From Kaiparowitsia implicata GSE-PSE-MK54-09C (GTDB taxonomy: Bacteria; Cyanobacteriota; Cyanobacteriia; Elainellales; Elainellaceae), in NCBI GenBank assembly GCA_019359435.1, contig JAHHHI010000068.1, positions 1 through 64,000 on the forward strand: 64,000 bases of DNA, written 5' to 3'. The position numbers and the translations under genes are program-made. Below the pieces are notes generated by a model. That model saw nothing but the letters and a program-made list of their open reading frames with translations. It was not told where the DNA came from and ran no database searches. Below are positions 1 through 64,000 of this stretch, one piece after another (position 1 is the first letter of the stretch; every line of letters starts with the position of its first letter).

Positions 1-49
1 CTCGATAGTCGGGCACCTGTTGCAGGGCTTCGATAATGCTCACACTCAT
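1..49 (-). CDS. N-terminal start of a transposase (ISAs1-like), cut by window edge
   Basis: An ATG at 49 is preceded by a good ribosome binding site (GGGAGG, one base before the start). It opens MSVSIIEALQQVPDYR and runs off the left edge. Family knowledge: ISAs1-type transposases often begin with a similar helix (LLEALQQVPDPR) before their catalytic domain. Only 16 residues are visible, so the family call is an inference from this short match plus the transposon-rich surroundings. Confidence 0.45.
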   Translation of the reverse strand, partial: MSVSIIEALQQVPDYR

Positions 50-107
50 GCCTCCCTAAAAGTCAGATGGCTACCTCTGATTCTAATTTCTCTACATCAA
101 CAACGAA

Positions 108-233
108 TTAATCCTGGGGGAGCGGGGAGGAGGTTTGTTTTTGATGGAGAAATTCAGCGAAGTGGAGGACTTCGTTGATTTGATCCTCTGGAAGGGTTTG
201 GATGAGCTGATAGAGCTTTTTGGCGGCTGTCAT
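108..233 (-). CDS. 41-aa DUF2281-like small protein (antitoxin-type)
   Basis: A 41-codon reading frame starts at ATG 233 and ends at TAA 108. It contains LYQLIQTLPEDQINEVLHFA followed by EFLHQKQ, the pattern of cyanobacterial DUF2281 proteins, small helical proteins usually coded beside toxin genes. It lies 9 bp downstream of the HigA-like gene on the same strand, so it is probably the last gene of that cluster. No PIN or RelE partner follows; the next gene is a transposase start. The role as an antitoxin is inferred from family and position. Confidence 0.6.
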   Translation of the reverse strand: MTAAKKLYQLIQTLPEDQINEVLHFAEFLHQKQTSSPLPQD

Positions 234-242
234 GGTCTTTTA

Positions 243-551
243 CTATGCTAAATTTGCTAGTTGGGCTACAGGAATATGCTCGTAGATTTCTCTATTTTCT
301 TCCTGAGCTTGCCGTAAATCATACTGAGTTTGTAGGTTCATCCAAAACTGAGCACTATTGCCGAAATATCTGGATAGGCGCAGAGCTGTATCTGCTGTAA
401 TGCTGCGCTTCTCAGATGAAATTTCGCTAATTTGAGCCTGGGCTACACCAATATCTTTGCTTAACCGACAGGCAGTTATATCGAGCGGCTCTAGAAAATC
501 TGCGGCCAGAATTTCGCCAGGATGAATGTTTGATAAAGGTTCATACTGCAT
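243..551 (-). CDS. higA: HigA-family antitoxin, XRE helix-turn-helix
   Basis: The 102-aa protein has the HigA signature HPGEIL near residues 10-15, then an XRE-type helix-turn-helix (about 22-62: RLSKDIGVAQAQISEI, then RSITADTALRLSRYFG) and the usual WMNLQTQYDLRQA tail. HigA proteins bind the operon promoter and neutralise a HigB RNase. No HigB-like toxin is adjacent: the upstream gene is a YgiT-like protein whose own partner is DUF4258. It is therefore either an orphan antitoxin or part of a composite toxin-antitoxin operon. One base separates it from the upstream gene, so co-transcription is very likely. Confidence 0.85.
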   Translation of the reverse strand: MQYEPLSNIHPGEILAADFLEPLDITACRLSKDIGVAQAQISEISSEKRSITADTALRLSRYFGNSAQFWMNLQTQYDLRQAQEENREIYEHIPVAQLANLA

Positions 552-552
552 T

Positions 553-774
553 TTATGAGTAGTTATATACAGGAACTTGGATAAAATGATCAGGTTCTTT
601 GTTGCCTAAAATAGTCTGCTGTAAACGTTCTACGGTTGCGGGCGAAAAAAACTGCTCCCCTGTTTCTTCATTGACGCGGGCAGGCACATTCTCAATCAGA
701 ATGATCTGACCATTAAGGTTTAAAGTGTATGTCACCTGTGTCTCAATCAATGTTTCTTGCCAATTAGTTGTCAT
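553..774 (-). CDS. YgiT/MqsA-like antitoxin without zinc cysteines
   Basis: The protein is 73 aa from ATG 774. This start is preferred over an in-frame one at 807 because AGGAG sits just upstream, and because it overlaps the end of the DUF4258 gene by 11 bp, as in translationally coupled toxin-antitoxin pairs. The core LNLNGQIILIENVPARVNEE, then TGEQFFSPATVERLQQTI, matches the N-terminal fold of YgiT/MqsA antitoxins. In classical members this domain has two CxxC motifs; this one has no cysteine at all, so it cannot form the zinc site. Cyanobacteria often pair this family with DUF4258. Confidence 0.75.
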   Translation of the reverse strand: MTTNWQETLIETQVTYTLNLNGQIILIENVPARVNEETGEQFFSPATVERLQQTILGNKEPDHFIQVPVYNYS

Positions 775-1096
775 CGTTGCTAGGTCTCCTTTGAGTAAGA
801 TTGTCATTCCATTTGTTGAGGTCGGGTTCGTACAACGTAATAATTTTAATAAGTGATCGCGTGGGATAACTACATTGAATATGGATAGGACGCTTAGCCT
901 CTGTTAAGCCAAAGATTAAACAGCTTGGGCCATATTTGTCCTGTGGATAGTTTTCGATTATTTGACCATTGGCAATTACCTCTCTAATTTCCTGTACTCG
1001 AATATGTCGCAAAATAGATTGATCAACGGCATGTTTGGAGAACTCAAACTGATCTTCAGCAAATTTTCGACGTATTTCGGTAATGAGTGCTTCCAT
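764..1096 (-). CDS. DUF4258 protein, probable RelE/BrnT-like toxin
   Basis: The 110-aa protein has FEFSKHAVDQSILRHIRVQE followed by IREVIANGQIIENYPQDKYG, the DUF4258 pattern of a His-containing helix and a short beta sheet with YPQDKYGPSCLIFG. It ends ...SLIKIITLYEPDLNKW, also typical. DUF4258 proteins resemble RelE/BrnT-type RNase toxins; activity is not shown by sequence alone. It is the first gene of a three- or four-gene minus-strand operon (DUF4258, YgiT-like, HigA-like, DUF2281-like), and its stop codon overlaps the start of the YgiT-like gene. Confidence 0.8.
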   Translation of the reverse strand: MEALITEIRRKFAEDQFEFSKHAVDQSILRHIRVQEIREVIANGQIIENYPQDKYGPSCLIFGLTEAKRPIHIQCSYPTRSLIKIITLYEPDLNKWNDNLTQRRPSNDDN

Positions 1097-1144
1097 TTGG
1101 TTGTTGTAAAAGAGCTGCCCATCGGGTGCATTTTACGTTTGTAA

Positions 1145-1217
1145 CCCTCATCCTAAATCCCTCTCCCAGGGTGGGAGAGGGACTTTGAAACTCCGGCTCC
1201 CCTTCTCCCGTTTTGGG
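1145..1217. repeat. Left part of a palindromic cyanobacterial intergenic repeat split by the IS
   Basis: The stretch contains a perfect 10-bp hairpin, TCCCTCTCCC (1158-1167) and GGGAGAGGGA (1173-1182), and then CTCCGGCTCCCCTTCTCCC. The second hairpin arm CCCCTTCTCCC (1199-1209) finds its partner GGGAGAAGGGG at 2712-2722, on the far side of the insertion sequence. The whole looks like one common dispersed cyanobacterial repeat of about 100 bp that was opened by the IS. Confidence 0.75.
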
Positions 1218-2703
1218 CTACTAAGTACACATAAATGTCTTCTGAGCTAACGACCATCCCTCAAAGACAGCCTCAAATTTCTTGAGTCTTTGGCTTAGGG
1301 TGCGGATGCCTGGCGGAGATTGGGAGCGATAGCCCGACCATCCCCCTAGTCGTGCAATCAGCCAAGCAGCCCAAGCTAAAGAACCCTGTGTATAGGGATT
1401 CTGCTGTTTCCGGGTGCGCCCTTGCAAGGTCGGCGCTAAGTCCGCCAAGCAGTGCTGTTGCGGCGCGCTGAAGGTCACTGAGGCAGGGAGGGTTTCATCG
1501 TCTCGCCCTTCTTTGAGTTGGAGAATCCGCACAGCCGCCATCAAGGCCAAGATACTGAGGCGCTCAATCGCTTGAACCGACTCAAGTCGGGTAGATTCCA
1601 GGTCAAGCCCCACTCGCTTAAGGGTGGCAAAGAGTTGCTCAATCCGCCAGCGCCATCCATACCACTGAATCACCGGCCAGGCTTGCTCCAAGGTATTCAC
1701 TGGATGAGTGGTCAGTAAACGCCAATGAATCGGGGATTCTCCCTCCGGTGGCGTCACCTCTTTAGCTTCAATGGCATAGAGCGCTACGCTATCCGGGTAG
1801 TCCTGGGCACTAACCTTTTTGGGGCGGCGGATAGTGAGCGGAGCCAAACGCACGGCTAACCAAGCCTCACGGGCGCTGCGTCCGGTGCGGGAGTCAGCCA
1901 TCACCGTGACGGCATAGGTGCCCTGGCAGGGCTGCTGGCTGAGCGTCTCATACAGCATCGTCGAACTATCCTGCAACTGTCGGTCACGACAGGCACGCAC
2001 CAACAGGTGAGTATGCGCATCGGGCACTCGCACCCATTCTTCATAGATATCGCTTTCTCGGTCCCCGATATAGGTGACGCACTTAACCCCACCCCCGACT
2101 AGACTCGGTTGGCTGCGTTCGGCCGCTAGCAACCATTTGTACGATTCCTTCTCTTCAATTGGTAACTGGGGATAGCGACGTTGATGCTTGTCAGGGCGCT
2201 CTAACTCACGATGCCATAGTTGAATCGTGCTCAAACCCAAAGGAAAGCCGCTCTCGGCATCTGCAACCAAGGTGGGATGAATGAAGAAGCCTACGTCTCG
2301 ATTGTTGCCCACCACCCCTAAGCCCTCTGTTCTCAAATGCCGGGCTTGAGCCTGCAAGTTAAGTTCACTACTGTCGCTAATGGCCAGCACGTGCCGTCCC
2401 GACACCTGCTGCTGGCAGTGGTCTGACGCACTCTTTATCAGTTCCGACACCCTCACGTTCTCATTACTCAAAAACCGATAGTAGCCCACCTGTTCGGCTC
2501 GATTACGGCTCACAGCACGGATGTTCACCGATTGCTCCCGGCTCATCGCTTCGTATAATGCCGCCCCCTTTTGACTAGGCGAAGATCTCCAAACGCCTCA
2601 CCCAGGCTCGCCTCAGCATGAATCAAGATAGGGTTCTCCATCTCCTTTGCCCAATAGTCTCCAGCAGCATCCTACTACATCAAGACTTATGTGTACTTAG
2701 TAG
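1218..2703 (-). mobile_element. IS4-family insertion sequence, 1486 bp
   Basis: The ends are perfect 17-bp inverted repeats: CTACTAAGTACACATAA at 1218-1234 and its complement at 2687-2703. The flanks are an 11-bp direct repeat with one mismatch, CCCGTTTTGGG (1207-1217) and CCCGCTTTGGG (2704-2714), as expected for target-site duplication by this family. The transposase stop codon lies inside the left inverted repeat. The target was the loop of a palindromic repeat. The mismatch in the duplication and a frameshift in the transposase suggest an older insertion. Confidence 0.88.
1221..2641 (-). pseudogene. IS4-family (Tn5-like) transposase split by a frameshift
   Basis: The main frame (1221-2546, 441 aa) holds the whole catalytic core: first Asp in VLAISDSSELN, second in YIGDRESDIYEEW, and a perfect YREK signature (Y-x2-R-x3-E-x6-K) in YGWRWRIEQLFATLK. 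The N-terminal start lies in another frame: ATG 2641 gives MENPILIHAEASLGEAFGDL and ends at 2543. The two frames join at a run of five G (2564-2568 on the plus strand as C5, followed by T4). One more G would give a continuous LVKRGAALYEAMSREQSVNI. This is either a single-base deletion or, less likely, a programmed -1 frameshift at A4G5. The protein alone from 2546 lacks about 30 residues of the DNA-binding domain. Confidence 0.8.
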
Positions 2704-3521
2704 CCCGCTTTGGGAGAAGGGGTTAGGGGATGTAGAGCTATGCTCTTCCCGGAGGGTGGGCGATCTGGCCCAAACAACCCCCCATTTACGTAAGGAAACC
2801 CATTCGCCCAGTTGCGAACCCCCGCCGCCTCCCGCTGCTTCAGCGGCGTCGCCATCGCCCGAAAGATCTCCGCCAGCACCTCATGGGTAATGGCTGAATC
2901 GCCAGCGCTCATCTGGGCCACGGTTTGGGTAAACAGACCCTCGCTGTAAAAGATGTTGGTATCTTCGGCAAAAAAGCAGAAGATCAGCCGCGCCATAAAG
3001 TGGTTCATCTCCTCCCGGCGATCGGCAGTGTCCCAATCGGGGTTTTCCTGGAGCAGTTCGATATAGAGACGGTTCAGGCGACCCGTGGCCTTAATGTCAA
3101 AGGCATTCTCGCGGATCTGCCGCACCGTCGTAATCCCCGCCAGGGGCAGGAAAAAGCCAAAGTAGTCGTGAAAGTCGGGGTAGTCACAGGCCACCGTCTC
3201 CCCATCCACCAGGTTCTCGGCCTCAAAGCCTCTACCATCCGTAGCGAGAATGAACTTAGCCTTTTGTCGTGCCGTCGCCGGGCTCTCTCGCAGGGCCGTG
3301 AGGGTGGCCGCCACCGCACCCTCAGCACACACCTTCAGATGAATATTGTTGCGCTGGAGCACCCCGCCCAGGTCAGACTGGTTCGAGCTGCCGCTTTTGA
3401 GCCGTTTGATGGTGGTAGACTTATTGCCAAAGGCCTCTAGAAAGGCAAAGGGGAACTCTTCTGGGTCAAAGGGGGCCTCGGCCAGCCTAGAGACGGCTTC
3501 TTCGATTTCGACTGCATTCAT
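2697..3521 (-). pseudogene. N-terminal stump of an MmeI-like restriction-modification protein
   Basis: Starting from ATG 3521 (MNAVEIEEAVSRLAEAPFDP), about 250 residues match the N-terminal region of MmeI-like single-chain restriction-modification proteins: FLEAFGNKSTTIKRL, DLGGVLQRNNIHLKV, FFLPLAGITTVRQIRENAFD, then MARLIFCFFAEDTNIF and FPYVNGGLFG. After YVNGGLFG the sequence changes to PDRPPSGKSIALHPLTPSPK, which is simply the translation of the palindromic repeat next to the IS. The methyltransferase domain (NPPY motif) and the target-recognition part are absent and are not found beyond the IS. The gene was truncated by the repeat or a linked deletion, so it is a non-functional remnant. 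Confidence 0.75.
2704..2737. repeat. Right part of the split palindromic repeat
   Basis: CCCGCTTTGGGAGAAGGGG and the following TTAGGGGATG complete the repeat begun at 1145. The arm GGGAGAAGGGG (2712-2722) pairs with 1199-1209. The first 11 bases are the second copy of the IS target duplication. Confidence 0.7.
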
Positions 3522-3539
3522 ACGCTGGTTACAAATCAC

Positions 3540-3972
3540 TTAGGGGTTTGATGTGAGCGCCTTAGAGGTGCATTAGAGGTGCAAGTGACTGGCCTTCATC
3601 ATAGCCACTGATCCAAAATAGCTACTGATCCAGCGATCGCCCTACTGCCCTACTTAGGGACGTGCAAGAAAATAAGGCACCCATTGTCATCTTTCCTATT
3701 GGTGCATTGCTGCGCGCATGCGCCCTACAGCAATCAACGTTTCCGGTACTTTATTTAGAATTTAGACAAGATTTAGACGAGCGTCCCTTACCTTTTTTTG
3801 AGATGGCGTGTGGCAGGGCGGGGCCGTTGAGGAACGCATGGTCATGCGCCCGTACAAAGATTCATGCTGTCATTCAGGCACGCCTCCGAGCTTCGGATCG
3901 CTAGGGGAAACTGCACGCAAGGGGAGCAAGAGGCGTTAGCCTAGAGGCACTGCTGTTGCTAACGGCCTAGCC
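3540..3972. other. Intergenic, upstream of the UPF0182 gene
   Basis: No convincing gene is present. A GTG-started frame of 80 codons at 3662 has no recognisable domain. The segment includes one HIP1 octamer and a short direct repeat (ATTTAGACAAG / ATTTAGACGAG near 3760-3782). It must carry the promoter for the following gene, but no clear -35/-10 pair stands out. Confidence 0.5.
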
Positions 3973-6900
3973 ATGAAGTCTTCTGCCAACACCGCTGCGG
4001 TTCCCTCTACTCCAGCATCGCGGCCTACGCGGAGGCCGTGGTTAGGGATAGGCGCTCAGATCCGCCGCTTCGGAGCGGATCGTCCCTGGTTTTTGGCGCT
4101 GCTACTAGCGCTGGGCGTTGTGGTGTTGCTCGATGTGGGCACCTACCTGTTAGCAGAGGGCTTTTGGTTTGAGGAGGTAGGCTACCTCCAAATTTTTGGC
4201 AAGCGGTTGCTGTTTCAGGTGGGACTGGGGCTGCTGGTATTTGCGGCGAGTTTGGGGGTGCTGTGGGGCAATCTGCGCTATGCCTATCAGCAGCTTCGGC
4301 AAACCCAGCGCCTCGCTGCCCGAGCGTCGGGATTCATGGCAATGCCGCTGAGGCTAGTGCTGCCGTTGAGCTTGCTGTTGGCGGGATTGATGGGCTTTTT
4401 GTTGGTCTATCACGGACAAATTGCGATTAGCCACTGGCAGCCCAATGTCACAATTTATGGCACGTCAGAGCATATTCCCGCTAATTTTAGCCCCGATGCC
4501 CTGTGGCGCGTGACGCAGCAGATGGCGCAGCAGCCCTGGGTGGTGTTGCTGCTGTTGGGCATTGTGGCAGCGGTGATGCTAGTGCCTCAGGTGGCGCTGG
4601 GGGCGATCGCCCTGCTGATGAGTTTAGGCTTTGCGCTGGTGCTCTCTGAAAATTGGATTCGGATTCTGCCAGCGTTTAACCCGGTGCCGTTTGGGCAAGT
4701 CGATCCGGTCTTTGGGCGCGACTTGCGGTTTTATATCTTTCAACTGCCGGTGTTAGAGCTGTTGGTGTTTTGGCTGCTGGGGCTGTTTGCGCTGGCGCTG
4801 ACCACAGTGCTGCTGGTGTATCTGCTGGGCGATCGCAACCTTAGCAATGGTCAGTTTCCGGGGGTGTATGCGCCGCAGCTCCGGCACCTCTGGCGGCTGA
4901 GTGGCTGGTTTATGCTGGCGATCGCCTTTAACTTTTGGGTTGATCGATATCAACTGCTCTACTCCCAAGACGGGGTCGTATATGGTGCCAGCTTCACCGA
5001 CCTGGTTGTGCGGTTGCCGGTTTTTACGCTGCTGAGTCTGGTGGCGATCGCCTTGGCGCTGTGGCTGCTGGGGCAGTGGCTCTGGCATCGGCCCTCGGCG
5101 CTCCCGAGTGCTAAGCCGGTTGAGCAAGCTGAATCCCGTTCTGGCAACGGCAACGGATTTAGCCGCCGTCAGCGGGAGCGTTCAGCAGCTCGCCAACATA
5201 ACAGCAACGGCAACGGCAGCGGCAACGGTAAATATAACGGCAATGGCAATGGTCGGCGGCAGCGTTCAGTCTTAATCGAGCGGCAACCGTTGCAACCGAT
5301 TCAATCGGCAGAGTCGGCGCTGGCGTCAACGGCTCGCACCGCGACCGCTCGCCCAACGCAACCGCCCCGTTGGTTTGAACCTCGCCATACTGCCACGGCA
5401 GATTCCAACGGCATCAACCCTCAGCACCCCGCAGCAGATGCGATCGCCGAGTTGCCCTGGGCCAAGGCCACCACCCTAAGCTTGATTGGCTATTGGGCTG
5501 TTGCACTGCTGCTGCTTTACCCGCTGCCCTGGCTGGTGCAGGGGGTTGTGGTGCAACCCAACGAGTTAGAGCTGGAATTGCCCTATTTGGAACGAGCGAT
5601 CGCCCTGACTCGCGAGGGGTTTGAGCTGAGCAACATTCAGTCGGATGTGTTCAACCCCAGCGACGACCTCACCCAGGAGGATATTGAGCGCAATAGCCCC
5701 ACCACAGACAACATTCGCCTGTGGGATACCCGTCCGCTGCTAGAAACCAACCGTCAGCTCCAGCGAATTCGCTCTTATTATGAATTTCCGGATGCAGATA
5801 TTGACCGCTATCTACTGCCGACCGATGCTGCTGATGGGCCGCTAGGGCTGCGGCAGGTGTTGATCGCAGCGCGGGAACTGGACTATGACTCTGTGCCCGC
5901 AGAAGCGCAAACCTGGATCAATAAGCACTTGATCTACACCCACGGCTATGGTTTTACCCTCAGCCCAGTGAACACGGTGGCCGAAGGTGGGCTGCCCCAA
6001 TACTTCATTGATGGCATTGAGCAAGATGTGAGCGATCCCCGCATTCGCGATACCATTCCCCTCGAGAGTCCTCGCATTTACTATGGCGAGATGTCTAGCA
6101 CCCATGTGATGACCCAGACGCGGGTGCTTGAGTTGGACTATCCCAGCGGTAGCGAAAACGTCTACAACTCTTATGATGGTGATGGCGGTATTGGGATCGG
6201 GGCCTATTGGCGACGGCTGCTCTTTGCTAAGCATCTGCGCGATTGGCGCATGCTGTTTAGCGCTGACTTAACTCCTGACAGTCGGCTGTTGTTTCGCCGT
6301 GTGATTACCCAGCGGGTCAGGGCGATCGCCCCCTTTCTGCGATTTGACAGCAACCCCTACATTGTGGCAGCACGGGTCGATTGGTCTGAGCTAGAGGGCG
6401 ATCGACCCAGCCCCAGCCAGGGCAACACCAGTAATCTGTACTGGATTTTGGATGCTTATACCACGAGCGATCGCTATCCCTATTCCGACCCTGAAGAGAA
6501 CGATTTCAACTACATCCGCAACTCCGTGAAGGTGGTGATCGACGCCTACAACGGCGCGGTGTGGTTTTTCAATGCCAACCCCAATGATCCGGTGATCCAA
6601 ACCTGGAGCCGCACCTTTCCTGGCGTATTTTTTCCCCTTCAAGCGATGCCCGAGTCGCTGTTGCAGCACATTCGTTATCCCACTGATTTCTATAACACTC
6701 AGTCGCAGCAACTGATGGTCTACCACATGACTGACCCGCGGGTATTCTACAACCGGGAAGACCTGTGGCGATCGCCCAACGAAATCTACGGGGATGAGCA
6801 ATTGCCAGTCGAGCCGTATTACCTAATCATGTCGCTGCCGACCAACGGTGCTGGGGAAGAGTTCATTCTGCTGCGTCCCTTTGCGCCCGCCCAGCGCACC

Positions 6901-7365
6901 AACTTGATTGGCTGGCTCGCCGCCCGCTCAGACGGTGACAATTATGGGCGGATGCTGCTCTACCGCTTCCCCAAGCAGGAACTGGTGTTTGGTCCCGAAC
7001 AAATTGAAGCCCGCATCAATCAAGACCCCGTGATTTCTCAGCAAATTTCGCTATGGAATCGGCGCGGTTCCCAAGCCGTGCAAGGCAACCTGTTGGTGAT
7101 CCCCATTGAAAATTCGCTGCTCTATGTAGAGCCAATCTACCTCCAAGCTGAGCAAAACCGTCTGCCAACCTTAGTGCGTGTCATCGTCGCCTATGGCAAT
7201 CAGATTGTCATGGCTGAAACCTTACAGCAAGCCCTCGATGCCATTTTCCAGGATGGCGAAGCGGCCGGTGCAGTGGTGCGTCCGCTGGCCGACTTTGAAG
7301 TACCGGATAACGACACCAGCCTTGAAGCGCAACCGCTGCTGCCCGAGGGCGGGGCGGCACCCTAG
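3973..7365 (+). CDS. UPF0182 family integral membrane protein
   Basis: The 1130-aa protein has several hydrophobic segments in its first 370 residues, another near 497-520, and a long extracytoplasmic part. Family landmarks include FGRDLRFYIFQLPVLELLVF, the segment DNIRLWDTRPLLETNRQLQR, SPRIYYGE, YNGAVWFF and FPKQELVFGPEQIEARINQD. UPF0182 proteins are large and of unknown function. This one is longer than usual because of an insert at about residues 375-490 that is low-complexity (Asn/Gly repeats at 389-430, then Pro/Thr/Arg-rich) just before the last membrane helix. The start ATG at 3973 precedes a basic segment and the first helix. The GT4 gene follows after 5 bp, so the two are probably co-transcribed. 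Confidence 0.9.
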   Translation: MKSSANTAAVPSTPASRPTRRPWLGIGAQIRRFGADRPWFLALLLALGVVVLLDVGTYLLAEGFWFEEVGYLQIFGKRLLFQVGLGLLVFAASLGVLWGNLRYAYQQLRQTQRLAARASGFMAMPLRLVLPLSLLLAGLMGFLLVYHGQIAISHWQPNVTIYGTSEHIPANFSPDALWRVTQQMAQQPWVVLLLLGIVAAVMLVPQVALGAIALLMSLGFALVLSENWIRILPAFNPVPFGQVDPVFGRDLRFYIFQLPVLELLVFWLLGLFALALTTVLLVYLLGDRNLSNGQFPGVYAPQLRHLWRLSGWFMLAIAFNFWVDRYQLLYSQDGVVYGASFTDLVVRLPVFTLLSLVAIALALWLLGQWLWHRPSALPSAKPVEQAESRSGNGNGFSRRQRERSAARQHNSNGNGSGNGKYNGNGNGRRQRSVLIERQPLQPIQSAESALASTARTATARPTQPPRWFEPRHTATADSNGINPQHPAADAIAELPWAKATTLSLIGYWAVALLLLYPLPWLVQGVVVQPNELELELPYLERAIALTREGFELSNIQSDVFNPSDDLTQEDIERNSPTTDNIRLWDTRPLLETNRQLQRIRSYYEFPDADIDRYLLPTDAADGPLGLRQVLIAARELDYDSVPAEAQTWINKHLIYTHGYGFTLSPVNTVAEGGLPQYFIDGIEQDVSDPRIRDTIPLESPRIYYGEMSSTHVMTQTRVLELDYPSGSENVYNSYDGDGGIGIGAYWRRLLFAKHLRDWRMLFSADLTPDSRLLFRRVITQRVRAIAPFLRFDSNPYIVAARVDWSELEGDRPSPSQGNTSNLYWILDAYTTSDRYPYSDPEENDFNYIRNSVKVVIDAYNGAVWFFNANPNDPVIQTWSRTFPGVFFPLQAMPESLLQHIRYPTDFYNTQSQQLMVYHMTDPRVFYNREDLWRSPNEIYGDEQLPVEPYYLIMSLPTNGAGEEFILLRPFAPAQRTNLIGWLAARSDGDNYGRMLLYRFPKQELVFGPEQIEARINQDPVISQQISLWNRRGSQAVQGNLLVIPIENSLLYVEPIYLQAEQNRLPTLVRVIVAYGNQIVMAETLQQALDAIFQDGEAAGAVVRPLADFEVPDNDTSLEAQPLLPEGGAAP

Positions 7366-7370
7366 GCGCT

Positions 7371-8537
7371 ATGACCCTATTGCGGGTGGTGCATGTGGTG
7401 CCTTCATTAGCCTGGGAGGATGGCGGCCCTAGCGCTGCGGCCCTGGGGATGGTCTCCGCGCTGGCAGAGGCGGGCGTGGCCGTAACCCTGCTCACCACTG
7501 ATGCGGGGGCTGGGCCAGGGGCATTGCCGATTTCAGAGGCGGTTTCCCTGCATACCTTTCGCTGCTGGCCGTCGCAGCGCTACAAGTTCTCGCCAGATCT
7601 GCTGCGGTGGATGGCGCGTCACGCGGGGGCCTATGATGTAGCCCACATTCATGCCTTGTTTTCTCCGGTGAGCACAGCGGCAGCGTGGATTGCACGACAG
7701 CAGGGATTGCCCTATGTGCTGCGCCCCTTAGGCACGCTTGATCCGGCAGATTTGCAGAAAAAGCACTGGCTCAAACTGCGCTATGGGCGTTGGCTCGAAG
7801 CGCCCAATTTAGCGAATGCTGCGGCTATTCACTTTACCAGTGAGCCAGAAGCGGCGATCGCCCATCGATTTGGCGTTGCCACGCGGGATGTGGTGTTGCC
7901 GCTGGGTGTCTCGTTGCCGTCAGCCCCGCCCGATTCTGACGAGGCTGATCTGCGAGCCCAGTGGGGCCTCTCATCGGATTGTCCAATTGTGCTCTTTCTG
8001 GGACGATTCGACCGCAAAAAAGGGATTGAGCTGTTGATGGCGGCACTGGAGCAATTGCAGGCTGAGGGCGTTGCCTTTCACTGGATACTGGCTGGGGCGA
8101 ATCCCTATGATCCAGCGTATGAGAAGGCCGTGGGCGATCGCCTCCGCCGATCTCCCCTGCAGGGTCAGACGATCCAACCGGGCTTTGTCACGGGGGCGCT
8201 CAAGGCATCAGTGCTGGGTATGGCGGATGTGTCGGTGTTGCCGTCTGCCGCCGAAAACTTTGGTATTGCTGTCGCGGAGGCCATGCTCGCGAGCATTCCC
8301 GTGGTGATTTCTGAGGGCGTGCAGATTCACCTCGCCGTGCAGTCGGCTGGGGCAGGCTGGGTGGTGCCCCGGCAGGTGGATGCGCTGACCGACTGCCTGC
8401 GGCAAGTATTACAGAATCCCGCAGAGCGCCACCGTCGGGGACAAGCCGCCCAGCAGCTCGCTGCTCGTGAGTATGCCTGGGGGGCGATCGCCCCCCAGCT
8501 CATTGCCCTGTATCAGCAGATTCTAGCGTCGGCGTAA
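7371..8537 (+). CDS. GT4-family glycosyltransferase
   Basis: The 388-aa protein has a GT-B fold. The N-terminal domain opens LLRVVHVVPSLAWEDGGPSA with a Gly-rich acceptor-side loop. The C-terminal domain has IVLFLGRFDRKKGIELLMAA and the E-x7-E nucleotide-sugar motif in AENFGIAVAEAM. Such enzymes move a sugar from a nucleotide-sugar donor onto a lipid or polysaccharide acceptor at the cytoplasmic membrane face; the substrate cannot be read from the sequence. It starts 5 bp after the UPF0182 stop, suggesting an envelope-related operon. Its last 38 bp overlap the end of the converging phosphoribosyltransferase gene. Confidence 0.9.
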   Translation: MTLLRVVHVVPSLAWEDGGPSAAALGMVSALAEAGVAVTLLTTDAGAGPGALPISEAVSLHTFRCWPSQRYKFSPDLLRWMARHAGAYDVAHIHALFSPVSTAAAWIARQQGLPYVLRPLGTLDPADLQKKHWLKLRYGRWLEAPNLANAAAIHFTSEPEAAIAHRFGVATRDVVLPLGVSLPSAPPDSDEADLRAQWGLSSDCPIVLFLGRFDRKKGIELLMAALEQLQAEGVAFHWILAGANPYDPAYEKAVGDRLRRSPLQGQTIQPGFVTGALKASVLGMADVSVLPSAAENFGIAVAEAMLASIPVVISEGVQIHLAVQSAGAGWVVPRQVDALTDCLRQVLQNPAERHRRGQAAQQLAAREYAWGAIAPQLIALYQQILASA

Positions 8538-9213
8538 ACGGCGGACTGCCATTATGGTGCTGCAAACAGGCGATCGCCGATTCCATCTCCACCTGAGAAA
8601 AGTCGTCATAAAATCGGCTGACGCTAGAGAACCGCTCTGGCGTTAGCAACACAATCGTGCGATCGCTCCACGCGTGGAGCATCTGCACCACCCGACGCGG
8701 GGCCACTGGGGCGCAGAGCCACACCTGCGCTGCCCCTTGCAGCCGTAGGGTTCTAGCGGCGATCGCCATGGTCATCCCCGTAGCGATGCCATCGTCAATA
8801 ATCAGCGCAATTTTGCCTGCCGGGTTCGTTTGGGGGCAGAGCGGCGCAAGCTGTTGCCACTGCGCCTGAGCCTTCGCAGCCGCGAGTTGCTGAGCCGTGC
8901 GCCATCCTGCCACATCCCGCATGTGGGGCAGCCGCCGCCCTCGCATTACCTGCCCAGTTGCAGTGACTGCGCCAATCGCCAATTCTGAATTATCTGCGGG
9001 TGTAATTTTCTTGGCAACCAGCACCTCAATCGGGCACCCTAGTCGCTGGGCGATCGGCTCAGCCACCTGCACGCCCCCTCGAGGCAGAGCATAGAGCACA
9101 ACCCCTGATTCCCGGAGCAGTGGAGAACAGTTCGCTAATTCTTCTACGATGCGCTGTCCTAATAAAGTTCCTGCTTCTTGGCGATCGCCAAACATGAAGC
9201 TATCTATCATCAT
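8500..9213 (-). CDS. Phosphoribosyltransferase-domain protein
   Basis: The 237-aa protein from ATG 9213 has MMIDSFMFGDRQEAGTLLGQ, then VVLYALPRGGVQVAEPIAQR and VLVAKKI. The PRPP-binding loop is IALIIDDGIATGMTM, with two acidic residues followed by the loop, as in type I phosphoribosyltransferases. Stand-alone proteins of this kind are common in cyanobacteria and annotated only by fold; the base or substrate is not evident. The start is chosen because GGAGGGAA lies just upstream; an in-frame start at 9267 adds 18 unlikely residues. It converges on and overlaps the glycosyltransferase gene. Confidence 0.85.
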   Translation of the reverse strand: MMIDSFMFGDRQEAGTLLGQRIVEELANCSPLLRESGVVLYALPRGGVQVAEPIAQRLGCPIEVLVAKKITPADNSELAIGAVTATGQVMRGRRLPHMRDVAGWRTAQQLAAAKAQAQWQQLAPLCPQTNPAGKIALIIDDGIATGMTMAIAARTLRLQGAAQVWLCAPVAPRRVVQMLHAWSDRTIVLLTPERFSSVSRFYDDFSQVEMESAIACLQHHNGSPPFTPTLESADTGQ

Positions 9214-9555
9214 TTCCCTCCTGCATCCAGCGGTGGGATCTCTTCCATGATGACGAATTCTGCTCAATTTCCCAACAACCTAACGAAGTAAGTCTTGGAT
9301 GACTGCCGGGATAGAGCGTGGGTGTTCTGAGTGTCTGCAAGGATCGCCATGAAATAGAAAGGGGGTTCAACGATGAGATCGCTGGGGTCAGAAAAGAATT
9401 CACCCTACAATAAAGACCAGCCTGCTTAACAAAACGTCAGTTCGGCCATTCTCTAAAACCGTGCTACAGAACTGAAACAATGCGATCGAACTCACGTTTA
9501 CCAAAAGTCCTCCTAACCGGGCTGACCATACCGACCCTATTCTTGCCTGCCGATC
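9214..9555. other. Divergent intergenic region before the uracil-DNA glycosylase
   Basis: This spacer separates two divergent genes and should hold both promoters. No strong inverted repeat or clear sigma-70 pair was found. Confidence 0.4.
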
Positions 9556-10251
9556 ATGTCTAGCGACCAGCAAATTGACTTATTCAATGCGACTACAGCA
9601 GCGGGAGCCCCTGCCTTTGACGCCAGCACCATTCCGACCAGCGCTGCCGTGCCTATTCCCCCCGGCACCTACCAGACCATGGAGGACATCAAGCAGCACT
9701 GCAACACCTGTACCCGTTGCGAGCTGCATCACGGGCGCACCCATGCCGTGATTGGGCGGGGCAATCCTGCTGCGTCGGTGATGATTGTGGGTGAGGGGCC
9801 AGGGCAAAACGAGGATGAGCAAGGCTTGCCCTTTGTCGGGAAGTCGGGCCAGTTGCTCGACAAAATTTTGGAATCGGTACGCATCACGACCGAGGATGTG
9901 TTTATCTGCAACGTGGTCAAGTGCCGCCCACCGGACAACCGCACCCCAAAAACCCCCGAGGCAGAGGCGTGCAAAGGCTACCTATTGGAGCAGATTCGCT
10001 TGGTCAATCCCCAAATCATTTTGCTGACCGGGGCAACGGCGCTAAAGGGGCTGCTAGGCATTAAGGAAGGCATCACGAAAGTGCGCGGTAAGTGGATTGA
10101 AAAAGACGGCAAATTTTACTTGCCCATCTTCCACCCGGCCTACCTACTGCGCAACCCTTCGCGGGATCAGGGCAGTCCCAAATGGTTGATGTGGCAAGAT
10201 ATTCAAGCCGTGCGCACGAAGCTGGATGAGTTGGCTGGTGAATTGCGGTAG
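9556..10251 (+). CDS. udg: Family-4 uracil-DNA glycosylase, [4Fe-4S]
   Basis: The 231-aa protein removes uracil from DNA at the start of base excision repair. The cysteines C52, C55, C123 and C139 have the spacing 3-68-16, which matches the iron-sulfur ligands of archaeal and thermophile family-4 enzymes. The catalytic motif is GEGPGQNEDEQGLPFVGKSG, with GQNED; the second is in LPIFHPAYLLRNPS. KCRPPDNRTPKTPE is also characteristic. About 40 N-terminal residues are low-complexity and not part of the fold. The gene is monocistronic. Confidence 0.93.
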   Translation: MSSDQQIDLFNATTAAGAPAFDASTIPTSAAVPIPPGTYQTMEDIKQHCNTCTRCELHHGRTHAVIGRGNPAASVMIVGEGPGQNEDEQGLPFVGKSGQLLDKILESVRITTEDVFICNVVKCRPPDNRTPKTPEAEACKGYLLEQIRLVNPQIILLTGATALKGLLGIKEGITKVRGKWIEKDGKFYLPIFHPAYLLRNPSRDQGSPKWLMWQDIQAVRTKLDELAGELR

Positions 10252-10574
10252 AGGTTGGGGCCGCGAGCTGCTTGGATTGAGCACTTGGCATGTCTCTTAA
10301 GACGGGCTGCGAGCAGGGGTCTGATCGCTCAGCCCGCCCTCGGGCGATCGCCCTCGTGTCATATCAAATCCTCTTTGGTTATCCTCGGTTGGGCAGGGCG
10401 AATGCCATGCTCCCCTAGAGATTGACGGTTGTAAAACCGGGGATATGGAATTTGGATTTGGTATCAAACCCTGTTGCACGACTGGTTTACGGCTAGGCAG
10501 GCGGTGCGATCGCCGGTATCGACTTCTGGCCTCACCTAATTCTTCACCCCTCATTCTTAAACCCAGTTTCCCCA
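10252..10574. other. Intergenic, 323 bp
   Basis: Contains two HIP1-type sites and no gene or convincing hairpin. It presumably holds the terminator of the glycosylase gene and the promoter of the flavoprotein gene. Confidence 0.35.
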
Positions 10575-11996
10575 ATGCCCGTAGACTACGATTTGGTCAT
10601 CCTTGGTGGCACGCTGGCAGCTCGCGAAGCCGCCGCAATGGCAGCTCGGTTGCGGGCGCAGGTGGCGCTTATAGAACCCTCTGTCAATCCTCCGTTGGGG
10701 CTGACTGCTGACCTGGTTTGCTGTGGACTCCAGCAAGTACTTCAATCAAGCGGGCCGGGGCCTATGGATGTGGCTGAAGCCGTAGCGTGGCTGCAGGCGT
10801 TGGATGGAGCCGTGGCCGCGGAGCGATCGCCCGCCCATCTCACCGCATTGGGTGTGGATGTCATACAAAGCTCAGCGGAATTTGTGCGACGTCCGATGTT
10901 TGGGCTGCGGGTGGGGCCTCGACTACTGCGATCGCGCCGATTTTTGCTGGCCACGGGGACGTATACCGTCATGCCTCCGATCCCGGGGCTGGTAGCCCTG
11001 TCGCCCATGCAACGGCTGACGCCAGAAGCTCTAGCGCAGCCGCAACTGTGGACGAAATTGGCGTCGCGGATGCCGCAGCAGATTGCCCTCCTAGGCGATG
11101 GGGCGATCGCCCTAGCGTGGGCGCAGATATGGGCCAGGTTGGGGGCCACCGTCACGCTCATTTGCCCGGATGGCGTGCTGCCCCACGCCGATCGAGAGGT
11201 GGCGGCGCGGCTGGTCATGCATTTGGAAGCGGACGGGATTCAGGTGCTGGCTCACCGAACGGTGATGCAGGTGCAGAGTGAGGGCGATCGCCTGCAGCTC
11301 AAAACAAACCACAGAGCCAACGACGAAATTCTAGACGCCGATGCCCTCTTGGTTACCCTGCAGCAACCCCAGGTCGAAGGCTTAAACCTAGAAGGCATTC
11401 GTCTTCAATCCACGCCACAACTGCCCCAAAACTCTCGTCAACAAACTGCCAATTCTCGCATCTATGCCCTCAGCGGCAATCCTCAGATGGCGCGGTACGA
11501 AGCGCAGGTGGCCGTTCAGGCAGCATTGGCTGTGCCCTGGCAACCTCGATGGCGGCGCAGAGCGGCAGAGGGCCTGTGGATCTCTCAGGTGGTGCCCACT
11601 GACCCGCCCTTGGCGCAGGTAGGGCTAACCGAAGAGGCAGCGCGGCAGCGATGGGGCGATCGCACCATTGTGATGCGGCAGAGCCTGAACGCAATTCCCA
11701 AAGCGCATCTGCGGCAGCGGAATGGCGGGATTTGTAAGCTCATCTTGCGCCCCAATGGGCAGCTTGTGGGGGCGCATATTTTAGCCGCCGAAGCCGAGGA
11801 ATGGATTGGTATTGTAGCGCTGGCGATGCAGCAACGGCTATCGCTGACGTACCTGGCTAGCGGGGCGATCGCTCCATTAGCAATGGCAGAAGTGCTGCAC
11901 CAAGCGGCAATCGACTGGCACCAGCACCACCAGCAACCGCTACTGTTGGCTCTGTACGATTGCTGGTTTGACGGGTTGCGGACGCGATCGCGATGA
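10575..11996 (+). CDS. FAD/NAD-dependent oxidoreductase related to mercuric/dihydrolipoyl reductases, redox disulfide missing
   Basis: The 473-aa protein has the layout of class I pyridine nucleotide-disulfide oxidoreductases: N-terminal FAD site YDLVILGGTLAAREAA, the segment RSRRFLLATGTYTVMPPIPG, an NAD(P) site IALLGDGAIALAWAQIWAR, and a C-terminal dimerisation domain (VVPTDPPLAQVGLTEEAARQ; LVGAHILAAEAEEWI; MAEVLHQAAIDW). Where active members have GGTCxxxxCxPSK, this protein reads NPPLGLTADLVCCGLQQVLQ, so the CxxxxC disulfide is absent; only C49 and C50 are near. It probably binds FAD but cannot do classical dithiol chemistry. Cyanobacteria have several such divergent paralogues with unknown substrates. 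Confidence 0.85.
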   Translation: MPVDYDLVILGGTLAAREAAAMAARLRAQVALIEPSVNPPLGLTADLVCCGLQQVLQSSGPGPMDVAEAVAWLQALDGAVAAERSPAHLTALGVDVIQSSAEFVRRPMFGLRVGPRLLRSRRFLLATGTYTVMPPIPGLVALSPMQRLTPEALAQPQLWTKLASRMPQQIALLGDGAIALAWAQIWARLGATVTLICPDGVLPHADREVAARLVMHLEADGIQVLAHRTVMQVQSEGDRLQLKTNHRANDEILDADALLVTLQQPQVEGLNLEGIRLQSTPQLPQNSRQQTANSRIYALSGNPQMARYEAQVAVQAALAVPWQPRWRRRAAEGLWISQVVPTDPPLAQVGLTEEAARQRWGDRTIVMRQSLNAIPKAHLRQRNGGICKLILRPNGQLVGAHILAAEAEEWIGIVALAMQQRLSLTYLASGAIAPLAMAEVLHQAAIDWHQHHQQPLLLALYDCWFDGLRTRSR

Positions 11997-12021
11997 GGGC
12001 GATCGCCCCGCAGCGTTAGCG

Positions 12022-13167
12022 CTAGCTCGCCTGTAGTTCCGCCGTGCGGACGGAGAGCTGCTGCGTGCGATCGCCGCGCCGCACCGTCAGCCGTAGCGAT
12101 TGCCCCAATCGGCTATTTTCTACGAGTCGTTGTAGCGCATCGGCAGTTGTCACCGCGTTGCCATCAATTTGGGTAATCACATCGCCGCGCCGAACCCCCG
12201 CCTCAGCAGCGGGCGCATTCGGCACCACGCCAGCCACCAGCACGCCCTCCACTTCTGGCATCATCATGGTGGAATTGGGGTCGCTGTTGTTCCGCTGCGC
12301 CAGCTCCGGTGTCAACGTCACAATTTGAATCCCCAGGTAGGGATGCACGACTCGTTCGCCCCGAGCCAGTTGCGGCACAATGTCTTTTGCTTTGTTAATA
12401 GGGATAGCAAAGCCAATGCCATTGGCGTTGGCGCGAATGGCGGTGTTAATGCCAATCACCTCGCCACGCTCGTTGAGCAACGGGCCACCGGAATTGCCGG
12501 GGTTAATCGCCGCATCAGTCTGGATAAAATCTAGCCGCTTATCGGGAATGCCGACCATGCTGCTAGAGCGGTTGAGGGTGCTGACGATCCCCAGGGTCAC
12601 GGTGTTGTCTAGGCCAAGTGGATTCCCCACGGCGATCGCCCAATCCCCCACCTGCACTTGATCAGAGTCTGCCAAGTCGGCCACGGGCAACGGCTCATCA
12701 CTAGCAATACTCACCACGGCTAAATCGGTGACTTCATCGACGCCCTTGACGACACCCTCAAATGTCCGCCCATCCTTAAGCCGCACCGTCACGCTATCGG
12801 CATCATCCACCACATGAGCATTGGTTAAAATCGTCCCCTCGGCATCAATGATGAAGCCCGAGCCTTGCCCTTGCTGCCGCTCTTCGTAGGGCATTTGAGG
12901 TGTCATAGGTGAGCCAAAAAACTGCCGAAAGAAGGGATCATTGAGGTAGGGATCGGGGTTGCGCGTAATCGTGCGCTCTGTATCGATCCGCACCACGGCA
13001 TCGCCGACCTGCCGCACCGCAGAGGCGACAAAGCTCGATCCCTGAACTGCCGCGAGTGCATTGGCCTGACTGGGGGCTACCCATCCTATATTCAGCAATA
13101 ACATGGCTGCACAGAGCAGAAGCACCAGCCGACCCATAACCCGAAAGGTAATCTTCAGCCTTCCCAT
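12022..13167 (-). CDS. Deg/HtrA-type serine protease with PDZ domain
   Basis: The full frame is open from 13251, but the start at 13167 (MGRLKITFR) is preferred: it has a purine-rich site upstream and begins a normal signal peptide or anchor ending near APSQANA. Numbered from 13251, the triad is H146 (LTNAHVVDD), D176 (TDLAVV) and S254 ([10 protein letters not shown]). One PDZ domain follows ([29 protein letters not shown]). This fits the HhoA/HhoB/HtrA group, which degrades or refolds damaged proteins in the periplasm or at the thylakoid lumen. Which paralogue it is cannot be settled here. It is divergent from the InrS-like gene. Confidence 0.93.
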
Positions 13168-13553
13168 AACGCCTACCTTTTGCCTTTTACAGACCTGTTG
13201 CATAAAACTAAATCCTAGAAAATTGTAGCGATCGCCCCCCACTTGCGTCATGGTGGGAAAAACGTACCTGACTCGGGCGGGTCACATTGGGTCAAAGCCG
13301 TTGTGGGTGAACTGGTTTACCATAAATTAGGTATGCGAATTGGTATGCGAATCATCGGCCTTTTCCGCAGCGCCGATGCAGCGGTAAGAAGCCGGGACTA
13401 AACCCGGCAATCGGTTGACAGAATACTGGCGACATACCCTAACCCTACTCGACGTTTTTGTATCTGCGCTGATTAACCTTGGGTTTTCGACGCCCGGTAG
13501 GGCAAACCTCAGCAGTTAAAACGCAACTCCCCACTTGATAGATTTTAGGAATC
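13168..13553. other. Divergent intergenic region with a short hairpin
   Basis: The spacer between the Deg protease and InrS-like genes holds a GC hairpin, GCCGGG (13391-13396) and CCCGGC (13403-13408), followed by a TTGACA box at 13415-13420 without a good -10 at the usual distance. No clear G-tract operator of the CsoR/RcnR type was recognised. Confidence 0.4.
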
Positions 13554-13895
13554 ATGACTGCTCCAAATTTTCCGTCGTCAGAATCTCAGCCAACGCCACA
13601 CTCCCACAGCGGTGCCCACGAACATACCCACGATGCAGAATCGCTGCGGCAAATTGTCAACCGTCTATCGCGCATTGAGGGCCACATTCGCGGCATCAAG
13701 CAAATGGTGAACGAAAGCCGCCCCTGTCCCGATGTGCTGGTGCAGGTTGCAGCGGTTCGGGGCGCACTCGATCGAGTGGCTCGCATTATTTTGGATGCTC
13801 ACCTGAGTGAGTGCATCGCTCGCGCTGCGGACGAAGGCAATATTGATACCGAAATTGAAGCCCTCAAAGCCGCACTCGATCGGTTTCTGCCATAA
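13554..13895 (+). CDS. inrS: InrS-like metal-sensing repressor (CsoR/RcnR family)
   Basis: The 113-aa protein has the all-helical CsoR/RcnR fold (LRQIVNRLSRIEGHIRGIKQ; VAAVRGALDRVARIILDAHL). It has a His-rich N-terminus (HSHSGAHEHTH) and C58, H83, C87. From memory of Synechocystis InrS, the nickel ligands include H21, C53, H78 and C82; adding a constant 5 gives H26, C58, H83 and C87, all present here. It is thus probably a nickel-responsive derepressor of an export gene. No nrsD-type exporter is adjacent, so the target is elsewhere or the gene acts in trans. A copper CsoR role is less likely because of the His-rich N-terminus. Confidence 0.8.
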   Translation: MTAPNFPSSESQPTPHSHSGAHEHTHDAESLRQIVNRLSRIEGHIRGIKQMVNESRPCPDVLVQVAAVRGALDRVARIILDAHLSECIARAADEGNIDTEIEALKAALDRFLP

Positions 13896-13963
13896 CTCTT
13901 CGCTGGATTTCCCCATACATTCATTCAACGTTCGCGCCCTTAATCAAGAGAACCGGCCAGCCG

Positions 13964-14788
13964 CTACTTCTCGGCGTTAGCCAGCTCATCCTGCAGCAGC
14001 TCTTCATAGATCCAAGGTAGAGAGGCCGACATGTTGTTGGTTTCAATGCCATACCCCAGGCTTGTCCAGGTGGGCGATAGCAGATAGAGCACCTCTTCAA
14101 TTTGGCCCTGACGCAACAGGTCTCCCAAATCAGCATTCCACGCGGCAGGATCGTTAAGCCAGCGATAAACGGTCTTGTCCTGCGCTTCAGGGGTAAAGCT
14201 ATAGGTGCGCCAGCGCCACAAACCGCCAGGGTTGGGGTGATAGCGCTGCGCCTGATCGAGCCAAGTTGTGGTGATGAACTGATAACGCCCGGCTGCAGTG
14301 GTGCAGTTGCCAATGTTGGGGCCTGCCACAATCGGGACGCAGCGATCGGGGTGTTCGTCCCAGTCTTCGGCGCGATCGCCCCCATAAATCAGCGAATAGG
14401 GTTCTGGATCGTGAGATTCGCTAGCCGAGATGGTGCGCATCAACGCGCGAATATACGGATCGCCACCGTCCATCACGAGGGGCACGGGCAGTTCGTCATA
14501 ACCCCAAGTGGGTACGTTGGGCGATCGCCCCCAGTCAGTCTGCCGCAGCCGCTGCACCACTGACCCGCCCACCCAAATCACCAGCCCTGCGGCGATCAGC
14601 CCCCGCAGCCGCCGTCGCCAGTGTGACCGCTGGGGCAGCCGCGCTGCGCGCCGACCTCCCGAGGCCAATGTCGTATCTGTTGGCTGACCTAATTTCTTTT
14701 GCTGAGCCAGCGGCGCAGAGGCCGTAGAGGCTGCGACAAAGGGATATGAGCCAGATTGAGACAGCTGTTTTGAATGCTTAGAACTCAC
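13964..14788 (-). CDS. Membrane-anchored GH104-like muramidase
   Basis: The 274-aa protein starts with GTG at 14788, directly after the stop of the SDR gene. It has a basic N-terminus, one membrane helix (LRGLIAAGLVIWVGGSVV, about 61-78) and a catalytic domain like phage lambda R endolysin (GH104 lytic transglycosylase). Signature pieces are RTISASESHDPEPYSLIYGG, with likely catalytic E124, and TTAAGRYQFITTTWLDQA. Such domains cut the glycan strands of peptidoglycan. The anchor and lack of holin genes suggest wall remodelling by the host rather than a prophage. It is translationally linked to the SDR gene upstream. Confidence 0.83.
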   Translation of the reverse strand: MSSKHSKQLSQSGSYPFVAASTASAPLAQQKKLGQPTDTTLASGGRRAARLPQRSHWRRRLRGLIAAGLVIWVGGSVVQRLRQTDWGRSPNVPTWGYDELPVPLVMDGGDPYIRALMRTISASESHDPEPYSLIYGGDRAEDWDEHPDRCVPIVAGPNIGNCTTAAGRYQFITTTWLDQAQRYHPNPGGLWRWRTYSFTPEAQDKTVYRWLNDPAAWNADLGDLLRQGQIEEVLYLLSPTWTSLGYGIETNNMSASLPWIYEELLQDELANAEK

Positions 14789-15448
14789 CTAGGCCACACT
14801 CGCGAACAGTTCATTAAAGGGCTTAGCAGCGGCCTCCGGCTTTGCCACTACTTCCACGACCTTATTTTTGGCCGCGGGTTCCACTAGCGCTTCAACGCAG
14901 ACTTCCGCCACGCGGCTACGGGGAATTCTGCCATCAAATAACGTATCTGCGCCAGACATGACGACTGCATCAGTGGTGTCGTCTTCGGTGAGTCCGCCGG
15001 GGCGCACAATGGTGTAAGCCAATCCGCTCTGGCGGATGTAGTCTTCTGCCCGCTTCTTCCAGACCAAAATTAGCCAGAACAGGTTGAGCGGATGAAAAAA
15101 CTGAGACACGCACAGCGACGATACCAGCACAAATTGCTCAATCTGGTGCTCCACTGCAACATCGACTAAATTCTTTGTCCCTTCGTAATCAACCTGGTAA
15201 GGCCCAGTAGGGTCGAAGCTAGGTGCAGCCCCTGTCGCGCAGAGGACGACGGTGCAATCGGCGATCGCCGCCTTAAGGCTATCGCGGTTCAGCACATCGC
15301 CCATGACCAGCTCCACCTCGGGTGGCAGCAGCTCTTGTGCCCGCTCTAAATTGCGCACCAGTGCCTTTACAGGAATACCGCGCTGCACTAGCGCCATCAC
15401 AATATTTTTTCCTGTACGGCCTGTTGCCCCAGCTACCAGCGCTTTCAT
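14789..15448 (-). CDS. Atypical short-chain dehydrogenase (NAD(P)-binding, NmrA/Ycf39-like)
   Basis: The 219-aa protein begins with the Rossmann motif ALVAGATGRTGKNIVMALVQ, followed by VELVMGDVLNRDSLKAAIAD and LCATGAAP. The classical YxxxK catalytic pair is not evident, as in other atypical SDRs of cyanobacteria and plastids (Tic62-like). Such proteins bind NAD(P)H and often act as redox sensors or assembly factors rather than enzymes. The stop codon touches the start of the GH104 gene, so they are co-transcribed, but no functional link is obvious. Confidence 0.85.
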   Translation of the reverse strand: MKALVAGATGRTGKNIVMALVQRGIPVKALVRNLERAQELLPPEVELVMGDVLNRDSLKAAIADCTVVLCATGAAPSFDPTGPYQVDYEGTKNLVDVAVEHQIEQFVLVSSLCVSQFFHPLNLFWLILVWKKRAEDYIRQSGLAYTIVRPGGLTEDDTTDAVVMSGADTLFDGRIPRSRVAEVCVEALVEPAAKNKVVEVVAKPEAAAKPFNELFASVA

Positions 15449-15997
15449 ATCGATTCCTCTAACGTGGTCATTAATTCAGTTTTGTAAAAAGCAGTGTGTA
15501 AAGCCCAAGCAAGCATAGACTCTAAAACTGTGAATCTCTTACAAATCCTAACCATATTTCATGTATGGGTAGATGTAGGGCAGAAGGAGTATCTAGATTT
15601 CTCCGACTGGAAACACCCACGCTCAAATTGTAGTCATGCTGAAGCAAAATACGTCGTCCATCTTCCAGTACGGATTTCGGTATCTCCTCCGTAGAAATGA
15701 ACCGTCGCCGCTGCTAGGTTTGCGTAATTCAAGCATGGTGACCGCCATGAACCTCGGGCTATGGTGAATTCAGATGGGCGATCGCGCTCTTGCTCATCCC
15801 TGACTCCAGCGTTAGGGTAGACTGAACTCTTACCAGACTGCGATAGGGTTCGCCCAGTGCGCTTAGCGTCTTACTCGTTCCCTGCCATAAGGTACGGTAC
15901 AGACAGGTTCATCAGCCCCTAAGCGTACTTAGCCAGGTCAGCTAGGCTGACTTTTGTTACACCCACACTTGGTGCAAATCCCGCAATACGAGACGCT
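15449..15997. other. Intergenic, 549 bp
   Basis: Divergent spacer between the SDR and DUF1997 genes. Only short frames without recognisable content are present. No tRNA, strong hairpin or insertion sequence was seen. Confidence 0.4.
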
Positions 15998-16711
15998 ATG
16001 CAAGCCAATTCACTGGGAAATCATGCCTTTGAGACCGATTCTACCGTACTGGGCATAGCCGCCGGATATGTAGAATCACACGCTCACAACGCAGACTCTA
16101 CCGATGAGGTGTCGGTTGCTGCAGAGACGCATTTTTATGGCGTTTACTCTAGCGGCATGGCAATGTTTGCAGACGCTGCTACGGTTGCAGCGTATCTTGA
16201 CAGTCATGCAGAGTGGTTTCAGCGCTGCGCCTACCCAATGACGGCAGAACAACTGGGTAATAATGGCTACGCTCTTACCATTGGTAAGTTTGGTGCGCTG
16301 GGCTATAGCGTTGAGCCAAAGTTAGGCCTCCACTTGTTGCCCCCAGATGCCGAGGGAGTCTACCGGATTGAAACGATTCCCGTCCCCGACTACTTTATCC
16401 CTGGTTACACCGTTGATTTTCGGGCATCGCTGCAGCTATTAGAGTCGGAACTAGACGACAAGACGCGAGCTCGATTTGCAGCACCACAGTCTCTGCCTCG
16501 CTTTACGAATGTGGACTGGACACTCAATCTCGATGTAGCGATTCAGTTTCCCCGCATGATTCATGCCCTGCCTAATGCGCTGGTGCAATCGACGGGCGAT
16601 CGCCTCCTTAACCAGATTGTGCGGCAAATGTCGCGCAGCCTCACCTACAAGGTGCAACTTGATTTCCATACCACTCACGACATCCCTTTTTCCAAACCGC
16701 GCAAGCGCTAG
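15998..16711 (+). CDS. DUF1997 family protein
   Basis: The 237-aa protein matches DUF1997 through RCAYPMTAEQLGNNGYALTI, LGYSVEPKLGLHLLPP, IPGYTVDFRAS and VDWTLNLDVAIQFPRM, ending with SRSLTYKVQLDFH. The family is nearly confined to cyanobacteria and plastid-bearing eukaryotes, which suggests a plastid-type role, but the function is not known. There is no signal peptide or membrane helix, so it should be cytoplasmic. The first 45 residues are not part of the conserved domain. The gene appears monocistronic. Confidence 0.85.
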   Translation: MQANSLGNHAFETDSTVLGIAAGYVESHAHNADSTDEVSVAAETHFYGVYSSGMAMFADAATVAAYLDSHAEWFQRCAYPMTAEQLGNNGYALTIGKFGALGYSVEPKLGLHLLPPDAEGVYRIETIPVPDYFIPGYTVDFRASLQLLESELDDKTRARFAAPQSLPRFTNVDWTLNLDVAIQFPRMIHALPNALVQSTGDRLLNQIVRQMSRSLTYKVQLDFHTTHDIPFSKPRKR

Positions 16712-16717
16712 CGTCAC

Positions 16718-16738
16718 AGCGTTAGCGTTAGCGTTAGC
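16718..16738. repeat. AGCGTT short tandem repeat
   Basis: Three and a half copies of AGCGTT follow the DUF1997 stop codon directly. Related AGCGTTAGCGCTAGC-type strings appear at 12013-12026. Possibly slippage products. Confidence 0.6.
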
Positions 16739-16759
16739 TCAGATCTTGCAGCATTCTCG

Positions 16760-17491
16760 CTAAGCCCAATTGGGCAGAGATTGAAGGGCAATATCAAACC
16801 CCCGTTGAGCCGCAATTTTAGTACGGCTTTGGATGGCTTTGAGCAACTGAAACCAGACAATGGTGGGAAACAACACCTCTAAGGCTAAATCACTGGCTGC
16901 TTGCCAATCGAGAAGGGGTGGCAAGAACCATTGGTCAATCCAATGCACCAACCAATGCACCAAAAGGCCAGAAATCAGTGACAGAAGCAGCCAGCGATAG
17001 ACACCGAGTTTGGTCGATCGCCCAAAGCGATGTAACCCAAAGCGATGTTTGATGGTTTTGAAAAAGCCCTCAATTGCCCAGCGTTTGCGACCAAGTCGCA
17101 CCCGATAAACTCCAGCCTAGGGATGAGCAGAGACGACAACGCGCAACTCTCACTTGCCCTGTAGGCGTTTGAGCCAGGAGACCGCCAGCGGGTAGCGGCT
17201 CAACGAGCCAGCAGATTTCACCTGCGTGTGTTGGCGTAAGGGATGCCCTTGAGCTTCAAGAAGTAGCCCCAACAGAGCGTTCAGACTGGCTTTTCGGTAC
17301 ACACTAGGGGCTGTCATCAATTAGCCGTTGGCGGCTCGAAAATCAATAGTCACAGCCCCTAGCCTGTTTTTGAGTCGGGCGTGGCAATGCCCATAGCCCG
17401 AGGCTTTTAGTCGGAATTGATGACACGCCTTAGGCATCAGACAAAGCAGGCTATACACTAGCCCTTGGGCGTATTCAACGAGGGTTTCCAT
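16760..17491 (-). pseudogene. Decayed DDE transposase with nested insertion
   Basis: On the minus strand the remains can be read as three blocks. METLVEYAQGLVYSLLCLMP starts at 17491. A second block, SVYRKASLNALLGLLLEAQG followed by HPLRQHTQVKSAGSLSRYP, ends in a TGA. Then ELRVVVSAHP, a TAG, and AGVYRVRLGRKRWAIEGFFK followed by TIKHRFGLHRFGRSTKLGVY run to the end at 16760. The last block is the YREK-like C-terminus of an IS4-type DDE transposase. The central part with the first two Asp residues is deleted, two in-frame stops are present, and a smaller element is nested between the first two blocks. Confidence 0.75.
17308..17430. mobile_element. Small inverted-repeat element (MITE-like) inside the transposase remnant
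   Basis: About 120 bp lie between TGTCATCAATT (17312-17322) and its exact complement AATTGATGACA (17415-17425). Taking it out nearly rejoins the transposase frame (LMPKA to APSVYRKAS). A short open frame crosses it, but no transposase domain is visible. A nested MITE-like element is the simplest reading. Confidence 0.45.
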
Positions 17492-17772
17492 AACCGCCCG
17501 ATGATTTTTCTTACGCCCTTTCTTTCAGCTTTTTGCTCCTTTGGCAACCCCTTGTTGAAATTGGTGCAAAATCTCAGTTATCCCCATAGAGCCAGAATCT
17601 TGGGCTGGCCTCCTTTCAGAGATGTGGGCTCTATAGGCCCATCTTTCACGATAGAAGCCGATCCAATTTAGGACTATCCGTGTCTTTAGGTAGACGGGGA
17701 TTGATCAGGATTCCGCAACACTAAATATATCGGTATATTGCGAATGTCTAGTTGTGGATATGGCGGATCACC
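17492..17772. other. Intergenic between transposase remnant and SDR gene
   Basis: The segment may contain further debris of the transposon's left end (a frame at 17465 has no known domain). An AT-rich stretch with TATATCGGTATATTG at 17726-17740 is a possible promoter area for the next gene. Confidence 0.35.
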
Positions 17773-18657
17773 ATGTATTTAGTCACTGGGGCCACGGGTA
17801 GTTTAGGGAAGCGCGTGGTGCGCTACCTCCGAGAACAGCAGCAGCCCGTACGGGCATTTGTGCGGCTCAATTCGCGCTATGGCGATCTAGAGCAGAGGGG
17901 GGCTCAGGCGTTTATTGGCGATTTGGGCCACGAGCGCGATATCCAGAAAGCCTGTCAGGGCGTATCTTACGTGATCAGCGCCCACGGGTCGAATAGCGAC
18001 GGCGGCACGGCCCAGTCGATCGATTATCGCGCCAATATTGACTTAATTGATGCAGCCAAGGCAAACGGCATCCAGCATTTCGTGTTTATTTCAGTATTGG
18101 GGAGCGATCGCGGCTATGACGATGCGCCTGTATTCAAGGCCAAGCGTGCAGTCGAGCAATATCTCGAAACCAGTGGACTCAACTACACCATTCTTCGCCC
18201 TTCTGGGTTTGCCTCTAGCCTAATTCCCTTAGCAGAGCGTTATCAACAGACAGGGCTGTATCTGCTAATTGGCGATCCTCAAACTCGCTCATCCATTGTG
18301 AGCACCGACGACCTAGCGCGAATTGCAGCCACGGCACCCCAGATCGACGCTGCAAAAAACATCGTGTTTGCGGTGGGTGGGCCTCAAGCGCTCGAACGCG
18401 GCGAGATACCCAAAATCTTTCAAAACCTCTTTGACCGTGAGCCAATTTTGATCAATCCCCCCGTGCTGGCAATTGATGGACTCCGCAACCTGCTAGGGAT
18501 GTTTAACCCTGAGCTTAAGGCGGCATTGGGCACTCTTCGGACTTTGCTGGCTCACGAATTCTATTGCACCTCAGATGAGGTAGAACGGCTGCAGACTACC
18601 TTTGGGTTTCAATTAGAAACACTAGAAAGCTTTTTGCGGCGCTACTTGAGCGTATAG
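17773..18657 (+). CDS. Atypical SDR, NmrA-like NAD(P)-binding protein
   Basis: The 294-aa protein starts at ATG 17773; a TTG seven codons earlier is less likely. The Rossmann motif is MYLVTGATGSLGKRVVRYLR, then GAQAFIGDLGHERDIQKACQ. The middle has HFVFISVLGSDRG and LNYTILRPSGF, the pattern of NmrA/QOR2-like proteins, and a domain of about 70 extra residues closes the C-terminus. It likely binds NAD(P)(H); a catalytic or sensory role cannot be told apart. It is a different subfamily from the SDR at 14789 (only the Rossmann part is alike). Confidence 0.85.
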   Translation: MYLVTGATGSLGKRVVRYLREQQQPVRAFVRLNSRYGDLEQRGAQAFIGDLGHERDIQKACQGVSYVISAHGSNSDGGTAQSIDYRANIDLIDAAKANGIQHFVFISVLGSDRGYDDAPVFKAKRAVEQYLETSGLNYTILRPSGFASSLIPLAERYQQTGLYLLIGDPQTRSSIVSTDDLARIAATAPQIDAAKNIVFAVGGPQALERGEIPKIFQNLFDREPILINPPVLAIDGLRNLLGMFNPELKAALGTLRTLLAHEFYCTSDEVERLQTTFGFQLETLESFLRRYLSV

Positions 18658-18746
18658 ATGATTGCCGCCGTGACCCCGGTGAATATGCGCTTGTGAAGCG
18701 GGATGCAGTTGAGCTACCGTTTTGGAGGTGTTCAGGCTTAGGGATT

Positions 18747-18983
18747 ATGTGTCAATCTTGCAAATGGTTTGTGGTGAGTCTGTTGGCGATCGCCCTATTC
18801 AGCAGCAGCAGCCTACTTGGGATGGATGAGGCGCTAGCTCTCACCCCCCTACGAGCCGCAAGACAGGGGCAAGGCTGCGAATGCCCCTATGATCAAGATA
18901 GCGCTGGGCGCAACTGCGGTGGACGATCAGCCTATTCACGGCCTGGCGGGGCTAGACCTCTCTGCTATCAAGAAGACCGTTAG
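18747..18983 (+). CDS. Secreted Cys-rich mini-protein
   Basis: From ATG 18747 the 78-aa product has a signal peptide (CKWFVVSLLAIALFSSSSLL, cleavage likely after ALA near residue 31) and a short mature part with GCECPYDQDSAG, RNCGGRSAYSRPGGARPLCY. Four cysteines and the GGRSAYSRPGG block recall a small conserved cyanobacterial protein family of unknown function. An earlier GTG at 18693 would put 18 residues before the signal peptide and is less likely. It ends 77 bp before the 31-bp hairpin. Confidence 0.6.
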   Translation: MCQSCKWFVVSLLAIALFSSSSLLGMDEALALTPLRAARQGQGCECPYDQDSAGRNCGGRSAYSRPGGARPLCYQEDR

Positions 18984-19060
18984 TAGAACCCACCTACCCG
19001 TATTCAGCGTATAGAACGTTTAGAACTAACGCAGTTAGTGCATCAGTCCTGATGCGGCTA

Positions 19061-19127
19061 AAGATCTAAACACACAACGCTGAGCGGTTCACAAGATGAA
19101 CCGCTCAGCGTTGTGTGTTTAGATCTT
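19061..19127. terminator. 31-bp perfect hairpin, probable bidirectional terminator
   Basis: Positions 19061-19091 and 19097-19127 are exact inverted repeats with a five-base loop CAAGA. The stem core is AACGCTGAGCGGTTCA. It sits between the convergent mini-protein and Nif11-like genes. There is no long U-tract, so factor-independent termination is not certain; a dispersed palindromic repeat is an alternative. Confidence 0.7.
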
Positions 19128-19200
19128 ATAGGTTTAGGGCTGGCGGTCACTGGGGTGCGATCGCCCTAGCAATAGCGAACCGCAATCGGTGAACCGTAGA

Positions 19201-19587
19201 CTAGCTGTCTAACCCTAAATAGGTCTTTTTGAGGAATCGCGTGATGCGATTGGCACTAGATCGGGTTTTTGGGGTAGTAACTTGACCCACCGGAGCGCCC
19301 ATCATCGCGGCGAACTCTGCATCTGATAGAGCGCCAGCTTGAAGCTTTTGAAACGCATCCACCACAATAATTAGGTCTTCTGCAGAAAACTGGAAGCCTT
19401 GTTGAGCTGCGAACTCGGCCACGATGGGGGCGCGATCGCCCGACAGTGCTGCAGATTCCTCCGCATCTAGCTCTGACTCAGAGCTAATATTGCCATCGCC
19501 CACGCCCAATAGAGCCTCAAGCTGCTGCCGCAGCGCCTCATTCTCAGCAGTTTGGCGCATAAATTCTAAGACTGTAGAAGTAGCCAT
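19201..19587 (-). CDS. Nif11-domain protein
   Basis: The 128-aa protein from ATG 19587 begins MATSTVLEFMRQTAENEALR, matching the start of Nif11 domains, and continues after an acidic insert (residues about 30-50) with APIVAEFAAQQGFQFSAEDL, the second half of the domain. Nif11 domains occur in nitrogen-fixation regions and as leader peptides of nitrile hydratase-like RiPP precursors. Here the region after the domain is long, has no cysteine-rich core and no clear GG cleavage site, and no RiPP enzyme is nearby. It is best called an orphan Nif11 protein of unknown role. Confidence 0.7.
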   Translation of the reverse strand: MATSTVLEFMRQTAENEALRQQLEALLGVGDGNISSESELDAEESAALSGDRAPIVAEFAAQQGFQFSAEDLIIVVDAFQKLQAGALSDAEFAAMMGAPVGQVTTPKTRSSANRITRFLKKTYLGLDS

Positions 19588-20205
19588 CTTCAATTCCTTC
19601 GATTACACAAATTACACAGTCAGTTTCCATCAGAGCCGTTGTAATGCGTCGTAACCCGTTGTCGTGCGATCGCCCAAATCATAGCAAGTCTCGTTCTCAA
19701 AACCGATTAATAAAAACAAAAAAATGCAGCGAACCCTACGAGACTCGGCACAATAAAGGCAGCTATTGTTTTCTGGCGCACAAAATCTATGACAGCCCCT
19801 GATAGGGCTTTAATCGCTCGCTTTGGGGCACTTGCTTTGAGGCACTGGAGTGCGATCGCACCTCACGCTGCAGACATTTCATCGACCTATGCCCCTGCGC
19901 TCCTAATAACAATTGCTGATTATTTCCTTCTGGTCATCTGCACAGTTCTCCGGCAGAATCAAGCAGGGGCGATCGCCCTATAGCATCGTTCTCAACAGGC
20001 TTTAGGCATTAAATTCTCTAGACTTTAGTTTGTTTGCCAAAATTGCCAAATCTGTCGTCGCCATTGTAGTCACCTAAGCACTCAGTAGTCACCTAAGCAC
20101 TCAACTGAATTGAGTTAGCGTACTATGCTGGCTCAATCCAGTCATTTTGGCTGTATCGCAGCACAGGCTGTTCCACGGCTGTTCTACAACGGAGGATTCT
20201 TGCGC
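19588..20205. other. Intergenic, 618 bp, with a tandem duplication
   Basis: No supported gene. A perfect 19-bp tandem duplication (unit GTAGTCACCTAAGCACTCA at 20066-20084 and 20085-20103) lies about 100 bp before the HAD phosphatase start. A frame at 19789 lacks domain content and a ribosome site. Confidence 0.55.
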
Positions 20206-21027
20206 ATGACAGATATTCGGTTGCTCGTGGTGGATTTAGACGGCACGGTGGTGGGCGCATCTAACCGCATTGAGCCGCCTGTGATTGAGGCCATTCGAGC
20301 CGTGCAAACCCGAGGCATTGACGTGGCGATCGCCACTGGGCGCATGTTCCACTCAGCGCTGCGGTTTCACCATGACCTCCAATCAACCCTGCCGCTGATG
20401 GTGTATCAAGGCGCGATCATCAAGGATCCACAGACGAACCATCTGCATCGCCACTGGGCCGTATCAAAGGAGCAGGTGCTGCAACTTCTCGATTTTTTTG
20501 AACAGCCTGACCATGTCTCTCAGCTTTCGATCCACCTTTACATTGACGATCTGCTCTATGTGCGCGAGATTACCGATGAAACCCTGCGCTATGCCGAGCG
20601 CTCCCATGCGGAGCCGATAGCCGTCGGCGATTTGCGGAAGCTATTGACGACCAATCCCACAAAGATGCTGGTGCAAAGCCTCAATACAATACTGCTGGAT
20701 CGATTATTGTTGAAGCTGCGCCAGCGCTACACTGCCGATGAGTTGTACCTGACTAAATCGACCGATACGTTTCTAGAGGCCGCAAACCCCCAGGTGAATA
20801 AGGGGGGCGCGGTGCAGTATGTGGCAGAAGAGCTATTGGGGTTGCGCGCTGATCAGGTGATGGCCATTGGCGACAATTTCAATGATTTGGAGATGCTGAT
20901 CTATGCGGGCATTGGCATCGCGATGGGTGCGGCTCCGGCTGGGGTGCAGCAGGTGGCCGATTGGGTTGCGCCGGATGTGGAAATGCATGGGGCGGCGATC
21001 GCTATCCACAAGTTTTTGCTGAGCTAA
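20206..21027 (+). CDS. Cof-type HAD phosphatase
   Basis: The 273-aa protein from ATG 20206 (GGAGG eight bases upstream) opens MTDIRLLVVDLDGTVVGASN, with HAD motif I DLDGT. ATGRMF follows (motif II region), and motif IV is IGDNFNDLEMLIYAGIGIAM. The C2-type cap between them marks the Cof family, which dephosphorylates sugar phosphates, nucleotides or flavin precursors. The substrate is not readable. Translation from an earlier ATG (20125) would add 27 unrelated residues. Confidence 0.9.
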   Translation: MTDIRLLVVDLDGTVVGASNRIEPPVIEAIRAVQTRGIDVAIATGRMFHSALRFHHDLQSTLPLMVYQGAIIKDPQTNHLHRHWAVSKEQVLQLLDFFEQPDHVSQLSIHLYIDDLLYVREITDETLRYAERSHAEPIAVGDLRKLLTTNPTKMLVQSLNTILLDRLLLKLRQRYTADELYLTKSTDTFLEAANPQVNKGGAVQYVAEELLGLRADQVMAIGDNFNDLEMLIYAGIGIAMGAAPAGVQQVADWVAPDVEMHGAAIAIHKFLLS

Positions 21028-21068
21028 GGGATCGGTTCACCCTCCGAACTGCGGCCCAAGCGCGCGCC

Positions 21069-24000
21069 CTAACGCACCGATGCGGATTGATGATTCGAGG
21101 AGCTGGCATTAGATTGCCGAGGCTGAATCGTGGGAGCGTCTACCGCTCTACCCGATAGGTTAATGCTTAAGCTACCGCTGGGGTCATTGCTTGGGATTAC
21201 CAACCGAGCCGAGCGATCGCCCGCTTGAGTAGAGCCAAAGAAGATCTCGACGCTACAGGTCTGTCCCGGTTGAAGCTGCACATTTGAGCAAGCCGGGCCA
21301 GAAAAATCTTCATTGCTAGAAGGGCTGAAATCGAAGGGATGACTGCCCTCAATCCGCAGCGTCTGCGTGATCAGGGGTGCACTGCCCCGATTTGTAATCG
21401 ATACCCGCTGCGACGTGCTGTTGTCACCCACGACCTGTTCATTAAACGTGAGCGATGACGGCGTCACAGAGAGTGCCGGAAACTGCTGCTGCGTGCCGAT
21501 GCCATACATCACCACCGTTTGCTGCCCCTCGGCTGCATTGCTGGAGATGAAGATTTGACCGTAGCGATCGCCCGTCACCTGCGGAATGAACACCACCCCA
21601 AAGCGGCAGGTTTGCCCTGGTTCTAGCGTCACCCGCGAGCAATTCGCCCCAATTGGGCCGCCGCGATCGCTAACAAAATCCTCATTGGTTTCAGCCGTGA
21701 TAGTGCCCAGTGACAGCCGCCCCGTCCCAGCATTGGTAATGGCTAGGTATTGCGGCGGGCTAGCGGCTTCTAATTCTACATTACGAAAGTTGAGCCCTGT
21801 CGGGTTCAGGGTAATGCGGGGCACCTCAGGCACCGCCCCAGAGCCATTCAAAAACCCCCGCGCCGGACTGCGCGGGTCATTACTATAAATCAGCAAGTCA
21901 GCATCTTTGCTGCCTTGGCTGCGGGGATTGAACACCACATCAATGGTACAGCTGTTGCCCGGCGCTAAGTCGCCCTGACGCAGGCAGCCATTGCGGCGAA
22001 TGCTAAAGTCGCCGTTTCCTGTGAGATCGACCTGGCTGATGCGCAAGGTCTGGTTGCCCGTATTACTCACCAAAAATGCCTGCTGCTGGCTGGTGCTGTT
22101 CACCAGCTGCGGGCCAAAGTCAAATCCGCCAGGGGTGAGGCTGAGGGCAGGCTGCTGCGGTGCCACCACCACACCATAGCCTCGCAGCGGCAAATCCCAC
22201 AAATTGTTATCTGCATCAAGAACCGACAGGTTGGCGTTGCGCAGCCCCTCTGCTCGGGGCAAAAACGACACATAAATGGAGCAGGATTGATCGGGTGCCA
22301 GCGGAGCGCCTGTGCAATCGTTTGAGCTGCGGAAATCAGAGGCAAGGGAACCACTGGGCACAATTTCACGCACGGTCAGCGGTTGGGGGCTGGCATTGCG
22401 TAGCACAATGCGTCCAGAGGCGGTTTCAGTGTTGACAGGCTGCTCGCCAAAGTCTAGCTGGCCCGGCTGGAAGTTGAGCAGCACCACCGGCGGGGCCGAC
22501 GTGTCAGGATCGGTCGGCTGGCCAGGGTCAGTCAGGGTTGGGGTGCGACCCGCCAGCGCTGCCGTATAGCGATTCACGCCTGCTGCATCGCTAATGATTA
22601 ACTGAGCCGTGCGATCGCCCGGTGCCTGCGGCACAAAGGCTACATCCACCGTGCAGGTCTGGGCAGGCTGCACGGTGCTATTGGGGCAACTGCCGCCCGT
22701 AATCTGAAAATCTCCAGGATGGCTGCCAACGACCTGGATTCGCCCCAGATTCACCGCCTCGTTGCCATCATTCTGCACCGTCAACGCTTGAGGATCAGTG
22801 GCACGGTTAAGCTCCTGGGCGCTAAATGCCAGTTGCTCTGGCGTTAGGGCTAAGGTCAACGGATTGCGGTTGAGCTGATAGGCCAGGTATGCGCCCAATC
22901 CCAAAAATAAGGTGGAAATCAGCGCCGCCAAGGCCCACGGGGGCACCCCGGTGGAGGGCGTCTCCTCCTCCTGCTGGCCCGGGGGCGGGTGAATGGGCTC
23001 TGTATGGGGCTCCAGATTAGCCGATGGGTGCGGCGATGCCGACGCCGGGGGATGATAGTCGGGCGTCAGCAACAGGTTGAGGTTATGGCGGGTGGCGGCT
23101 GCGCCCGTGTCGTCGCCGTGAGATTCTCGAAGCTGCAGCGCTTGCCCTAGGTAGGCATTGGCGGTAAAGGTGTCGTCTAAGCAGAGGGCACGAGTGCCCA
23201 ACTGGTGCAGCGCATGGGCGATCGCCCCCTGATCTCCCAGTTGCTGAGCCGCATGCAGCGCCCGCTGCCACACCTGCTCCCATGCGCCCCAATACCCATC
23301 GACCATCAGCGACCCATCCAGCACCGAGGCCAAGGCCAGCACGTCTCCCCAAAGCTGATGACGAGCCGCCACATCCATCACCTGCACGAGCAATTCTGCA
23401 TCCCGCGAGACCACCCCCGATACCTGCGCATGTTGGCGAGCCCAGTTCGTCAAATGGGCAATCACCGGCTGCACCCATTGGCTCAAATTCCAGAACTGCC
23501 GCAGCGGTCGAATTAAGTTCCCCGCGAGGTGATAGCGGAGCCCATCGCTCACCACCAAGCCGCGACCCATTAGCGTATCGAGAATGGGCTGCACCTCCTT
23601 CGTCCCGACCAAGCCTGTGAGGTGGTGCTGCCGCACGGGCGCATCGCCCAGCACGCCCAGCGCTGCCAACGCACGACGCTCGGTTTCGGGCAGTTGGGTG
23701 CAGGCTCGCAGGGCCAACGTCTCAACGGCGGTTGTCTGCAGCTGCTGCACCAGCTCTGCTAAGGAAAAGTGGCGATGCTGGGCCAAGGCCGCGGCCTGCA
23801 AAATTTTTAGAGGATGGCCGAGCATTAGGGTGCACAGCAGTTCGAGCTGCGATCGCTCCTCTGCGGAGATCGTCCAGTTGAGCTGCGAGTCGGCCAGTTC
23901 TACCGCGTCTACCAGCGGCAACCCCTCCATCACTACAGAGTGGCTGTCTTGCCACAGATGGCGATCGCTACTCGCCACAACGACTCGCTGGCTAGGCAAC

Positions 24001-24929
24001 TCCGCCATCAGCTGCTCAATCAGAGGTGGCGGCAGACGCACCTCATCCAACAGCAGCACCGCGCGCTTGCCCCGAAACGCCTGCAACACCTGATCGCGGG
24101 TGGGCTTGCGGTGGACAGCGCCACTGTCATACCGAAAAAACGTGTCGAATAGCATCATCAACACGTCGTCGAGCGGTCGAGCGTACATCGGCAGATACAT
24201 CACCCCATCCGCCGCCATCGACTCTACATCCGAGTGATGCGCCAGGGTACACAGCAGCGACGTTTTGCCCATGCCAGTGTCGCCATAGAACTCCACCAAG
24301 TGCGACTCTTCGATGGCGGCGATCGCCCCCTCCAATTCGCTTTGCCGATTCACCAACCGCGACGGAGGTCGGCAGGAATCTTTGGCCAGCGGCGTAGACC
24401 GACTGCGAATCAGCGGGAGCTTGGCGTGGTGAGTGCGCGTGAGCAACGCTCCATGCGCAGACAGCTGCACCAGCTTGTCTGCGATCGAAATGTGCTGGCC
24501 CACGGTGCTGCCGTTGCCAAACTCGAGCTGGGTTGTCGGCGTTTGAGACGATTGCCCCTGCATCCGGTAGGACTCTAACTGAGCATGGGTGGGCGTGCCC
24601 GCCGTCACCGCAATTTGCTGCTGCCATTCGGCCTGGCGATCGCCCGCCCGTCGACCATAGACATTGAAGGCCTGCACGCCCTCAGCCCCTAAATGCGAAA
24701 CCCCCTGCTGCAAGAAATTCACCACATCTTGCTGAGGCGCACCGTGGGGCGATTCCAGCACAAGATGCAGCCCATTGGCATCGCGCATGACCTGAGCTGA
24801 AATGCCCTGGGGGTTTAGCGCCCGATTGATCAGCGTGGCGATCGCATCTGGATTGCCCTGGCGTGCCATCTCCAGCGTCTTGCTCTCGTCGTTCCACCCA
24901 GTAGTTGATTGATTCAGTGGTTGCACCAT
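21069..24929 (-). CDS. STAND-type NTPase with one membrane helix and five ASH-like extracytoplasmic domains
   Basis: The 1286-aa protein has five parts. Residues 15-110 form a small domain (MARQGNPDAIATLINRALNP) found in other large cyanobacterial proteins. An AAA/NB-ARC-like NTPase at about 195-420 has Walker A GDTGMGKTS (216-224) and Walker B AVLLLDEV (290-297). Winged-helix and TPR-like helices follow to about 630. A membrane helix, PPWALAALISTLFLGLGAYL, lies near 660-680. Then come five repeats of about 100 aa, each ending like PGQTC-x-V-x-F-P...GDR...L..G. Each repeat has two Cys 11-13 residues apart (for example CSRVTLEPGQTC), fitting disulfides outside the cytoplasm. The repeats resemble ASPM-SPD2-Hydin/choice-of-anchor D domains. 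The ligand and output are unknown; signalling across the membrane is inferred. Confidence 0.85.
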   Translation of the reverse strand: MVQPLNQSTTGWNDESKTLEMARQGNPDAIATLINRALNPQGISAQVMRDANGLHLVLESPHGAPQQDVVNFLQQGVSHLGAEGVQAFNVYGRRAGDRQAEWQQQIAVTAGTPTHAQLESYRMQGQSSQTPTTQLEFGNGSTVGQHISIADKLVQLSAHGALLTRTHHAKLPLIRSRSTPLAKDSCRPPSRLVNRQSELEGAIAAIEESHLVEFYGDTGMGKTSLLCTLAHHSDVESMAADGVMYLPMYARPLDDVLMMLFDTFFRYDSGAVHRKPTRDQVLQAFRGKRAVLLLDEVRLPPPLIEQLMAELPSQRVVVASSDRHLWQDSHSVVMEGLPLVDAVELADSQLNWTISAEERSQLELLCTLMLGHPLKILQAAALAQHRHFSLAELVQQLQTTAVETLALRACTQLPETERRALAALGVLGDAPVRQHHLTGLVGTKEVQPILDTLMGRGLVVSDGLRYHLAGNLIRPLRQFWNLSQWVQPVIAHLTNWARQHAQVSGVVSRDAELLVQVMDVAARHQLWGDVLALASVLDGSLMVDGYWGAWEQVWQRALHAAQQLGDQGAIAHALHQLGTRALCLDDTFTANAYLGQALQLRESHGDDTGAAATRHNLNLLLTPDYHPPASASPHPSANLEPHTEPIHPPPGQQEEETPSTGVPPWALAALISTLFLGLGAYLAYQLNRNPLTLALTPEQLAFSAQELNRATDPQALTVQNDGNEAVNLGRIQVVGSHPGDFQITGGSCPNSTVQPAQTCTVDVAFVPQAPGDRTAQLIISDAAGVNRYTAALAGRTPTLTDPGQPTDPDTSAPPVVLLNFQPGQLDFGEQPVNTETASGRIVLRNASPQPLTVREIVPSGSLASDFRSSNDCTGAPLAPDQSCSIYVSFLPRAEGLRNANLSVLDADNNLWDLPLRGYGVVVAPQQPALSLTPGGFDFGPQLVNSTSQQQAFLVSNTGNQTLRISQVDLTGNGDFSIRRNGCLRQGDLAPGNSCTIDVVFNPRSQGSKDADLLIYSNDPRSPARGFLNGSGAVPEVPRITLNPTGLNFRNVELEAASPPQYLAITNAGTGRLSLGTITAETNEDFVSDRGGPIGANCSRVTLEPGQTCRFGVVFIPQVTGDRYGQIFISSNAAEGQQTVVMYGIGTQQQFPALSVTPSSLTFNEQVVGDNSTSQRVSITNRGSAPLITQTLRIEGSHPFDFSPSSNEDFSGPACSNVQLQPGQTCSVEIFFGSTQAGDRSARLVIPSNDPSGSLSINLSGRAVDAPTIQPRQSNASSSNHQSASVR

Positions 24930-25256
24930 CGATTGTGCGCGTCAGATTCTGCGCGTCCCGCTATCCCCGAGGCGCTCGATGCTCCTCATTTACTTGAGTC
25001 TCTAGGATAAAACCCCCACCCAAAAACCGACGATTTTTTTGAATCTTTTTTCACGAGCCTCAATTTTTATGGAATTCGTCAAGTCTGTATCAGGGCAACC
25101 CCGTACATGCGCGGAATCTGTTAAAACAGTTGGGTAGCAATTCATGACCGGGTAAGGGCGCACAGTCAGCACCCCTTGCCCAGCCATTGAGCAATGCTGT
25201 GGCCTAGATTCATAGAGCTGGCAGCGATCAGGTTATCGAACGCAACGGATATTGGT
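24930..25256. other. Divergent intergenic region between the STAND and TPR genes
   Basis: About 330 bp with no gene. It contains an AT-rich stretch (25010-25070) and presumably both promoters. No repeated operator was seen. Confidence 0.4.
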
Positions 25257-26162
25257 ATGCAACGTCGAGCAATTCAGTGGGTGCTAGCAGTTTCGTTAGT
25301 TTGGGTGTCAATTGAGGGAATACGGCCTATCCCCGTTGCCGCTGATGTGGTGCTTGCGGCTGACGCAGAGGAAAGCAGCGAGGCCCTAGAAGCGCTGATA
25401 CAGCAAGGCGAAGCCGCCTACGCTGCCGGAGATTTAGAAACCGCAGAAACACTTTGGCGATCGCTCCTGCGGCAGCAGCCCGAGAATGCCTTTGCCCATG
25501 CCTGGCTAGGGTTTGTGCTAGATCAGGCCAACAAACCCCTCGAGGCCGTGCTCTTTTATCGTCGAGCCGTCAACCTCAACCCTGACGACGCCATTACCCA
25601 CAACAACCTGGGCAATACCCTGGCGATGCTGGGGATGTATGAAGAGGCGATCGCCGCCCTAGAACAGGCCGTTGAGGTAGATCCAACCTATGCTCAAGCC
25701 TACAACAACCTGGGCATTGCCCAACGCCGCCACGGCAACCTGAATCGGGCGATCGCCGCCTATCGCCGCGCTATCGAAATTGACGATGACTATGGCAATG
25801 CCCACGACAACCTAGGGGTAGCATTGGCGCTTCAGGGAGAGCTAGATGAGGCCGTGGCAGCGCATGAACGGGCGATCGCCCTAGGCACCTCTAATCTTGC
25901 CGTTACCTACAACAATCTAGGTGCATCCCTTTACGACCAAGGACAGTATGATACGGCGATCGCCGCCTACCGCCAGTCCATGGAAGCTGACCCGAACTAT
26001 CCCCTTACCTACCGAAACCTAGGAGATGCGCTGCTCGCTACCGGGCAAGTCGATGACGCCATTCTGATTTACCGCCGCGCCCTTGAGCTCAACCCAGAGG
26101 ACGACACCGCCCGACAGAACCTAGAAGAGGCCATTCGTCTGCAAGATGGGGCGTCTCGCTAA
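25257..26162 (+). CDS. Exported TPR-repeat protein
   Basis: From ATG 25257 the 301-aa product begins with a signal peptide (MQRRAIQWVLAVSLVWVSIE, probable cleavage near VAADVVLA). About seven tetratricopeptide repeats follow, each with the pattern A..NLG..L...G....A. Examples are NAFAHAWLGFVLDQANKPLE, AITHNNLGNTLAMLGMYEEA and YAQAYNNLGIAQRRHGNLNR. TPR arrays act as protein-binding scaffolds; the partner is unknown. It is divergent from the STAND-ASH gene, so the two could meet in the periplasm, but this is only suggested by position. The in-frame start at 25194 gives a longer, non-signal N-terminus. Confidence 0.88.
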   Translation: MQRRAIQWVLAVSLVWVSIEGIRPIPVAADVVLAADAEESSEALEALIQQGEAAYAAGDLETAETLWRSLLRQQPENAFAHAWLGFVLDQANKPLEAVLFYRRAVNLNPDDAITHNNLGNTLAMLGMYEEAIAALEQAVEVDPTYAQAYNNLGIAQRRHGNLNRAIAAYRRAIEIDDDYGNAHDNLGVALALQGELDEAVAAHERAIALGTSNLAVTYNNLGASLYDQGQYDTAIAAYRQSMEADPNYPLTYRNLGDALLATGQVDDAILIYRRALELNPEDDTARQNLEEAIRLQDGASR

Positions 26163-26240
26163 GGTCAACTCTGGGCTAATGCCTCTGGCAGAGCATGCGA
26201 GTATGCGGTTGCCCTGCTCCTGCTAGAGGCAAAAAAATCC

Positions 26241-26271
26241 TTGACAAGCACAGGCAAATAGCTGCTACTAT
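26241..26271 (+). promoter_or_regulatory. Sigma-70-type promoter of tRNA-Gln
   Basis: A perfect -35 box TTGACA (26241-26246) and an extended -10 TGCTACTAT (TACTAT at 26266-26271) are 19 bp apart. The tRNA starts 20 bp further on. Confidence 0.65.
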
Positions 26272-26290
26272 ATTAAAGCTTAATAACTAA

Positions 26291-26362
26291 TGGGGTGTCG
26301 CCAAGTGGTAAGGCAGCGGGTTTTGGTCCCGCCATTCCTAGGTTCGAATCCTAGCACCCCAG
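26291..26362 (+). tRNA. tRNA-Gln(TTG)
   Basis: A complete cloverleaf of 72 nt. Acceptor TGGGGTG (26291-26297) pairs with CACCCCA (26355-26361), discriminator G at 26362. The anticodon arm CGGG-TTTTGGT-CCCG gives anticodon TTG, read as Gln. The T arm has GGTTCGAATCC. The 3' CCA is not encoded. In cyanobacteria this tRNA is first charged with Glu and then amidated by GatCAB. Confidence 0.97.
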
Positions 26363-26368
26363 TTCTTC

Positions 26369-26409
26369 AAAAATGGGTAGCTCAAAATTAAGCAGGGCTA
26401 CCCATTTTT
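26369..26409 (+). terminator. Rho-independent terminator of tRNA-Gln
   Basis: Perfect 13-bp stem AAAAATGGGTAGC (26369-26381) and its complement (26397-26409), with T-rich 3' end, 7 bp after the tRNA. Confidence 0.85.
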
Positions 26410-26810
26410 AATGCTTACTGATCTGCGCAACGTGAATTCGAAGCGTTGGTTCCGTCCCGCATAGCCGGACTGAACCAACGCTAAACTGAGCACAAGCCAA
26501 ACTGAGTTAATTAGGTTGTTGATCGAACCGATCACCCCTCCATTGGATCAACAGCAGATCCTCCCGACGGTATAGCGGCTGTGTGATGTGGAAAGGGTTT
26601 TTAGTGAAATTCGGCCATACACCCTTGCGGTACGGTATTAATTTGAGAAAAGGCGTATTACTCTAAAGATAGGGTACGCAGTTAAAACCGTAACAGGTTC
26701 GTTAAAGGTTTAAGACTAGGGTGCAGTATCGCGCATCACTGCAGGCTTTCGGGGTGGATGGACGCATTCAGGCCGAATCCTGCTCATAATCAGGCTCTAC
26801 CACAAAATTT
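26410..26810. other. Intergenic before the pseudo-caspase gene, with a hairpin
   Basis: An 11-bp perfect inverted repeat AGCGTTGGTTC (26442-26452) / GAACCAACGCT (26472-26482) stands just after the tRNA terminator. The remaining 330 bp carry no gene and presumably the promoter of the caspase-GUN4 gene. Confidence 0.55.
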
Positions 26811-29663
26811 ATGGCGAAGTATGCCCTGCTGATTGGGGTCAGCAGCCACCATCCGCATAGCGTTTTGGCACCCTCTCCCACGGCGAAAAACGATGTAGTC
26901 GCCATGGAACAGATGCTGCTGCACCCCGAGATGGGTGGCTTTGCGGAGGTGAAGCCGGTGCTCGACCCAGACCGCATGGCCATGGAGGAAGAAATCGAAG
27001 CGTTCTTCCGCAAGTGCGGGCGCCAGGATTTGGCGGTGCTGTTTTATTCGGGCCAGGGGTTGCAGGATGACCGGGGGCAATCTTACTTTGCCACTGGGTC
27101 TACGCGGGTGTCTGCTGATGGGGAACTAGTCCGCTCTAGCGCGGTGCCTGCGGGCTCAGTGCAGGGGTTGATCGGGGGGCGATCGCCCCAGCAGCAGGTC
27201 ATGATTCTAGACTGCGGCTTTAACCGTACTGATGGCGAGCACACCGTGACCGACCAGGCGGATGCAGAAGCGGCCTGGCTCCGGCAGCAGTTGGCCGCGC
27301 AGGGGCGTGTGGTGATGCTGGGGGCTGGGGCGATCGCCCCCATGCTAGACCTATCGCCTTACACTCACTTTGTGGTCGAAGGCGTGACCTCGGGTGCCGC
27401 CGCACAGCGAGGCGATGCAGAAGTTTCCATTCGCGACCTGCATGATTATGCCCGTCGCTGCCTGCAAGCCACGCTTCCCGCCGCCCATCCCGAACTGATT
27501 GCGCTGCGAGAAGAAGACTACAACATTCGCTTGGCGCGGGTGCCCCGGCATGATCCCCACCAGCGATACCGAGAACAGGTCGAGCATTGTCTGCATGAGG
27601 GCAGCATTTCGCCCGTGGGGCGGGTAATTCTCGATCGCCAAAAGGTCATGCTGGGGCTAGCCCCTAGCGAGGCGCTGGCGATCGAAAATGAGACCCTACG
27701 CCCCTACCGCGACCACACCGACCGAGTCTCGCGCTATCGCAAAGCACTGGTGGCGGCATTGGAGTTGGGCTATCCCCTGGGCGATCGCCTGGTGGCTGAG
27801 CTGAAGGAGCTACAGGCTTTGCTCAACCTAGACGATGCCGAATTGGAAGCGTTGCAGCAGGCGGTGATGCAGCCCTATGCCGCCCGACACGATGCCCACC
27901 AGCAGCGGGTGCAGCGTTACGAAGCCGCCTTTCAGCAGGCGATCGCCCTAGAATATCCCTTGTCAGACCGGGCTCGGCAGTCACTACGTCAGCTTCAGAC
28001 CTCGCTCCAGTTGACAGAGGCAGAAATCGCCCCCCTCGAAACGCACCTGTTGCAGCAAGACCGCACCCAGCGCGAGCACTACCACGCCAATATCCGGCGG
28101 TTTGAGCAGGCCTGGTTGCAGGTGGCGCGGGTCAACCCTCAACTCAGCGAAGCCGACCGGGCATCGCTCGAAAAATTGCAGCATTCTCTCGGCATTGATG
28201 CGAGCCATGCCGCCCAAGTGCGGCAGCGGGTGCAGCAGCAGCTCCAAGCCGAGCACGCCGATCGACAGCAGCGATACGCCCGCTATGCGGCGGCGTTTCA
28301 GGACGAAATTGCCCAGGCCACCGTGCTCAGCAAACCTGCGCGCGATCGCCTCCAACGCCTCCAGCAGGATCTAAAGCTCGCGGATGCCGCCATCATCCCT
28401 CTAGAGGAGCGGGCGATCGCCCAGCAGGCAGCAACCCAACAGCACCAGGCTAATTTGGAACGCTATCGCCGCGCCTGTCTGCGACTGATGCAGGAGGACG
28501 ACCCCTTGAGTGACAGCAACCAACAGCAGCTCAAACGCTTGCAGGCCGATCTACATCTCAGCGATGCCGAGGTCGCGCCAATTTTGCAGCAGCTTCATGC
28601 CCAGGCGAAGGCGCAGCGCCAGCACTATCAGCAGCTCTTACAAATCTATCAAAAAACCTATAAAGCGGCGATCGCCCAAGAGTATCCATTAAGCGACTCG
28701 ACCCGTCAGCGCCTCACCCAGGCCTGGCAAGCTGCTGGCCTGCGTACCCCCGATGTGCAAGCGATTGAATATGCCCTAGAGGGCGATGTTGCCCGTCAGT
28801 ATGAGGCGAATCAAGACCGCCACCAGCACTATCGGCGAGCCTATGAAGAGGCCATTGGCATGACCGGGTCACTGGATGGGGGCGATCGCGATCGTCTGCT
28901 GGCGCTCGCCCAAACCCTCGACCTCTCCCCCGACACCATTGCCGACATTGAGCAGCAGGTAGACGAACACCATCACCCCACCAACCCAAGCGTCCCGGGC
29001 ATCCCCACAGACGCTGCCGCCGCCGACTCATCAGACCCGATAGAGTCAATGATTATGCCGCCGCCGCCGCCAGACATTATCTCTGAGCCTTCTCCCCCCA
29101 TGCGGTTCGAAGAAGAGGAGCACTTCGCCTCTGATGCCTCTGATATCGACTACGCCGTATTGCAGGGCTATCTGAAAGAGCAGCAGTGGAAATCCGCCGA
29201 TCGAGAAACCCAGCGCCTCTTGCTTCGGCTCACCCGTCGCGAAAAAGAAGACTGGCTCAGCCCCGACTCGCTCTTGCAAATCCCCTGTGCCGATCTCAAC
29301 ACCATCAGCCGCCTGTGGGATGACCACAGCAGTGGGCATTTTGGCTTTGCGGCCCAAGAGCGCCTTTACAATAACCTCGATTCGCAGTGGGGTGAGCAAA
29401 AGCGCGTGGTAGAGTTTGCCCTGTCGGTTAATTGGATGTTTAAGGCCGCGTCGTTTTATCCCATGTTTCGCACTTACAATAGTCTCGATTTCAACCTCTC
29501 TGCCGCCAACGGACACCTTCCGGCCCTGTGGTATTGGCGGCTGTCGCCTATGGCTAGCTTAAAAACCGGCTCCCTTGGCTTTCGGGGCGATCGCTCCTAT
29601 GGCGGGGCCGATATCAAAATGCTCGCCAACCTAATGCAGCGCCTCCGAGACTGCCGAATTTAG
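26811..29663 (+). CDS. Pseudo-caspase / helical repeat / GUN4 fusion protein
   Basis: The 950-aa protein has three parts. Residues 1-240 form a caspase-like (peptidase C14) domain: MAKYALLIGVSSHHPHSV, DLAVLFYSGQGLQDDRG and QQVMILDCGFNRTDG. Active members read SGHG and DCC/DSC at the two catalytic spots. Here they are SGQG (Q82) and DCG (G136, with C135 one place early), so the His-Cys dyad is lost. About eight helical repeats of roughly 60 aa fill residues 245-725, for example YEAAFQQAIALEYPLSDRAR then LQTSLQLTEAEIAPLE. After an acidic Pro-rich linker, residues 778-945 are a GUN4 domain: YLKEQQWKSADRETQRLLLR, CADLNTISRLWDDHSSGHFG and NLSAANGHLPALWYWR. GUN4 binds Mg-porphyrins and activates Mg-chelatase. 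A non-proteolytic scaffold sensing porphyrins is inferred. Confidence 0.88.
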   Translation: MAKYALLIGVSSHHPHSVLAPSPTAKNDVVAMEQMLLHPEMGGFAEVKPVLDPDRMAMEEEIEAFFRKCGRQDLAVLFYSGQGLQDDRGQSYFATGSTRVSADGELVRSSAVPAGSVQGLIGGRSPQQQVMILDCGFNRTDGEHTVTDQADAEAAWLRQQLAAQGRVVMLGAGAIAPMLDLSPYTHFVVEGVTSGAAAQRGDAEVSIRDLHDYARRCLQATLPAAHPELIALREEDYNIRLARVPRHDPHQRYREQVEHCLHEGSISPVGRVILDRQKVMLGLAPSEALAIENETLRPYRDHTDRVSRYRKALVAALELGYPLGDRLVAELKELQALLNLDDAELEALQQAVMQPYAARHDAHQQRVQRYEAAFQQAIALEYPLSDRARQSLRQLQTSLQLTEAEIAPLETHLLQQDRTQREHYHANIRRFEQAWLQVARVNPQLSEADRASLEKLQHSLGIDASHAAQVRQRVQQQLQAEHADRQQRYARYAAAFQDEIAQATVLSKPARDRLQRLQQDLKLADAAIIPLEERAIAQQAATQQHQANLERYRRACLRLMQEDDPLSDSNQQQLKRLQADLHLSDAEVAPILQQLHAQAKAQRQHYQQLLQIYQKTYKAAIAQEYPLSDSTRQRLTQAWQAAGLRTPDVQAIEYALEGDVARQYEANQDRHQHYRRAYEEAIGMTGSLDGGDRDRLLALAQTLDLSPDTIADIEQQVDEHHHPTNPSVPGIPTDAAAADSSDPIESMIMPPPPPDIISEPSPPMRFEEEEHFASDASDIDYAVLQGYLKEQQWKSADRETQRLLLRLTRREKEDWLSPDSLLQIPCADLNTISRLWDDHSSGHFGFAAQERLYNNLDSQWGEQKRVVEFALSVNWMFKAASFYPMFRTYNSLDFNLSAANGHLPALWYWRLSPMASLKTGSLGFRGDRSYGGADIKMLANLMQRLRDCRI

Positions 29664-30143
29664 GAGAGCACCATCAGGTTTGGGCACCGCGTGACATGCG
29701 ACATTCCCAAATCTCTCCCAAGAAGCAAATTCCAGGGATACGGTTGAACGCGGTGGTAGTCAGAGGTAATCAGGCTTTGTGTTTCGTTAAACCTTTCGGC
29801 CCCCTGGTCTTGGAGACTCCAAAGAGATTAGTAGACGAACGTGAGTTCGATGGCATTTGCCGAACTGACGGTAGATGAGGAGGGGAGGGGAGCGATACAC
29901 ACTTCAACCTCTAATCCCCTCGTGCCACACCGCATTTCTGAATCCCACCATCCCCGTGCTCTGATAGGCTGATATCCGGGGCAACACGCATTCTACAGGC
30001 TGCGCTCCTTGCGCCCACCCTCCCACAGCAACCTTGGGTTGAATGGGATAGCTGCTTTTGTAAACATCTTGCACCGCAAGGGGTTGACAAAATGAAAATT
30101 CAAATCAGCGCTTTACGCGCTACACCACTCCACCGCGGCGGAT
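29664..30143. other. Intergenic, 480 bp
   Basis: No supported gene; a 60-codon frame at 29696 has no ribosome site or domain. A TTGACA at 30084-30089 has no fitting -10. The palindrome AGCGCTTTACGCGCT (30107-30121) lies 20 bp before the glnT-like gene. Confidence 0.4.
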
Positions 30144-31517
30144 ATGGTCTACAACATGGATGATTTTTCGGCACCCGATTTGGTGTCTCTCAAAAACTCG
30201 CTGAAGCAGCGGGGCGTCAAGTATGGCGTGCCTAGTTTTGTAGACATCCACGGCATCTCGAAGGGGAAGGCGGTGCCCGTCAACCATTTTGAGCAGATGA
30301 TGCGGGGGTCAGAACTATTTGCCGGATCAGTGCTCGACGGCATGCTGCTGACAGAAGCAGACGAAGACTTGGTCGCAGTGCCTGATCCGAATAGCGTCAC
30401 AATTCTGCCGTGGAATCGAGAAATTGCCTGGTTCGCTAGCGATCTCTATTACAAAGGCGAACCGTTTGAAGCCTGCAGCCGCTCTATTTTGAAACGGGTT
30501 ATGGGGCAGGCCTCGGCCATGGGCTATCGTTTGAATCTGGGGGTCGAAGCAGAATTTTGTGTGTTGAAGCAGGGGGCAGATGGAACGTTGATGCCGTTGG
30601 GCGATCGCCCCCCCCTCTCCAAACCTCGCTACGATCTGCGCGGTCTGCTGGGCAACTATCCCTGGCTGAGCGCTTTAATCGAAGCTATGAACGACCTAGA
30701 TTGGGATGTCTACTCCACAGAGCAAGAAGACGCCAACGGCCAGTTTGAGGTCAACTTTAACTATGCGGATGCGGTGAAAATGAGCGATCGCCTTACCTTT
30801 TTCCGCCTCATGATCAACGACATCCTGCAACCGCACGGCTGCTTTGCCACCTTTATGCCCAAGCCCTTTGCCAATCAGTCTGGCAACAGCGCCCACTTCA
30901 ACCTATCGCTGGTTTCAACCGATGGCGGCGAAAATCTGTTTATGTCCCTGGATGATCCCTACAGCTGCGGCCTATCGAAACTGGGCTATCAGTTTATCGC
31001 GGGCATTTTGCGCCACGCACCGGCCCTGTGTGCGGTGATGGCACCCACCGTTAACAGCTATAAGCGGCTCGTCAGCCAGGGACAAATGGGCCGCTTTACC
31101 GGCACGCCCATCCACATTGGCTATGGCAAAACCAACCGCACGGCCATGTTGCGAGTGCCGCTTGGCGGCGGTCGGGTAGAGTGCCGCGCGGTCGATAGTG
31201 CCTGCAATCCCTACCTCAGTGCCGCCATGCTGCTGGCTGCCGGGCTAGAGGGCATTCGCGACCAGCTTGACCCCGGAAAACCCCAGACCCAAAGCCTCGC
31301 GACCTATTCCCCCATTCAGCTTCAGCAAGAGGGCATTCAGACCTTGCCCCGCACCCTGGGCGACGCCATCGAAGCCTTTGCCACTGACGCCCTCAGCTAC
31401 GAGGTCATGGGCGCACCAATGTTTCAATCCTATGTGGACTGCAAAAGCCAAGAATGGGATACCTACCGCAACCAAGTATCTGACTGGGAAGTGCAGCGCT
31501 ATCTCCGCTGGTTTTAA
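30144..31517 (+). CDS. glnT: Glutamine synthetase-like ligase, GlnT type
   Basis: The 457-aa protein has the glutamine synthetase fold: N-terminal beta-Grasp (YGVPSFVDIHGISKGKAVPV) and catalytic part with GVEAEFCVLKQG (metal Glu), EQEDANGQFEVNFNYADAVK, GNSAHFNLSL (metal His) and APTVNSYKRLV. The C-terminal RVECRAVDSACNPYLSAAML holds further ligands. Length and motifs fit the GlnT group (called type III in cyanobacterial annotation, but far shorter than true GSIII/GlnN). Members ligate ammonia or methylamine-type amines to glutamate. The GSI adenylylation loop is not recognised. It has its own promoter region and is followed by the convergent cyclase gene. Confidence 0.85.
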   Translation: MVYNMDDFSAPDLVSLKNSLKQRGVKYGVPSFVDIHGISKGKAVPVNHFEQMMRGSELFAGSVLDGMLLTEADEDLVAVPDPNSVTILPWNREIAWFASDLYYKGEPFEACSRSILKRVMGQASAMGYRLNLGVEAEFCVLKQGADGTLMPLGDRPPLSKPRYDLRGLLGNYPWLSALIEAMNDLDWDVYSTEQEDANGQFEVNFNYADAVKMSDRLTFFRLMINDILQPHGCFATFMPKPFANQSGNSAHFNLSLVSTDGGENLFMSLDDPYSCGLSKLGYQFIAGILRHAPALCAVMAPTVNSYKRLVSQGQMGRFTGTPIHIGYGKTNRTAMLRVPLGGGRVECRAVDSACNPYLSAAMLLAAGLEGIRDQLDPGKPQTQSLATYSPIQLQQEGIQTLPRTLGDAIEAFATDALSYEVMGAPMFQSYVDCKSQEWDTYRNQVSDWEVQRYLRWF

Positions 31518-31559
31518 TTGGAGGCAGTGCCAGGGCCATATCAGATGCGTTCGAGCGGG

Positions 31560-33539
31560 TTACAGCACAGAGGGCAGAGGGGTTTCTGCGGTGAGGGCTG
31601 CATGATCAATCACGCGGTAAACCTGAGTAGGGTGTTGCTTTCCTGCTAGCGCCATCGGCCCCCAAGATTCTACTAGAAAGCGATCGCCCAGCAGCCCTAG
31701 GGTGTCTTCAGCAATTAAGATGCGACAGAGATCCACTTGGCGCTCTTTAACGCAGCTTTCTAACCGCGATGCCGTGTTCACCGCATCGCCAATCACGCCG
31801 TACTCCATCCGGGCTTTGCCGCCCAGGCTGCCTACCACTACTGGCCCCGTAAAAATGCCCACCCGCATTTGAATATCGAACAAATCGCGCCGCGCCCAAT
31901 CTTGATTTAGCTGTTGCAGCCGCTTGCCCATGGCTAACGCACAAGATACCGCTCGATAGGCATCGGTGACAACCGCTTCAGGCGTAAGGCGAGGCACCGG
32001 CACCCCAAATACGGCCAGCAGCCCATCCCCCGTAAATTTGTTCACGATGCCCTGGTGCCGCTGAATTTCTTGAGTCATGGCTTCGAGATACTCATTCAGC
32101 CATTCCAGCAATGCTTCGGGCGGCAGTTGCTCGGCAATTCCACTAAAGCCCTTAATATCTGTAAACAGCATGGTCGCCATCAGCCGCTGACCCGGCAGCT
32201 TACCCGATTGCAGCAGGCGATCGCGCGATTGCCAGAGTGCATTGGCGATTTCGGGCGACGTGTTTTGCCCTAGCAGCGTCATTACCATTTGCTGCTGCCG
32301 CTGGGCCTGCTGTGCTCGGTATGATACTACCGCGCCAAAGGCCATCACTGAGGCGATCGCCGGAGCCATCACCGGCACCCAGCCCCCTGCTAGATAAAGG
32401 GAGAAGCTTGCCCCCGCCAACCCCGCTAGCACCCCCGCGCTGCACAGCCCTAGTATAAGGGGATGCCGCACACCCCAGGCGATCGCTCCAGAAAGAGCCG
32501 TCCAGCCCAGCACCCACAACCCCTCTTGCCAGTCTGTCCAAAACCAAATCAGCCCGCGTCCCTCTAACGCTGCCACCAGGAGTTGGCTCACCATTTGCGC
32601 GTGGATGATGACCCCTGGCATTTGATGCGTGATTTGCTCCCCTGCGCTGTAGGGGGTATAAAACAAATCTTTGCCGCTGGGGGCTGTGGTGCCCACTAGA
32701 ACAATCTTATTGCGAACCCACTCCGGGTTGACCTGCTGATTCAACACCTGGGTTAGCGTGACCATGCGGGCCATGCGATCGCGCGATCGATAGGCCATCA
32801 ACACCTGATAGCCTCGCGCATCTAGCTGTTGATAGGCACCAGAATTGGACTCCAGAGGTCTAAATACAGCTTCGCCAAGCTGCATCCACTCCGCATTTTC
32901 GGCACTGGGGCTGGCGTGGATATTCTGCTGCGCTAGGTAGCGCATGGCCAACAGCAGCGAAAACGAGGGATACGTGGAGCCGTCAGTCGTAGAGCCAAAC
33001 AGCAGATTGCGCCGCACCACACCATCTTCATCCACCAGCAAATCACTGAAGCCCACCCGATCTGGCGCAACGGCGGGCGGCGGCGGCACCCGATCGCTGT
33101 CGTCATTGCCGAGTTTGGTAATGGCAATCAGTGACGCTGCATCTAAAGACCGTTCTAGAGCATCGCTGCCCGGCTCCTGCGGCACATCGCGGTGCAAGTC
33201 TAGACCCACCACAGTGGGGTCGTGCTGCATGAGCAGATCTAACGCTTGAGCAAGGGTTTCATCAGACGGCGTTACCCGCTGTAGGGTGCGGATGTCGGCT
33301 TCGGTAATGGCGACGATGAGCAGCCGTGGGTCTACGTCACCGTCGGCTTTGTATCGCACCATTCGGTCATAGAGCCGCAGCTCCAACGATTGCAGCCAGC
33401 CCAATTGTTTCATGCCAATCACGCAGCACGAGACCGCTAGCGTGGTGAGGGCGATCGCCCTCACTGCTGGCGAGAGTTGGGACTGGAGCTCAGGCCAGCG
33501 CTTGGGTTTTGGGAGCACAGGCTGAAAGAACTGACGCAT
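31560..33539 (-). CDS. CHASE2-domain adenylate cyclase
   Basis: The 659-aa protein has an N-terminal membrane helix (about 27-47), an extracytoplasmic CHASE2 sensor (for example RLLIVAITEADIRTLQRVTP; TVVGLDLHRDVPQEPG; NKIVLVGTTAPSGKDLFYTP), then three membrane helices (about 330-400) and a class III cyclase domain (about 440-645). The latter has both metal-binding Asp (LFTDIKGFSGIAEQL; KFTGDGLLAVFG), the adenine-selecting Lys in VNKFTGDG, and IGDAVNTASRLE. It should make cAMP in answer to an unknown external signal. The gene is monocistronic and faces the glnT-like gene. Confidence 0.93.
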   Translation of the reverse strand: MRQFFQPVLPKPKRWPELQSQLSPAVRAIALTTLAVSCCVIGMKQLGWLQSLELRLYDRMVRYKADGDVDPRLLIVAITEADIRTLQRVTPSDETLAQALDLLMQHDPTVVGLDLHRDVPQEPGSDALERSLDAASLIAITKLGNDDSDRVPPPPAVAPDRVGFSDLLVDEDGVVRRNLLFGSTTDGSTYPSFSLLLAMRYLAQQNIHASPSAENAEWMQLGEAVFRPLESNSGAYQQLDARGYQVLMAYRSRDRMARMVTLTQVLNQQVNPEWVRNKIVLVGTTAPSGKDLFYTPYSAGEQITHQMPGVIIHAQMVSQLLVAALEGRGLIWFWTDWQEGLWVLGWTALSGAIAWGVRHPLILGLCSAGVLAGLAGASFSLYLAGGWVPVMAPAIASVMAFGAVVSYRAQQAQRQQQMVMTLLGQNTSPEIANALWQSRDRLLQSGKLPGQRLMATMLFTDIKGFSGIAEQLPPEALLEWLNEYLEAMTQEIQRHQGIVNKFTGDGLLAVFGVPVPRLTPEAVVTDAYRAVSCALAMGKRLQQLNQDWARRDLFDIQMRVGIFTGPVVVGSLGGKARMEYGVIGDAVNTASRLESCVKERQVDLCRILIAEDTLGLLGDRFLVESWGPMALAGKQHPTQVYRVIDHAALTAETPLPSVL

Positions 33540-33564
33540 AACGGAACTCAGAGACCGGGGGCAG

Positions 33565-33783
33565 ATGGCTATAGAGTGCCCTAATTACGTCATACAGCCG
33601 TCAGTTGCGCTGCCCGTGCTAATTTCACTAATTTTCTCGACGCCTCTGATCACATCAGCTCAGCCAAGTCCTAAAACTGTGCTGCCCACGTTACAAGCAG
33701 AACAGTTTGGCGATGCTTCAGGCCCGCAGCGTTCTGAAGCATCGCTATCGAACTTACGCTATCAAGAGACGTTGACCCTTTGA
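33565..33783 (+). CDS. Possible small secreted peptide, 72 aa
   Basis: An ATG preceded by GGGGGCAG opens a frame with a plausible signal peptide (VALPVLISLIFSTPLITSAQ) and a polar tail. No homologue is recognised. A 12-bp inverted repeat, GCGATGCTTCAG (33710-33721) and CTGAAGCATCGC (33734-33745), lies inside the frame, which speaks somewhat against coding. A second hairpin, CCAAAGTCC...GGACTTTGG (33850-33885), follows. The rest of 33784-33939 holds no gene. Confidence 0.3.
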   Translation: MAIECPNYVIQPSVALPVLISLIFSTPLITSAQPSPKTVLPTLQAEQFGDASGPQRSEASLSNLRYQETLTL

Positions 33784-33939
33784 CTGATTGAGAACAGCGC
33801 GGACGATAAATCAAAAGGGTTTACGAACTGCACAAGGCTCGGCATCGCCAAAGTCCTTGAACCCGAACGGACTTTGGCTTGAGCATACGGCGATTCTACG
33901 GTGCACTCACAGGCCAAGATCAACTCTTATTGCACCGTA

Positions 33940-34539
33940 TCATCGCACTGGATTTTCTGGGCCTCGACCCCGATAGGCATCAATAAAGCTTGCTGCCGCT
34001 TGGGCCTCAAACTCGGGCATCACTAGCTTTTTAGTCCAAGCGGTCAGCACTATGCTCTCCCCTAACCCTGCCTTCGGCACAACGACCAAACCATCCCAAG
34101 CTCCAGGGAACTGCCTAGCCCAGCTCTGCAATGTCTGATAGGCCTCATCCCCCGGCTGCTCGTAATAAATCACGATGTTGCCATGTTCTATGGAGTGCAC
34201 CAACTGCTCTGGAGGCTGCGCCTCAGTGTAGACACCTGGCATGACCGGCACTGGGTCATGGGGGCCAGAGGTGGGAAAGTCGCTGTCATAATCGACCGAC
34301 TGCCCTGGGTTAACATGGGCTTGCCCTTGGTCGGGGAAGGTTTGAACTGAGTCCAAGGCAGCCTCACCCGCAGGAGTACTGGGGTCAAAGGCCACATACA
34401 TAGGACGATTTCGCCACCATAGAGCAGCAATTACTATCACCATTAGTATGGCGACGCCCCAGGGGCTGAGCAGCATTTTCAGGGCTTGAGATTTTTTAGA
34501 AGGCTGGCGTCTCGAGCGGCGTTTAGATTGTTCAACCAT
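33940..34539 (-). CDS. DUF3105 membrane-anchored protein
   Basis: The 199-aa protein has a basic N-terminus, one membrane helix (SPWGVAILMVIVIAALWW, about 25-42) and a DUF3105 domain outside: TFPDQGQAHVNPGQSVDYDS, PTSGPHDPVPVMPGVYTEAQ, PEQLVHSIEHGNIVIYYEQP. The conserved His residues (AHV, GPH, HSIEHG) could bind a metal. The role of the family is unknown; it is often predicted as periplasmic. No neighbour on the same strand is close enough for an operon. Confidence 0.87.
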   Translation of the reverse strand: MVEQSKRRSRRQPSKKSQALKMLLSPWGVAILMVIVIAALWWRNRPMYVAFDPSTPAGEAALDSVQTFPDQGQAHVNPGQSVDYDSDFPTSGPHDPVPVMPGVYTEAQPPEQLVHSIEHGNIVIYYEQPGDEAYQTLQSWARQFPGAWDGLVVVPKAGLGESIVLTAWTKKLVMPEFEAQAAASFIDAYRGRGPENPVR

Positions 34540-35061
34540 GAGTTAATGCGCATGTCTCCGTATGTGATGTCAGGTTAGCAAAGCAGGCCCTATCCACTAT
34601 TGCAACCTGGTTTAAGTCAGATTTTTAGCGTTGCTGAATCCTAGTATGAATTCACTCCCTAGCCCCCAATTCTGGAGGAACCAAACCCCTCAAAGTCCCC
34701 CATAATTGGGAGATTTAAGGGGGCTATCGGAAATGCAAGAATTCAGCAATTCATACCCTTACTCCAGCAATGCCAGATTTTTTAATGATGCCAGGGAAAT
34801 CTGAAAGGAGCCTGAGAACGGCTAAAGAATGATGGCGTAGGGTTAGAACGGCCTGCAGGATGGAGCAGCCTATAGAAAGAGTTTGGCAACTGATTCGGCT
34901 GCACTCTAGGGCGCTGGCAATCTGCAAGAGCAACCGGATAAGGTCTACTGCTTAAGGGCTGAACGCTAGCTTCATCAGCCCAGGTCGGGGTAAGACGGGT
35001 TTTGGGACACTGCGCGACGCGCACGGCACATCAAGGGTTTGAGCTTATTCCAAACTCAGGT
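34540..35061. other. Intergenic, 522 bp, holding two repeats
   Basis: Apart from the MITE-like repeat at 34631-34749 and the dispersed 29-bp repeat at 35034-35062, no gene is supported; frames near 34751-35024 lack domain content and ribosome sites. Confidence 0.5.
34631..34749. repeat. MITE-like palindromic repeat, 119 bp
   Basis: The ends TTGCTGAAT (34631-34639) and ATTCAGCAA (34741-34749) are perfect inverted repeats. An inner inverted repeat, AGCCCCC (34661-34667) and GGGGGCT (34719-34725), flanks CCCCCAATTCTGGAGG and GTCCCCCATAATTGGGAGA. The inner part resembles a repeat common in cyanobacterial spacers (CCCCCAATTTTGGGGG type). Confidence 0.65.
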
Positions 35062-35062
35062 T
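35034..35062. repeat. Dispersed 29-bp repeat, copy 1
   Basis: AGGGTTTGAGCTTAT followed by TCCAAACTCAGGTT matches 63817-63845 at 26 of 29 positions. Both copies lie at the 3' end of a minus-strand gene. Confidence 0.7.
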
Positions 35063-37692
35063 TATGGAGATAAAGCGCCTCGCACTAAAATCACAGTGCT
35101 GCGACTGTGGCGGGCGATCGCCTCTGGGATATTGCCCTGCATCACCTGAGTTAGCAACCCTTCCCGGCTGGCGCCTAGCACAATCACATCGTAGGGTTTG
35201 CGCTCCGCCAGTTGCAAAATCGTATCGGCTACTGATTCACCCCAAATGGGGCGCGCCACCACTGGGCAGTCTACATGCCGCTTTAATTGAGCCGCTGCGT
35301 CTTGCAATGGCTGGGTGATCAACGTGGGGCTATTGGGCAAAATCACCTGGCAAATGCGCACCTCTGGCTGCTGACCAATTTGAATCAGACTTGGCAGCAA
35401 CTTTAGCGCCTGCTGCATGTTTGGCCCGCCCGCAATGGGCACCAGCCAGCGGCTAAACTGGGGCGATTCACCCAGCCGCACGAGCATCACGTCACACGGC
35501 GCTTGGCGAATCAGCGTATCCACTACGTTGCCAAACACTCGCCCGGGTGTGCCTGTGTTCCCCTTCCAACCCATTAACACGAGATCAACGTGGCGCTCGG
35601 TCACGGTCTCTAAAATAGCCTGTGCCACATCGTGAGCCGCACGAATTTGCGTGTGGATCGGAATCTGCCACACCTCACCCAAGTGTTCGAGCTGACGCAG
35701 CAGGCGACGACTCTGGGTCGTGCGGACGGGGGTTTCTGCGGGGGAGCTGTTGCGGGGCACCGGGATCACCTGCAATAGCTCTAATTCATAGTGATGGTCT
35801 TGGGCGATCGCCGCCGCCAGCTTCAACAACAGCGGAGCCGAGGCTGGGTTGCTGATGGGCAACAGCAGCCGCCCTCGGCCAGTAGCGGGCGATCGCGTCT
35901 GATACACCAGATAAGACGGTTCGGGTTGAGGGCCAAACTCCCAGCCTTCGGCACTGAGTTGATCCGACTCAGCTCGAATAATATCGGCACGCGTAATGAT
36001 GCCTACCAACCGCTGCCCATCCGTCACCGGCAGGCGGCTCAGCTTAAAGCGATTGAGTAAATACAGCACATGGGTCAGCGGATCGGTGGGGCTAACGGTC
36101 ACCGGGCGTGGCGTCATAATGTGCATTAACTTAGCCTGCTCCACCTCGGGCGGGCGGCGGCTGTTATCAGCTAGATCCGACTGGGTGACAATGCCCACCA
36201 GCTTTCCCGCATCCACCACGGGAAACCCACGATGGTGCGATCGCGAAAACGCCTGAGTCACCTCACTGACAGACATACTGCTCGACAGCGTTTCTACCCG
36301 CCGCTGCATCAAGGTTGCTGCCGTGAGCTGTCGCCAAGGCTGGCCACCGTCTGGGGCGTCATCAATTTCAATGCCATTCCACGCGAGTAAATCGGTATAG
36401 ATCGATTTGCCCGCCAGACGCAGCGCCAGCAGATAAGCAATCACCGACCCAATCATTAACGGCAGCACCAAGTTAAAGTTTGCCGTAATTTCAAACACGA
36501 TCACAATCGCCGTGATGGGGCCTCGCGTCACCGCACTAAAAAACGCACCCATCCCCGCCAGCGCATAGGTCGAGTTAGAGCTAATCCCAACGGGAATCCC
36601 CAGTGGAATACCCACCAGCGTTTCTAACCCATGAGCCGAGGTTCCCACTAAATAGCCCAGCGCCGATCCTAAAATGAGCGAGGGTGCAAAAATGCCCCCG
36701 GGCGCGCCCGACCCATAGGCAACCAAGGTCAGCACAAACTTAGCCGCAAAGGCTAACAGCGTAAGCTGCCACGTGGCGTCGCCCGTGCTCAACACCATCT
36801 GCAATCCCGTGTTATCCCGAAATTCCAACGGCAGCGCTAGCCCTACTAACCCCGACACTAGCCCAGCGAGGCCCATCTTTCCCGGGAGCCCTAGCTGCGG
36901 CAGTTGGCGATAAAGCCGCAGCGCGGCAAAAATGCCCTTGCTGAACAGGGTGCCCGCCAGCCCTGCCAGCAGCCCCAGCACTAGAAAGAACGGAACATCT
37001 TGCAGCGAAAAGCTGGTATCGAAACTGGTGATGGCAGAATCTAGGCTGAGGCCCTGCCCCCCCAACAGTCGGGACACCACCGCCCCCACAAACGAAGCCA
37101 GAATCGCCGTACCCAGAGTGATGCCTGAGAAATCATGCAGAAATTCCTCAACCACAAACAGAACCCCAGCAATAGGGGCATTGAACCCAGCCGCCAGGCC
37201 AGCCGCAGCCCCCGCCGCAATCAGCTGCCGGCGATGGGCCGGCGAGGTGGGAATCCACTGGCTCAACTGGGTGGCTAGTGCGGCCCCAATTTGCACCGTG
37301 GGTCCCTGCCGCCCCAGGTTCATTCCGCTCCCCATCGTGAGGATAACGCTCAGCAGTTTGACCAGCGCCACCCGCAAGTTGAGCACGAGAGGCACATTGG
37401 CGAGCACAGCTTTGACTTGGGGAATTCCACTACCAGCGGCCTCTGGCGCCAGCCGCTCCACCAGAAACCCTGCCATCAGCCCACCCGCTAACCCAATCAA
37501 CGGCAGCACCAGCCAGCCAGGCGCGGCATAGGTGGTTTGGATGCGCCAGCCCCCCACCAGCCCCACACCCTGCTTGAGCAACACCGCGGCCAACCCCGAA
37601 ATTAGCCCAATGGCACAGGCCTCCATAACGGCATAACGCCGGGGATGGGTGAGCAGATCACGCAGGGGACGAAATTTAAGAAAAGACCACAT
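35062..37692 (-). CDS. ClC chloride transporter/channel with CBS pair and tandem USP domains
   Basis: The 876-aa protein has a ClC membrane domain (about 20-435), with GSGIPQVKAVL (87-97), GRQGPTVQIGAAL (127-139) and GGIFAPSLILGSALGYLVG. The usual GREGP motif has Gln instead of the gating Glu (Q129); in known ClC proteins changing this Glu abolishes proton coupling. Two CBS domains follow (TLMQRRVETLSSSMSVSEVT; IMTPRPVTVSPTDPLTHVLY), then two universal-stress-like domains (LVLMGWKGNTGTPGRVFGNV; YDVIVLGASREGLLTQVMQG). It should conduct chloride or another anion under nucleotide or stress control. The kinase gene ends 35 bp upstream on the same strand, so the two may be co-transcribed. Confidence 0.93.
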   Translation of the reverse strand: MWSFLKFRPLRDLLTHPRRYAVMEACAIGLISGLAAVLLKQGVGLVGGWRIQTTYAAPGWLVLPLIGLAGGLMAGFLVERLAPEAAGSGIPQVKAVLANVPLVLNLRVALVKLLSVILTMGSGMNLGRQGPTVQIGAALATQLSQWIPTSPAHRRQLIAAGAAAGLAAGFNAPIAGVLFVVEEFLHDFSGITLGTAILASFVGAVVSRLLGGQGLSLDSAITSFDTSFSLQDVPFFLVLGLLAGLAGTLFSKGIFAALRLYRQLPQLGLPGKMGLAGLVSGLVGLALPLEFRDNTGLQMVLSTGDATWQLTLLAFAAKFVLTLVAYGSGAPGGIFAPSLILGSALGYLVGTSAHGLETLVGIPLGIPVGISSNSTYALAGMGAFFSAVTRGPITAIVIVFEITANFNLVLPLMIGSVIAYLLALRLAGKSIYTDLLAWNGIEIDDAPDGGQPWRQLTAATLMQRRVETLSSSMSVSEVTQAFSRSHHRGFPVVDAGKLVGIVTQSDLADNSRRPPEVEQAKLMHIMTPRPVTVSPTDPLTHVLYLLNRFKLSRLPVTDGQRLVGIITRADIIRAESDQLSAEGWEFGPQPEPSYLVYQTRSPATGRGRLLLPISNPASAPLLLKLAAAIAQDHHYELELLQVIPVPRNSSPAETPVRTTQSRRLLRQLEHLGEVWQIPIHTQIRAAHDVAQAILETVTERHVDLVLMGWKGNTGTPGRVFGNVVDTLIRQAPCDVMLVRLGESPQFSRWLVPIAGGPNMQQALKLLPSLIQIGQQPEVRICQVILPNSPTLITQPLQDAAAQLKRHVDCPVVARPIWGESVADTILQLAERKPYDVIVLGASREGLLTQVMQGNIPEAIARHSRSTVILVRGALSP

Positions 37693-37727
37693 TTAGACGA
37701 TCTGAAGAAGCTCCGCTCGGGGATTGG

Positions 37728-39263
37728 TCAGGGTGGGGCGGCGGCGGCAATGGGCAGCAGTACGGTAAAGGTAGACCCATCACCCGGGCGGCTTTTAACT
37801 GAGATGGAGCCGCCACAGCGCACGAGCAATTGTTGCACAATTGATAGCCCTAGCCCCGTGCCGCTGGCATCATCGCGAGCCCCTCGAACCCGATAAAACC
37901 GATCAAAGATTTTGGGCACATCGGCCTGGGCTATGCCAATACCCGTGTCGGCAATGTCGATTTGCACATACCCATTCTGGGGTTTGGCCCGCACCCACAC
38001 CCGCCCACCCACGGGCGTGAACTTAATGCCGTTGTGCAGCAGATTGATGATGATTTGGCGAAGCCATGCTGTGGTGCAGGAAACCGGGGGCATATCGTCG
38101 GCGACGGTGTAGGCGACCAGCACGCCCTTTTCCTGCGCTAGCGGCTGAAAGGTGCTGACGATGCCCGGCACGATGTCGCTCAGGCGCACGGGCTGAATGT
38201 CAGCTGGGCCGTCTACGGTCTCAAGCTGAAGCAAGTCGAGAACGCTGGTGATTAGAGCGCTTTGGCGATCGCACTCCTGAGTCAACATATCCATATAGCG
38301 CTGCTTTTGGGCCGGTTTAAGATTGGGAGAGTTGAGCAGAGAGAGCGCCGTCTTCATCGTTGCGAGGGGCGTGCGCAGCTCTTGACCCACATTTTGCAAA
38401 AACTCATCCTTGATGCGCAGCAGGGTCTGCAGTTCTTCAGTTTCTAACTGGAGAGTGCCCGCCGTTTCTGCTTGGCGGCGATAGGTGGCCGTGTTATGCC
38501 AAATGTCTTCTTGGGTACGAATATGATGCCCCAGCAGGTGCGAGATGACCGTAGGACTCGGGGAATAGGACGGGGCGATCGCCGCGACCTCATCCCAGTT
38601 TTCCATCATCAGCTCAACTTCTGGCTCTAGAGGCGTTTGGGCAGCAGCAGCAGCGATCGCTCCATAGAGCCCCGAAAACACCTGCTCCAGCGTGGCAGGC
38701 TCCACAGAATAGATTGCCAGCAGTGGATGGCGGCGCTCAGCCTCCTCATCCGAACGATTGGAATGGGGTCGGTGGGCCAGCACCAGCCCCGAAAACGCCT
38801 CAGACACCACCAGCACAAAGTATTCACGCTTCAGTTGCCCATCCGTCACGATAGGGAACAGCGCACTCTTAGAGTCATAGCTGACCAGAGCGTCATTCGC
38901 CGCTGCCACACTACTGTGGTCATCAATCAGAGCGTCCCCATCAGCCACGGGTGATCCTTCCAGATCCGGAGGATCAACCGCCGCCGCCAGAGTGCCGAAC
39001 TCGTCTCGGTTACTCGTAAAGGCATAGAGAGTATGGGGCGCAGTTGCCACCCGGCGCAGTCGCTGTATTTCTGATTGCCAGGTCTCCCCTTTAGGAAGCT
39101 TGATCCAGATCGTTGCACCCAAGTGCTGACCCACCAAGACATCCACCATGGCACTCACCATCGATTTAAACGTGGTGGGGCTAACCTGCAACGGGTCAGG
39201 TGGGGGGGTAGCACTTAGGGCTAACTCATACAGCGAGACATCATTCAGCGAAGACGATTTCAT
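37728..39263 (-). CDS. DICT-domain sensor histidine kinase with Gln in the H box
   Basis: The 511-aa soluble protein has an N-terminal DICT sensory domain (about 8-205: VSLYELALSATPPPD; FKSMVSAMVDVLVGQ; ATIWIKLPKGETWQ). A HisKA-like helix pair follows, with FLQNVGQELRTPLATMKTAL, where the phosphorylated His of SHELRTPL is Gln (Q294). The HATPase domain is intact: N box NLLHNGIKFTPVGG, G1 DTGIGIAQADVPKIF, G2 GTGLGLSIVQQ. It may bind ATP and dimerise without autophosphorylating on the normal site. No response regulator is adjacent. The ClC gene starts 35 bp downstream. Confidence 0.88.
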   Translation of the reverse strand: MKSSSLNDVSLYELALSATPPPDPLQVSPTTFKSMVSAMVDVLVGQHLGATIWIKLPKGETWQSEIQRLRRVATAPHTLYAFTSNRDEFGTLAAAVDPPDLEGSPVADGDALIDDHSSVAAANDALVSYDSKSALFPIVTDGQLKREYFVLVVSEAFSGLVLAHRPHSNRSDEEAERRHPLLAIYSVEPATLEQVFSGLYGAIAAAAAQTPLEPEVELMMENWDEVAAIAPSYSPSPTVISHLLGHHIRTQEDIWHNTATYRRQAETAGTLQLETEELQTLLRIKDEFLQNVGQELRTPLATMKTALSLLNSPNLKPAQKQRYMDMLTQECDRQSALITSVLDLLQLETVDGPADIQPVRLSDIVPGIVSTFQPLAQEKGVLVAYTVADDMPPVSCTTAWLRQIIINLLHNGIKFTPVGGRVWVRAKPQNGYVQIDIADTGIGIAQADVPKIFDRFYRVRGARDDASGTGLGLSIVQQLLVRCGGSISVKSRPGDGSTFTVLLPIAAAAPP

Positions 39264-39911
39264 GCAGTTTAGGAAGAGGGGGCAACCATATCACATTCCA
39301 AACAGCCATTCGGGAACATCTGCCAACACGCATCACACACCCTAATCACAGGCTTATAGAGCTCATAGAATGAATCAAATCCCAATCGAAGCAATATGGG
39401 CTGAGTGACAGCCGCAATCGACTCAGGTCAGGCTTTGATTGTATAGGAGGCCAGTGTAACGGTGCTCGCATTTTGCCCATAGTATTCGAGACTTTTTATT
39501 TGGGGCTTTTTATTTGATTTTTTTAATAGATGACTTGGTTGAGCAGACTGGTGAGAACCCATGCCCCCTGATCAGCTTGCCGTCTCATAAGGGCGAGTCT
39601 TGGCAGTGGCAAGTCTAGCGACTCAGGCCCGCTATCTCCCACATCATGATTGGATCAATCCTAATGGGATAATCCTAATTTTGTAGTCTTGACTGAATCA
39701 TGTTTGGGTGAAGCCAGAGCTGCCCTCCTGCCCAACTGTCCTTGCAGCATCTATGACTGCTTAGATGGCTAGACAGTGCCCGTTGCTTACAGCCCGTTGC
39801 TTACAGACTGTATCCACAAGTGTCAAAAAACTCCACCTTTTCCACCGATATGTAATTCTTTGTTGAAAAGCGGATCGGGCACGACGGTAGCCCTGGGTCA
39901 GGGTTGGGGCT
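39264..39911. other. Intergenic, 648 bp
   Basis: AT-rich, with no supported gene. A 14-bp perfect tandem duplication GCCCGTTGCTTACA is found at 39778-39791 and 39792-39805. CTTTTTATTTG occurs twice near 39492-39515. Confidence 0.45.
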
Positions 39912-40874
39912 TTAGGAATTAGAGCGGGGCGCAATGCCGCTTACCTTAAACACCTCGCTGAGCGTGGCGCAGTAGGGCACAGAGCCATAGGTGGCTGGGT
40001 TCACAAACTGCTCATAGGTGAAGTAGCGATAGTCCATGCAAAAGCGATCCCACGCGGCCATTTGAATTCGGAATACCCGGATAAAAAAGTTGGCTAGCCC
40101 CGCTGTCAGGGGAATGCGAAAGTAAATACGCCGACCAAAGTATCGGCTGATTTCCTCAATCGCTTCATTGACTGTTAGCGGCGCGTTGCCTAGCACCAGT
40201 TGACGACTCTCGCCCTCGGTGGGGGAACGGTGCAGCAGCAGCAGCACGACCTTGGCTATATCTTCGCAGTGAATGTAGTGGAACCCGCCATCGGCTTTGA
40301 GAAAGCGGATCAAATCAATCCACCGAACGACTTGGGGCAAGCCGCCGCTGATCTGCGACAGGGGCTTGGTCGCATCGCCCCCAAACACGAGGGTGGGAAA
40401 GACGGTAGTAACGCGGGGGGCGATCGCCAACTTTTGCATTCGCTGATGGCAGTCGTATTTGGTGCGCACATAGTCTGTGCCAACTTCTCCGGCCTGCTTT
40501 AGCGGCTGATTGTCGCGCCCTAAAATGCTGGCGGTGGAAAAATACACCACCTGCTGACACACGTCGGGATCAAGCAAATTAAGCAGCCGAATGGTTTTGG
40601 TGACATTGATGTCATGGGTATTGGGGCCGCCCCACGCTGTCGCAATCAGCACGGCGTAGTCCACGGTTTTGAGCAATTGGCGGTGTCGCTCAATGTGCAG
40701 CATGTCGCCCTGCAGCAGATGAATGCCTGCACGGGCAGTCAGGTTTAGCTTTAGCTTTTGAGGATCTCGCACCAGCAAAAACAGCTCGTGCTCAGTGTCT
40801 TGGATGAGTTTATCTACCACGTAGTGGCCAATGCATCCACTGGCACCCGTAATAAAAATCCGCTTAGAGGTCAT
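39912..40874 (-). CDS. NAD-dependent epimerase/dehydratase (extended SDR)
   Basis: The 320-aa protein has the NAD motif RIFITGASGCIGHYVVDKLI, then LLQGDMLHIERHRQLLKTVD, the serine region YFSTASILGRDN, and the catalytic YxxxK as DYVRTKYDCHQRM. VFPTLVFGGDATKP and FHYIHCEDIAKVVLLLLH follow. This fits extended SDRs acting on nucleotide sugars or isoprenoid-type substrates; the precise substrate cannot be read. The gene is monocistronic. Confidence 0.87.
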   Translation of the reverse strand: MTSKRIFITGASGCIGHYVVDKLIQDTEHELFLLVRDPQKLKLNLTARAGIHLLQGDMLHIERHRQLLKTVDYAVLIATAWGGPNTHDINVTKTIRLLNLLDPDVCQQVVYFSTASILGRDNQPLKQAGEVGTDYVRTKYDCHQRMQKLAIAPRVTTVFPTLVFGGDATKPLSQISGGLPQVVRWIDLIRFLKADGGFHYIHCEDIAKVVLLLLHRSPTEGESRQLVLGNAPLTVNEAIEEISRYFGRRIYFRIPLTAGLANFFIRVFRIQMAAWDRFCMDYRYFTYEQFVNPATYGSVPYCATLSEVFKVSGIAPRSNS

Positions 40875-41077
40875 GAGTTTACGTTGAAAAGGTCACGCGA
40901 CAGCCGCTACAGCAGGGTGGGCATCGCTGGAGCGGCGGCTGTAATACCGACTATAGAAGCGCTTCTTGGCTTGCTGCTTGAGTCTACCAAGATTTAACCT
41001 CTGGCTAATGTCTTCTTTACGTGCGATCGCCCATCTCCCGGTAGGGTTAATGCTGTAATCGTGGAGATTTCAGAAGC

Positions 41078-42580
41078 ATGCGTCCTCTAAGTGTGTTCTT
41101 TGCCAGGTTAAACCAATATTTTGGCAAATTTTGGCGATCGCCCAACCCCAATCCGCAGCGGATATCTCGCTATGGCCTGGTGGCGATCGCGCTAGCCAGT
41201 TTGATTGTGCTAAGCCAGGGCTGGCCTGCTCCGGCTCAGCAGCCGATTCGCATTCAGGGTGAGGTAGTAGATACCCTGACAGACCTAGGCGGCGCAGAAA
41301 TGCTAACGGTCAGTCGTGATGGGCAGTTCACAGTGGTTGCCGGGGCCGATGTGGTCACGGTGGTGCAAATTGGCGATCGCACCCTCGACCTAATCAACTC
41401 CTTTGAGCTGACGCCTGACCTACTGCCTGAGGGCTCAACCTCTGCTGAATTTACTGGACTTGCCATTAGCCCTGACGGTTCCTATGTGCTAGTGGCCGTG
41501 AGAGATAATGATGAGGCTAACAGCGCCACATTCGACGAAGTGCCGGGTAAAGTCATTGCATTTTCTGTTCCTGACCTAGAGGTGTTGGGGCAAACGGCGG
41601 TAGGGCGCGGGCCAGATTCTGTGGCGATCGCCCCCAATGGCCTGTTTGCCGCCGTCGCCAATGAAGACGAAGAAAACGAAGAAGACCTCACCAATCTAGA
41701 AAACCGCCCTGGCACAGTGTCTATCATCGACCTGCGCCGCGGCCCCAGCCGCCTGTCTCAGTTCGAGCTGCCCCTTCCCCAAGAAAATATCCCCTTCTTC
41801 CCCCACGATCCGCAGCCCGAAACCGTGCGAATTGCCGCCGACAGCTCCTTTATATTAGTCACGCTGCAAGAAAACAACGCCGTTGCCCGCATCGACGTAC
41901 CCCGTCGTCTGCCCTTTCGGATGCGCGCCCGCAACTTTCAAGTGCAGAACTTTGACATGGGTATTCGCACAGGATTTGGCCTAACGCGCGATCGCGTGGG
42001 CGAAGGCCTATGCCGCTCTAGCAGCTACGACTTATCTCAGCGCCAGTCTTATACCTCTGCGCGCGAGCCCGATGGCCTCGCCATCAGCCCTGACCTAAGC
42101 TTCTTTGTCACAGCCGATGAAGATAACCTGACCGCAGTGAATGAGCAAAGCTACAACAGCGTGCTCCTGAGCCCTCACGGAACACGTAGCATTAGCGCTT
42201 ATGACGCCACAACCGGCGCACTGCTCAGCGACAGTGGCGACACCATCGAAGACAGCATTCTGGCGCTGGGCCTGCCCCAACGCTGCAACAGCAAAGGCCC
42301 CGAGCCTGAAGTGGTGAGCATTGCAGAGATTGAAGGCAGAACCCTAGCGGCAGTCGCTATTGAGCGCTCCGACGCCATCACGATCCACGATGTCACTGAC
42401 CCCAGCAACATCACCCTGCTGGATACGGTGATTCTAGACGATACAGTAGTTCGTGCAGACATCGCAGCCGAGCTAGAGCCAGAAGGTATTGAGTTCGTGC
42501 CCGGCGGCAACAAAATTGTGGTGTCGAACCCAGAAAACAGCACCATCACCCTGGTTAATCTGGTTCGGTTAGATCGCTAA
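41078..42580 (+). CDS. Exported beta-propeller repeat protein
   Basis: The 500-aa protein has an N-terminal signal anchor (YGLVAIALASLIVLSQGWPA, then PAQQP) and repeated blades: MLTVSRDGQFTVVAGADVVT, LAISPDGSYVLVAVRDN, VAIAPNGLFAAVANEDEEN, VRIAADSSFILVTLQENN and LAISPDLSFFVTADEDN. The SPDG-type repeats and the closing GIEFVPGGNKIVVSNPENST indicate a seven-bladed propeller of the YncE/LVIVD or choice-of-anchor I kind. An acidic loop (DEENEEDL) could bind calcium. The function is unknown; a periplasmic location is likely. Confidence 0.82.
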   Translation: MRPLSVFFARLNQYFGKFWRSPNPNPQRISRYGLVAIALASLIVLSQGWPAPAQQPIRIQGEVVDTLTDLGGAEMLTVSRDGQFTVVAGADVVTVVQIGDRTLDLINSFELTPDLLPEGSTSAEFTGLAISPDGSYVLVAVRDNDEANSATFDEVPGKVIAFSVPDLEVLGQTAVGRGPDSVAIAPNGLFAAVANEDEENEEDLTNLENRPGTVSIIDLRRGPSRLSQFELPLPQENIPFFPHDPQPETVRIAADSSFILVTLQENNAVARIDVPRRLPFRMRARNFQVQNFDMGIRTGFGLTRDRVGEGLCRSSSYDLSQRQSYTSAREPDGLAISPDLSFFVTADEDNLTAVNEQSYNSVLLSPHGTRSISAYDATTGALLSDSGDTIEDSILALGLPQRCNSKGPEPEVVSIAEIEGRTLAAVAIERSDAITIHDVTDPSNITLLDTVILDDTVVRADIAAELEPEGIEFVPGGNKIVVSNPENSTITLVNLVRLDR

Positions 42581-42647
42581 GTTGATCAGCAGATCTATAC
42601 CAGAAGCGCTATCACTCTGCCCTAGTTCAATATGAGTTCTATAGTGT

Positions 42648-42893
42648 GGTGTTAGCCCCGCAGCGCAGGGCTAACACCGAATCCGAACCAATAACCCCCG
42701 GTTCCACACCCGTCATTCTGTAGGAGCGCATGGCACTTGCTCTGCCTGACCAGGGGTGACCTAGAAGTATTTGGGATAAAACAACACCCAACCGTGCTGC
42801 CCGCGACGCGAGCAGCACGGTTTTATGCATTTGCCGACCTGACATTTACCCAAAGAAAAGGGGCCTCGCGTTATGCACGAGCCCCCTTTTCTC
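42648..42893. terminator. Three consecutive hairpins between convergent genes
   Basis: Hairpin 1: GGTGTTAGCCC (42648-42658) and complement (42668-42678). Hairpin 2: AACCGTGCTGC (42790-42800) and complement (42812-42822), followed by TTTT. Hairpin 3: AGAAAAGGGGCCTCG (42854-42868) with CGAGCCCCCTTTTCT (42879-42893), one mismatch. They lie between the beta-propeller (+) and GRPI-repeat (-) genes and should stop transcription from both sides. The rest of 42581-43005 has no gene. Confidence 0.75.
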
Positions 42894-43005
42894 TACAGCA
42901 ATTACGAGTAAGCCTCAGAATATCTTGCTGCGCCAACGCGCCGCGTTGAGAGCGGAATATGTCCCAGTTTTGCAGCCCTCACCCTTGTGTTAGATAGACT
43001 GGCTA

Positions 43006-43566
43006 CTAGTCCAAGTATCCCATTAGAGTTTCGCTATCTGCTGTTTCATTAGTAGCGATGGGGCGGCCACCGGGTAAGAGTGGTGCTTCCATCAATTCAG
43101 CGTCGCTAGAAAAAATCGGACGCCCGCCTGGCAATGACAAGTCTTCCCGCACTGATATATTGCTGGAAAATACTGGGCGATGACCCGGCATGGTGGTATC
43201 TAAAACGCGAATGTCGCTAGACATAATTGGACGTCCGTTAAGTATGGTTCCATAAATATCTAAATGACTAGCAGCGATAGGACGAACCCCTGCTGAGCTA
43301 TAACTTTCGGCGATCTCGATCGCTCCGGGGCCAACGGGGCGACCGGGCCCTGTGATGCGCTCTCTTTCCGTTGTACTGTCCTTGACTGTAATTGCACTCA
43401 CTTCAGATTCCTTTTCCTTTCCCTTTTGGGATGATGCGGAGGTGCTAGATGTCGCTTTATCTGCTGACTCTGCACTGGCGGCCTTCGATTCTGTCACTGG
43501 TGTCTCCCGAGTTCTGCTGCGAGTCGTTCGTCGCCCGTTACTCCTAGTTGATTCGCTACGTTCCAT
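43006..43566 (-). CDS. GRPI-repeat protein, function unknown
   Basis: The 186-aa protein has a Ser/Thr/Arg/Lys-rich disordered N-terminus (1-70). The C-terminal half has six short repeats of 17-22 aa around G-x-RP(I/V): GPGRPVGPGAIEIAESYS, GVRPIAASHLDIYGTIL, NGRPIMSSDIRVLDTTM, GHRPVFSSNISVREDLSL, GGRPIFSSDAELMEAPLL and GGRPIATNETADSETLMGYL. The repeat pattern and LMGYLD ending are known from other filamentous cyanobacteria as an uncharacterised family. No catalytic residues, signal peptide or membrane helix are seen. A scaffold or binding role is a guess. Confidence 0.8.
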   Translation of the reverse strand: MERSESTRSNGRRTTRSRTRETPVTESKAASAESADKATSSTSASSQKGKEKESEVSAITVKDSTTERERITGPGRPVGPGAIEIAESYSSAGVRPIAASHLDIYGTILNGRPIMSSDIRVLDTTMPGHRPVFSSNISVREDLSLPGGRPIFSSDAELMEAPLLPGGRPIATNETADSETLMGYLD

Positions 43567-44132
43567 GAGCTATATCCTCTTAGGTGCATGAGTAGACCCT
43601 CCATTGCAGCGAGGGATATTCAACCGATGCCGCTTTAAGGGATCACTCATTGAATGAGCTAAACGAAAATGAATAGTTGATTACACTACCGTTGCACTCA
43701 TTATAGGGGCAAAGCATTAGCCTCTCTTTTCGAAAATCGACGGCAATGATAGGGATTATTTAATAATCTGTTCAGTATTCTCAAATCAATCGAGTGATGG
43801 GCCGAAGATTAATTTACAAAGCGCAGCATCACTTCATGATTCTTTGGATTACTGTTAAGAGAAATTGCAGATCCTCAGGGCTGGCGATGCATTTTAGTTT
43901 TATTGCAAGCTGCGCTGATCTTGCTTAATCTCAGCCTAAGCCCTGGTTGACGCCAGTTTGGTAATTCCTACAACCCTGCCACTTGTCTTTCGAGCAGCAA
44001 GATTCTAGCGTTGTTGCAGTCTCGCAGCGCGGAGTTGCAACAACGCTATCAAATTTGGGTTTGGTTAAGATGCATGGCTTATATCACTGAGCCGCAGTGC
44101 AAGTCGGTTGTGGGTAGGTTGTGGCGGGAGAC
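43567..44132. other. Intergenic, 566 bp, with a perfect 13-bp hairpin
   Basis: TAGCGTTGTTGCA (44006-44018) and its complement (44036-44048) form a hairpin 85 bp after the amidase stop, probably its terminator. The remaining AT-rich part is upstream of the GRPI-repeat gene and should hold its promoter. Confidence 0.6.
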
Positions 44133-45023
44133 TTATGCTGCAAATTCTTGTAGCGATCGGGCAAACCGCTGAGGATCGAAGCTGCGGGGGTCGCGTCGCG
44201 AACCAGAGCGATCTACATCGCGGTGGGTTGTGATGCGATCAAAGGAAATGCCGGTTCTGAGAATTAGCCAGGCTAGAGAGCGATATTGTGCATCGGTATA
44301 GCCGCTGTGGCGCGCCTGGTTGCCTCGCCCGTCGTCGGGCGTCTCTAGAGAGATGTGATAGGCAAAATTATTGACTGAGGGAGGAAAGAGAGGGTTGGTG
44401 GCGACTGCTTCGGGGCCATTGGGGCCATTGAACATAGAGTTGCCTGCTCCAAAGGCGCGATATTCTGGTGGCACAATGTAGACGATGGTGCCGTTGCGGC
44501 GGATCAGTGCGTGGTAGCTGCGCTGATCTTCATCGCGAGGAGTATAGGCACGAAATGTATTGATGGCGCTGGAGGCTGTTCCTACGGTTTCGTGGAGTAC
44601 GACCAGTGGTGCGTTGCTGATGGGTCTGCCGTAGGCATCAATGGAGACGCGATCGCCAAAATTTGTGGGATCGGCTGGGGCAGACTCCTGGGGCGGCACG
44701 TAAGCGCCTTCTAACTGTCGCCAGTTGAGGAACGATGGTGGGGCCGGAGGGCGCGGGGGAGTCTCTGGTCGGTTGAAGCGCGGAAGTTTGGCAATTAGAG
44801 AGGCGCTTGGTGGTTGCTCTGTATTAGTTGCGGCTAGGTTAGATTGGGCGATCGCCCTAGAAATCATTCCCGAGTCGTTGACCCCAAGCGATGCTGTAGA
44901 CGCGAGCACCGTCCCCAATCCAGCAAAGATCACCAGTGTCGCGAGTGCCGAAAATAGTAACCGAATTCCATATCCCCCAGTTTCACGACGATGAGACACA
45001 AACGTTTCCTCACTACAGGACAT
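44133..45023 (-). CDS. N-acetylmuramoyl-L-alanine amidase (Amidase_2)
   Basis: The 296-aa protein has a membrane anchor or signal helix (LLFSALATLVIFAGLGTVL, about 22-40), a Pro-rich linker and an Amidase_2 domain from about residue 130. Zinc ligands are visible: H144 (APLVVLHETVG), a second His in FAYHISLETPDDG or in ITTHRDVDRSGSRRDPRSFD, and the acidic partner in the latter. It cuts the amide bond between muramic acid and the stem peptide in peptidoglycan, probably in wall turnover. It is monocistronic. Confidence 0.9.
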   Translation of the reverse strand: MSCSEETFVSHRRETGGYGIRLLFSALATLVIFAGLGTVLASTASLGVNDSGMISRAIAQSNLAATNTEQPPSASLIAKLPRFNRPETPPRPPAPPSFLNWRQLEGAYVPPQESAPADPTNFGDRVSIDAYGRPISNAPLVVLHETVGTASSAINTFRAYTPRDEDQRSYHALIRRNGTIVYIVPPEYRAFGAGNSMFNGPNGPEAVATNPLFPPSVNNFAYHISLETPDDGRGNQARHSGYTDAQYRSLAWLILRTGISFDRITTHRDVDRSGSRRDPRSFDPQRFARSLQEFAA

Positions 45024-45325
45024 CCAGAACCCTACGGATCCTATGCAACGGTCTTCCAGCAGACACCCGGCTTGCCTCTTGCTTTACGCAGAGAGTGTTT
45101 GAAGCGCTACCCGCTGGGCAAGATTCTAGCGCGCTAGCCCAAACACACAGAACACATCAAACCAAGAGGCTACAGCAATAGTACGCAGGAATAAGACTAA
45201 TCGACCACTCAACCTGCAGTGACTTTACAAGGGCAAAACCATGCGATCGTATCATTCCCTGCCAAATTGGCAGCTCAACCCGCTATGATTCTAGATTGAA
45301 CGTGAAATTCGTAACAGCAACTTAA
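45024..45325. other. Divergent intergenic region, amidase / pdhB
   Basis: 302 bp without a gene; two promoters are expected. No strong hairpin or operator was recognised. Confidence 0.4.
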
Positions 45326-46309
45326 ATGGCAGAAACCCTTCTGTATAACGCCCTGCGTGAAGCCATTGACGAAGAGATGGCCCGTGACTCCAATGTGTTT
45401 GTCCTCGGAGAGGATGTAGGACACTACGGCGGCTCTTATAAGGTCACCAAAGATCTCTATAAAAAATATGGCGAGTTTCGGGTGTTAGATACCCCGATTG
45501 CCGAAAACAGCTTCACGGGTATGGCAGTGGGAGCTGCAATGACTGGGCTGCGTCCCATCATTGAAGGGATGAACATGGGATTTTTGCTGTTGGCCTTTAA
45601 TCAAATCGCCAACAATGCTGGGATGCTGCGCTATACTTCTGGTGGCAATTTCAAGATTCCCTTAGTGATTCGAGGGCCAGGAGGGGTAGGGCGACAGCTG
45701 GGTGCTGAGCATTCGCAACGGCTAGAAGCCTATTTTCAGGGTGTGCCAGGGCTGAAAATGGTGGCCTGTTCCACTCCTTATAATGCAAAGGGTCTACTCA
45801 AAGCCGCAATTCGGGATGATAATCCGGTGCTGTTTTTTGAGCATGTGTTGCTTTATAACTTAAAGCAAGATTTGCCCGAGACAGATTATGTGCTGCCGAT
45901 CGATCGGGCTGAGGTGGTACGTGAGGGTGCTGATGTCACGATTCTTACCTACTCGCGGATGCGGCACCACGTGACTCAAGCGGTCAAAGTGTTAGAAAAA
46001 GAGGGATACGATCCCGAGGTAATTGACCTAATTTCGCTTAAACCACTCGATTTTGAAACGATTGGTGCATCCATTCGCAAGACTCATCGGGTGATTATTG
46101 TAGAAGAATGTATGCGGTCGGGTGGAATCGGGGCAGAACTCACGGCTTCGATTAACGATCGCCTGTTTGATGAGCTAGATGGCCCAGTGGTACGCTTGGC
46201 GTCTCAAGATATTCCTACCCCGTACAATGGCGCTCTCGAAAATTTGACCATCGTGCAGCCGCCCCAGATTGTAGATGCGGTGAAGAAGGTGATGGCAAAC
46301 CAGGTTTAG
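45326..46309 (+). CDS. pdhB: Pyruvate dehydrogenase E1 component, beta subunit
   Basis: The 327-aa protein opens [20 protein letters not shown], with [19 protein letters not shown] (thiamine-diphosphate Glu region), [20 protein letters not shown] and a transketolase C-terminal domain ([25 protein letters not shown]). With the alpha subunit (elsewhere in the genome) it decarboxylates pyruvate and feeds acetyl groups to the E2 lipoyl domain, supplying acetyl-CoA for fatty acids. Length and motifs are standard for cyanobacterial and plastid forms. It ends at a strong terminator shared with glutamate synthase. Confidence 0.97.
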
Positions 46310-46350
46310 GAGTTCGTCGGGTTTGGGCTTGTGCCGAATTCACCGGATAA

Positions 46351-46396
46351 AAAAGACGTGAGGGGGAGCTGTGCGCAGCTTCCCCTCACGTCTTTT
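46351..46396. terminator. Strong bidirectional terminator between pdhB and glutamate synthase
   Basis: AAAAGACGTGAGGGG(G)AGCT (46351-46370) pairs with 46377-46396 with one mismatch over 20 bp. A-rich and T-rich flanks on both sides suit termination in both directions. Confidence 0.9.
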
Positions 46397-46473
46397 ATTC
46401 TTCAGCAAGGGCCATGCGGTAGAGCGGGTCTGAGCTAGAAGGAAAGGCGCTTTTCTACCGCATAGGGCGATCG

Positions 46474-49400
46474 CTAGGGAGCTGGTGTCAGCGCTTTCTC
46501 TGGGGCGATCGCCACTTCTGGGCTCTCGGCTTCAGAGGGCGGCACCACCTGCCAAAACTGGGGCAGCATATCAGCCCAGTTCTCTAGAATCTGATGAGCT
46601 TTGGGGCTGCCGGTCTTATCGGCATGGGCCTGAATTAGCTCTTTCAACTGCTGCTCACCCACCGGGCTAACAATCCGCTGAATCTTGACGATTTCAGGGT
46701 TTACTTTGGCCGTAAAGCTGTCATCTTCATCTAAGAAGTAGCCTAAGCCACCCGTCATTCCAGCACCCACGTTGCGACCCACACGGCCCAATACGACAAT
46801 CACGCCGCCTGTCATATACTCGCAGCAATGGTCGCCTGCGCCTTCAATGACGGCTTGCCCCTTAGAGTTGCGCACGGCGAAGCGCTCCCCTGCCTGCCCA
46901 TTGGCGTAGAGGTTTCCACCCGTAGCGCCGTACAGGCAGGTATTGCCGATAATGACGTTCTGAGATGGGTCGTAGGTGGCTGCTGTAGTGGGTTTAATGA
47001 TAATTTCCCCACCGTTCATGCCCTTGCCTACGTAATCGTTGGCTTCGCCTTCGAGGTTTAGAGTCATCCCCGACAGGTTGAATGCGCCAAAGCTCTGACC
47101 CACGCTGCCCTGCACATTAAGCGTGATATGTCCCGCAAAGCCTGTGTTGCCATAGCGCTTGGCGATCGCCCCCGCCAGCCGCGCGCCCACCGTTCGGTCG
47201 GTATTCACCACAGGGGTGGTTTTAACGACAGTGATTTGTTGGGCGATCGCCCGCTGAACCTCAGCATCATTCAGCAGCTCATCGTCGAGCACTGGGCCAT
47301 TGCTGTGCACCGTTTCATGGGTGAGCCAAGCGCGGTCGGTTCGCGTATCGGGCAGTTTGGTCAGACAGTCTAGGTTGAGCGCCTTAGTTTTAGTCAACTG
47401 CACGCCATCACGGGGCACTAGCAGATCCGATCGCCCAATAATATCGTTCAACGAGCGATAGCCCAGCCGAGCCAAGAGCGATCGCACCTCTTCCGCAATA
47501 AAGTAGAAGAAATTCACGACATGCTCTGGCATACCCGTAAAGCGTTTGCGCAGGGCTTCTTTCTGACTAGCAACGCCCACAGGGCAATTGTTTGTGTGGC
47601 AGATGCGAGCCATAATGCAGCCTTCGGCGATCATGGCGATAGAGCCAAAGCCAAATTCTTCTGCGCCCATGAGTGCGCCCATGATCACATCCCAGCCCGT
47701 CTTGAAGCCACCATCGACCCGCAGCAGCACGCGATTCCGCAGCTGATTCTCCATCAGCACGCGATGCACTTCCGTCAACCCTAGTTCCCAAGGACTCCCG
47801 GCGTGCTTAATGGAACTCAGGGGAGACGCGCCAGTGCCGCCATCATGCCCCGAGATTTGGATGATATCCGCGTTGGCCTTGGCGACTCCTGCCGCAATCG
47901 TGCCGATGCCCACTTCTGCCACTAGCTTCACCGATACCTGCGCGACTGGGTTGATCTGGTGCAGGTCAAAAATGAGCTGGGACAGGTCTTCAATGGAGTA
48001 GATGTCGTGATGGGGCGGGGGCGAGATGAGCGTGACCCCCGGCTTTGAGCGCCGCAGCATGGCGATATAGGGGCTGACCTTGGGGCCAGGCAACTGCCCT
48101 CCCTCACCGGGTTTAGCACCTTGCGCGACCTTGATTTCGAGCTGGCGCGCACTCATTAGATACTCTGGCGTGACCCCAAAGCGCCCGGAGGCAATTTGCT
48201 TGATCGCAGAGTTGGCAGTATCGCCGTTCCGCAGTCCTTTTAAGTGCGGCAGCAGGGGCGAGAGTCCGCCATCGTTAACGTCTTCTAGCACGTTAAACCG
48301 CACCGGGTCTTCCCCACCTTCCCCAGAATTGGACTTGCCGCCAATTCGGTTCATGGCGATCGCCAAGGTTTCGTGGGCCTCGCGCGATAGCGCGCCCAGC
48401 GACATGCCCCCTGTGCAAAACCGCTGCACGATGTCGGTAATGGGCTCAACCTCATCCAAGGGGATCGACGGGCGATCGCTCTGCAAATCCAGCAGATCGC
48501 GTAGCGCTGTGGCGGGTCGTCCTTCTAACTGCTTGGTGTAAAGAGCATAGTGGTCGTAGTTTTTTTGCTCTACGGCACGATGCAGGTGCTTCGCCATTTC
48601 GGGGCTATTCATGTGGTATTCCCCACCAGGGCGATACTGCACAAACCCAAAGTTTTCGAGCTTTTTCAGCGTTAGTTCGGGGAACGCCCGTTGATGGAAC
48701 GACAACACTTCATTTGCCAAGTCGGCCACCGTCAGCCCACCCAGCCGCGACGCCGTACCGGCGAAGCCTAAGTGCAGCAGCTCAGAGCCAATACCAATGG
48801 CCTCAAAAATTTGCGCCCCATGGTAGCTCGACAGCAGTGAAATCCCCATTTTAGAAAGGATTTTCAGTAAGCCTTTTTCGACAGCACTGCGGTAATGCTG
48901 CTGAGCCTTCTCCACAGTCATGTCAGGCAGTTTGCCGGTTTCAATCTGCTTTTGGGTTTTGGGGCTGTTGTACCAGTGGCGCACCGTATCCCAGGCCAAA
49001 TAGGGGCAGACTGCGCTAGCGCCATAGCCCACCAGGCAGGCAAAGTGGTGCGTGCTCCAGCACTGGGCCGTGTCCACCACCAGCGAGGCTCGCATCCGCA
49101 AGCCTTGGCGGATGAGATGATGGTGCACTGCTCCTACCGCCAGCAGGGGCGGAATATAGCTCTGGGTCGGGCTGAGGGAGATGGACTCTCCTTGGGCATT
49201 AAGGCGATCGCTCAACACCAAAATCTCAGCGCCCTGGCGCACAGCAGCCACTGCCTGCTGGCAGAGATCCTGCACGGCCTGGCCTAGCCCCGCAGGGCCA
49301 GTAGAAATGTCGTATAGCGTAGACAGCGACGCTGTTCCCAAGCCTGCCTGATGAATCGTGGCCAACTCTAGCTCGCTCAGCACCGGAGAGGTCAAGCTAA

Positions 49401-51138
49401 TGAGCCGCGCATCTTCTGGTCTTTCTTGCAGCAGGTTGCCCCGCCCCCCCAAGTGCATGGTGAGCGACATGACCAGTTTCTCTCGCAGGGGGTCAATGGC
49501 TGGATTCGTGACCTGCGCAAACCGCTGCTTGAAGTAGTCATACAGCAGGTGGGGCTTTGTCGACAAAACAGCCAGGGGAATGTCATCCCCCATGCAGAAG
49601 GTGGGCTCACTGCCCTTCGACGCCATGTCCTCGATCACCATCTCCACATCTTCAGAGGTGTAGCCAAAAGCCACTTGATGGCGCAGCAGTGTGTCTGGCT
49701 TCAGGCTTGTCTCAGTCGGAAACGGAAGCGGCTCCAATATTGTGCGGTTGGCGCTGAGCCATTTGCCGTAGGGCTGGCGACGGGCAATTTTTTGCTTGAT
49801 GTCCCAGTTTTTTGAGACCTCTAACCGCTCCAAGTCAAAGGCGATCGCTTGCCCTGGCCCCAGCCGTCCCTTTTCTACAATATCGGCCTCATCAATGGGA
49901 ATTACCCCCGCTTCTGAAGCGACCACCAGATAGCCATCGCGGGTGATTACATAGCGGGCTGGCCGCAGACCGTTGCGGTCGAGCGATGCCCCAACGACCT
50001 TGCCATCGCTAAACACCAGCAGCGCGGGGCCATCCCACGGCTCTTGAATGCCGCTATAGAAGTCATAGAACTCCACAATTTCAGGAAACTCGACCAGATC
50101 AGGCTGGTTCTTGTAGGCTTCAGGAACCATGATCATCAGGGCTTCTAGGGGCTCGCGACCTGACCTAACCAGCATCTCAAACACATTGTCAAGGTTTGCT
50201 GAGTCACTGTTTTGGGAGCGCACCGTAGGCTTGAGATCGGGCAGCGACTCTCCCCAGCAAGGATGATCCAGATCCGCTTCTCGCGCCATCATCCAGTTAA
50301 TGTTGCCCAATAACGTATTGATCTCGCCGTTATGCCCCAGCAGTCGCATCGGCTGTGCCAGGGGCCAGCGAGGCATTGTATTGGTACTAAAGCGGCGGTG
50401 ATAAATCGCAAATACGCTCTCATAGGCAGGGCTTTGCAAATCTAGATAAAAGGTGCCCAGCACTGCCGAGCGCACCATGCCCTTATACACAATGGTGCGG
50501 TTTGAGAATGAGCAGACGTAGAAGTCTTGAGCGGCGAGTTGATGCGCCTCAGATTGGCTAGCCTCTGCCGCTAGCGTATGCAAAACACGACGACGCACGA
50601 GGTAAAAGAGGCGCTCTAGCTCGTCGCCCGTTAAAGACGATTGCACCAGCACTTGCTCAATATGGGGCTGGTTTTCGCGGGCGAGCACGCCCAAGACAGA
50701 GGGCTTAACGGGCACGACCCGCCAGCCTATCAGCTTCAAACCACTCTCAGCAAAGATGCGGCTGGCAGTGTCACGGGCGATCGCCGCTGCGGCCTCATCT
50801 TGAGGCAAAAACAGCATGCCCAACCCTACATGAGGCATATCTGTTAAAGAAACCCCGTGATCGGCCATCCAGGGCTGCAATAGCCCCCAAGGAATCGCTG
50901 TCATCAGGCCAGCGCCATCGCCAGAGTCCTGATCTGCACTACAGGCTCCTCGGTGCTCCAAACAGGTCAGTGCCGAGAGCGCCTTTTGCACCAAATCATG
51001 GCTAGCACGCCCTTGCTGGTCGACCAAGAAGCCAACGCCACAGGCGTCTCGCTCCTCCACTAACCAGCGCTGACCTGCATACCCTAGATCTTGTGCTTGA
51101 TTTGCCTGCTTGACTTGATTCACGCGTGTTTCACCCAT
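46474..51138 (-). CDS. gltS: Ferredoxin-dependent glutamate synthase
   Basis: The 1554-aa protein makes two glutamates from glutamine and 2-oxoglutarate with electrons from reduced ferredoxin. A propeptide of 32 residues precedes the catalytic N-terminal Cys (C33 in [12 protein letters not shown]) of the Ntn-type glutaminase domain. The FMN-binding synthase domain has [20 protein letters not shown] and the 3Fe-4S cysteines [15 protein letters not shown]. The C-terminal beta-helix (GXXGXXX repeats; [20 protein letters not shown]) closes the protein. No NADH-GOGAT beta subunit is nearby, as expected for the ferredoxin type. It converges on pdhB. Confidence 0.97.
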
Positions 51139-52467
51139 ACATTACATCTCTTGACTCTGCGCTAGCCGAACCCTATCGACGTCGATCGGAATTCGTTGTT
51201 GGATGCCGGACTTCTGCTGTCTGCTCAATGCATCACCTGCATTTCATTTTCCCCAACCCAATGCCGACAGTTTTGTGATCAATCTTTTTTGCTGAATTTC
51301 GTATTGCTGAATTTCGTATTTCTATTGCCCAGCGCTGAAACTTAACCTCTAAGCCTTTGGTGGTTTAGCCTCTGCCAGATCTGACGGGTTGATTGAGCCG
51401 GCCTGAATTTCTATGCGTTGAAGCATCATGGGTTAATGCTCAATATCTGTCTTCACCTTTGAGAACCGTTGGGCAGAGACGGCGATCGCCCAGGTCAACG
51501 CCAATCCATCGACTAGAGAATTCGTTGACCAGGGTGTTCAGTAGATGCCTCGGTGAGACAACCACTTTAGTTGACACCATACAGTTTTAGTAAAAACCGT
51601 ATAAATGAACACCTGCCGCTTTGCTTAGGTCAGCGTCAGAGCACGTTCAATCTGCACGTTCAATCTATTGACCCCTCTTCAGACCAGCAATCTCAGTTAG
51701 TTACTACTTTACGCAGGAGAACTGAAGTTGATTGGATAAATACGTCACAGTTTGCCACACCATGTGCTCAAAACCCGAGAGGCGGAGTTCCAGGCAGGAA
51801 CATTTGTGAAGTATGAAAGTCAGATTCAAAATCATATTAGAAATTGCACTGGGAGTGCAATCCCCTAATTAGTAGCCATAGCGACCTGCTTAGGGATGCA
51901 TTGACCCAGATGATTTTGAACTCTTCCCACCGTTGGGTGCCTTAAATAGACGGGACTGGAGGTTTGAGCCTAACCCTGCGAGCACGCGTCAATAGATGGA
52001 GTATTCTTACGTGCGTTTTTTGGGTCAGGGTGTTCCCAACGTTGGCTTTTCTTCTTCTATTTTGCCATGTGGCTAAATTCTTTGAAGATTGACCGGAGCA
52101 AAGGAGGTGATTATTGGGGAACCTAGTAGAGCCAGCTGTGAGTTTCTTGTGCAGCCTCTACCGACCCAAAAGAGTGCATCCTAGTTTTACCAGTCGGCTC
52201 ACCCTGCGGGCAGAGGATGGCTCTATCTTCCCCAGCCCAGTCTCTTTTCTTGAGAGAAGGAGGGCCGATTCAAGGTCTCCCTTCCAGAAGGGGCAAGGGA
52301 TGTAGGGCGTAGACGCGGAGCGCTTCTCTGCGAGTGAGCCACAAAAGTGGAATGCCCCCGGCCCAAAATGCTTGTAATTAATGCGGGGTGCTGTCCTCTC
52401 AATCGAGCTCTCACCTCGGTTGCTTAGCCTTTGATTGCCAAATTTCCTGTGTTGTCATCGTCACGTT
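51139..52467. other. Long divergent intergenic region, 1.3 kb
   Basis: No gene is supported; frames of 60-80 codons at 51393, 51571 and 52114 have no domain or ribosome site. An imperfect hairpin ATACAGTTTT...AAAACCGTAT (51580-51603) is visible. TTGACA occurs at 51571-51576 without a fitting -10. A small RNA or long leader could be hidden here, but nothing definite was found. No perfect GTA-N8-TAC NtcA site was noticed directly upstream of gltS. Confidence 0.4.
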
Positions 52468-54549
52468 ATGGGTTTTGATTTTATGGTTCGCGGGTTTCGC
52501 AGTGCGCCTAGGGGCGTTTGGGTTGGTCTGTTGGCGTCACTTGTAAGTTTGTCGGGTGGTGATGCCACAAACGCCATAAATACCAAAGATTCCACCATGA
52601 CATCGTTGTTTGCCTTAGAGTCTGTAGAGTCCTTATCCAAAGCAAAAATCGTGGAGGGTGTCAGTCTTGCGGCTGAGAATGTGCCATCGGAGGGCGCTCA
52701 AGAGGCTCAACGTGTATTGCAAGCTCTTGAAGATTCTTCAGAAGCTGCTCTGTTAGATGCGTCAATTGGGCGATCGCCAGTGCAGTCTTTAAACTCTGCT
52801 GGGGAGGGCGGGGCGATCGCTCCAACAGATCTGCCAACCGCCACGTTTACGGGGGCGAATGGAGGAGACCTGATCGCCTATAACCTGCCCGACCAACAGG
52901 GCACCCAACTGTTGCTCAACGGCGTAGCGCACAATGCCCGATGGCAGATGTGGCAGCAGCGCCTCTATGTGGTGGATCATGACCTCGTGCAGCGATTAGG
53001 GGCTGAATTGTTGGATACAGCCGTGGCGGGGCAGCAGCCAATTCGCTGGTTTTCTGACCCAGATGCTTCGCCGCTGATGTTGCCTGCTGCGCTCAACGCT
53101 CAAGCGAGGCTCTTGGATATCACCGAGTGGGCCCAGCGCGCGGGCTGGCAAGTGAGTGCAAACTCGGGTCGGCTTGTCGTTCGCACAGTCTCGTCCCAGG
53201 TCACAGGGGTGCGGCAGGGGGTTCAATCTTGGGGCGATCGCCTCGTGATTGATTTGACCCAGCCTACCCCTTGGCAAGTGGAGGAACGCGGTGACCAAGT
53301 GACGATTACGCTTGACGCAGCGGTATCGCCCGTGGCAGCGCAGTCCTTTGTTCCACGCACTGGGACGCGACTGCAGCGCGTGGCGGTGACCTCGCAGGGC
53401 GATCGCACTCAGCTGCAACTTCAGATCCCTCCTACCCAGCCGTACCGCATTACCACCCTGCCTGCGCCCCATCGATTGGTGATTGACATCGGTTCTGATC
53501 TATTACCCACGCAATCCATTCAATGGGCACCGGGAATTCTCTGGCAGCAGCGCCATATGGCCGTGGGGGCAGCGCGTTTTCCGGTCACGCTGCTAGAACT
53601 AGACTTGCGCCAGCCTGGGCTCAGCCTGCGCCCCATCTGGAGTAGCCCCGAAGGCATGCCAGGGACAGCCCCCCTCATTCCCACCGCTGAGCGAATGCAG
53701 GTGATTGGCGCGATTAATGCTGGCTTCTTTAATCGCAATAATCTGCTGCCGTTGGGAGCCATTCGTCACAGTGGCAGTTGGCACTCGGGCTCTATGCTCA
53801 ATCGAGGGGCGATCGCCTGGGATGATCAGGGTAATGTCCAGATGGGACGGCTCGACTTACAAGGCCAAATTCTCACAGAACAGGGGCTAACGCTGCCCCT
53901 CTTTTCGATGAACAGCGGCTATGTAGGCAATGACCTGGCAATGTATACCCCCGCCTGGGCCAGGGTGTATACCCCCATCGGGGAAGCCGAAACTGTGATT
54001 ACGGTAATGGGCGATCGCATCGTCAATCGGCGTCCAGGAGGAACCCCCGGTCAAACGCCCCATCCGATTCCCACAGATGGCTACCTGCTGGTCGCACAAG
54101 CAGGGTATGGGTCGCTGCAGCACCTCCCCATTGACTCAGTGCTGCAGCACCGTTCTACTCCCCTCCCCAGCACCTTTGATGCGTTTCCCCATGTGGTTGG
54201 GGCTGGGCCTTTGCTACTGCTCAATCGTCAAATTGTGTTAAATGGTGAAGCTGAGGGGTTTTCTCAAGCCTTTAACCAACAAGCGGCCACCCGCAGCGTC
54301 GTGGGCAAATTGCCTGACGGGCGGCTACTGTGGGTCACTCTACACAGTCGAGTCGGGGCACGGGGGCCAACCCTGGCAGAAACCGCCCAAATCATGCTGC
54401 AGCTTGGTGCAACAGACGCTCTGAATTTAGATGGCGGCAGTTCTACGTCTCTCTACCTAGGGGGACGCCTGCTCAACCGCGCGCCGCAATCTGCTGCCCG
54501 TGTGCACAATGCGATTGGCCTGTTTTTGCAGCCGCCGACCTCTCCTTAG
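52468..54549 (+). CDS. Phosphodiester glycosidase-domain protein, exported
   Basis: The 693-aa protein from ATG 52468 (an in-frame ATG at 52483 is also possible) has a signal segment (GVWVGLLASLVSLSGG), a variable region and then copper-amine-oxidase-N-like or AMIN-like repeats (LVIDLTQPTPWQVEERGDQV; LVIDIGSDLLPTQSIQWAPG). The C-terminal third (about 410-690) is the NAGPA-type phosphodiester glycosidase fold: IGAINAGFFNRNNLLPLGAI, PTDGYLLVAQAGYG, VVGKLPDGRLLWVTLHSR and ALNLDGGSSTSLYLGGRLLN. Such domains hydrolyse phosphodiester-linked sugars; the target, probably an envelope polymer, is unknown. The LDGGSST block is the most conserved catalytic-site motif. Confidence 0.88.
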   Translation: MGFDFMVRGFRSAPRGVWVGLLASLVSLSGGDATNAINTKDSTMTSLFALESVESLSKAKIVEGVSLAAENVPSEGAQEAQRVLQALEDSSEAALLDASIGRSPVQSLNSAGEGGAIAPTDLPTATFTGANGGDLIAYNLPDQQGTQLLLNGVAHNARWQMWQQRLYVVDHDLVQRLGAELLDTAVAGQQPIRWFSDPDASPLMLPAALNAQARLLDITEWAQRAGWQVSANSGRLVVRTVSSQVTGVRQGVQSWGDRLVIDLTQPTPWQVEERGDQVTITLDAAVSPVAAQSFVPRTGTRLQRVAVTSQGDRTQLQLQIPPTQPYRITTLPAPHRLVIDIGSDLLPTQSIQWAPGILWQQRHMAVGAARFPVTLLELDLRQPGLSLRPIWSSPEGMPGTAPLIPTAERMQVIGAINAGFFNRNNLLPLGAIRHSGSWHSGSMLNRGAIAWDDQGNVQMGRLDLQGQILTEQGLTLPLFSMNSGYVGNDLAMYTPAWARVYTPIGEAETVITVMGDRIVNRRPGGTPGQTPHPIPTDGYLLVAQAGYGSLQHLPIDSVLQHRSTPLPSTFDAFPHVVGAGPLLLLNRQIVLNGEAEGFSQAFNQQAATRSVVGKLPDGRLLWVTLHSRVGARGPTLAETAQIMLQLGATDALNLDGGSSTSLYLGGRLLNRAPQSAARVHNAIGLFLQPPTSP

Positions 54550-55222
54550 CACGTTCCTCATCAGTGGGTTTATCTTGAATAAAACGCAGTCAATGGTCCT
54601 CGCTGAGAAGACCTACACACAGCGCCCCCAAGTTTTTAGTCCACTGCCTAATGTATGAAAGATTTGCTTGAAGCAAGTGACGCCGTCGCGCCCAGAGGGC
54701 TGCTTGGTGCTTACGTTTTTTTGAAACCCTTGTATAGCAGGGGTTTCAAGAAAGACTGGTTTGAGTCAACTCAACCGTTGCCCCATCTTTATTGCAAAAC
54801 GGCTGCGGCACTCCGTAAAGTTCCTGTAAACCCAAGATAAAGCTGAGGCAAAGAAGTCAACAAGAACTGGAATTTGCGGATGACATCAACCCAGCAGGGT
54901 TTGCTATGGTTGCGTAGGTTTGATGAATTAGTCTAGAGCTTTGTGCCTAGGACGGGCGATCGCCCACCCCAACGCAAACCATAGCAAGGCAATACCATTA
55001 GCCTCAATAACAGCGTTAGAGTTCTGAATAGTCTTTAAAGGGTCAGAACTCTGCTCCGTATTCAGGACTCCTGTATTCAGGACTATAGTTATCCGAATTA
55101 CTCTATGCAACGCTGCACTTAAATCTGAATCACGCAGCAAACCTACTGGGCTGCCCATCCGTACTGCAGTCACTTTCGTCCACGACCACTCAACTCAACC
55201 CACTCAACCCAGGAGAAAGACC
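54550..55222. other. Intergenic, 673 bp
   Basis: A 9-bp hairpin TTGAAACCC (54721-54729) / GGGTTTCAA (54741-54749) and a direct repeat GTATTCAGGACT (near 55060 and 55074) are visible. Frames at 54655 (+) and 54928 (-) show no domain and are not called. Confidence 0.45.
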
Positions 55223-55642
55223 GTGACTCAAGCTAAAGAGATCTCACAGCCAACCGTCTCTTCCTTGCCGTCTTCTGTCAGCGTCAAAGGCATCGCAGCT
55301 ACAGAACTCCGCCCCTGGGGCTCGTTTACAGTATTAGAAGAAGGAAGCGGCTACAAAATTAAGCGCATTGAGGTGAAATCGGGTCACCGCTTAAGCCTGC
55401 AAATGCACCACCACCGCAGTGAGCATTGGATTGTAGTCTCAGGAACCGCTCGAGTTGTGTGTGGCGATGATGAGAAGCTGTTGTTCAGCAATCAATCCAC
55501 CTACGTTCCTCCCTGCACCCGTCATCGTCTAGAGAACCCTGGTGTCATCCCTCTAGTTCTGATCGAGGTGCAAAACGGCGAATACCTGGGCGAAGATGAC
55601 ATCATTCGGTTTCAGGATGACTACGCCCGTACCGAGGCGTAG
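55223..55642 (+). CDS. Cupin, mannose-6-phosphate isomerase-type (ManC C-terminal-like)
   Basis: The 139-aa protein starts at GTG 55223, chosen for AGGAGAAAG just upstream. The cupin domain is the one at the C-terminus of ManC/AlgA: LRPWGSFTVLEEGSGYKIKR, SLQMHHHRSEHWIVVSGTAR (metal-binding His and Glu) and STYVPPCTRHRLENPGVIPL. Stand-alone forms are common in cyanobacteria and are annotated as mannose-6-phosphate isomerase or cupin. Sugar-phosphate isomerisation is plausible but not proven. It ends at a perfect terminator shared with trxA. Confidence 0.9.
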   Translation: MTQAKEISQPTVSSLPSSVSVKGIAATELRPWGSFTVLEEGSGYKIKRIEVKSGHRLSLQMHHHRSEHWIVVSGTARVVCGDDEKLLFSNQSTYVPPCTRHRLENPGVIPLVLIEVQNGEYLGEDDIIRFQDDYARTEA

Positions 55643-55663
55643 CATTCAACTGCGCTGGAACCC

Positions 55664-55706
55664 TTATAGCAAAAGGGGGCAACAATGTTGCCCCCTTTTG
55701 CTATAA
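55664..55706. terminator. 21-bp perfect palindromic terminator
   Basis: Positions 55664-55684 and 55686-55706 are exact inverted repeats (core GCAAAAGGGGGCAACA). With A and T runs on both sides it can end transcription of both the cupin gene and the facing trxA. Confidence 0.9.
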
Positions 55707-55774
55707 GAAATAAATTTCCCAAGTTCAGCTCGCATCAATTGACTCAACTGTGATGCTAAGCAATGAAAGTCAAT

Positions 55775-56098
55775 CTAGAGATGCTTCTCAAGAGTGCTTG
55801 CCAATGTGGACTTGGGTACAGCGCCCACAACCATATCGACTCGCTGGCCACCTTTAAAGATCATCAACGTCGGAATGCTGCGAATCCCATATTGACTAGC
55901 AATGCTGGGGTTCTCATCCGTATTGACTTTAACAACCTTCACTTGCCCAGCATACTGATCCGCAATCTCATCAACGACTGGCGCAACCATCCGGCAAGGG
56001 CCACACCAAGGAGCCCAAAAATCCACTAGTACTGGAACGTCGTTGTCCAATACTTCTTGCTTAAACGTAGAGTCCGTAACCGATAAGGCTGCTGACAT
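55775..56098 (-). CDS. trxA: Thioredoxin
   Basis: The 107-aa protein has the redox motif [15 protein letters not shown] (C32, C35), the cis-Pro region [14 protein letters not shown] and the final helix. Length and sequence match m-type thioredoxin of cyanobacteria and plastids, reduced by ferredoxin-thioredoxin reductase and acting on Calvin-cycle and antioxidant enzymes. It is monocistronic. Confidence 0.97.
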
Positions 56099-56646
56099 GC
56101 CCCGAAATCCTTATCAAACATTGTTCTTAGCAATCTTACCACAGTCAACACTCGGCATCGTGATGCAACGATTTGTATCACGATGCATTCTGGTGTGCAT
56201 AGATGATATTGCATCCATCGCAACTCAACAATTGACGTTAAAAGAAAGTGGGAAGGATTGCTAAAAACAAGCTGAACTCTTGACTAGCTGGAACCCTTCA
56301 AACTGCCGGACTGGCACTCTGTATTTACCCCATAGGTTTTAGGTTTATAAAAACCATAACGTTGCAGTGCTTTAGATTTATTTCTACCCCAATGCCAAAA
56401 TCAACCGGATCTGTGTCGTTCCAGGCCGAATTGAGCTTTAAGAATCGGCACAAAATTGAATAGCCAGCTTGGCAAGGCCAAAAAGAGGAACCGCCTGAAC
56501 AAAGTCCAGGCGGAGTGTGGTGTGAGGAGTGAACGGAAACTTACGTCTCCGCTTCTCTAATCATTGTAAGTGACAGATTGCAATTTTCGGGAGTACAGCC
56601 GGTCGTAATCAGGGGAATTTATCACAACTCGTCTTGACAGGCGCAG
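56099..56646. other. Intergenic between guaB3 and trxA
   Basis: 548 bp: the trxA promoter side is AT-rich (56330-56390) and the guaB3 side holds the terminator listed at 56491. No gene was recognised. Confidence 0.4.
56491..56513 (-). terminator. Probable guaB3 terminator
   Basis: CCGCCTG (56491-56497) and CAGGCGG (56507-56513) form a 7-bp GC stem. On the minus strand it is followed by TTCCTCTTTTT. It lies 134 bp after the guaB3 stop. Confidence 0.65.
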
Positions 56647-57810
56647 CTATTTACCCATTCCTAACTGTTGGGCCTTTTGATAGACTTTGCCCTCTGTTAA
56701 CAGAGATGGAGCCACAATCACTTCTACCTGCTGCATTTCGCGAATGGTTTTGGCTCCTAGCGTACCCATGCTGGTTTGCAGCGCACCCAACAAGTTATGG
56801 GTGCCATCGTCTAGCTTGGCTGGCCCCTGCAAAATATCTTGTAGCGTGCCAGTGGTGCCCACTCGAATACGAGTGCCACGTGGCAGCACAGGGCTAGGGG
56901 TGGCCATTCCCCAGTGATACCCCCGCCCTGGCGCTTCGGCTGCTCGGGCAAATGGCGACCCAATCATAACGGCATCTGCACCACAGGCAATGCATTTGCA
57001 GATGTCTCCTCCCGTCACAAGCCCTCCATCTGCTATCACGGGAACATAACGTCCCGTCTGATGATAAAACTCGTCGCGGGCTGCGGCGCAATCTGCGACA
57101 GCGGTGGCTTGGGGCACCCCCACACCCAATACCCCACGAGACGTGCAGGCGGCTCCAGGCCCAATGCCTACTAAGATACCTGCTGCGCCTGCTTTCAGTA
57201 AATCGAGAGTAACTTCGTAGGTGACACAATTGCCTAGGATGACTGGAATCGGCATAGTCTGGCAGAATTCTGTTAAGTTCAACGGCTGGATGTCATCGGG
57301 CGACAGGTGTGCGGTTGAAACGACTGTGGCTTGGATGAAAAATAAATCTGCGCCAGCTTCGGCGATGGTTTGACCATACTTTGCAGCCGCAGCAGGTGTG
57401 CTGCTGACTGCTGCGATGCCACCTCGAGCTTTAATTGCTTGAATTCGCTTTTGGATTAGCTCGGGTTTGATGGGCTCGGCATAGAGCTGCTGCATCAACG
57501 ATACAAACTCTGTCTTGTCAACCGCTGCAATTTTGTCGAGAATTGGGTCGGGGTCAGTATAGCGGGTCTGGACGCCCTCCAGGTTTATCACGCCGAGCGC
57601 TCCCATTTCAGAAAGCAGAACCGCCATGTTCACATCCACAACTCCATCCATGGCGCTAGCGATGATGGGAATGGTTCGGCGAATGCCACCAATTTCCCAG
57701 GATGTATCTGCCAACGATGGATCGAGAGTGCGCTGTCCAGGTACAAGCGCGATTTCATCAATCCCATATGCTCTGCGAGCTGCCTTGCCCCTGCCAATTT
57801 GAATGTTCAC
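56647..57810 (-). CDS. guaB3: GuaB3-type IMP dehydrogenase
   Basis: The 387-aa protein is a TIM barrel without the CBS pair of ordinary IMP dehydrogenase. It has ARRAYGIDEIALVPGQRTLD, IPIIASAMDGVVDVNMAVLL, the nucleophile loop GIGPGAACTSRGVLGVGVPQ, IADGGLVTGGDICKCIACGA (phosphate loop) and GRGYHWGMATPSPVLPRGTR, as in the GuaB3 group of cyanobacteria and actinobacteria. The enzyme would oxidise IMP to XMP with NAD in guanine nucleotide synthesis. A 13-bp hairpin lies upstream at 57889-57931. Confidence 0.9.
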   Translation of the reverse strand: MNIQIGRGKAARRAYGIDEIALVPGQRTLDPSLADTSWEIGGIRRTIPIIASAMDGVVDVNMAVLLSEMGALGVINLEGVQTRYTDPDPILDKIAAVDKTEFVSLMQQLYAEPIKPELIQKRIQAIKARGGIAAVSSTPAAAAKYGQTIAEAGADLFFIQATVVSTAHLSPDDIQPLNLTEFCQTMPIPVILGNCVTYEVTLDLLKAGAAGILVGIGPGAACTSRGVLGVGVPQATAVADCAAARDEFYHQTGRYVPVIADGGLVTGGDICKCIACGADAVMIGSPFARAAEAPGRGYHWGMATPSPVLPRGTRIRVGTTGTLQDILQGPAKLDDGTHNLLGALQTSMGTLGAKTIREMQQVEVIVAPSLLTEGKVYQKAQQLGMGK

Positions 57811-58602
57811 GCTTCTTGTTTCTGTAGAACGAATAGGACTGACGAAACTGGATGCAGTTTACAAAGGGATTTGCATTGCATTATCCAGAATTAGCCAGGG
57901 TGTGCCACGCTGGGTGTAACCCTGGCTAATTAAAGCTAGACTATCAAATCTGTGCCCCTGATAACAGCAGCGATGGGAACTTATGGAGATTGAGGCGTTG
58001 AGGAGCTCTGGCTACCCCTAGCCGCTTCGTATCTAAATATGCTCTGTTGAGACTTTGATGGGGCTCAATGCTGTTCGGCAGATTTTAGCAGGGACAGGAC
58101 AACGCAAAATTGCGACACAGGCCCTTGTGTAAGTTTCGTAACGTTTCGAAATGTAAATCGGGATGAAGCGATCGCCCCTCCTCCTCTCCTGATTTTTTCT
58201 GGCTTCTGCCTGAGATAGAAGCGCTTCGACTCCTAAGCTTTGATGCTGCCGCCTCTTCCTGTTTTTGGTTATGGGCATCAAGACCGACTGACCTCAACAT
58301 TACAAAATGTTGCAGCGAAACTAAGAATGACAACCAAATGCCGCAGAATATTTTCGGAAGGTAGCTGAGTCACAGCACTCTTGCATCGCTAGAAAGTTCA
58401 CTATTTAGCGGATTTGTCTAAAGTGCGAAAGGGTTTTCAGTGTGCTGATTCGTGTCTCATAATTCTGCCAGTAAGAATCATCTTTACTTGGCGCATTCAT
58501 GGGAAAGCGGTGGCAAAGCTGGAGGCACTGGCTCAGTGGCTTAGATACGAATGCCAGTTTTGACACACCTGGTTACATCTTGCTTTTTGGAGGAATCCAT
58601 CG
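57811..58602. other. Divergent intergenic region guaB3 / apcA
   Basis: 792 bp carrying the guaB3 leader hairpin and the promoter and leader of the apc operon. AT-rich parts occur at 58300-58330 and 58385-58470 (for example CTCATAATTCTGCC). The apcA ribosome site GGAGGAATC lies directly upstream of 58603. Frames on the minus strand at 58033 and 58085 have no known domain. Confidence 0.55.
57889..57931. promoter_or_regulatory. Perfect 13-bp hairpin upstream of guaB3
   Basis: AATTAGCCAGGGT (57889-57901) and its complement (57919-57931), loop 17 nt. It lies 79-121 bp upstream of guaB3 in its probable leader. It could be a leader structure, an operator or a repeat remnant. Confidence 0.5.
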
Positions 58603-59088
58603 ATGAGTATTGTCACGAAATCAATCGTGAATGCTGACGCTGAGGCCCGCTATCTCAGCCCCGGCGAACTAGACCGCATTAAAGGCTTTGTTACATCTGG
58701 TGAGCGCCGTCTTCGGATTGCGCAAGTCCTGACTGAGTCACGTGAGCGTATTGTGAAGCAAGCGGGCGACCAATTGTTCCAAAAGCGCCCCGACGTGGTC
58801 TCCCCCGGCGGCAACGCCTATGGCGAAGAAATGACTGCGACCTGCCTGCGTGACCTCGACTACTACCTGCGTCTGGTGACCTATGGTGTTGTCGCGGGTG
58901 ACATAACCCCCATCGAAGAAATCGGTATTGTGGGTGTTCGCGAGATGTATCGGTCGTTGGGTACTCCCATTGATGCCGTTGCTGAAGGCGTTCGTGCCAT
59001 GAAGAGTGCAGCCACCTCCCTGATGTCTGGAGAAGACGCTGGCGAAGCCGGTGCTTACTTCGACTACGTGATTGGTGCAATGCAATAA
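58603..59088 (+). CDS. apcA: Allophycocyanin alpha subunit
   Basis: The 161-aa protein forms the phycobilisome core with ApcB. It opens [20 protein letters not shown] and carries the phycocyanobilin-binding Cys in [14 protein letters not shown]. The ending [11 protein letters not shown] is standard. GGAGGAATC precedes the start. It is first in the operon apcA-apcB-apcC. The linker gene apcE, often upstream, is not in this window. Confidence 0.98.
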
Positions 59089-59107
59089 GAACGACATCGT
59101 GTCGTTC
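59089..59107 (+). promoter_or_regulatory. Hairpin directly after apcA
   Basis: GAACGACA-TCG-TGTCGTTC is a perfect 8-bp stem starting with the base after the apcA stop. A related string ATAAGAACGACGTCG recurs at 59667-59681 after apcB (14 of 15 bases alike). It probably stabilises or punctuates the transcript. Confidence 0.6.
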
Positions 59108-59157
59108 GACCTGTACGCTCACTAGTTTTCAACGATTGGATTTAAGGAAGCAACACC

Positions 59158-59643
59158 ATGCAAGACGCAATTACCGCCGTAATCAACGCTTCTGATGTGC
59201 AAGGTAAGTACCTAGATACCGCTGCTCTGGAAAAGCTGAAAGGCTATTTCTCCACGGGTGAACTGCGGGTTCGTGCGGCTACCAGCATCAGCGCCAACTC
59301 TGCTGCAATTGTCAAAGAAGCAGTGGCCAAGTCTCTGCTTTACTCTGACATCACCCGTCCCGGCGGCAACATGTATACCACTCGTCGCTATGCAGCCTGC
59401 ATCCGCGACTTGGACTACTACCTCCGCTACTCCACCTATGCCATGTTGGCGGGTGATCCGTCCATTCTGGATGAGCGCGTGCTCAACGGTCTGAAGGAAA
59501 CCTACAACTCCTTGGGTGTGCCCGTAGCTGCAACCGTACAAGCGATCCAAGCCATGAAGGAAGTGACCGCCAGCTTGGTGGGTTCCGACGCTGGTAAGGA
59601 AATGGGTGTGTACTTTGACTACATCAGCTCTGGCTTGAGCTAA
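59158..59643 (+). CDS. apcB: Allophycocyanin beta subunit
   Basis: The 161-aa protein opens [20 protein letters not shown] and has the bilin Cys in [20 protein letters not shown]. The NMYTTRRY segment contains the Asn that is usually methylated in beta phycobiliproteins. GGAAG precedes the start. It lies 69 bp after apcA and pairs with it in the (alpha-beta)3 core trimers. Confidence 0.98.
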
Positions 59644-59717
59644 GTTCACCATTGCAACGCAGTTACATAAGAACGACGTCGGTTGCCGGCTCAGTTTTTA
59701 AGGCTCTGCGTTGAGTT

Positions 59718-59803
59718 TCTGGGATGTCTAAAGTAAGTTTTTGGTGGTTGATCTAGGCTGAATTGCCAAGCTAAGCGACCGAGATTGACTTTAGACTCCC
59801 AGA
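59718..59803 (+). terminator. Attenuator-like hairpin between apcB and apcC
   Basis: TCTGGGATGTCTAAAGT (59718-59734) pairs with ACTTTAGACTCCCAGA (59788-59803) with one bulged base; the loop is 53 nt. AAATTTTTTTCC follows at 59815-59826. A partial stop here would explain why apcAB transcripts usually exceed apcABC in cyanobacteria. The role is inferred. Confidence 0.7.
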
Positions 59804-59883
59804 CATTAAAATCAAATTTTTTTCCTTCTTAAAGGTTCAAACTATTTGTCGTTTTCGATTCCGTCCTGTTAGGAGAGAAACCC

Positions 59884-60087
59884 ATGCGGATGTTCAAGAT
59901 TACTGCCTGCGTGCCCAGCCAGACCCGAATTCGGACGCAGCGTGAACTGCAAAACACCTACTTTACAAAGTTGGTGCCCTACGATAGCTGGTTCCGTGAG
60001 CAGCAACGCATTCAAAAAATGGGTGGCAAAGTTGTCAAAGTGGAACTGGCAACCGGAAAGCCTGGTTCTAATGCAGGGCTCCTATAG
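59884..60087 (+). CDS. apcC: Phycobilisome 7.8-kDa core linker
   Basis: The 67-aa protein MRMFKITACVPSQTRIRTQR, with NTYFTKLVPYDSWFREQQRI, is the standard core linker (CpcD-like fold) that caps allophycocyanin trimers. AGGAGAG precedes the start. It is the last gene of the apc operon, after a 240-bp spacer with an attenuator-like hairpin. Confidence 0.98.
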   Translation: MRMFKITACVPSQTRIRTQRELQNTYFTKLVPYDSWFREQQRIQKMGGKVVKVELATGKPGSNAGLL

Positions 60088-60125
60088 CGCGCCTTATTGC
60101 TAATCTCTATGCTTTGGTTTCGTGG

Positions 60126-60153
60126 AGAGGTCATTTATTTGGCCTCTTTTTTC
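60126..60153 (+). terminator. Terminator of the apc operon
   Basis: AGAGG (60126-60130) with its complement CCTCT (60143-60147) and a run of T to 60151, 39 bp after the apcC stop. Confidence 0.7.
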
Positions 60154-60303
60154 TTTTATCAGCGGAGTGCCGATGCGGTGTAACCGCGATCTGCCGGGTC
60201 GTGGGCTTTGCGTTGTGAGTGGAGAAAACTAATTGGCTTTTGGTGAAAGAGGAGACGCAAATTTTACGTTGAATTCTGAAGATTTTGCGCTTAAATGTAG
60301 CCA

Positions 60304-61644
60304 TTGCAGATGCTTATTGTGAGAGAGCGATCGCCCGTCTCGATAATTCATGCCGCCCAAGTGCAGCGGGCAGTGGGTAATAGGCGAAATGCTCCAAACG
60401 GTTCAAGAATAGAGAAAGCTGTGAAAATCCGCCCCCTGTTTCCGTTAGTCGACGAATCTGTTAACGCGTGGGCCACAGAAGCCCGACTGCTGCGATGGCT
60501 AACATTTTTGTGGGTGCTGCTGGGTTTGGTGTGTTTGTTCTCTGCCTCCTATGCCAGTGCCGATGCCGACTTTGGCAATGGATTATATTACGTGATTCGC
60601 CAGGGTATCTGGCTATTAGCCGGGTTAGTGTGCTTTGGCGTGTTGGTGAATACGCCTTTGCGAATGGTGCTGCAGATTGCTGATTGGGGCATGCTGCTGG
60701 TGCTGGGGTTGGTAATGTTAACGTTAGTACCGGGTCTGGGCACTACTGTGAATGGTGCCAGTCGATGGTTAGCGTTGGGGCCATTGCCCATTTTGCAACC
60801 GTCGGAGTTGATTAAGCCATTTTTGGTGTTGCAAAGCGCGCGCGTCTTTGGACAGTGGGAGCAGATTCGACCCCCAACGCGGTGGTTGTGGTTGGGGATT
60901 TTTGCACTGCTGCTGGGGAGTATCTTGCTTCAGCCTAATTTGAGCACGGCGGCGCTGTGTGGCATGTTGCTTTGGCTGGTGGCACTGGCCGCTGGCTTGC
61001 CGATAGTGCAACTGGGGGGGACGGCGATCGCCGGTTTCTTCCTGGCGGTGCTTAGCGTCAGCTTTCGCTCTTATCAGCGAGAGCGAATTATGTCATTTCT
61101 CAACCCTTGGGCTGACGCGACCCAAAACGGCTATCAGCTTGTTCAGAGTCTGCTGGCAGTTGCGTCTGGCGGAGCTTTGGGCCAGGGTTATGGCATGTCG
61201 CAACAAAAGCTTGACTATTTGCCAATTCACTTTACTGACTTCATTTTTTCTATTTATGCTGAGGAGTTTGGCTTGCTTGGCAGCCTGCTGTTACTCCTGA
61301 TGTTGTTAGCCTTTGCCACGATTGGGCTGCGCGTGGCATTGCAAGCAACCCAGCGGGTGCATCAGCTGGTGGCAATCGGGGTAGTGGTGCTATTGGTGGG
61401 GCAGTCATTGCTCAACATTGGAGTCGCAACCGGAGCCTTACCCACAACTGGGCTGCCGTTTCCGATGTTTAGCTATGGCGGCAGTTCGATGATTGCTAGT
61501 TTAGCCGCATCAGGGTTGCTGATTCGGGTAGCGCGCGAAAATGCCAGTGCCAACACAGTGCTGCCCTTTGTCAAAGGACGATCGCGCGGATCATCTCGTC
61601 GGCCTTCGCTGCCCTCTGCTTCAAGGGGCGATCGCACCTCTTGA
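60304..61644 (+). CDS. ftsW: SEDS-family glycosyltransferase FtsW/RodA
   Basis: The 446-aa protein has about ten membrane helices and the SEDS signatures NGASRWLALGPLPILQPSEL, RERIMSFLNPWADATQNGYQ, LPIHFTDFIFSIYAEEFGLL (with the catalytic Asp) and TGALPTTGLPFPMFSYGGSS. SEDS proteins polymerise glycan strands from lipid II. FtsW serves division, RodA elongation. This looks more like FtsW, but the split is not certain. The true start may be GTG 60424 (VKIRPLFPLVDE), as the 40 residues before it are unlike the family. Confidence 0.9.
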   Translation: MQMLIVRERSPVSIIHAAQVQRAVGNRRNAPNGSRIEKAVKIRPLFPLVDESVNAWATEARLLRWLTFLWVLLGLVCLFSASYASADADFGNGLYYVIRQGIWLLAGLVCFGVLVNTPLRMVLQIADWGMLLVLGLVMLTLVPGLGTTVNGASRWLALGPLPILQPSELIKPFLVLQSARVFGQWEQIRPPTRWLWLGIFALLLGSILLQPNLSTAALCGMLLWLVALAAGLPIVQLGGTAIAGFFLAVLSVSFRSYQRERIMSFLNPWADATQNGYQLVQSLLAVASGGALGQGYGMSQQKLDYLPIHFTDFIFSIYAEEFGLLGSLLLLLMLLAFATIGLRVALQATQRVHQLVAIGVVVLLVGQSLLNIGVATGALPTTGLPFPMFSYGGSSMIASLAASGLLIRVARENASANTVLPFVKGRSRGSSRRPSLPSASRGDRTS

Positions 61645-61726
61645 ACTGGGCAACCTGCCTAATAACGCAGGGGCAAAATCCGCATGTCCCCTGAGCATAA
61701 CGGTTGTTAACTTAAGCCGCAGAGGA

Positions 61727-62641
61727 TTAGCCCAGAGGGGAAACGTCCTCAGATGAACCAGATGGGGATGGAGGAACTGCAGGGGTATACGGTGCTGTAG
61801 TGGCGGGTTCGGGATTCGTCTCGGCGGCGGGTTGGGAATTGATTTGGGGAGCTAGCTGGGGAGCGATCGCCCCCTCAGTCAGGCTAGATGGCACAGTTGA
61901 GGCACTTGCGTCTGCCGCACAAGCATCGGCGGCGGCGGGCTGAGTGTCTACCCGCACGGCTAACTGGCCTGTCGTCGAAAGCAATTGGCTGACCACGGCC
62001 TGAGCGCGATCATTCGCCTGTTGCAAAATGCCCTGCCGACACGCAGCCGCCAACACTACATCAAGCGTTTGGCGCTGAGCTGTCTGCTGAAGATAGGGCG
62101 CTACATCTGGCCCCAATCCCAAAAAACCTCGGTCATAATCATAGATTTGAGAACGGTCGACGTCAATTTTGCGATCAAGAATTTGGGGCGATGGCAGCGT
62201 GATGACCAGAGTGCCCTCTGCGTCTCCTAAAAGCTGCACATCATCGCGGGTTAGCTGAGATAAATCGACCCCGGCGCGCACTTCGCCCTGCGCGATATAG
62301 AGCAATCGGGTAGAGCCAACTACATAACCTGCAAACAGTCGGTCTTGCTGAGCCGGAACGATGGCCTGCATGGTAAACACTGCCGTGGTCAGCTCACTGG
62401 CCTCACGCACCTGCTTCACCACTAGGGATTGAATATCTACCGTGGGCTCTGCCTCTGTCAGGGTAAAAAAAGAGCCTAACTCTGATAAAAAGGCTGCGCC
62501 GCTGCGCCACAGCCCCACCCCCACAAACAGACTAGTGGCAAGAATCCCACCCGTTACGAGCAGGGAGGTGTTTCGAATCAAGTTCTGGACGGGTTGACTG
62601 TTTGGAGTGGAGGTTGGGGTCGAGGAATCGAGAGTATTCAT
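61727..62641 (-). CDS. DUF4230 membrane-anchored protein
   Basis: The 304-aa protein has one membrane helix (NTSLLVTGGILATSLFVGVG, about 24-43). A DUF4230 domain follows: VVKQVREASELTTAVFTMQA, LLYIAQGEVRAGVDLSQLTR and TLVITLPSPQILDRKIDVDR. A low-complexity Pro/Ala/Thr/Ser tail of about 80 residues closes it. The family is of unknown function and is mostly extracytoplasmic. The gene ends 80 bp from the converging ftsW-like gene. Confidence 0.87.
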   Translation of the reverse strand: MNTLDSSTPTSTPNSQPVQNLIRNTSLLVTGGILATSLFVGVGLWRSGAAFLSELGSFFTLTEAEPTVDIQSLVVKQVREASELTTAVFTMQAIVPAQQDRLFAGYVVGSTRLLYIAQGEVRAGVDLSQLTRDDVQLLGDAEGTLVITLPSPQILDRKIDVDRSQIYDYDRGFLGLGPDVAPYLQQTAQRQTLDVVLAAACRQGILQQANDRAQAVVSQLLSTTGQLAVRVDTQPAAADACAADASASTVPSSLTEGAIAPQLAPQINSQPAAETNPEPATTAPYTPAVPPSPSGSSEDVSPLG

Positions 62642-63241
62642 AGCAGCAGCACAGAGAGCTTGGCGGTGATTCTTGCATACTGTAGCAATTCGAGGCAGAA
62701 ATTAGACCAATGGGGTAGAAGTTGCTCTGTTGGCCCATGCCAATGCCCGCTGTGCTGAGATATTCCGCTCATGCATAGGTGTAGGAAAGGCGGCATTGAG
62801 CTAAAAATTTTGGGGTATTACGCATTGGCGGCGTTTTGCAATAGCATTCCCCAACTCGGAACTGCTGCATACATACACCGCTTACGCAATCTGAGCGGAC
62901 TGTCTTAGATGCGGATCTCTGCGTTGACCCCATAGTCAGCAGTGTTGAGGTAGGAATGATCATCCTGCTATCCAGCTTGAGCCTTTTTAGAAAGGTAATG
63001 GGGCTGCTCTGGCTGCTAATGGGCCGCAAAGCTGATCGCTAGGATTCGCTTCTTTTCTATGATAGATCCCAGATGCTGAGCCCGTGGCTGAGAAATGCTG
63101 GGGGAGAGTGTTTGAATGTAGGGCGATCGCCCTTCCGCCCCTGGCTTTCTCTATCCACACGATGCCGCGAGAGACAGCAGAAGCCTCAGTAAAGCTTGTA
63201 GAATAACGATCGAATCCTAGAGAGTGAGTCAACCCTGCGCC
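62642..63241. other. Divergent intergenic region, 600 bp
   Basis: No gene is supported; minus-strand frames at 62769 and 62987 have no domain. Promoters of the DUF4230 and ndhM genes should be here. One HIP1 site lies near 63122. Confidence 0.4.
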
Positions 63242-63589
63242 ATGTACATGTTTAAGTCCACGACCCGGCACATTCACATCTTTGCGGCGGAGATTGAGAA
63301 TGATGAGCTTGTGCCTAGCGCTGACAAGCTAACCCTAGATATTGACCCAGACAATGAGTTGCAGTGGACAGATGAAGCGCTGCAACAGATGTATCGTAAG
63401 TTTGACGAATTGGTCGCCGCTAGTGAGGGCGAAACATTGACAGACTATACGATTCGGCGCATTGGGTCAGATTTAGAACATTTTGTGCGATCGCTCTTAC
63501 ATCAAGGCACAGTGAGCTACAACCTCCAGAGCCGAGTCCGCAACTACAGCCTTGGCCTACCGACGGTGGCCGAAGATCTGAATGTATAA
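63242..63589 (+). CDS. ndhM: NDH-1 subunit M
   Basis: The 115-aa protein MYMFKSTTRHIHIFAAEIEN, with KLTLDIDPDNELQWTDEALQ and YRKFDELVAASEGETLTDYT, matches NdhM, an oxygenic-photosynthesis-specific subunit of the NDH-1 complex (cyclic electron flow, respiration and CO2 uptake). The motif RRIGSDLEHFVRSLLHQG is also specific. ATG 63242 or 63248 can be the start; the in-frame GTG at 63224 adds unlikely residues. It is soluble and binds the peripheral arm. It is monocistronic. Confidence 0.95.
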   Translation: MYMFKSTTRHIHIFAAEIENDELVPSADKLTLDIDPDNELQWTDEALQQMYRKFDELVAASEGETLTDYTIRRIGSDLEHFVRSLLHQGTVSYNLQSRVRNYSLGLPTVAEDLNV

Positions 63590-63631
63590 AGGGTGTGCGC
63601 CAACTGATACCTAGGCCTGCCAATGAACACC

Positions 63632-63799
63632 ATGGCACAAACCTCTCGCCAGCCTAGCGCTCTAGGCGTTAAAGCCAGACCAGTCGTCAGCAATAGCGAC
63701 TCGATATCAGGCTTTGGGTTACTGAAACCGAATGCAGCAGGTATTGATATTGGAGCGAGTAGCCACTGGGTGAGCGTACCGCCCGAGCGGGATGCCTAA
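63632..63799 (+). pseudogene. N-terminal fragment of an IS110-family transposase
   Basis: The 55-codon frame includes GLLKPNAAGIDIGASSHWVS, which is the DEDD-domain start (first Asp in GIDIG) of IS110-type transposases. It stops at 63799 after PPERDA, long before the other catalytic residues. It is a truncated remnant. An ATG at 63623 adds three residues in frame. Confidence 0.75.
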
Positions 63800-63816
63800 G
63801 TAGTGCAAGAGTATTG

Positions 63817-63845
63817 AGGGTTTGAGCTTATCCCGAACTTAGGTT
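63817..63845. repeat. Dispersed 29-bp repeat, copy 2
   Basis: AGGGTTTGAGCTTAT followed by CCCGAACTTAGGTT matches 35034-35062 at 26 of 29 positions. It lies just after the IS110 fragment and at the 3' end of the partial minus-strand gene, so it may be a transposon end. Confidence 0.7.
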
Positions 63846-64000
63846 AGCACCAGGGCTGTGACGTTGATACAGCGGTTCGGGTAGAGATGGGGGTGGATTG
63901 CCATAGTCTGGGACGGGCTGCATTAGTTGCAGCAATCCCCACAACACGCCTACGATGCCAATAGCTGTCATCAGCCCATTAAGCGGGGTAGGCTCAGAGA
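63828..64000 (-). CDS. C-terminal end of a membrane protein, cut by window edge
   Basis: An open frame enters from the right edge and ends at TAA 63828. It reads SEPTPLNGLMTAIGIVGVLW, then GLLQLMQPVPDYGNPPPSLP and EPLYQRHSPGANLSSG. One membrane helix is visible. The last six residues fall in the 29-bp repeat, so the native C-terminus may have been replaced. The family is not recognised. Confidence 0.5.
   Translation of the reverse strand, partial: SEPTPLNGLMTAIGIVGVLWGLLQLMQPVPDYGNPPPSLPEPLYQRHSPGANLSSG

Follow-up and report, generated by a model that had tools for sequence, protein, structure and literature searches.

A clade of pseudo-orthocaspases with glycine at the catalytic cysteine position, helical repeats and a divergent GUN4 domain in filamentous cyanobacteria

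Fusions of a caspase domain with a GUN4 domain in cyanobacteria were published in 2010 (PMC2853523), and a later count gave 27 such fusions for true orthocaspases and 2 for pseudo-orthocaspases, with the RG dyad among the rare pseudo-orthocaspase variants (PMC8283722, 2021). A tetrapyrrole-sensor role for GUN4 fusions was proposed in 2020 (PMC7159879), and for each module relatives have been suggested to act in conflict systems (PMC7159879, PMC8195603). For SyOC of Synechocystis, a different pseudo-orthocaspase from the one described here, deletion alters oxidative-stress survival (PMC7889975). As a group, pseudo-caspases occur commonly in photosynthetic bacteria, and there is hardly any explanation for them. 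A preliminary description of the present locus took its joining of a porphyrin sensor to a caspase-like module as a new combination; this does not hold, since the fusions, their pseudo forms and the sensor idea are in the first three of these papers, respectively. What appears to be new is a clade with fixed Gly136, its rod of eight units and the altered pocket in its class of GUN4 domain, of which the main texts of the cited papers contain no description.

The gene was found in a stretch of 64,000 nucleotides from Kaiparowitsia implicata GSE-PSE-MK54-09C, called the window below, and its parts are listed in Table 1. The reading frame was confirmed to be uninterrupted over its 950 codons. Pfam places Peptidase_C14 at residues 3-149 (E 5e-9) and GUN4 at residues 776-910 (E 1e-27, 97 bits).

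Table 1. Parts of the gene and of its product, with nucleotide positions in the window
Feature	Positions	Strand	Basis
Pseudo-orthocaspase with helical repeats, linker and GUN4 domain, 950 aa	26811..29663	+	Open frame, Pfam, five full-length orthologs
Caspase fold, residues 1-245	26811..27545	+	Pfam Peptidase_C14; model matching MALT1 and metacaspases over 1-244
Asp28, proposed counterpart of TbMC2 Asp95 (S1 pocket)	26892..26894	+	Clade alignment; role of acids from PMC6426788
Gln82 at the catalytic His position (SGQG)	27054..27056	+	Alignment; Gln, Arg or Lys in clade
Asp134-Cys135-Gly136 (DCGF), Gly at the catalytic Cys position	27210..27218	+	Alignment; Gly136 codon 27216-27218
Eight helical repeat units of ~61 aa each, residues 251-722	27561..28976	+	Self-comparison period 61; unit HMM; model
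Pro-rich low-confidence linker, residues 723-775	28977..29135	+	pLDDT <50 over most
GUN4 fold, divergent GHLPALWYW class, residues 776-950	29136..29660	+	Pfam; Z 19.7 to 4xkb; tree of 84 GUN4 domains
Changed pocket stretch, Leu892 (Phe196 of Synechocystis GUN4) and Trp907 (Asn211)	29484..29531	+	HMMER alignment to 1y6i, clade alignment, GUN4 survey

A sequence search of PDB chains with the caspase profile of the clade gave no match at E 0.01, so the evidence for the fold is the predicted model of residues 1-330, which was built from a shallow alignment of five sequences and has a mean pLDDT of 75.7 and a pTM of 0.68, other models of this part being lower in mean pLDDT. Over residues 1-244 the model matches human MALT1 (4i1r) with Z 22.3 (196 residues, 2.6 A) and Arabidopsis metacaspase 4 (6w8s) with Z 21.6 (204 residues, 2.2 A), in line with the earlier reading that the caspase fold is kept. 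In the model, Gln82 follows the strand at 74-80 and Gly136 follows the strand at 128-134, which are the standard places of the dyad. Both replacements had been noticed in the preliminary description and were confirmed at the codons given in Table 1. They are not peculiar to this protein: both dyad residues are replaced in all six members of the clade described below, position 136 being Gly in each of them and position 82 being Gln, Arg or Lys, never His. Judging from these residues and the model, the protein is very probably dead as a protease. It may be noted that Asp134, the counterpart of TbMC2 Asp211, is kept in all six members, and Asp28 in 5 of the 6 and in 36 of 37 active relatives, the two being equated with the S1-pocket acids by motif position. 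Such acids accept the basic side chain of the substrate in metacaspases and are also retained by other pseudo-orthocaspases (PMC6426788). Their presence here suggests that a basic peptide may still be held in the groove.

Loss of the standard dyad could also be expected from a decaying relic, or from a protease that has rebuilt its active site with other residues, for example Cys135 and His186. The first of these residues adjoins the lost nucleophile, and the second (window 27366-27368) is invariant in the dead clade and found in only 6 of the 37 active relatives, which mostly have Arg there. Yet Cys135 is Trp in one ortholog, and a search of the clade alignment gave no replacement His-Cys pair, since no Cys is invariant anywhere in the clade. 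Moreover, none of the six genomes has an interrupted frame and the domain is strongly constrained, so both the relic and the rebuilt protease appear extremely improbable.

Orthologs were searched for in the genome of the window, 60 relatives, the order (36 genomes) and a sample of the phylum (386 genomes). Five full-length proteins with the same layout were found, all in related filamentous cyanobacteria of the same family as the window genome: those of Leptolyngbya sp. FACHB-8 (dyad RG), filamentous cyanobacterium LEGE 07170 (KG), the MAGs PMM_0085 (RG) and M55_K2018_004 (QG), and the complete genome G008 (RG). A member of the clade was found in only 6 of the 36 genomes of the order, and no relative turned up when viral contigs were searched with the clade alignment. 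The double substitution at positions 82 and 136 is not a random error, because it recurs in the five orthologs from four other genera. In a tree of 45 caspase sequences, 37 of which have His-Cys, the six dead proteins form one clade with support of 100/99, although the active-site columns had been removed before the tree was built. They stand as a clade of their own beside active HC proteins in this tree of their closest relatives. The sister of the clade is L012 (support 95/62), which has the HC dyad and the same layout of caspase, repeats and GUN4. A sister with an intact dyad and this layout makes the fusion older than the loss of catalysis, which probably happened a single time.

On comparing the parts of the protein within the clade, a mean identity of 51.3% was found for the caspase domain, 51.6% for the GUN4 domain and 39% for repeats 3-6, with only 23% over residues 609-772 (the last two repeats and the linker). 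The dead domain is therefore constrained as tightly as the other end of the protein. At the protein identities concerned, 40-57%, synonymous sites were judged to be saturated. Given a clade of six intact members in which Gly136 is fixed and His82 never occurs, the window caspase domain is a kept pseudoenzyme and not a case of decay, as the preliminary description had judged. The window genome also encodes a separate caspase-like protein (L106:1366-3582, contig C31) with SGLG and DAG at the dyad sites, which is probably a pseudo-orthocaspase of an LG type.

The remainder of the protein was modelled separately (residues 240-950, 22 sequences, mean pLDDT 87.5) and consists of a rod of long and short helices and the GUN4 fold, so that the helical repeats and GUN4 domain read earlier in the same chain are both present. 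The pLDDT of the repeats is mostly 85-98. Their 61-aa unit is a module found widely in cyanobacteria: nearly all of the active relatives examined have two units directly after the caspase domain, as against five to eight in the dead clade, and units are also joined to active caspases, FGE-sulfatase, TIR, and GUN4 without a caspase. One such protein of the window genome (L004:784-2553, contig C58) combines a TIR domain with three such units and an ARC6-like IMS domain of the chloroplast-division type.

The best PDB match of the unit profile is Tic110 (4bm5), with a marginal E of 0.0013. Pfam Tic110 matches on L055 (2.4e-4) and L034 (1e-3) are both below the cut-off, and in 20 cyanobacterial genomes the model matches, above the cut-off, nothing but one seven-unit repeat-GUN4 protein (G007; L142:1348-3009). 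Structural comparison of the whole helical rod gave no match above the usual helical background. Single units gave Z 6.5 with the TerB-like protein 2ou3, a value too low to use, and we regarded FluMu_N and other weak Pfam matches on the repeats as due to chance. The matches to chloroplast Tic110, weak but recurrent, point to a possible kinship, which we treat as a lead and not as a result. One may go further and suppose that the module, found as it is with caspases both dead and live, with TIR, with FGE-sulfatase and with GUN4, is the bacterial relative of Tic110, and that the present clade has turned it into a dedicated scaffold without proteolysis, whose dead groove would read basic peptides and whose GUN4-class domain would bind a protein or other ligand rather than porphyrin; this extended reading is speculative and we think it rather improbable. 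If the link to Tic110 were true, it would have a bearing on how a component of chloroplast import arose.

The GUN4 part of the model matches Synechocystis GUN4 with bound deuteroporphyrin (4xkb) with Z 19.7 (149 residues, 2.0 A). This match to a porphyrin-bound structure speaks for a reading of the protein as a sensor of tetrapyrrole status, in which the GUN4 domain would bind Mg-porphyrin or a related tetrapyrrole and so control docking by the dead caspase domain, a role of the kind already proposed for GUN4 fusions generally (PMC7159879). The pocket was examined by assigning its residues by sequence alignment around the GHLP anchor. By this assignment Phe196 of Synechocystis GUN4 corresponds to Leu892, Trp192 to Thr888 and Asn211 to Trp907. 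Arg214 does correspond to an Arg (Arg910, by ungapped continuation), which favours the sensor, but the orthologs have Gln, Lys or Ala at this position. None of the six clade members has the LxNxLR bilin motif, and the present protein reads GHLPALWYW where GHLPLLNQLR would stand. In Arabidopsis GUN4, changes at the equivalents of Phe196 and Arg214 reduce the affinity for porphyrin (PMC8967248), and the GUN4 paralogs analysed in PMC10156173 are all without the Asn. The true GUN4 of the same genome (L108) retains both the Phe and LxNxLR. As Phe196 and Asn211 are replaced here and kept there, porphyrin sensing by the window GUN4 domain appears doubtful, and the sensor reading as a whole is unlikely. 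The preliminary description had supposed a porphyrin-sensing scaffold; the fold stands, and the residues found in the pocket argue against the sensing and go part of the way towards the missing porphyrin pocket that this description had itself taken as counting against it.

The GHLPALWYW motif is not confined to this clade. We found it to define a class of 47 sampled domains including that of the window, with Leu changed to Arg or Phe in a few and Tyr to Phe in many, and in a tree made from 84 GUN4 domains a single branch separates the class from the rest (SH-aLRT 84). A class of this size without key pocket residues calls for caution before every GUN4 domain is called a porphyrin sensor. In Nodosilinea-like cyanobacteria (L091:7791-11170), a repeat protein of ~380 aa, a repeat-GUN4 protein of ~520 aa ending in GHLPTWRW and a small GUN4 protein of ~200 aa ending in GHLPALWYW are encoded by adjacent genes; similar gene sets are present in L085, L088, L092, L094 and L098-L101, and the whole has the look of a conserved GUN4 system of several genes.

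The gene lies among genes for a TPR protein, tRNA-Gln(ttg), a type III glutamine synthetase and a CHASE2 cyclase, and on comparing its neighbours on both strands with the ortholog surroundings none was found to recur; a ROK-kinase-type gene, present upstream of L057 and L060 only, was seen in the ortholog neighbourhoods. The cyclase (31560-33539, minus strand) is a CHASE2-adenylate/guanylate cyclase with a PADLOC match to a Pycsar cyclase (E 6.7e-26) and is probably an ordinary CHASE2 cyclase. Elsewhere in the window (21069-24929, minus strand) a protein of 1286 aa has a weak AAA/NACHT-like P-loop and, behind a membrane-like segment, five choice-of-anchor-D (ASH/HYDIN-like) repeats.

Two further explanations were weighed. 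Pseudo-caspases regulate caspases in animals, and the window genome does encode an active relative, L002, with the HC dyad and two units of the same repeat. The dead caspase could pair in the manner of c-FLIP with a co-encoded active repeat-bearing orthocaspase and either brake or prime it. Against this, metacaspases and orthocaspases are mostly described as monomeric, and the other caspases of G008 and G013, which both carry the pseudo-protein, are without the repeat, so that pairing through the repeat is not general; we consider such a regulator quite improbable. The other explanation is an anti-phage decoy or guard, in which the fake protease active site would bait a phage inhibitor or effector. 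Decoys usually diverge fast, whereas conservation is high in this caspase domain. Among the neighbours scanned, no defence gene was recognised, and PADLOC gave only partial matches on the protein, to the GUN4 part of PD-T4-6 and to a generic caspase model. The proposed placing of relatives of each module in conflict systems (PMC7159879, PMC8195603) speaks for a decoy, as do the TIR-repeat protein and a NACHT-GUN4 protein of the same genome (L109, a NACHT-like P-loop protein ending in GUN4, the NACHT being read from sequence without a family search), but on the whole we hold this explanation to be highly unlikely.

The role that we consider most likely, with modest confidence, is that of a catalytically dead orthocaspase serving as a non-proteolytic adaptor or peptide-binding scaffold. 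The dead groove would bind, and leave uncut, a basic peptide or a partner, the rod of eight units would provide spacing and multimerisation, and the C-terminal GUN4-class domain would offer another place of docking, either to a protein or to some ligand that is not among the porphyrins and bilins of true GUN4. From the rod and the C-terminal domain we infer a tethering of two partners, whereby the protein may bring a partner to a target or may shield the target. The setting would be a stress and conflict signalling network of caspase, TIR, NACHT and GUN4 proteins in filamentous cyanobacteria. For pseudo-caspases the clade offers a clean case, in which catalysis was apparently lost once from an architecture already assembled, both sites are fixed to non-catalytic residues and the substrate pocket is kept, and the active sister of the same layout allows a comparison with the dead clade.

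Among known systems, the protein resembles the cyanobacterial pseudo-orthocaspases (YS/YN types, SyOC; PMC6426788, PMC7889975) in having the caspase fold with both dyad residues replaced and the S1-pocket acids kept, and in coming from photosynthetic bacteria. It differs from the YS/YN proteins in its QG, RG or KG dyad, in its eight repeats and GUN4 domain and probably in forming a separate clade, typical pseudo-orthocaspases having no further recognised domain. With the caspase-GUN4 fusions it shares a single chain with the caspase at the N-terminus and GUN4 at the C-terminus, but most of these have an active dyad, and the other active fusions that we sampled (L021, L022, L024, L029) carry two repeat units, and their GUN4 domains belong to other classes. 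The nearest NCBIfam model is that of the EACC1-associated caspases (NF047832; PMC7159879); however, the score of 89.6 bits is below the curated cut-off of 140 bits, which the active relatives L002 and L036 exceed, and no EACC1 membrane protein gene lies beside the window gene. With Tic110 (4bm5) there is a weak match of the repeat unit to the C-terminal helical repeats and a common form of an elongated helical-repeat scaffold, but Tic110 is a membrane-anchored part of a translocon and the similarity is marginal and unproven. The GUN4 cofactor of Mg-chelatase (1y6i, 4xkb) has the same fold as the C-terminal domain, which is set apart from it by the replaced Phe196, Trp192 and Asn211 and the absent LxNxLR motif.
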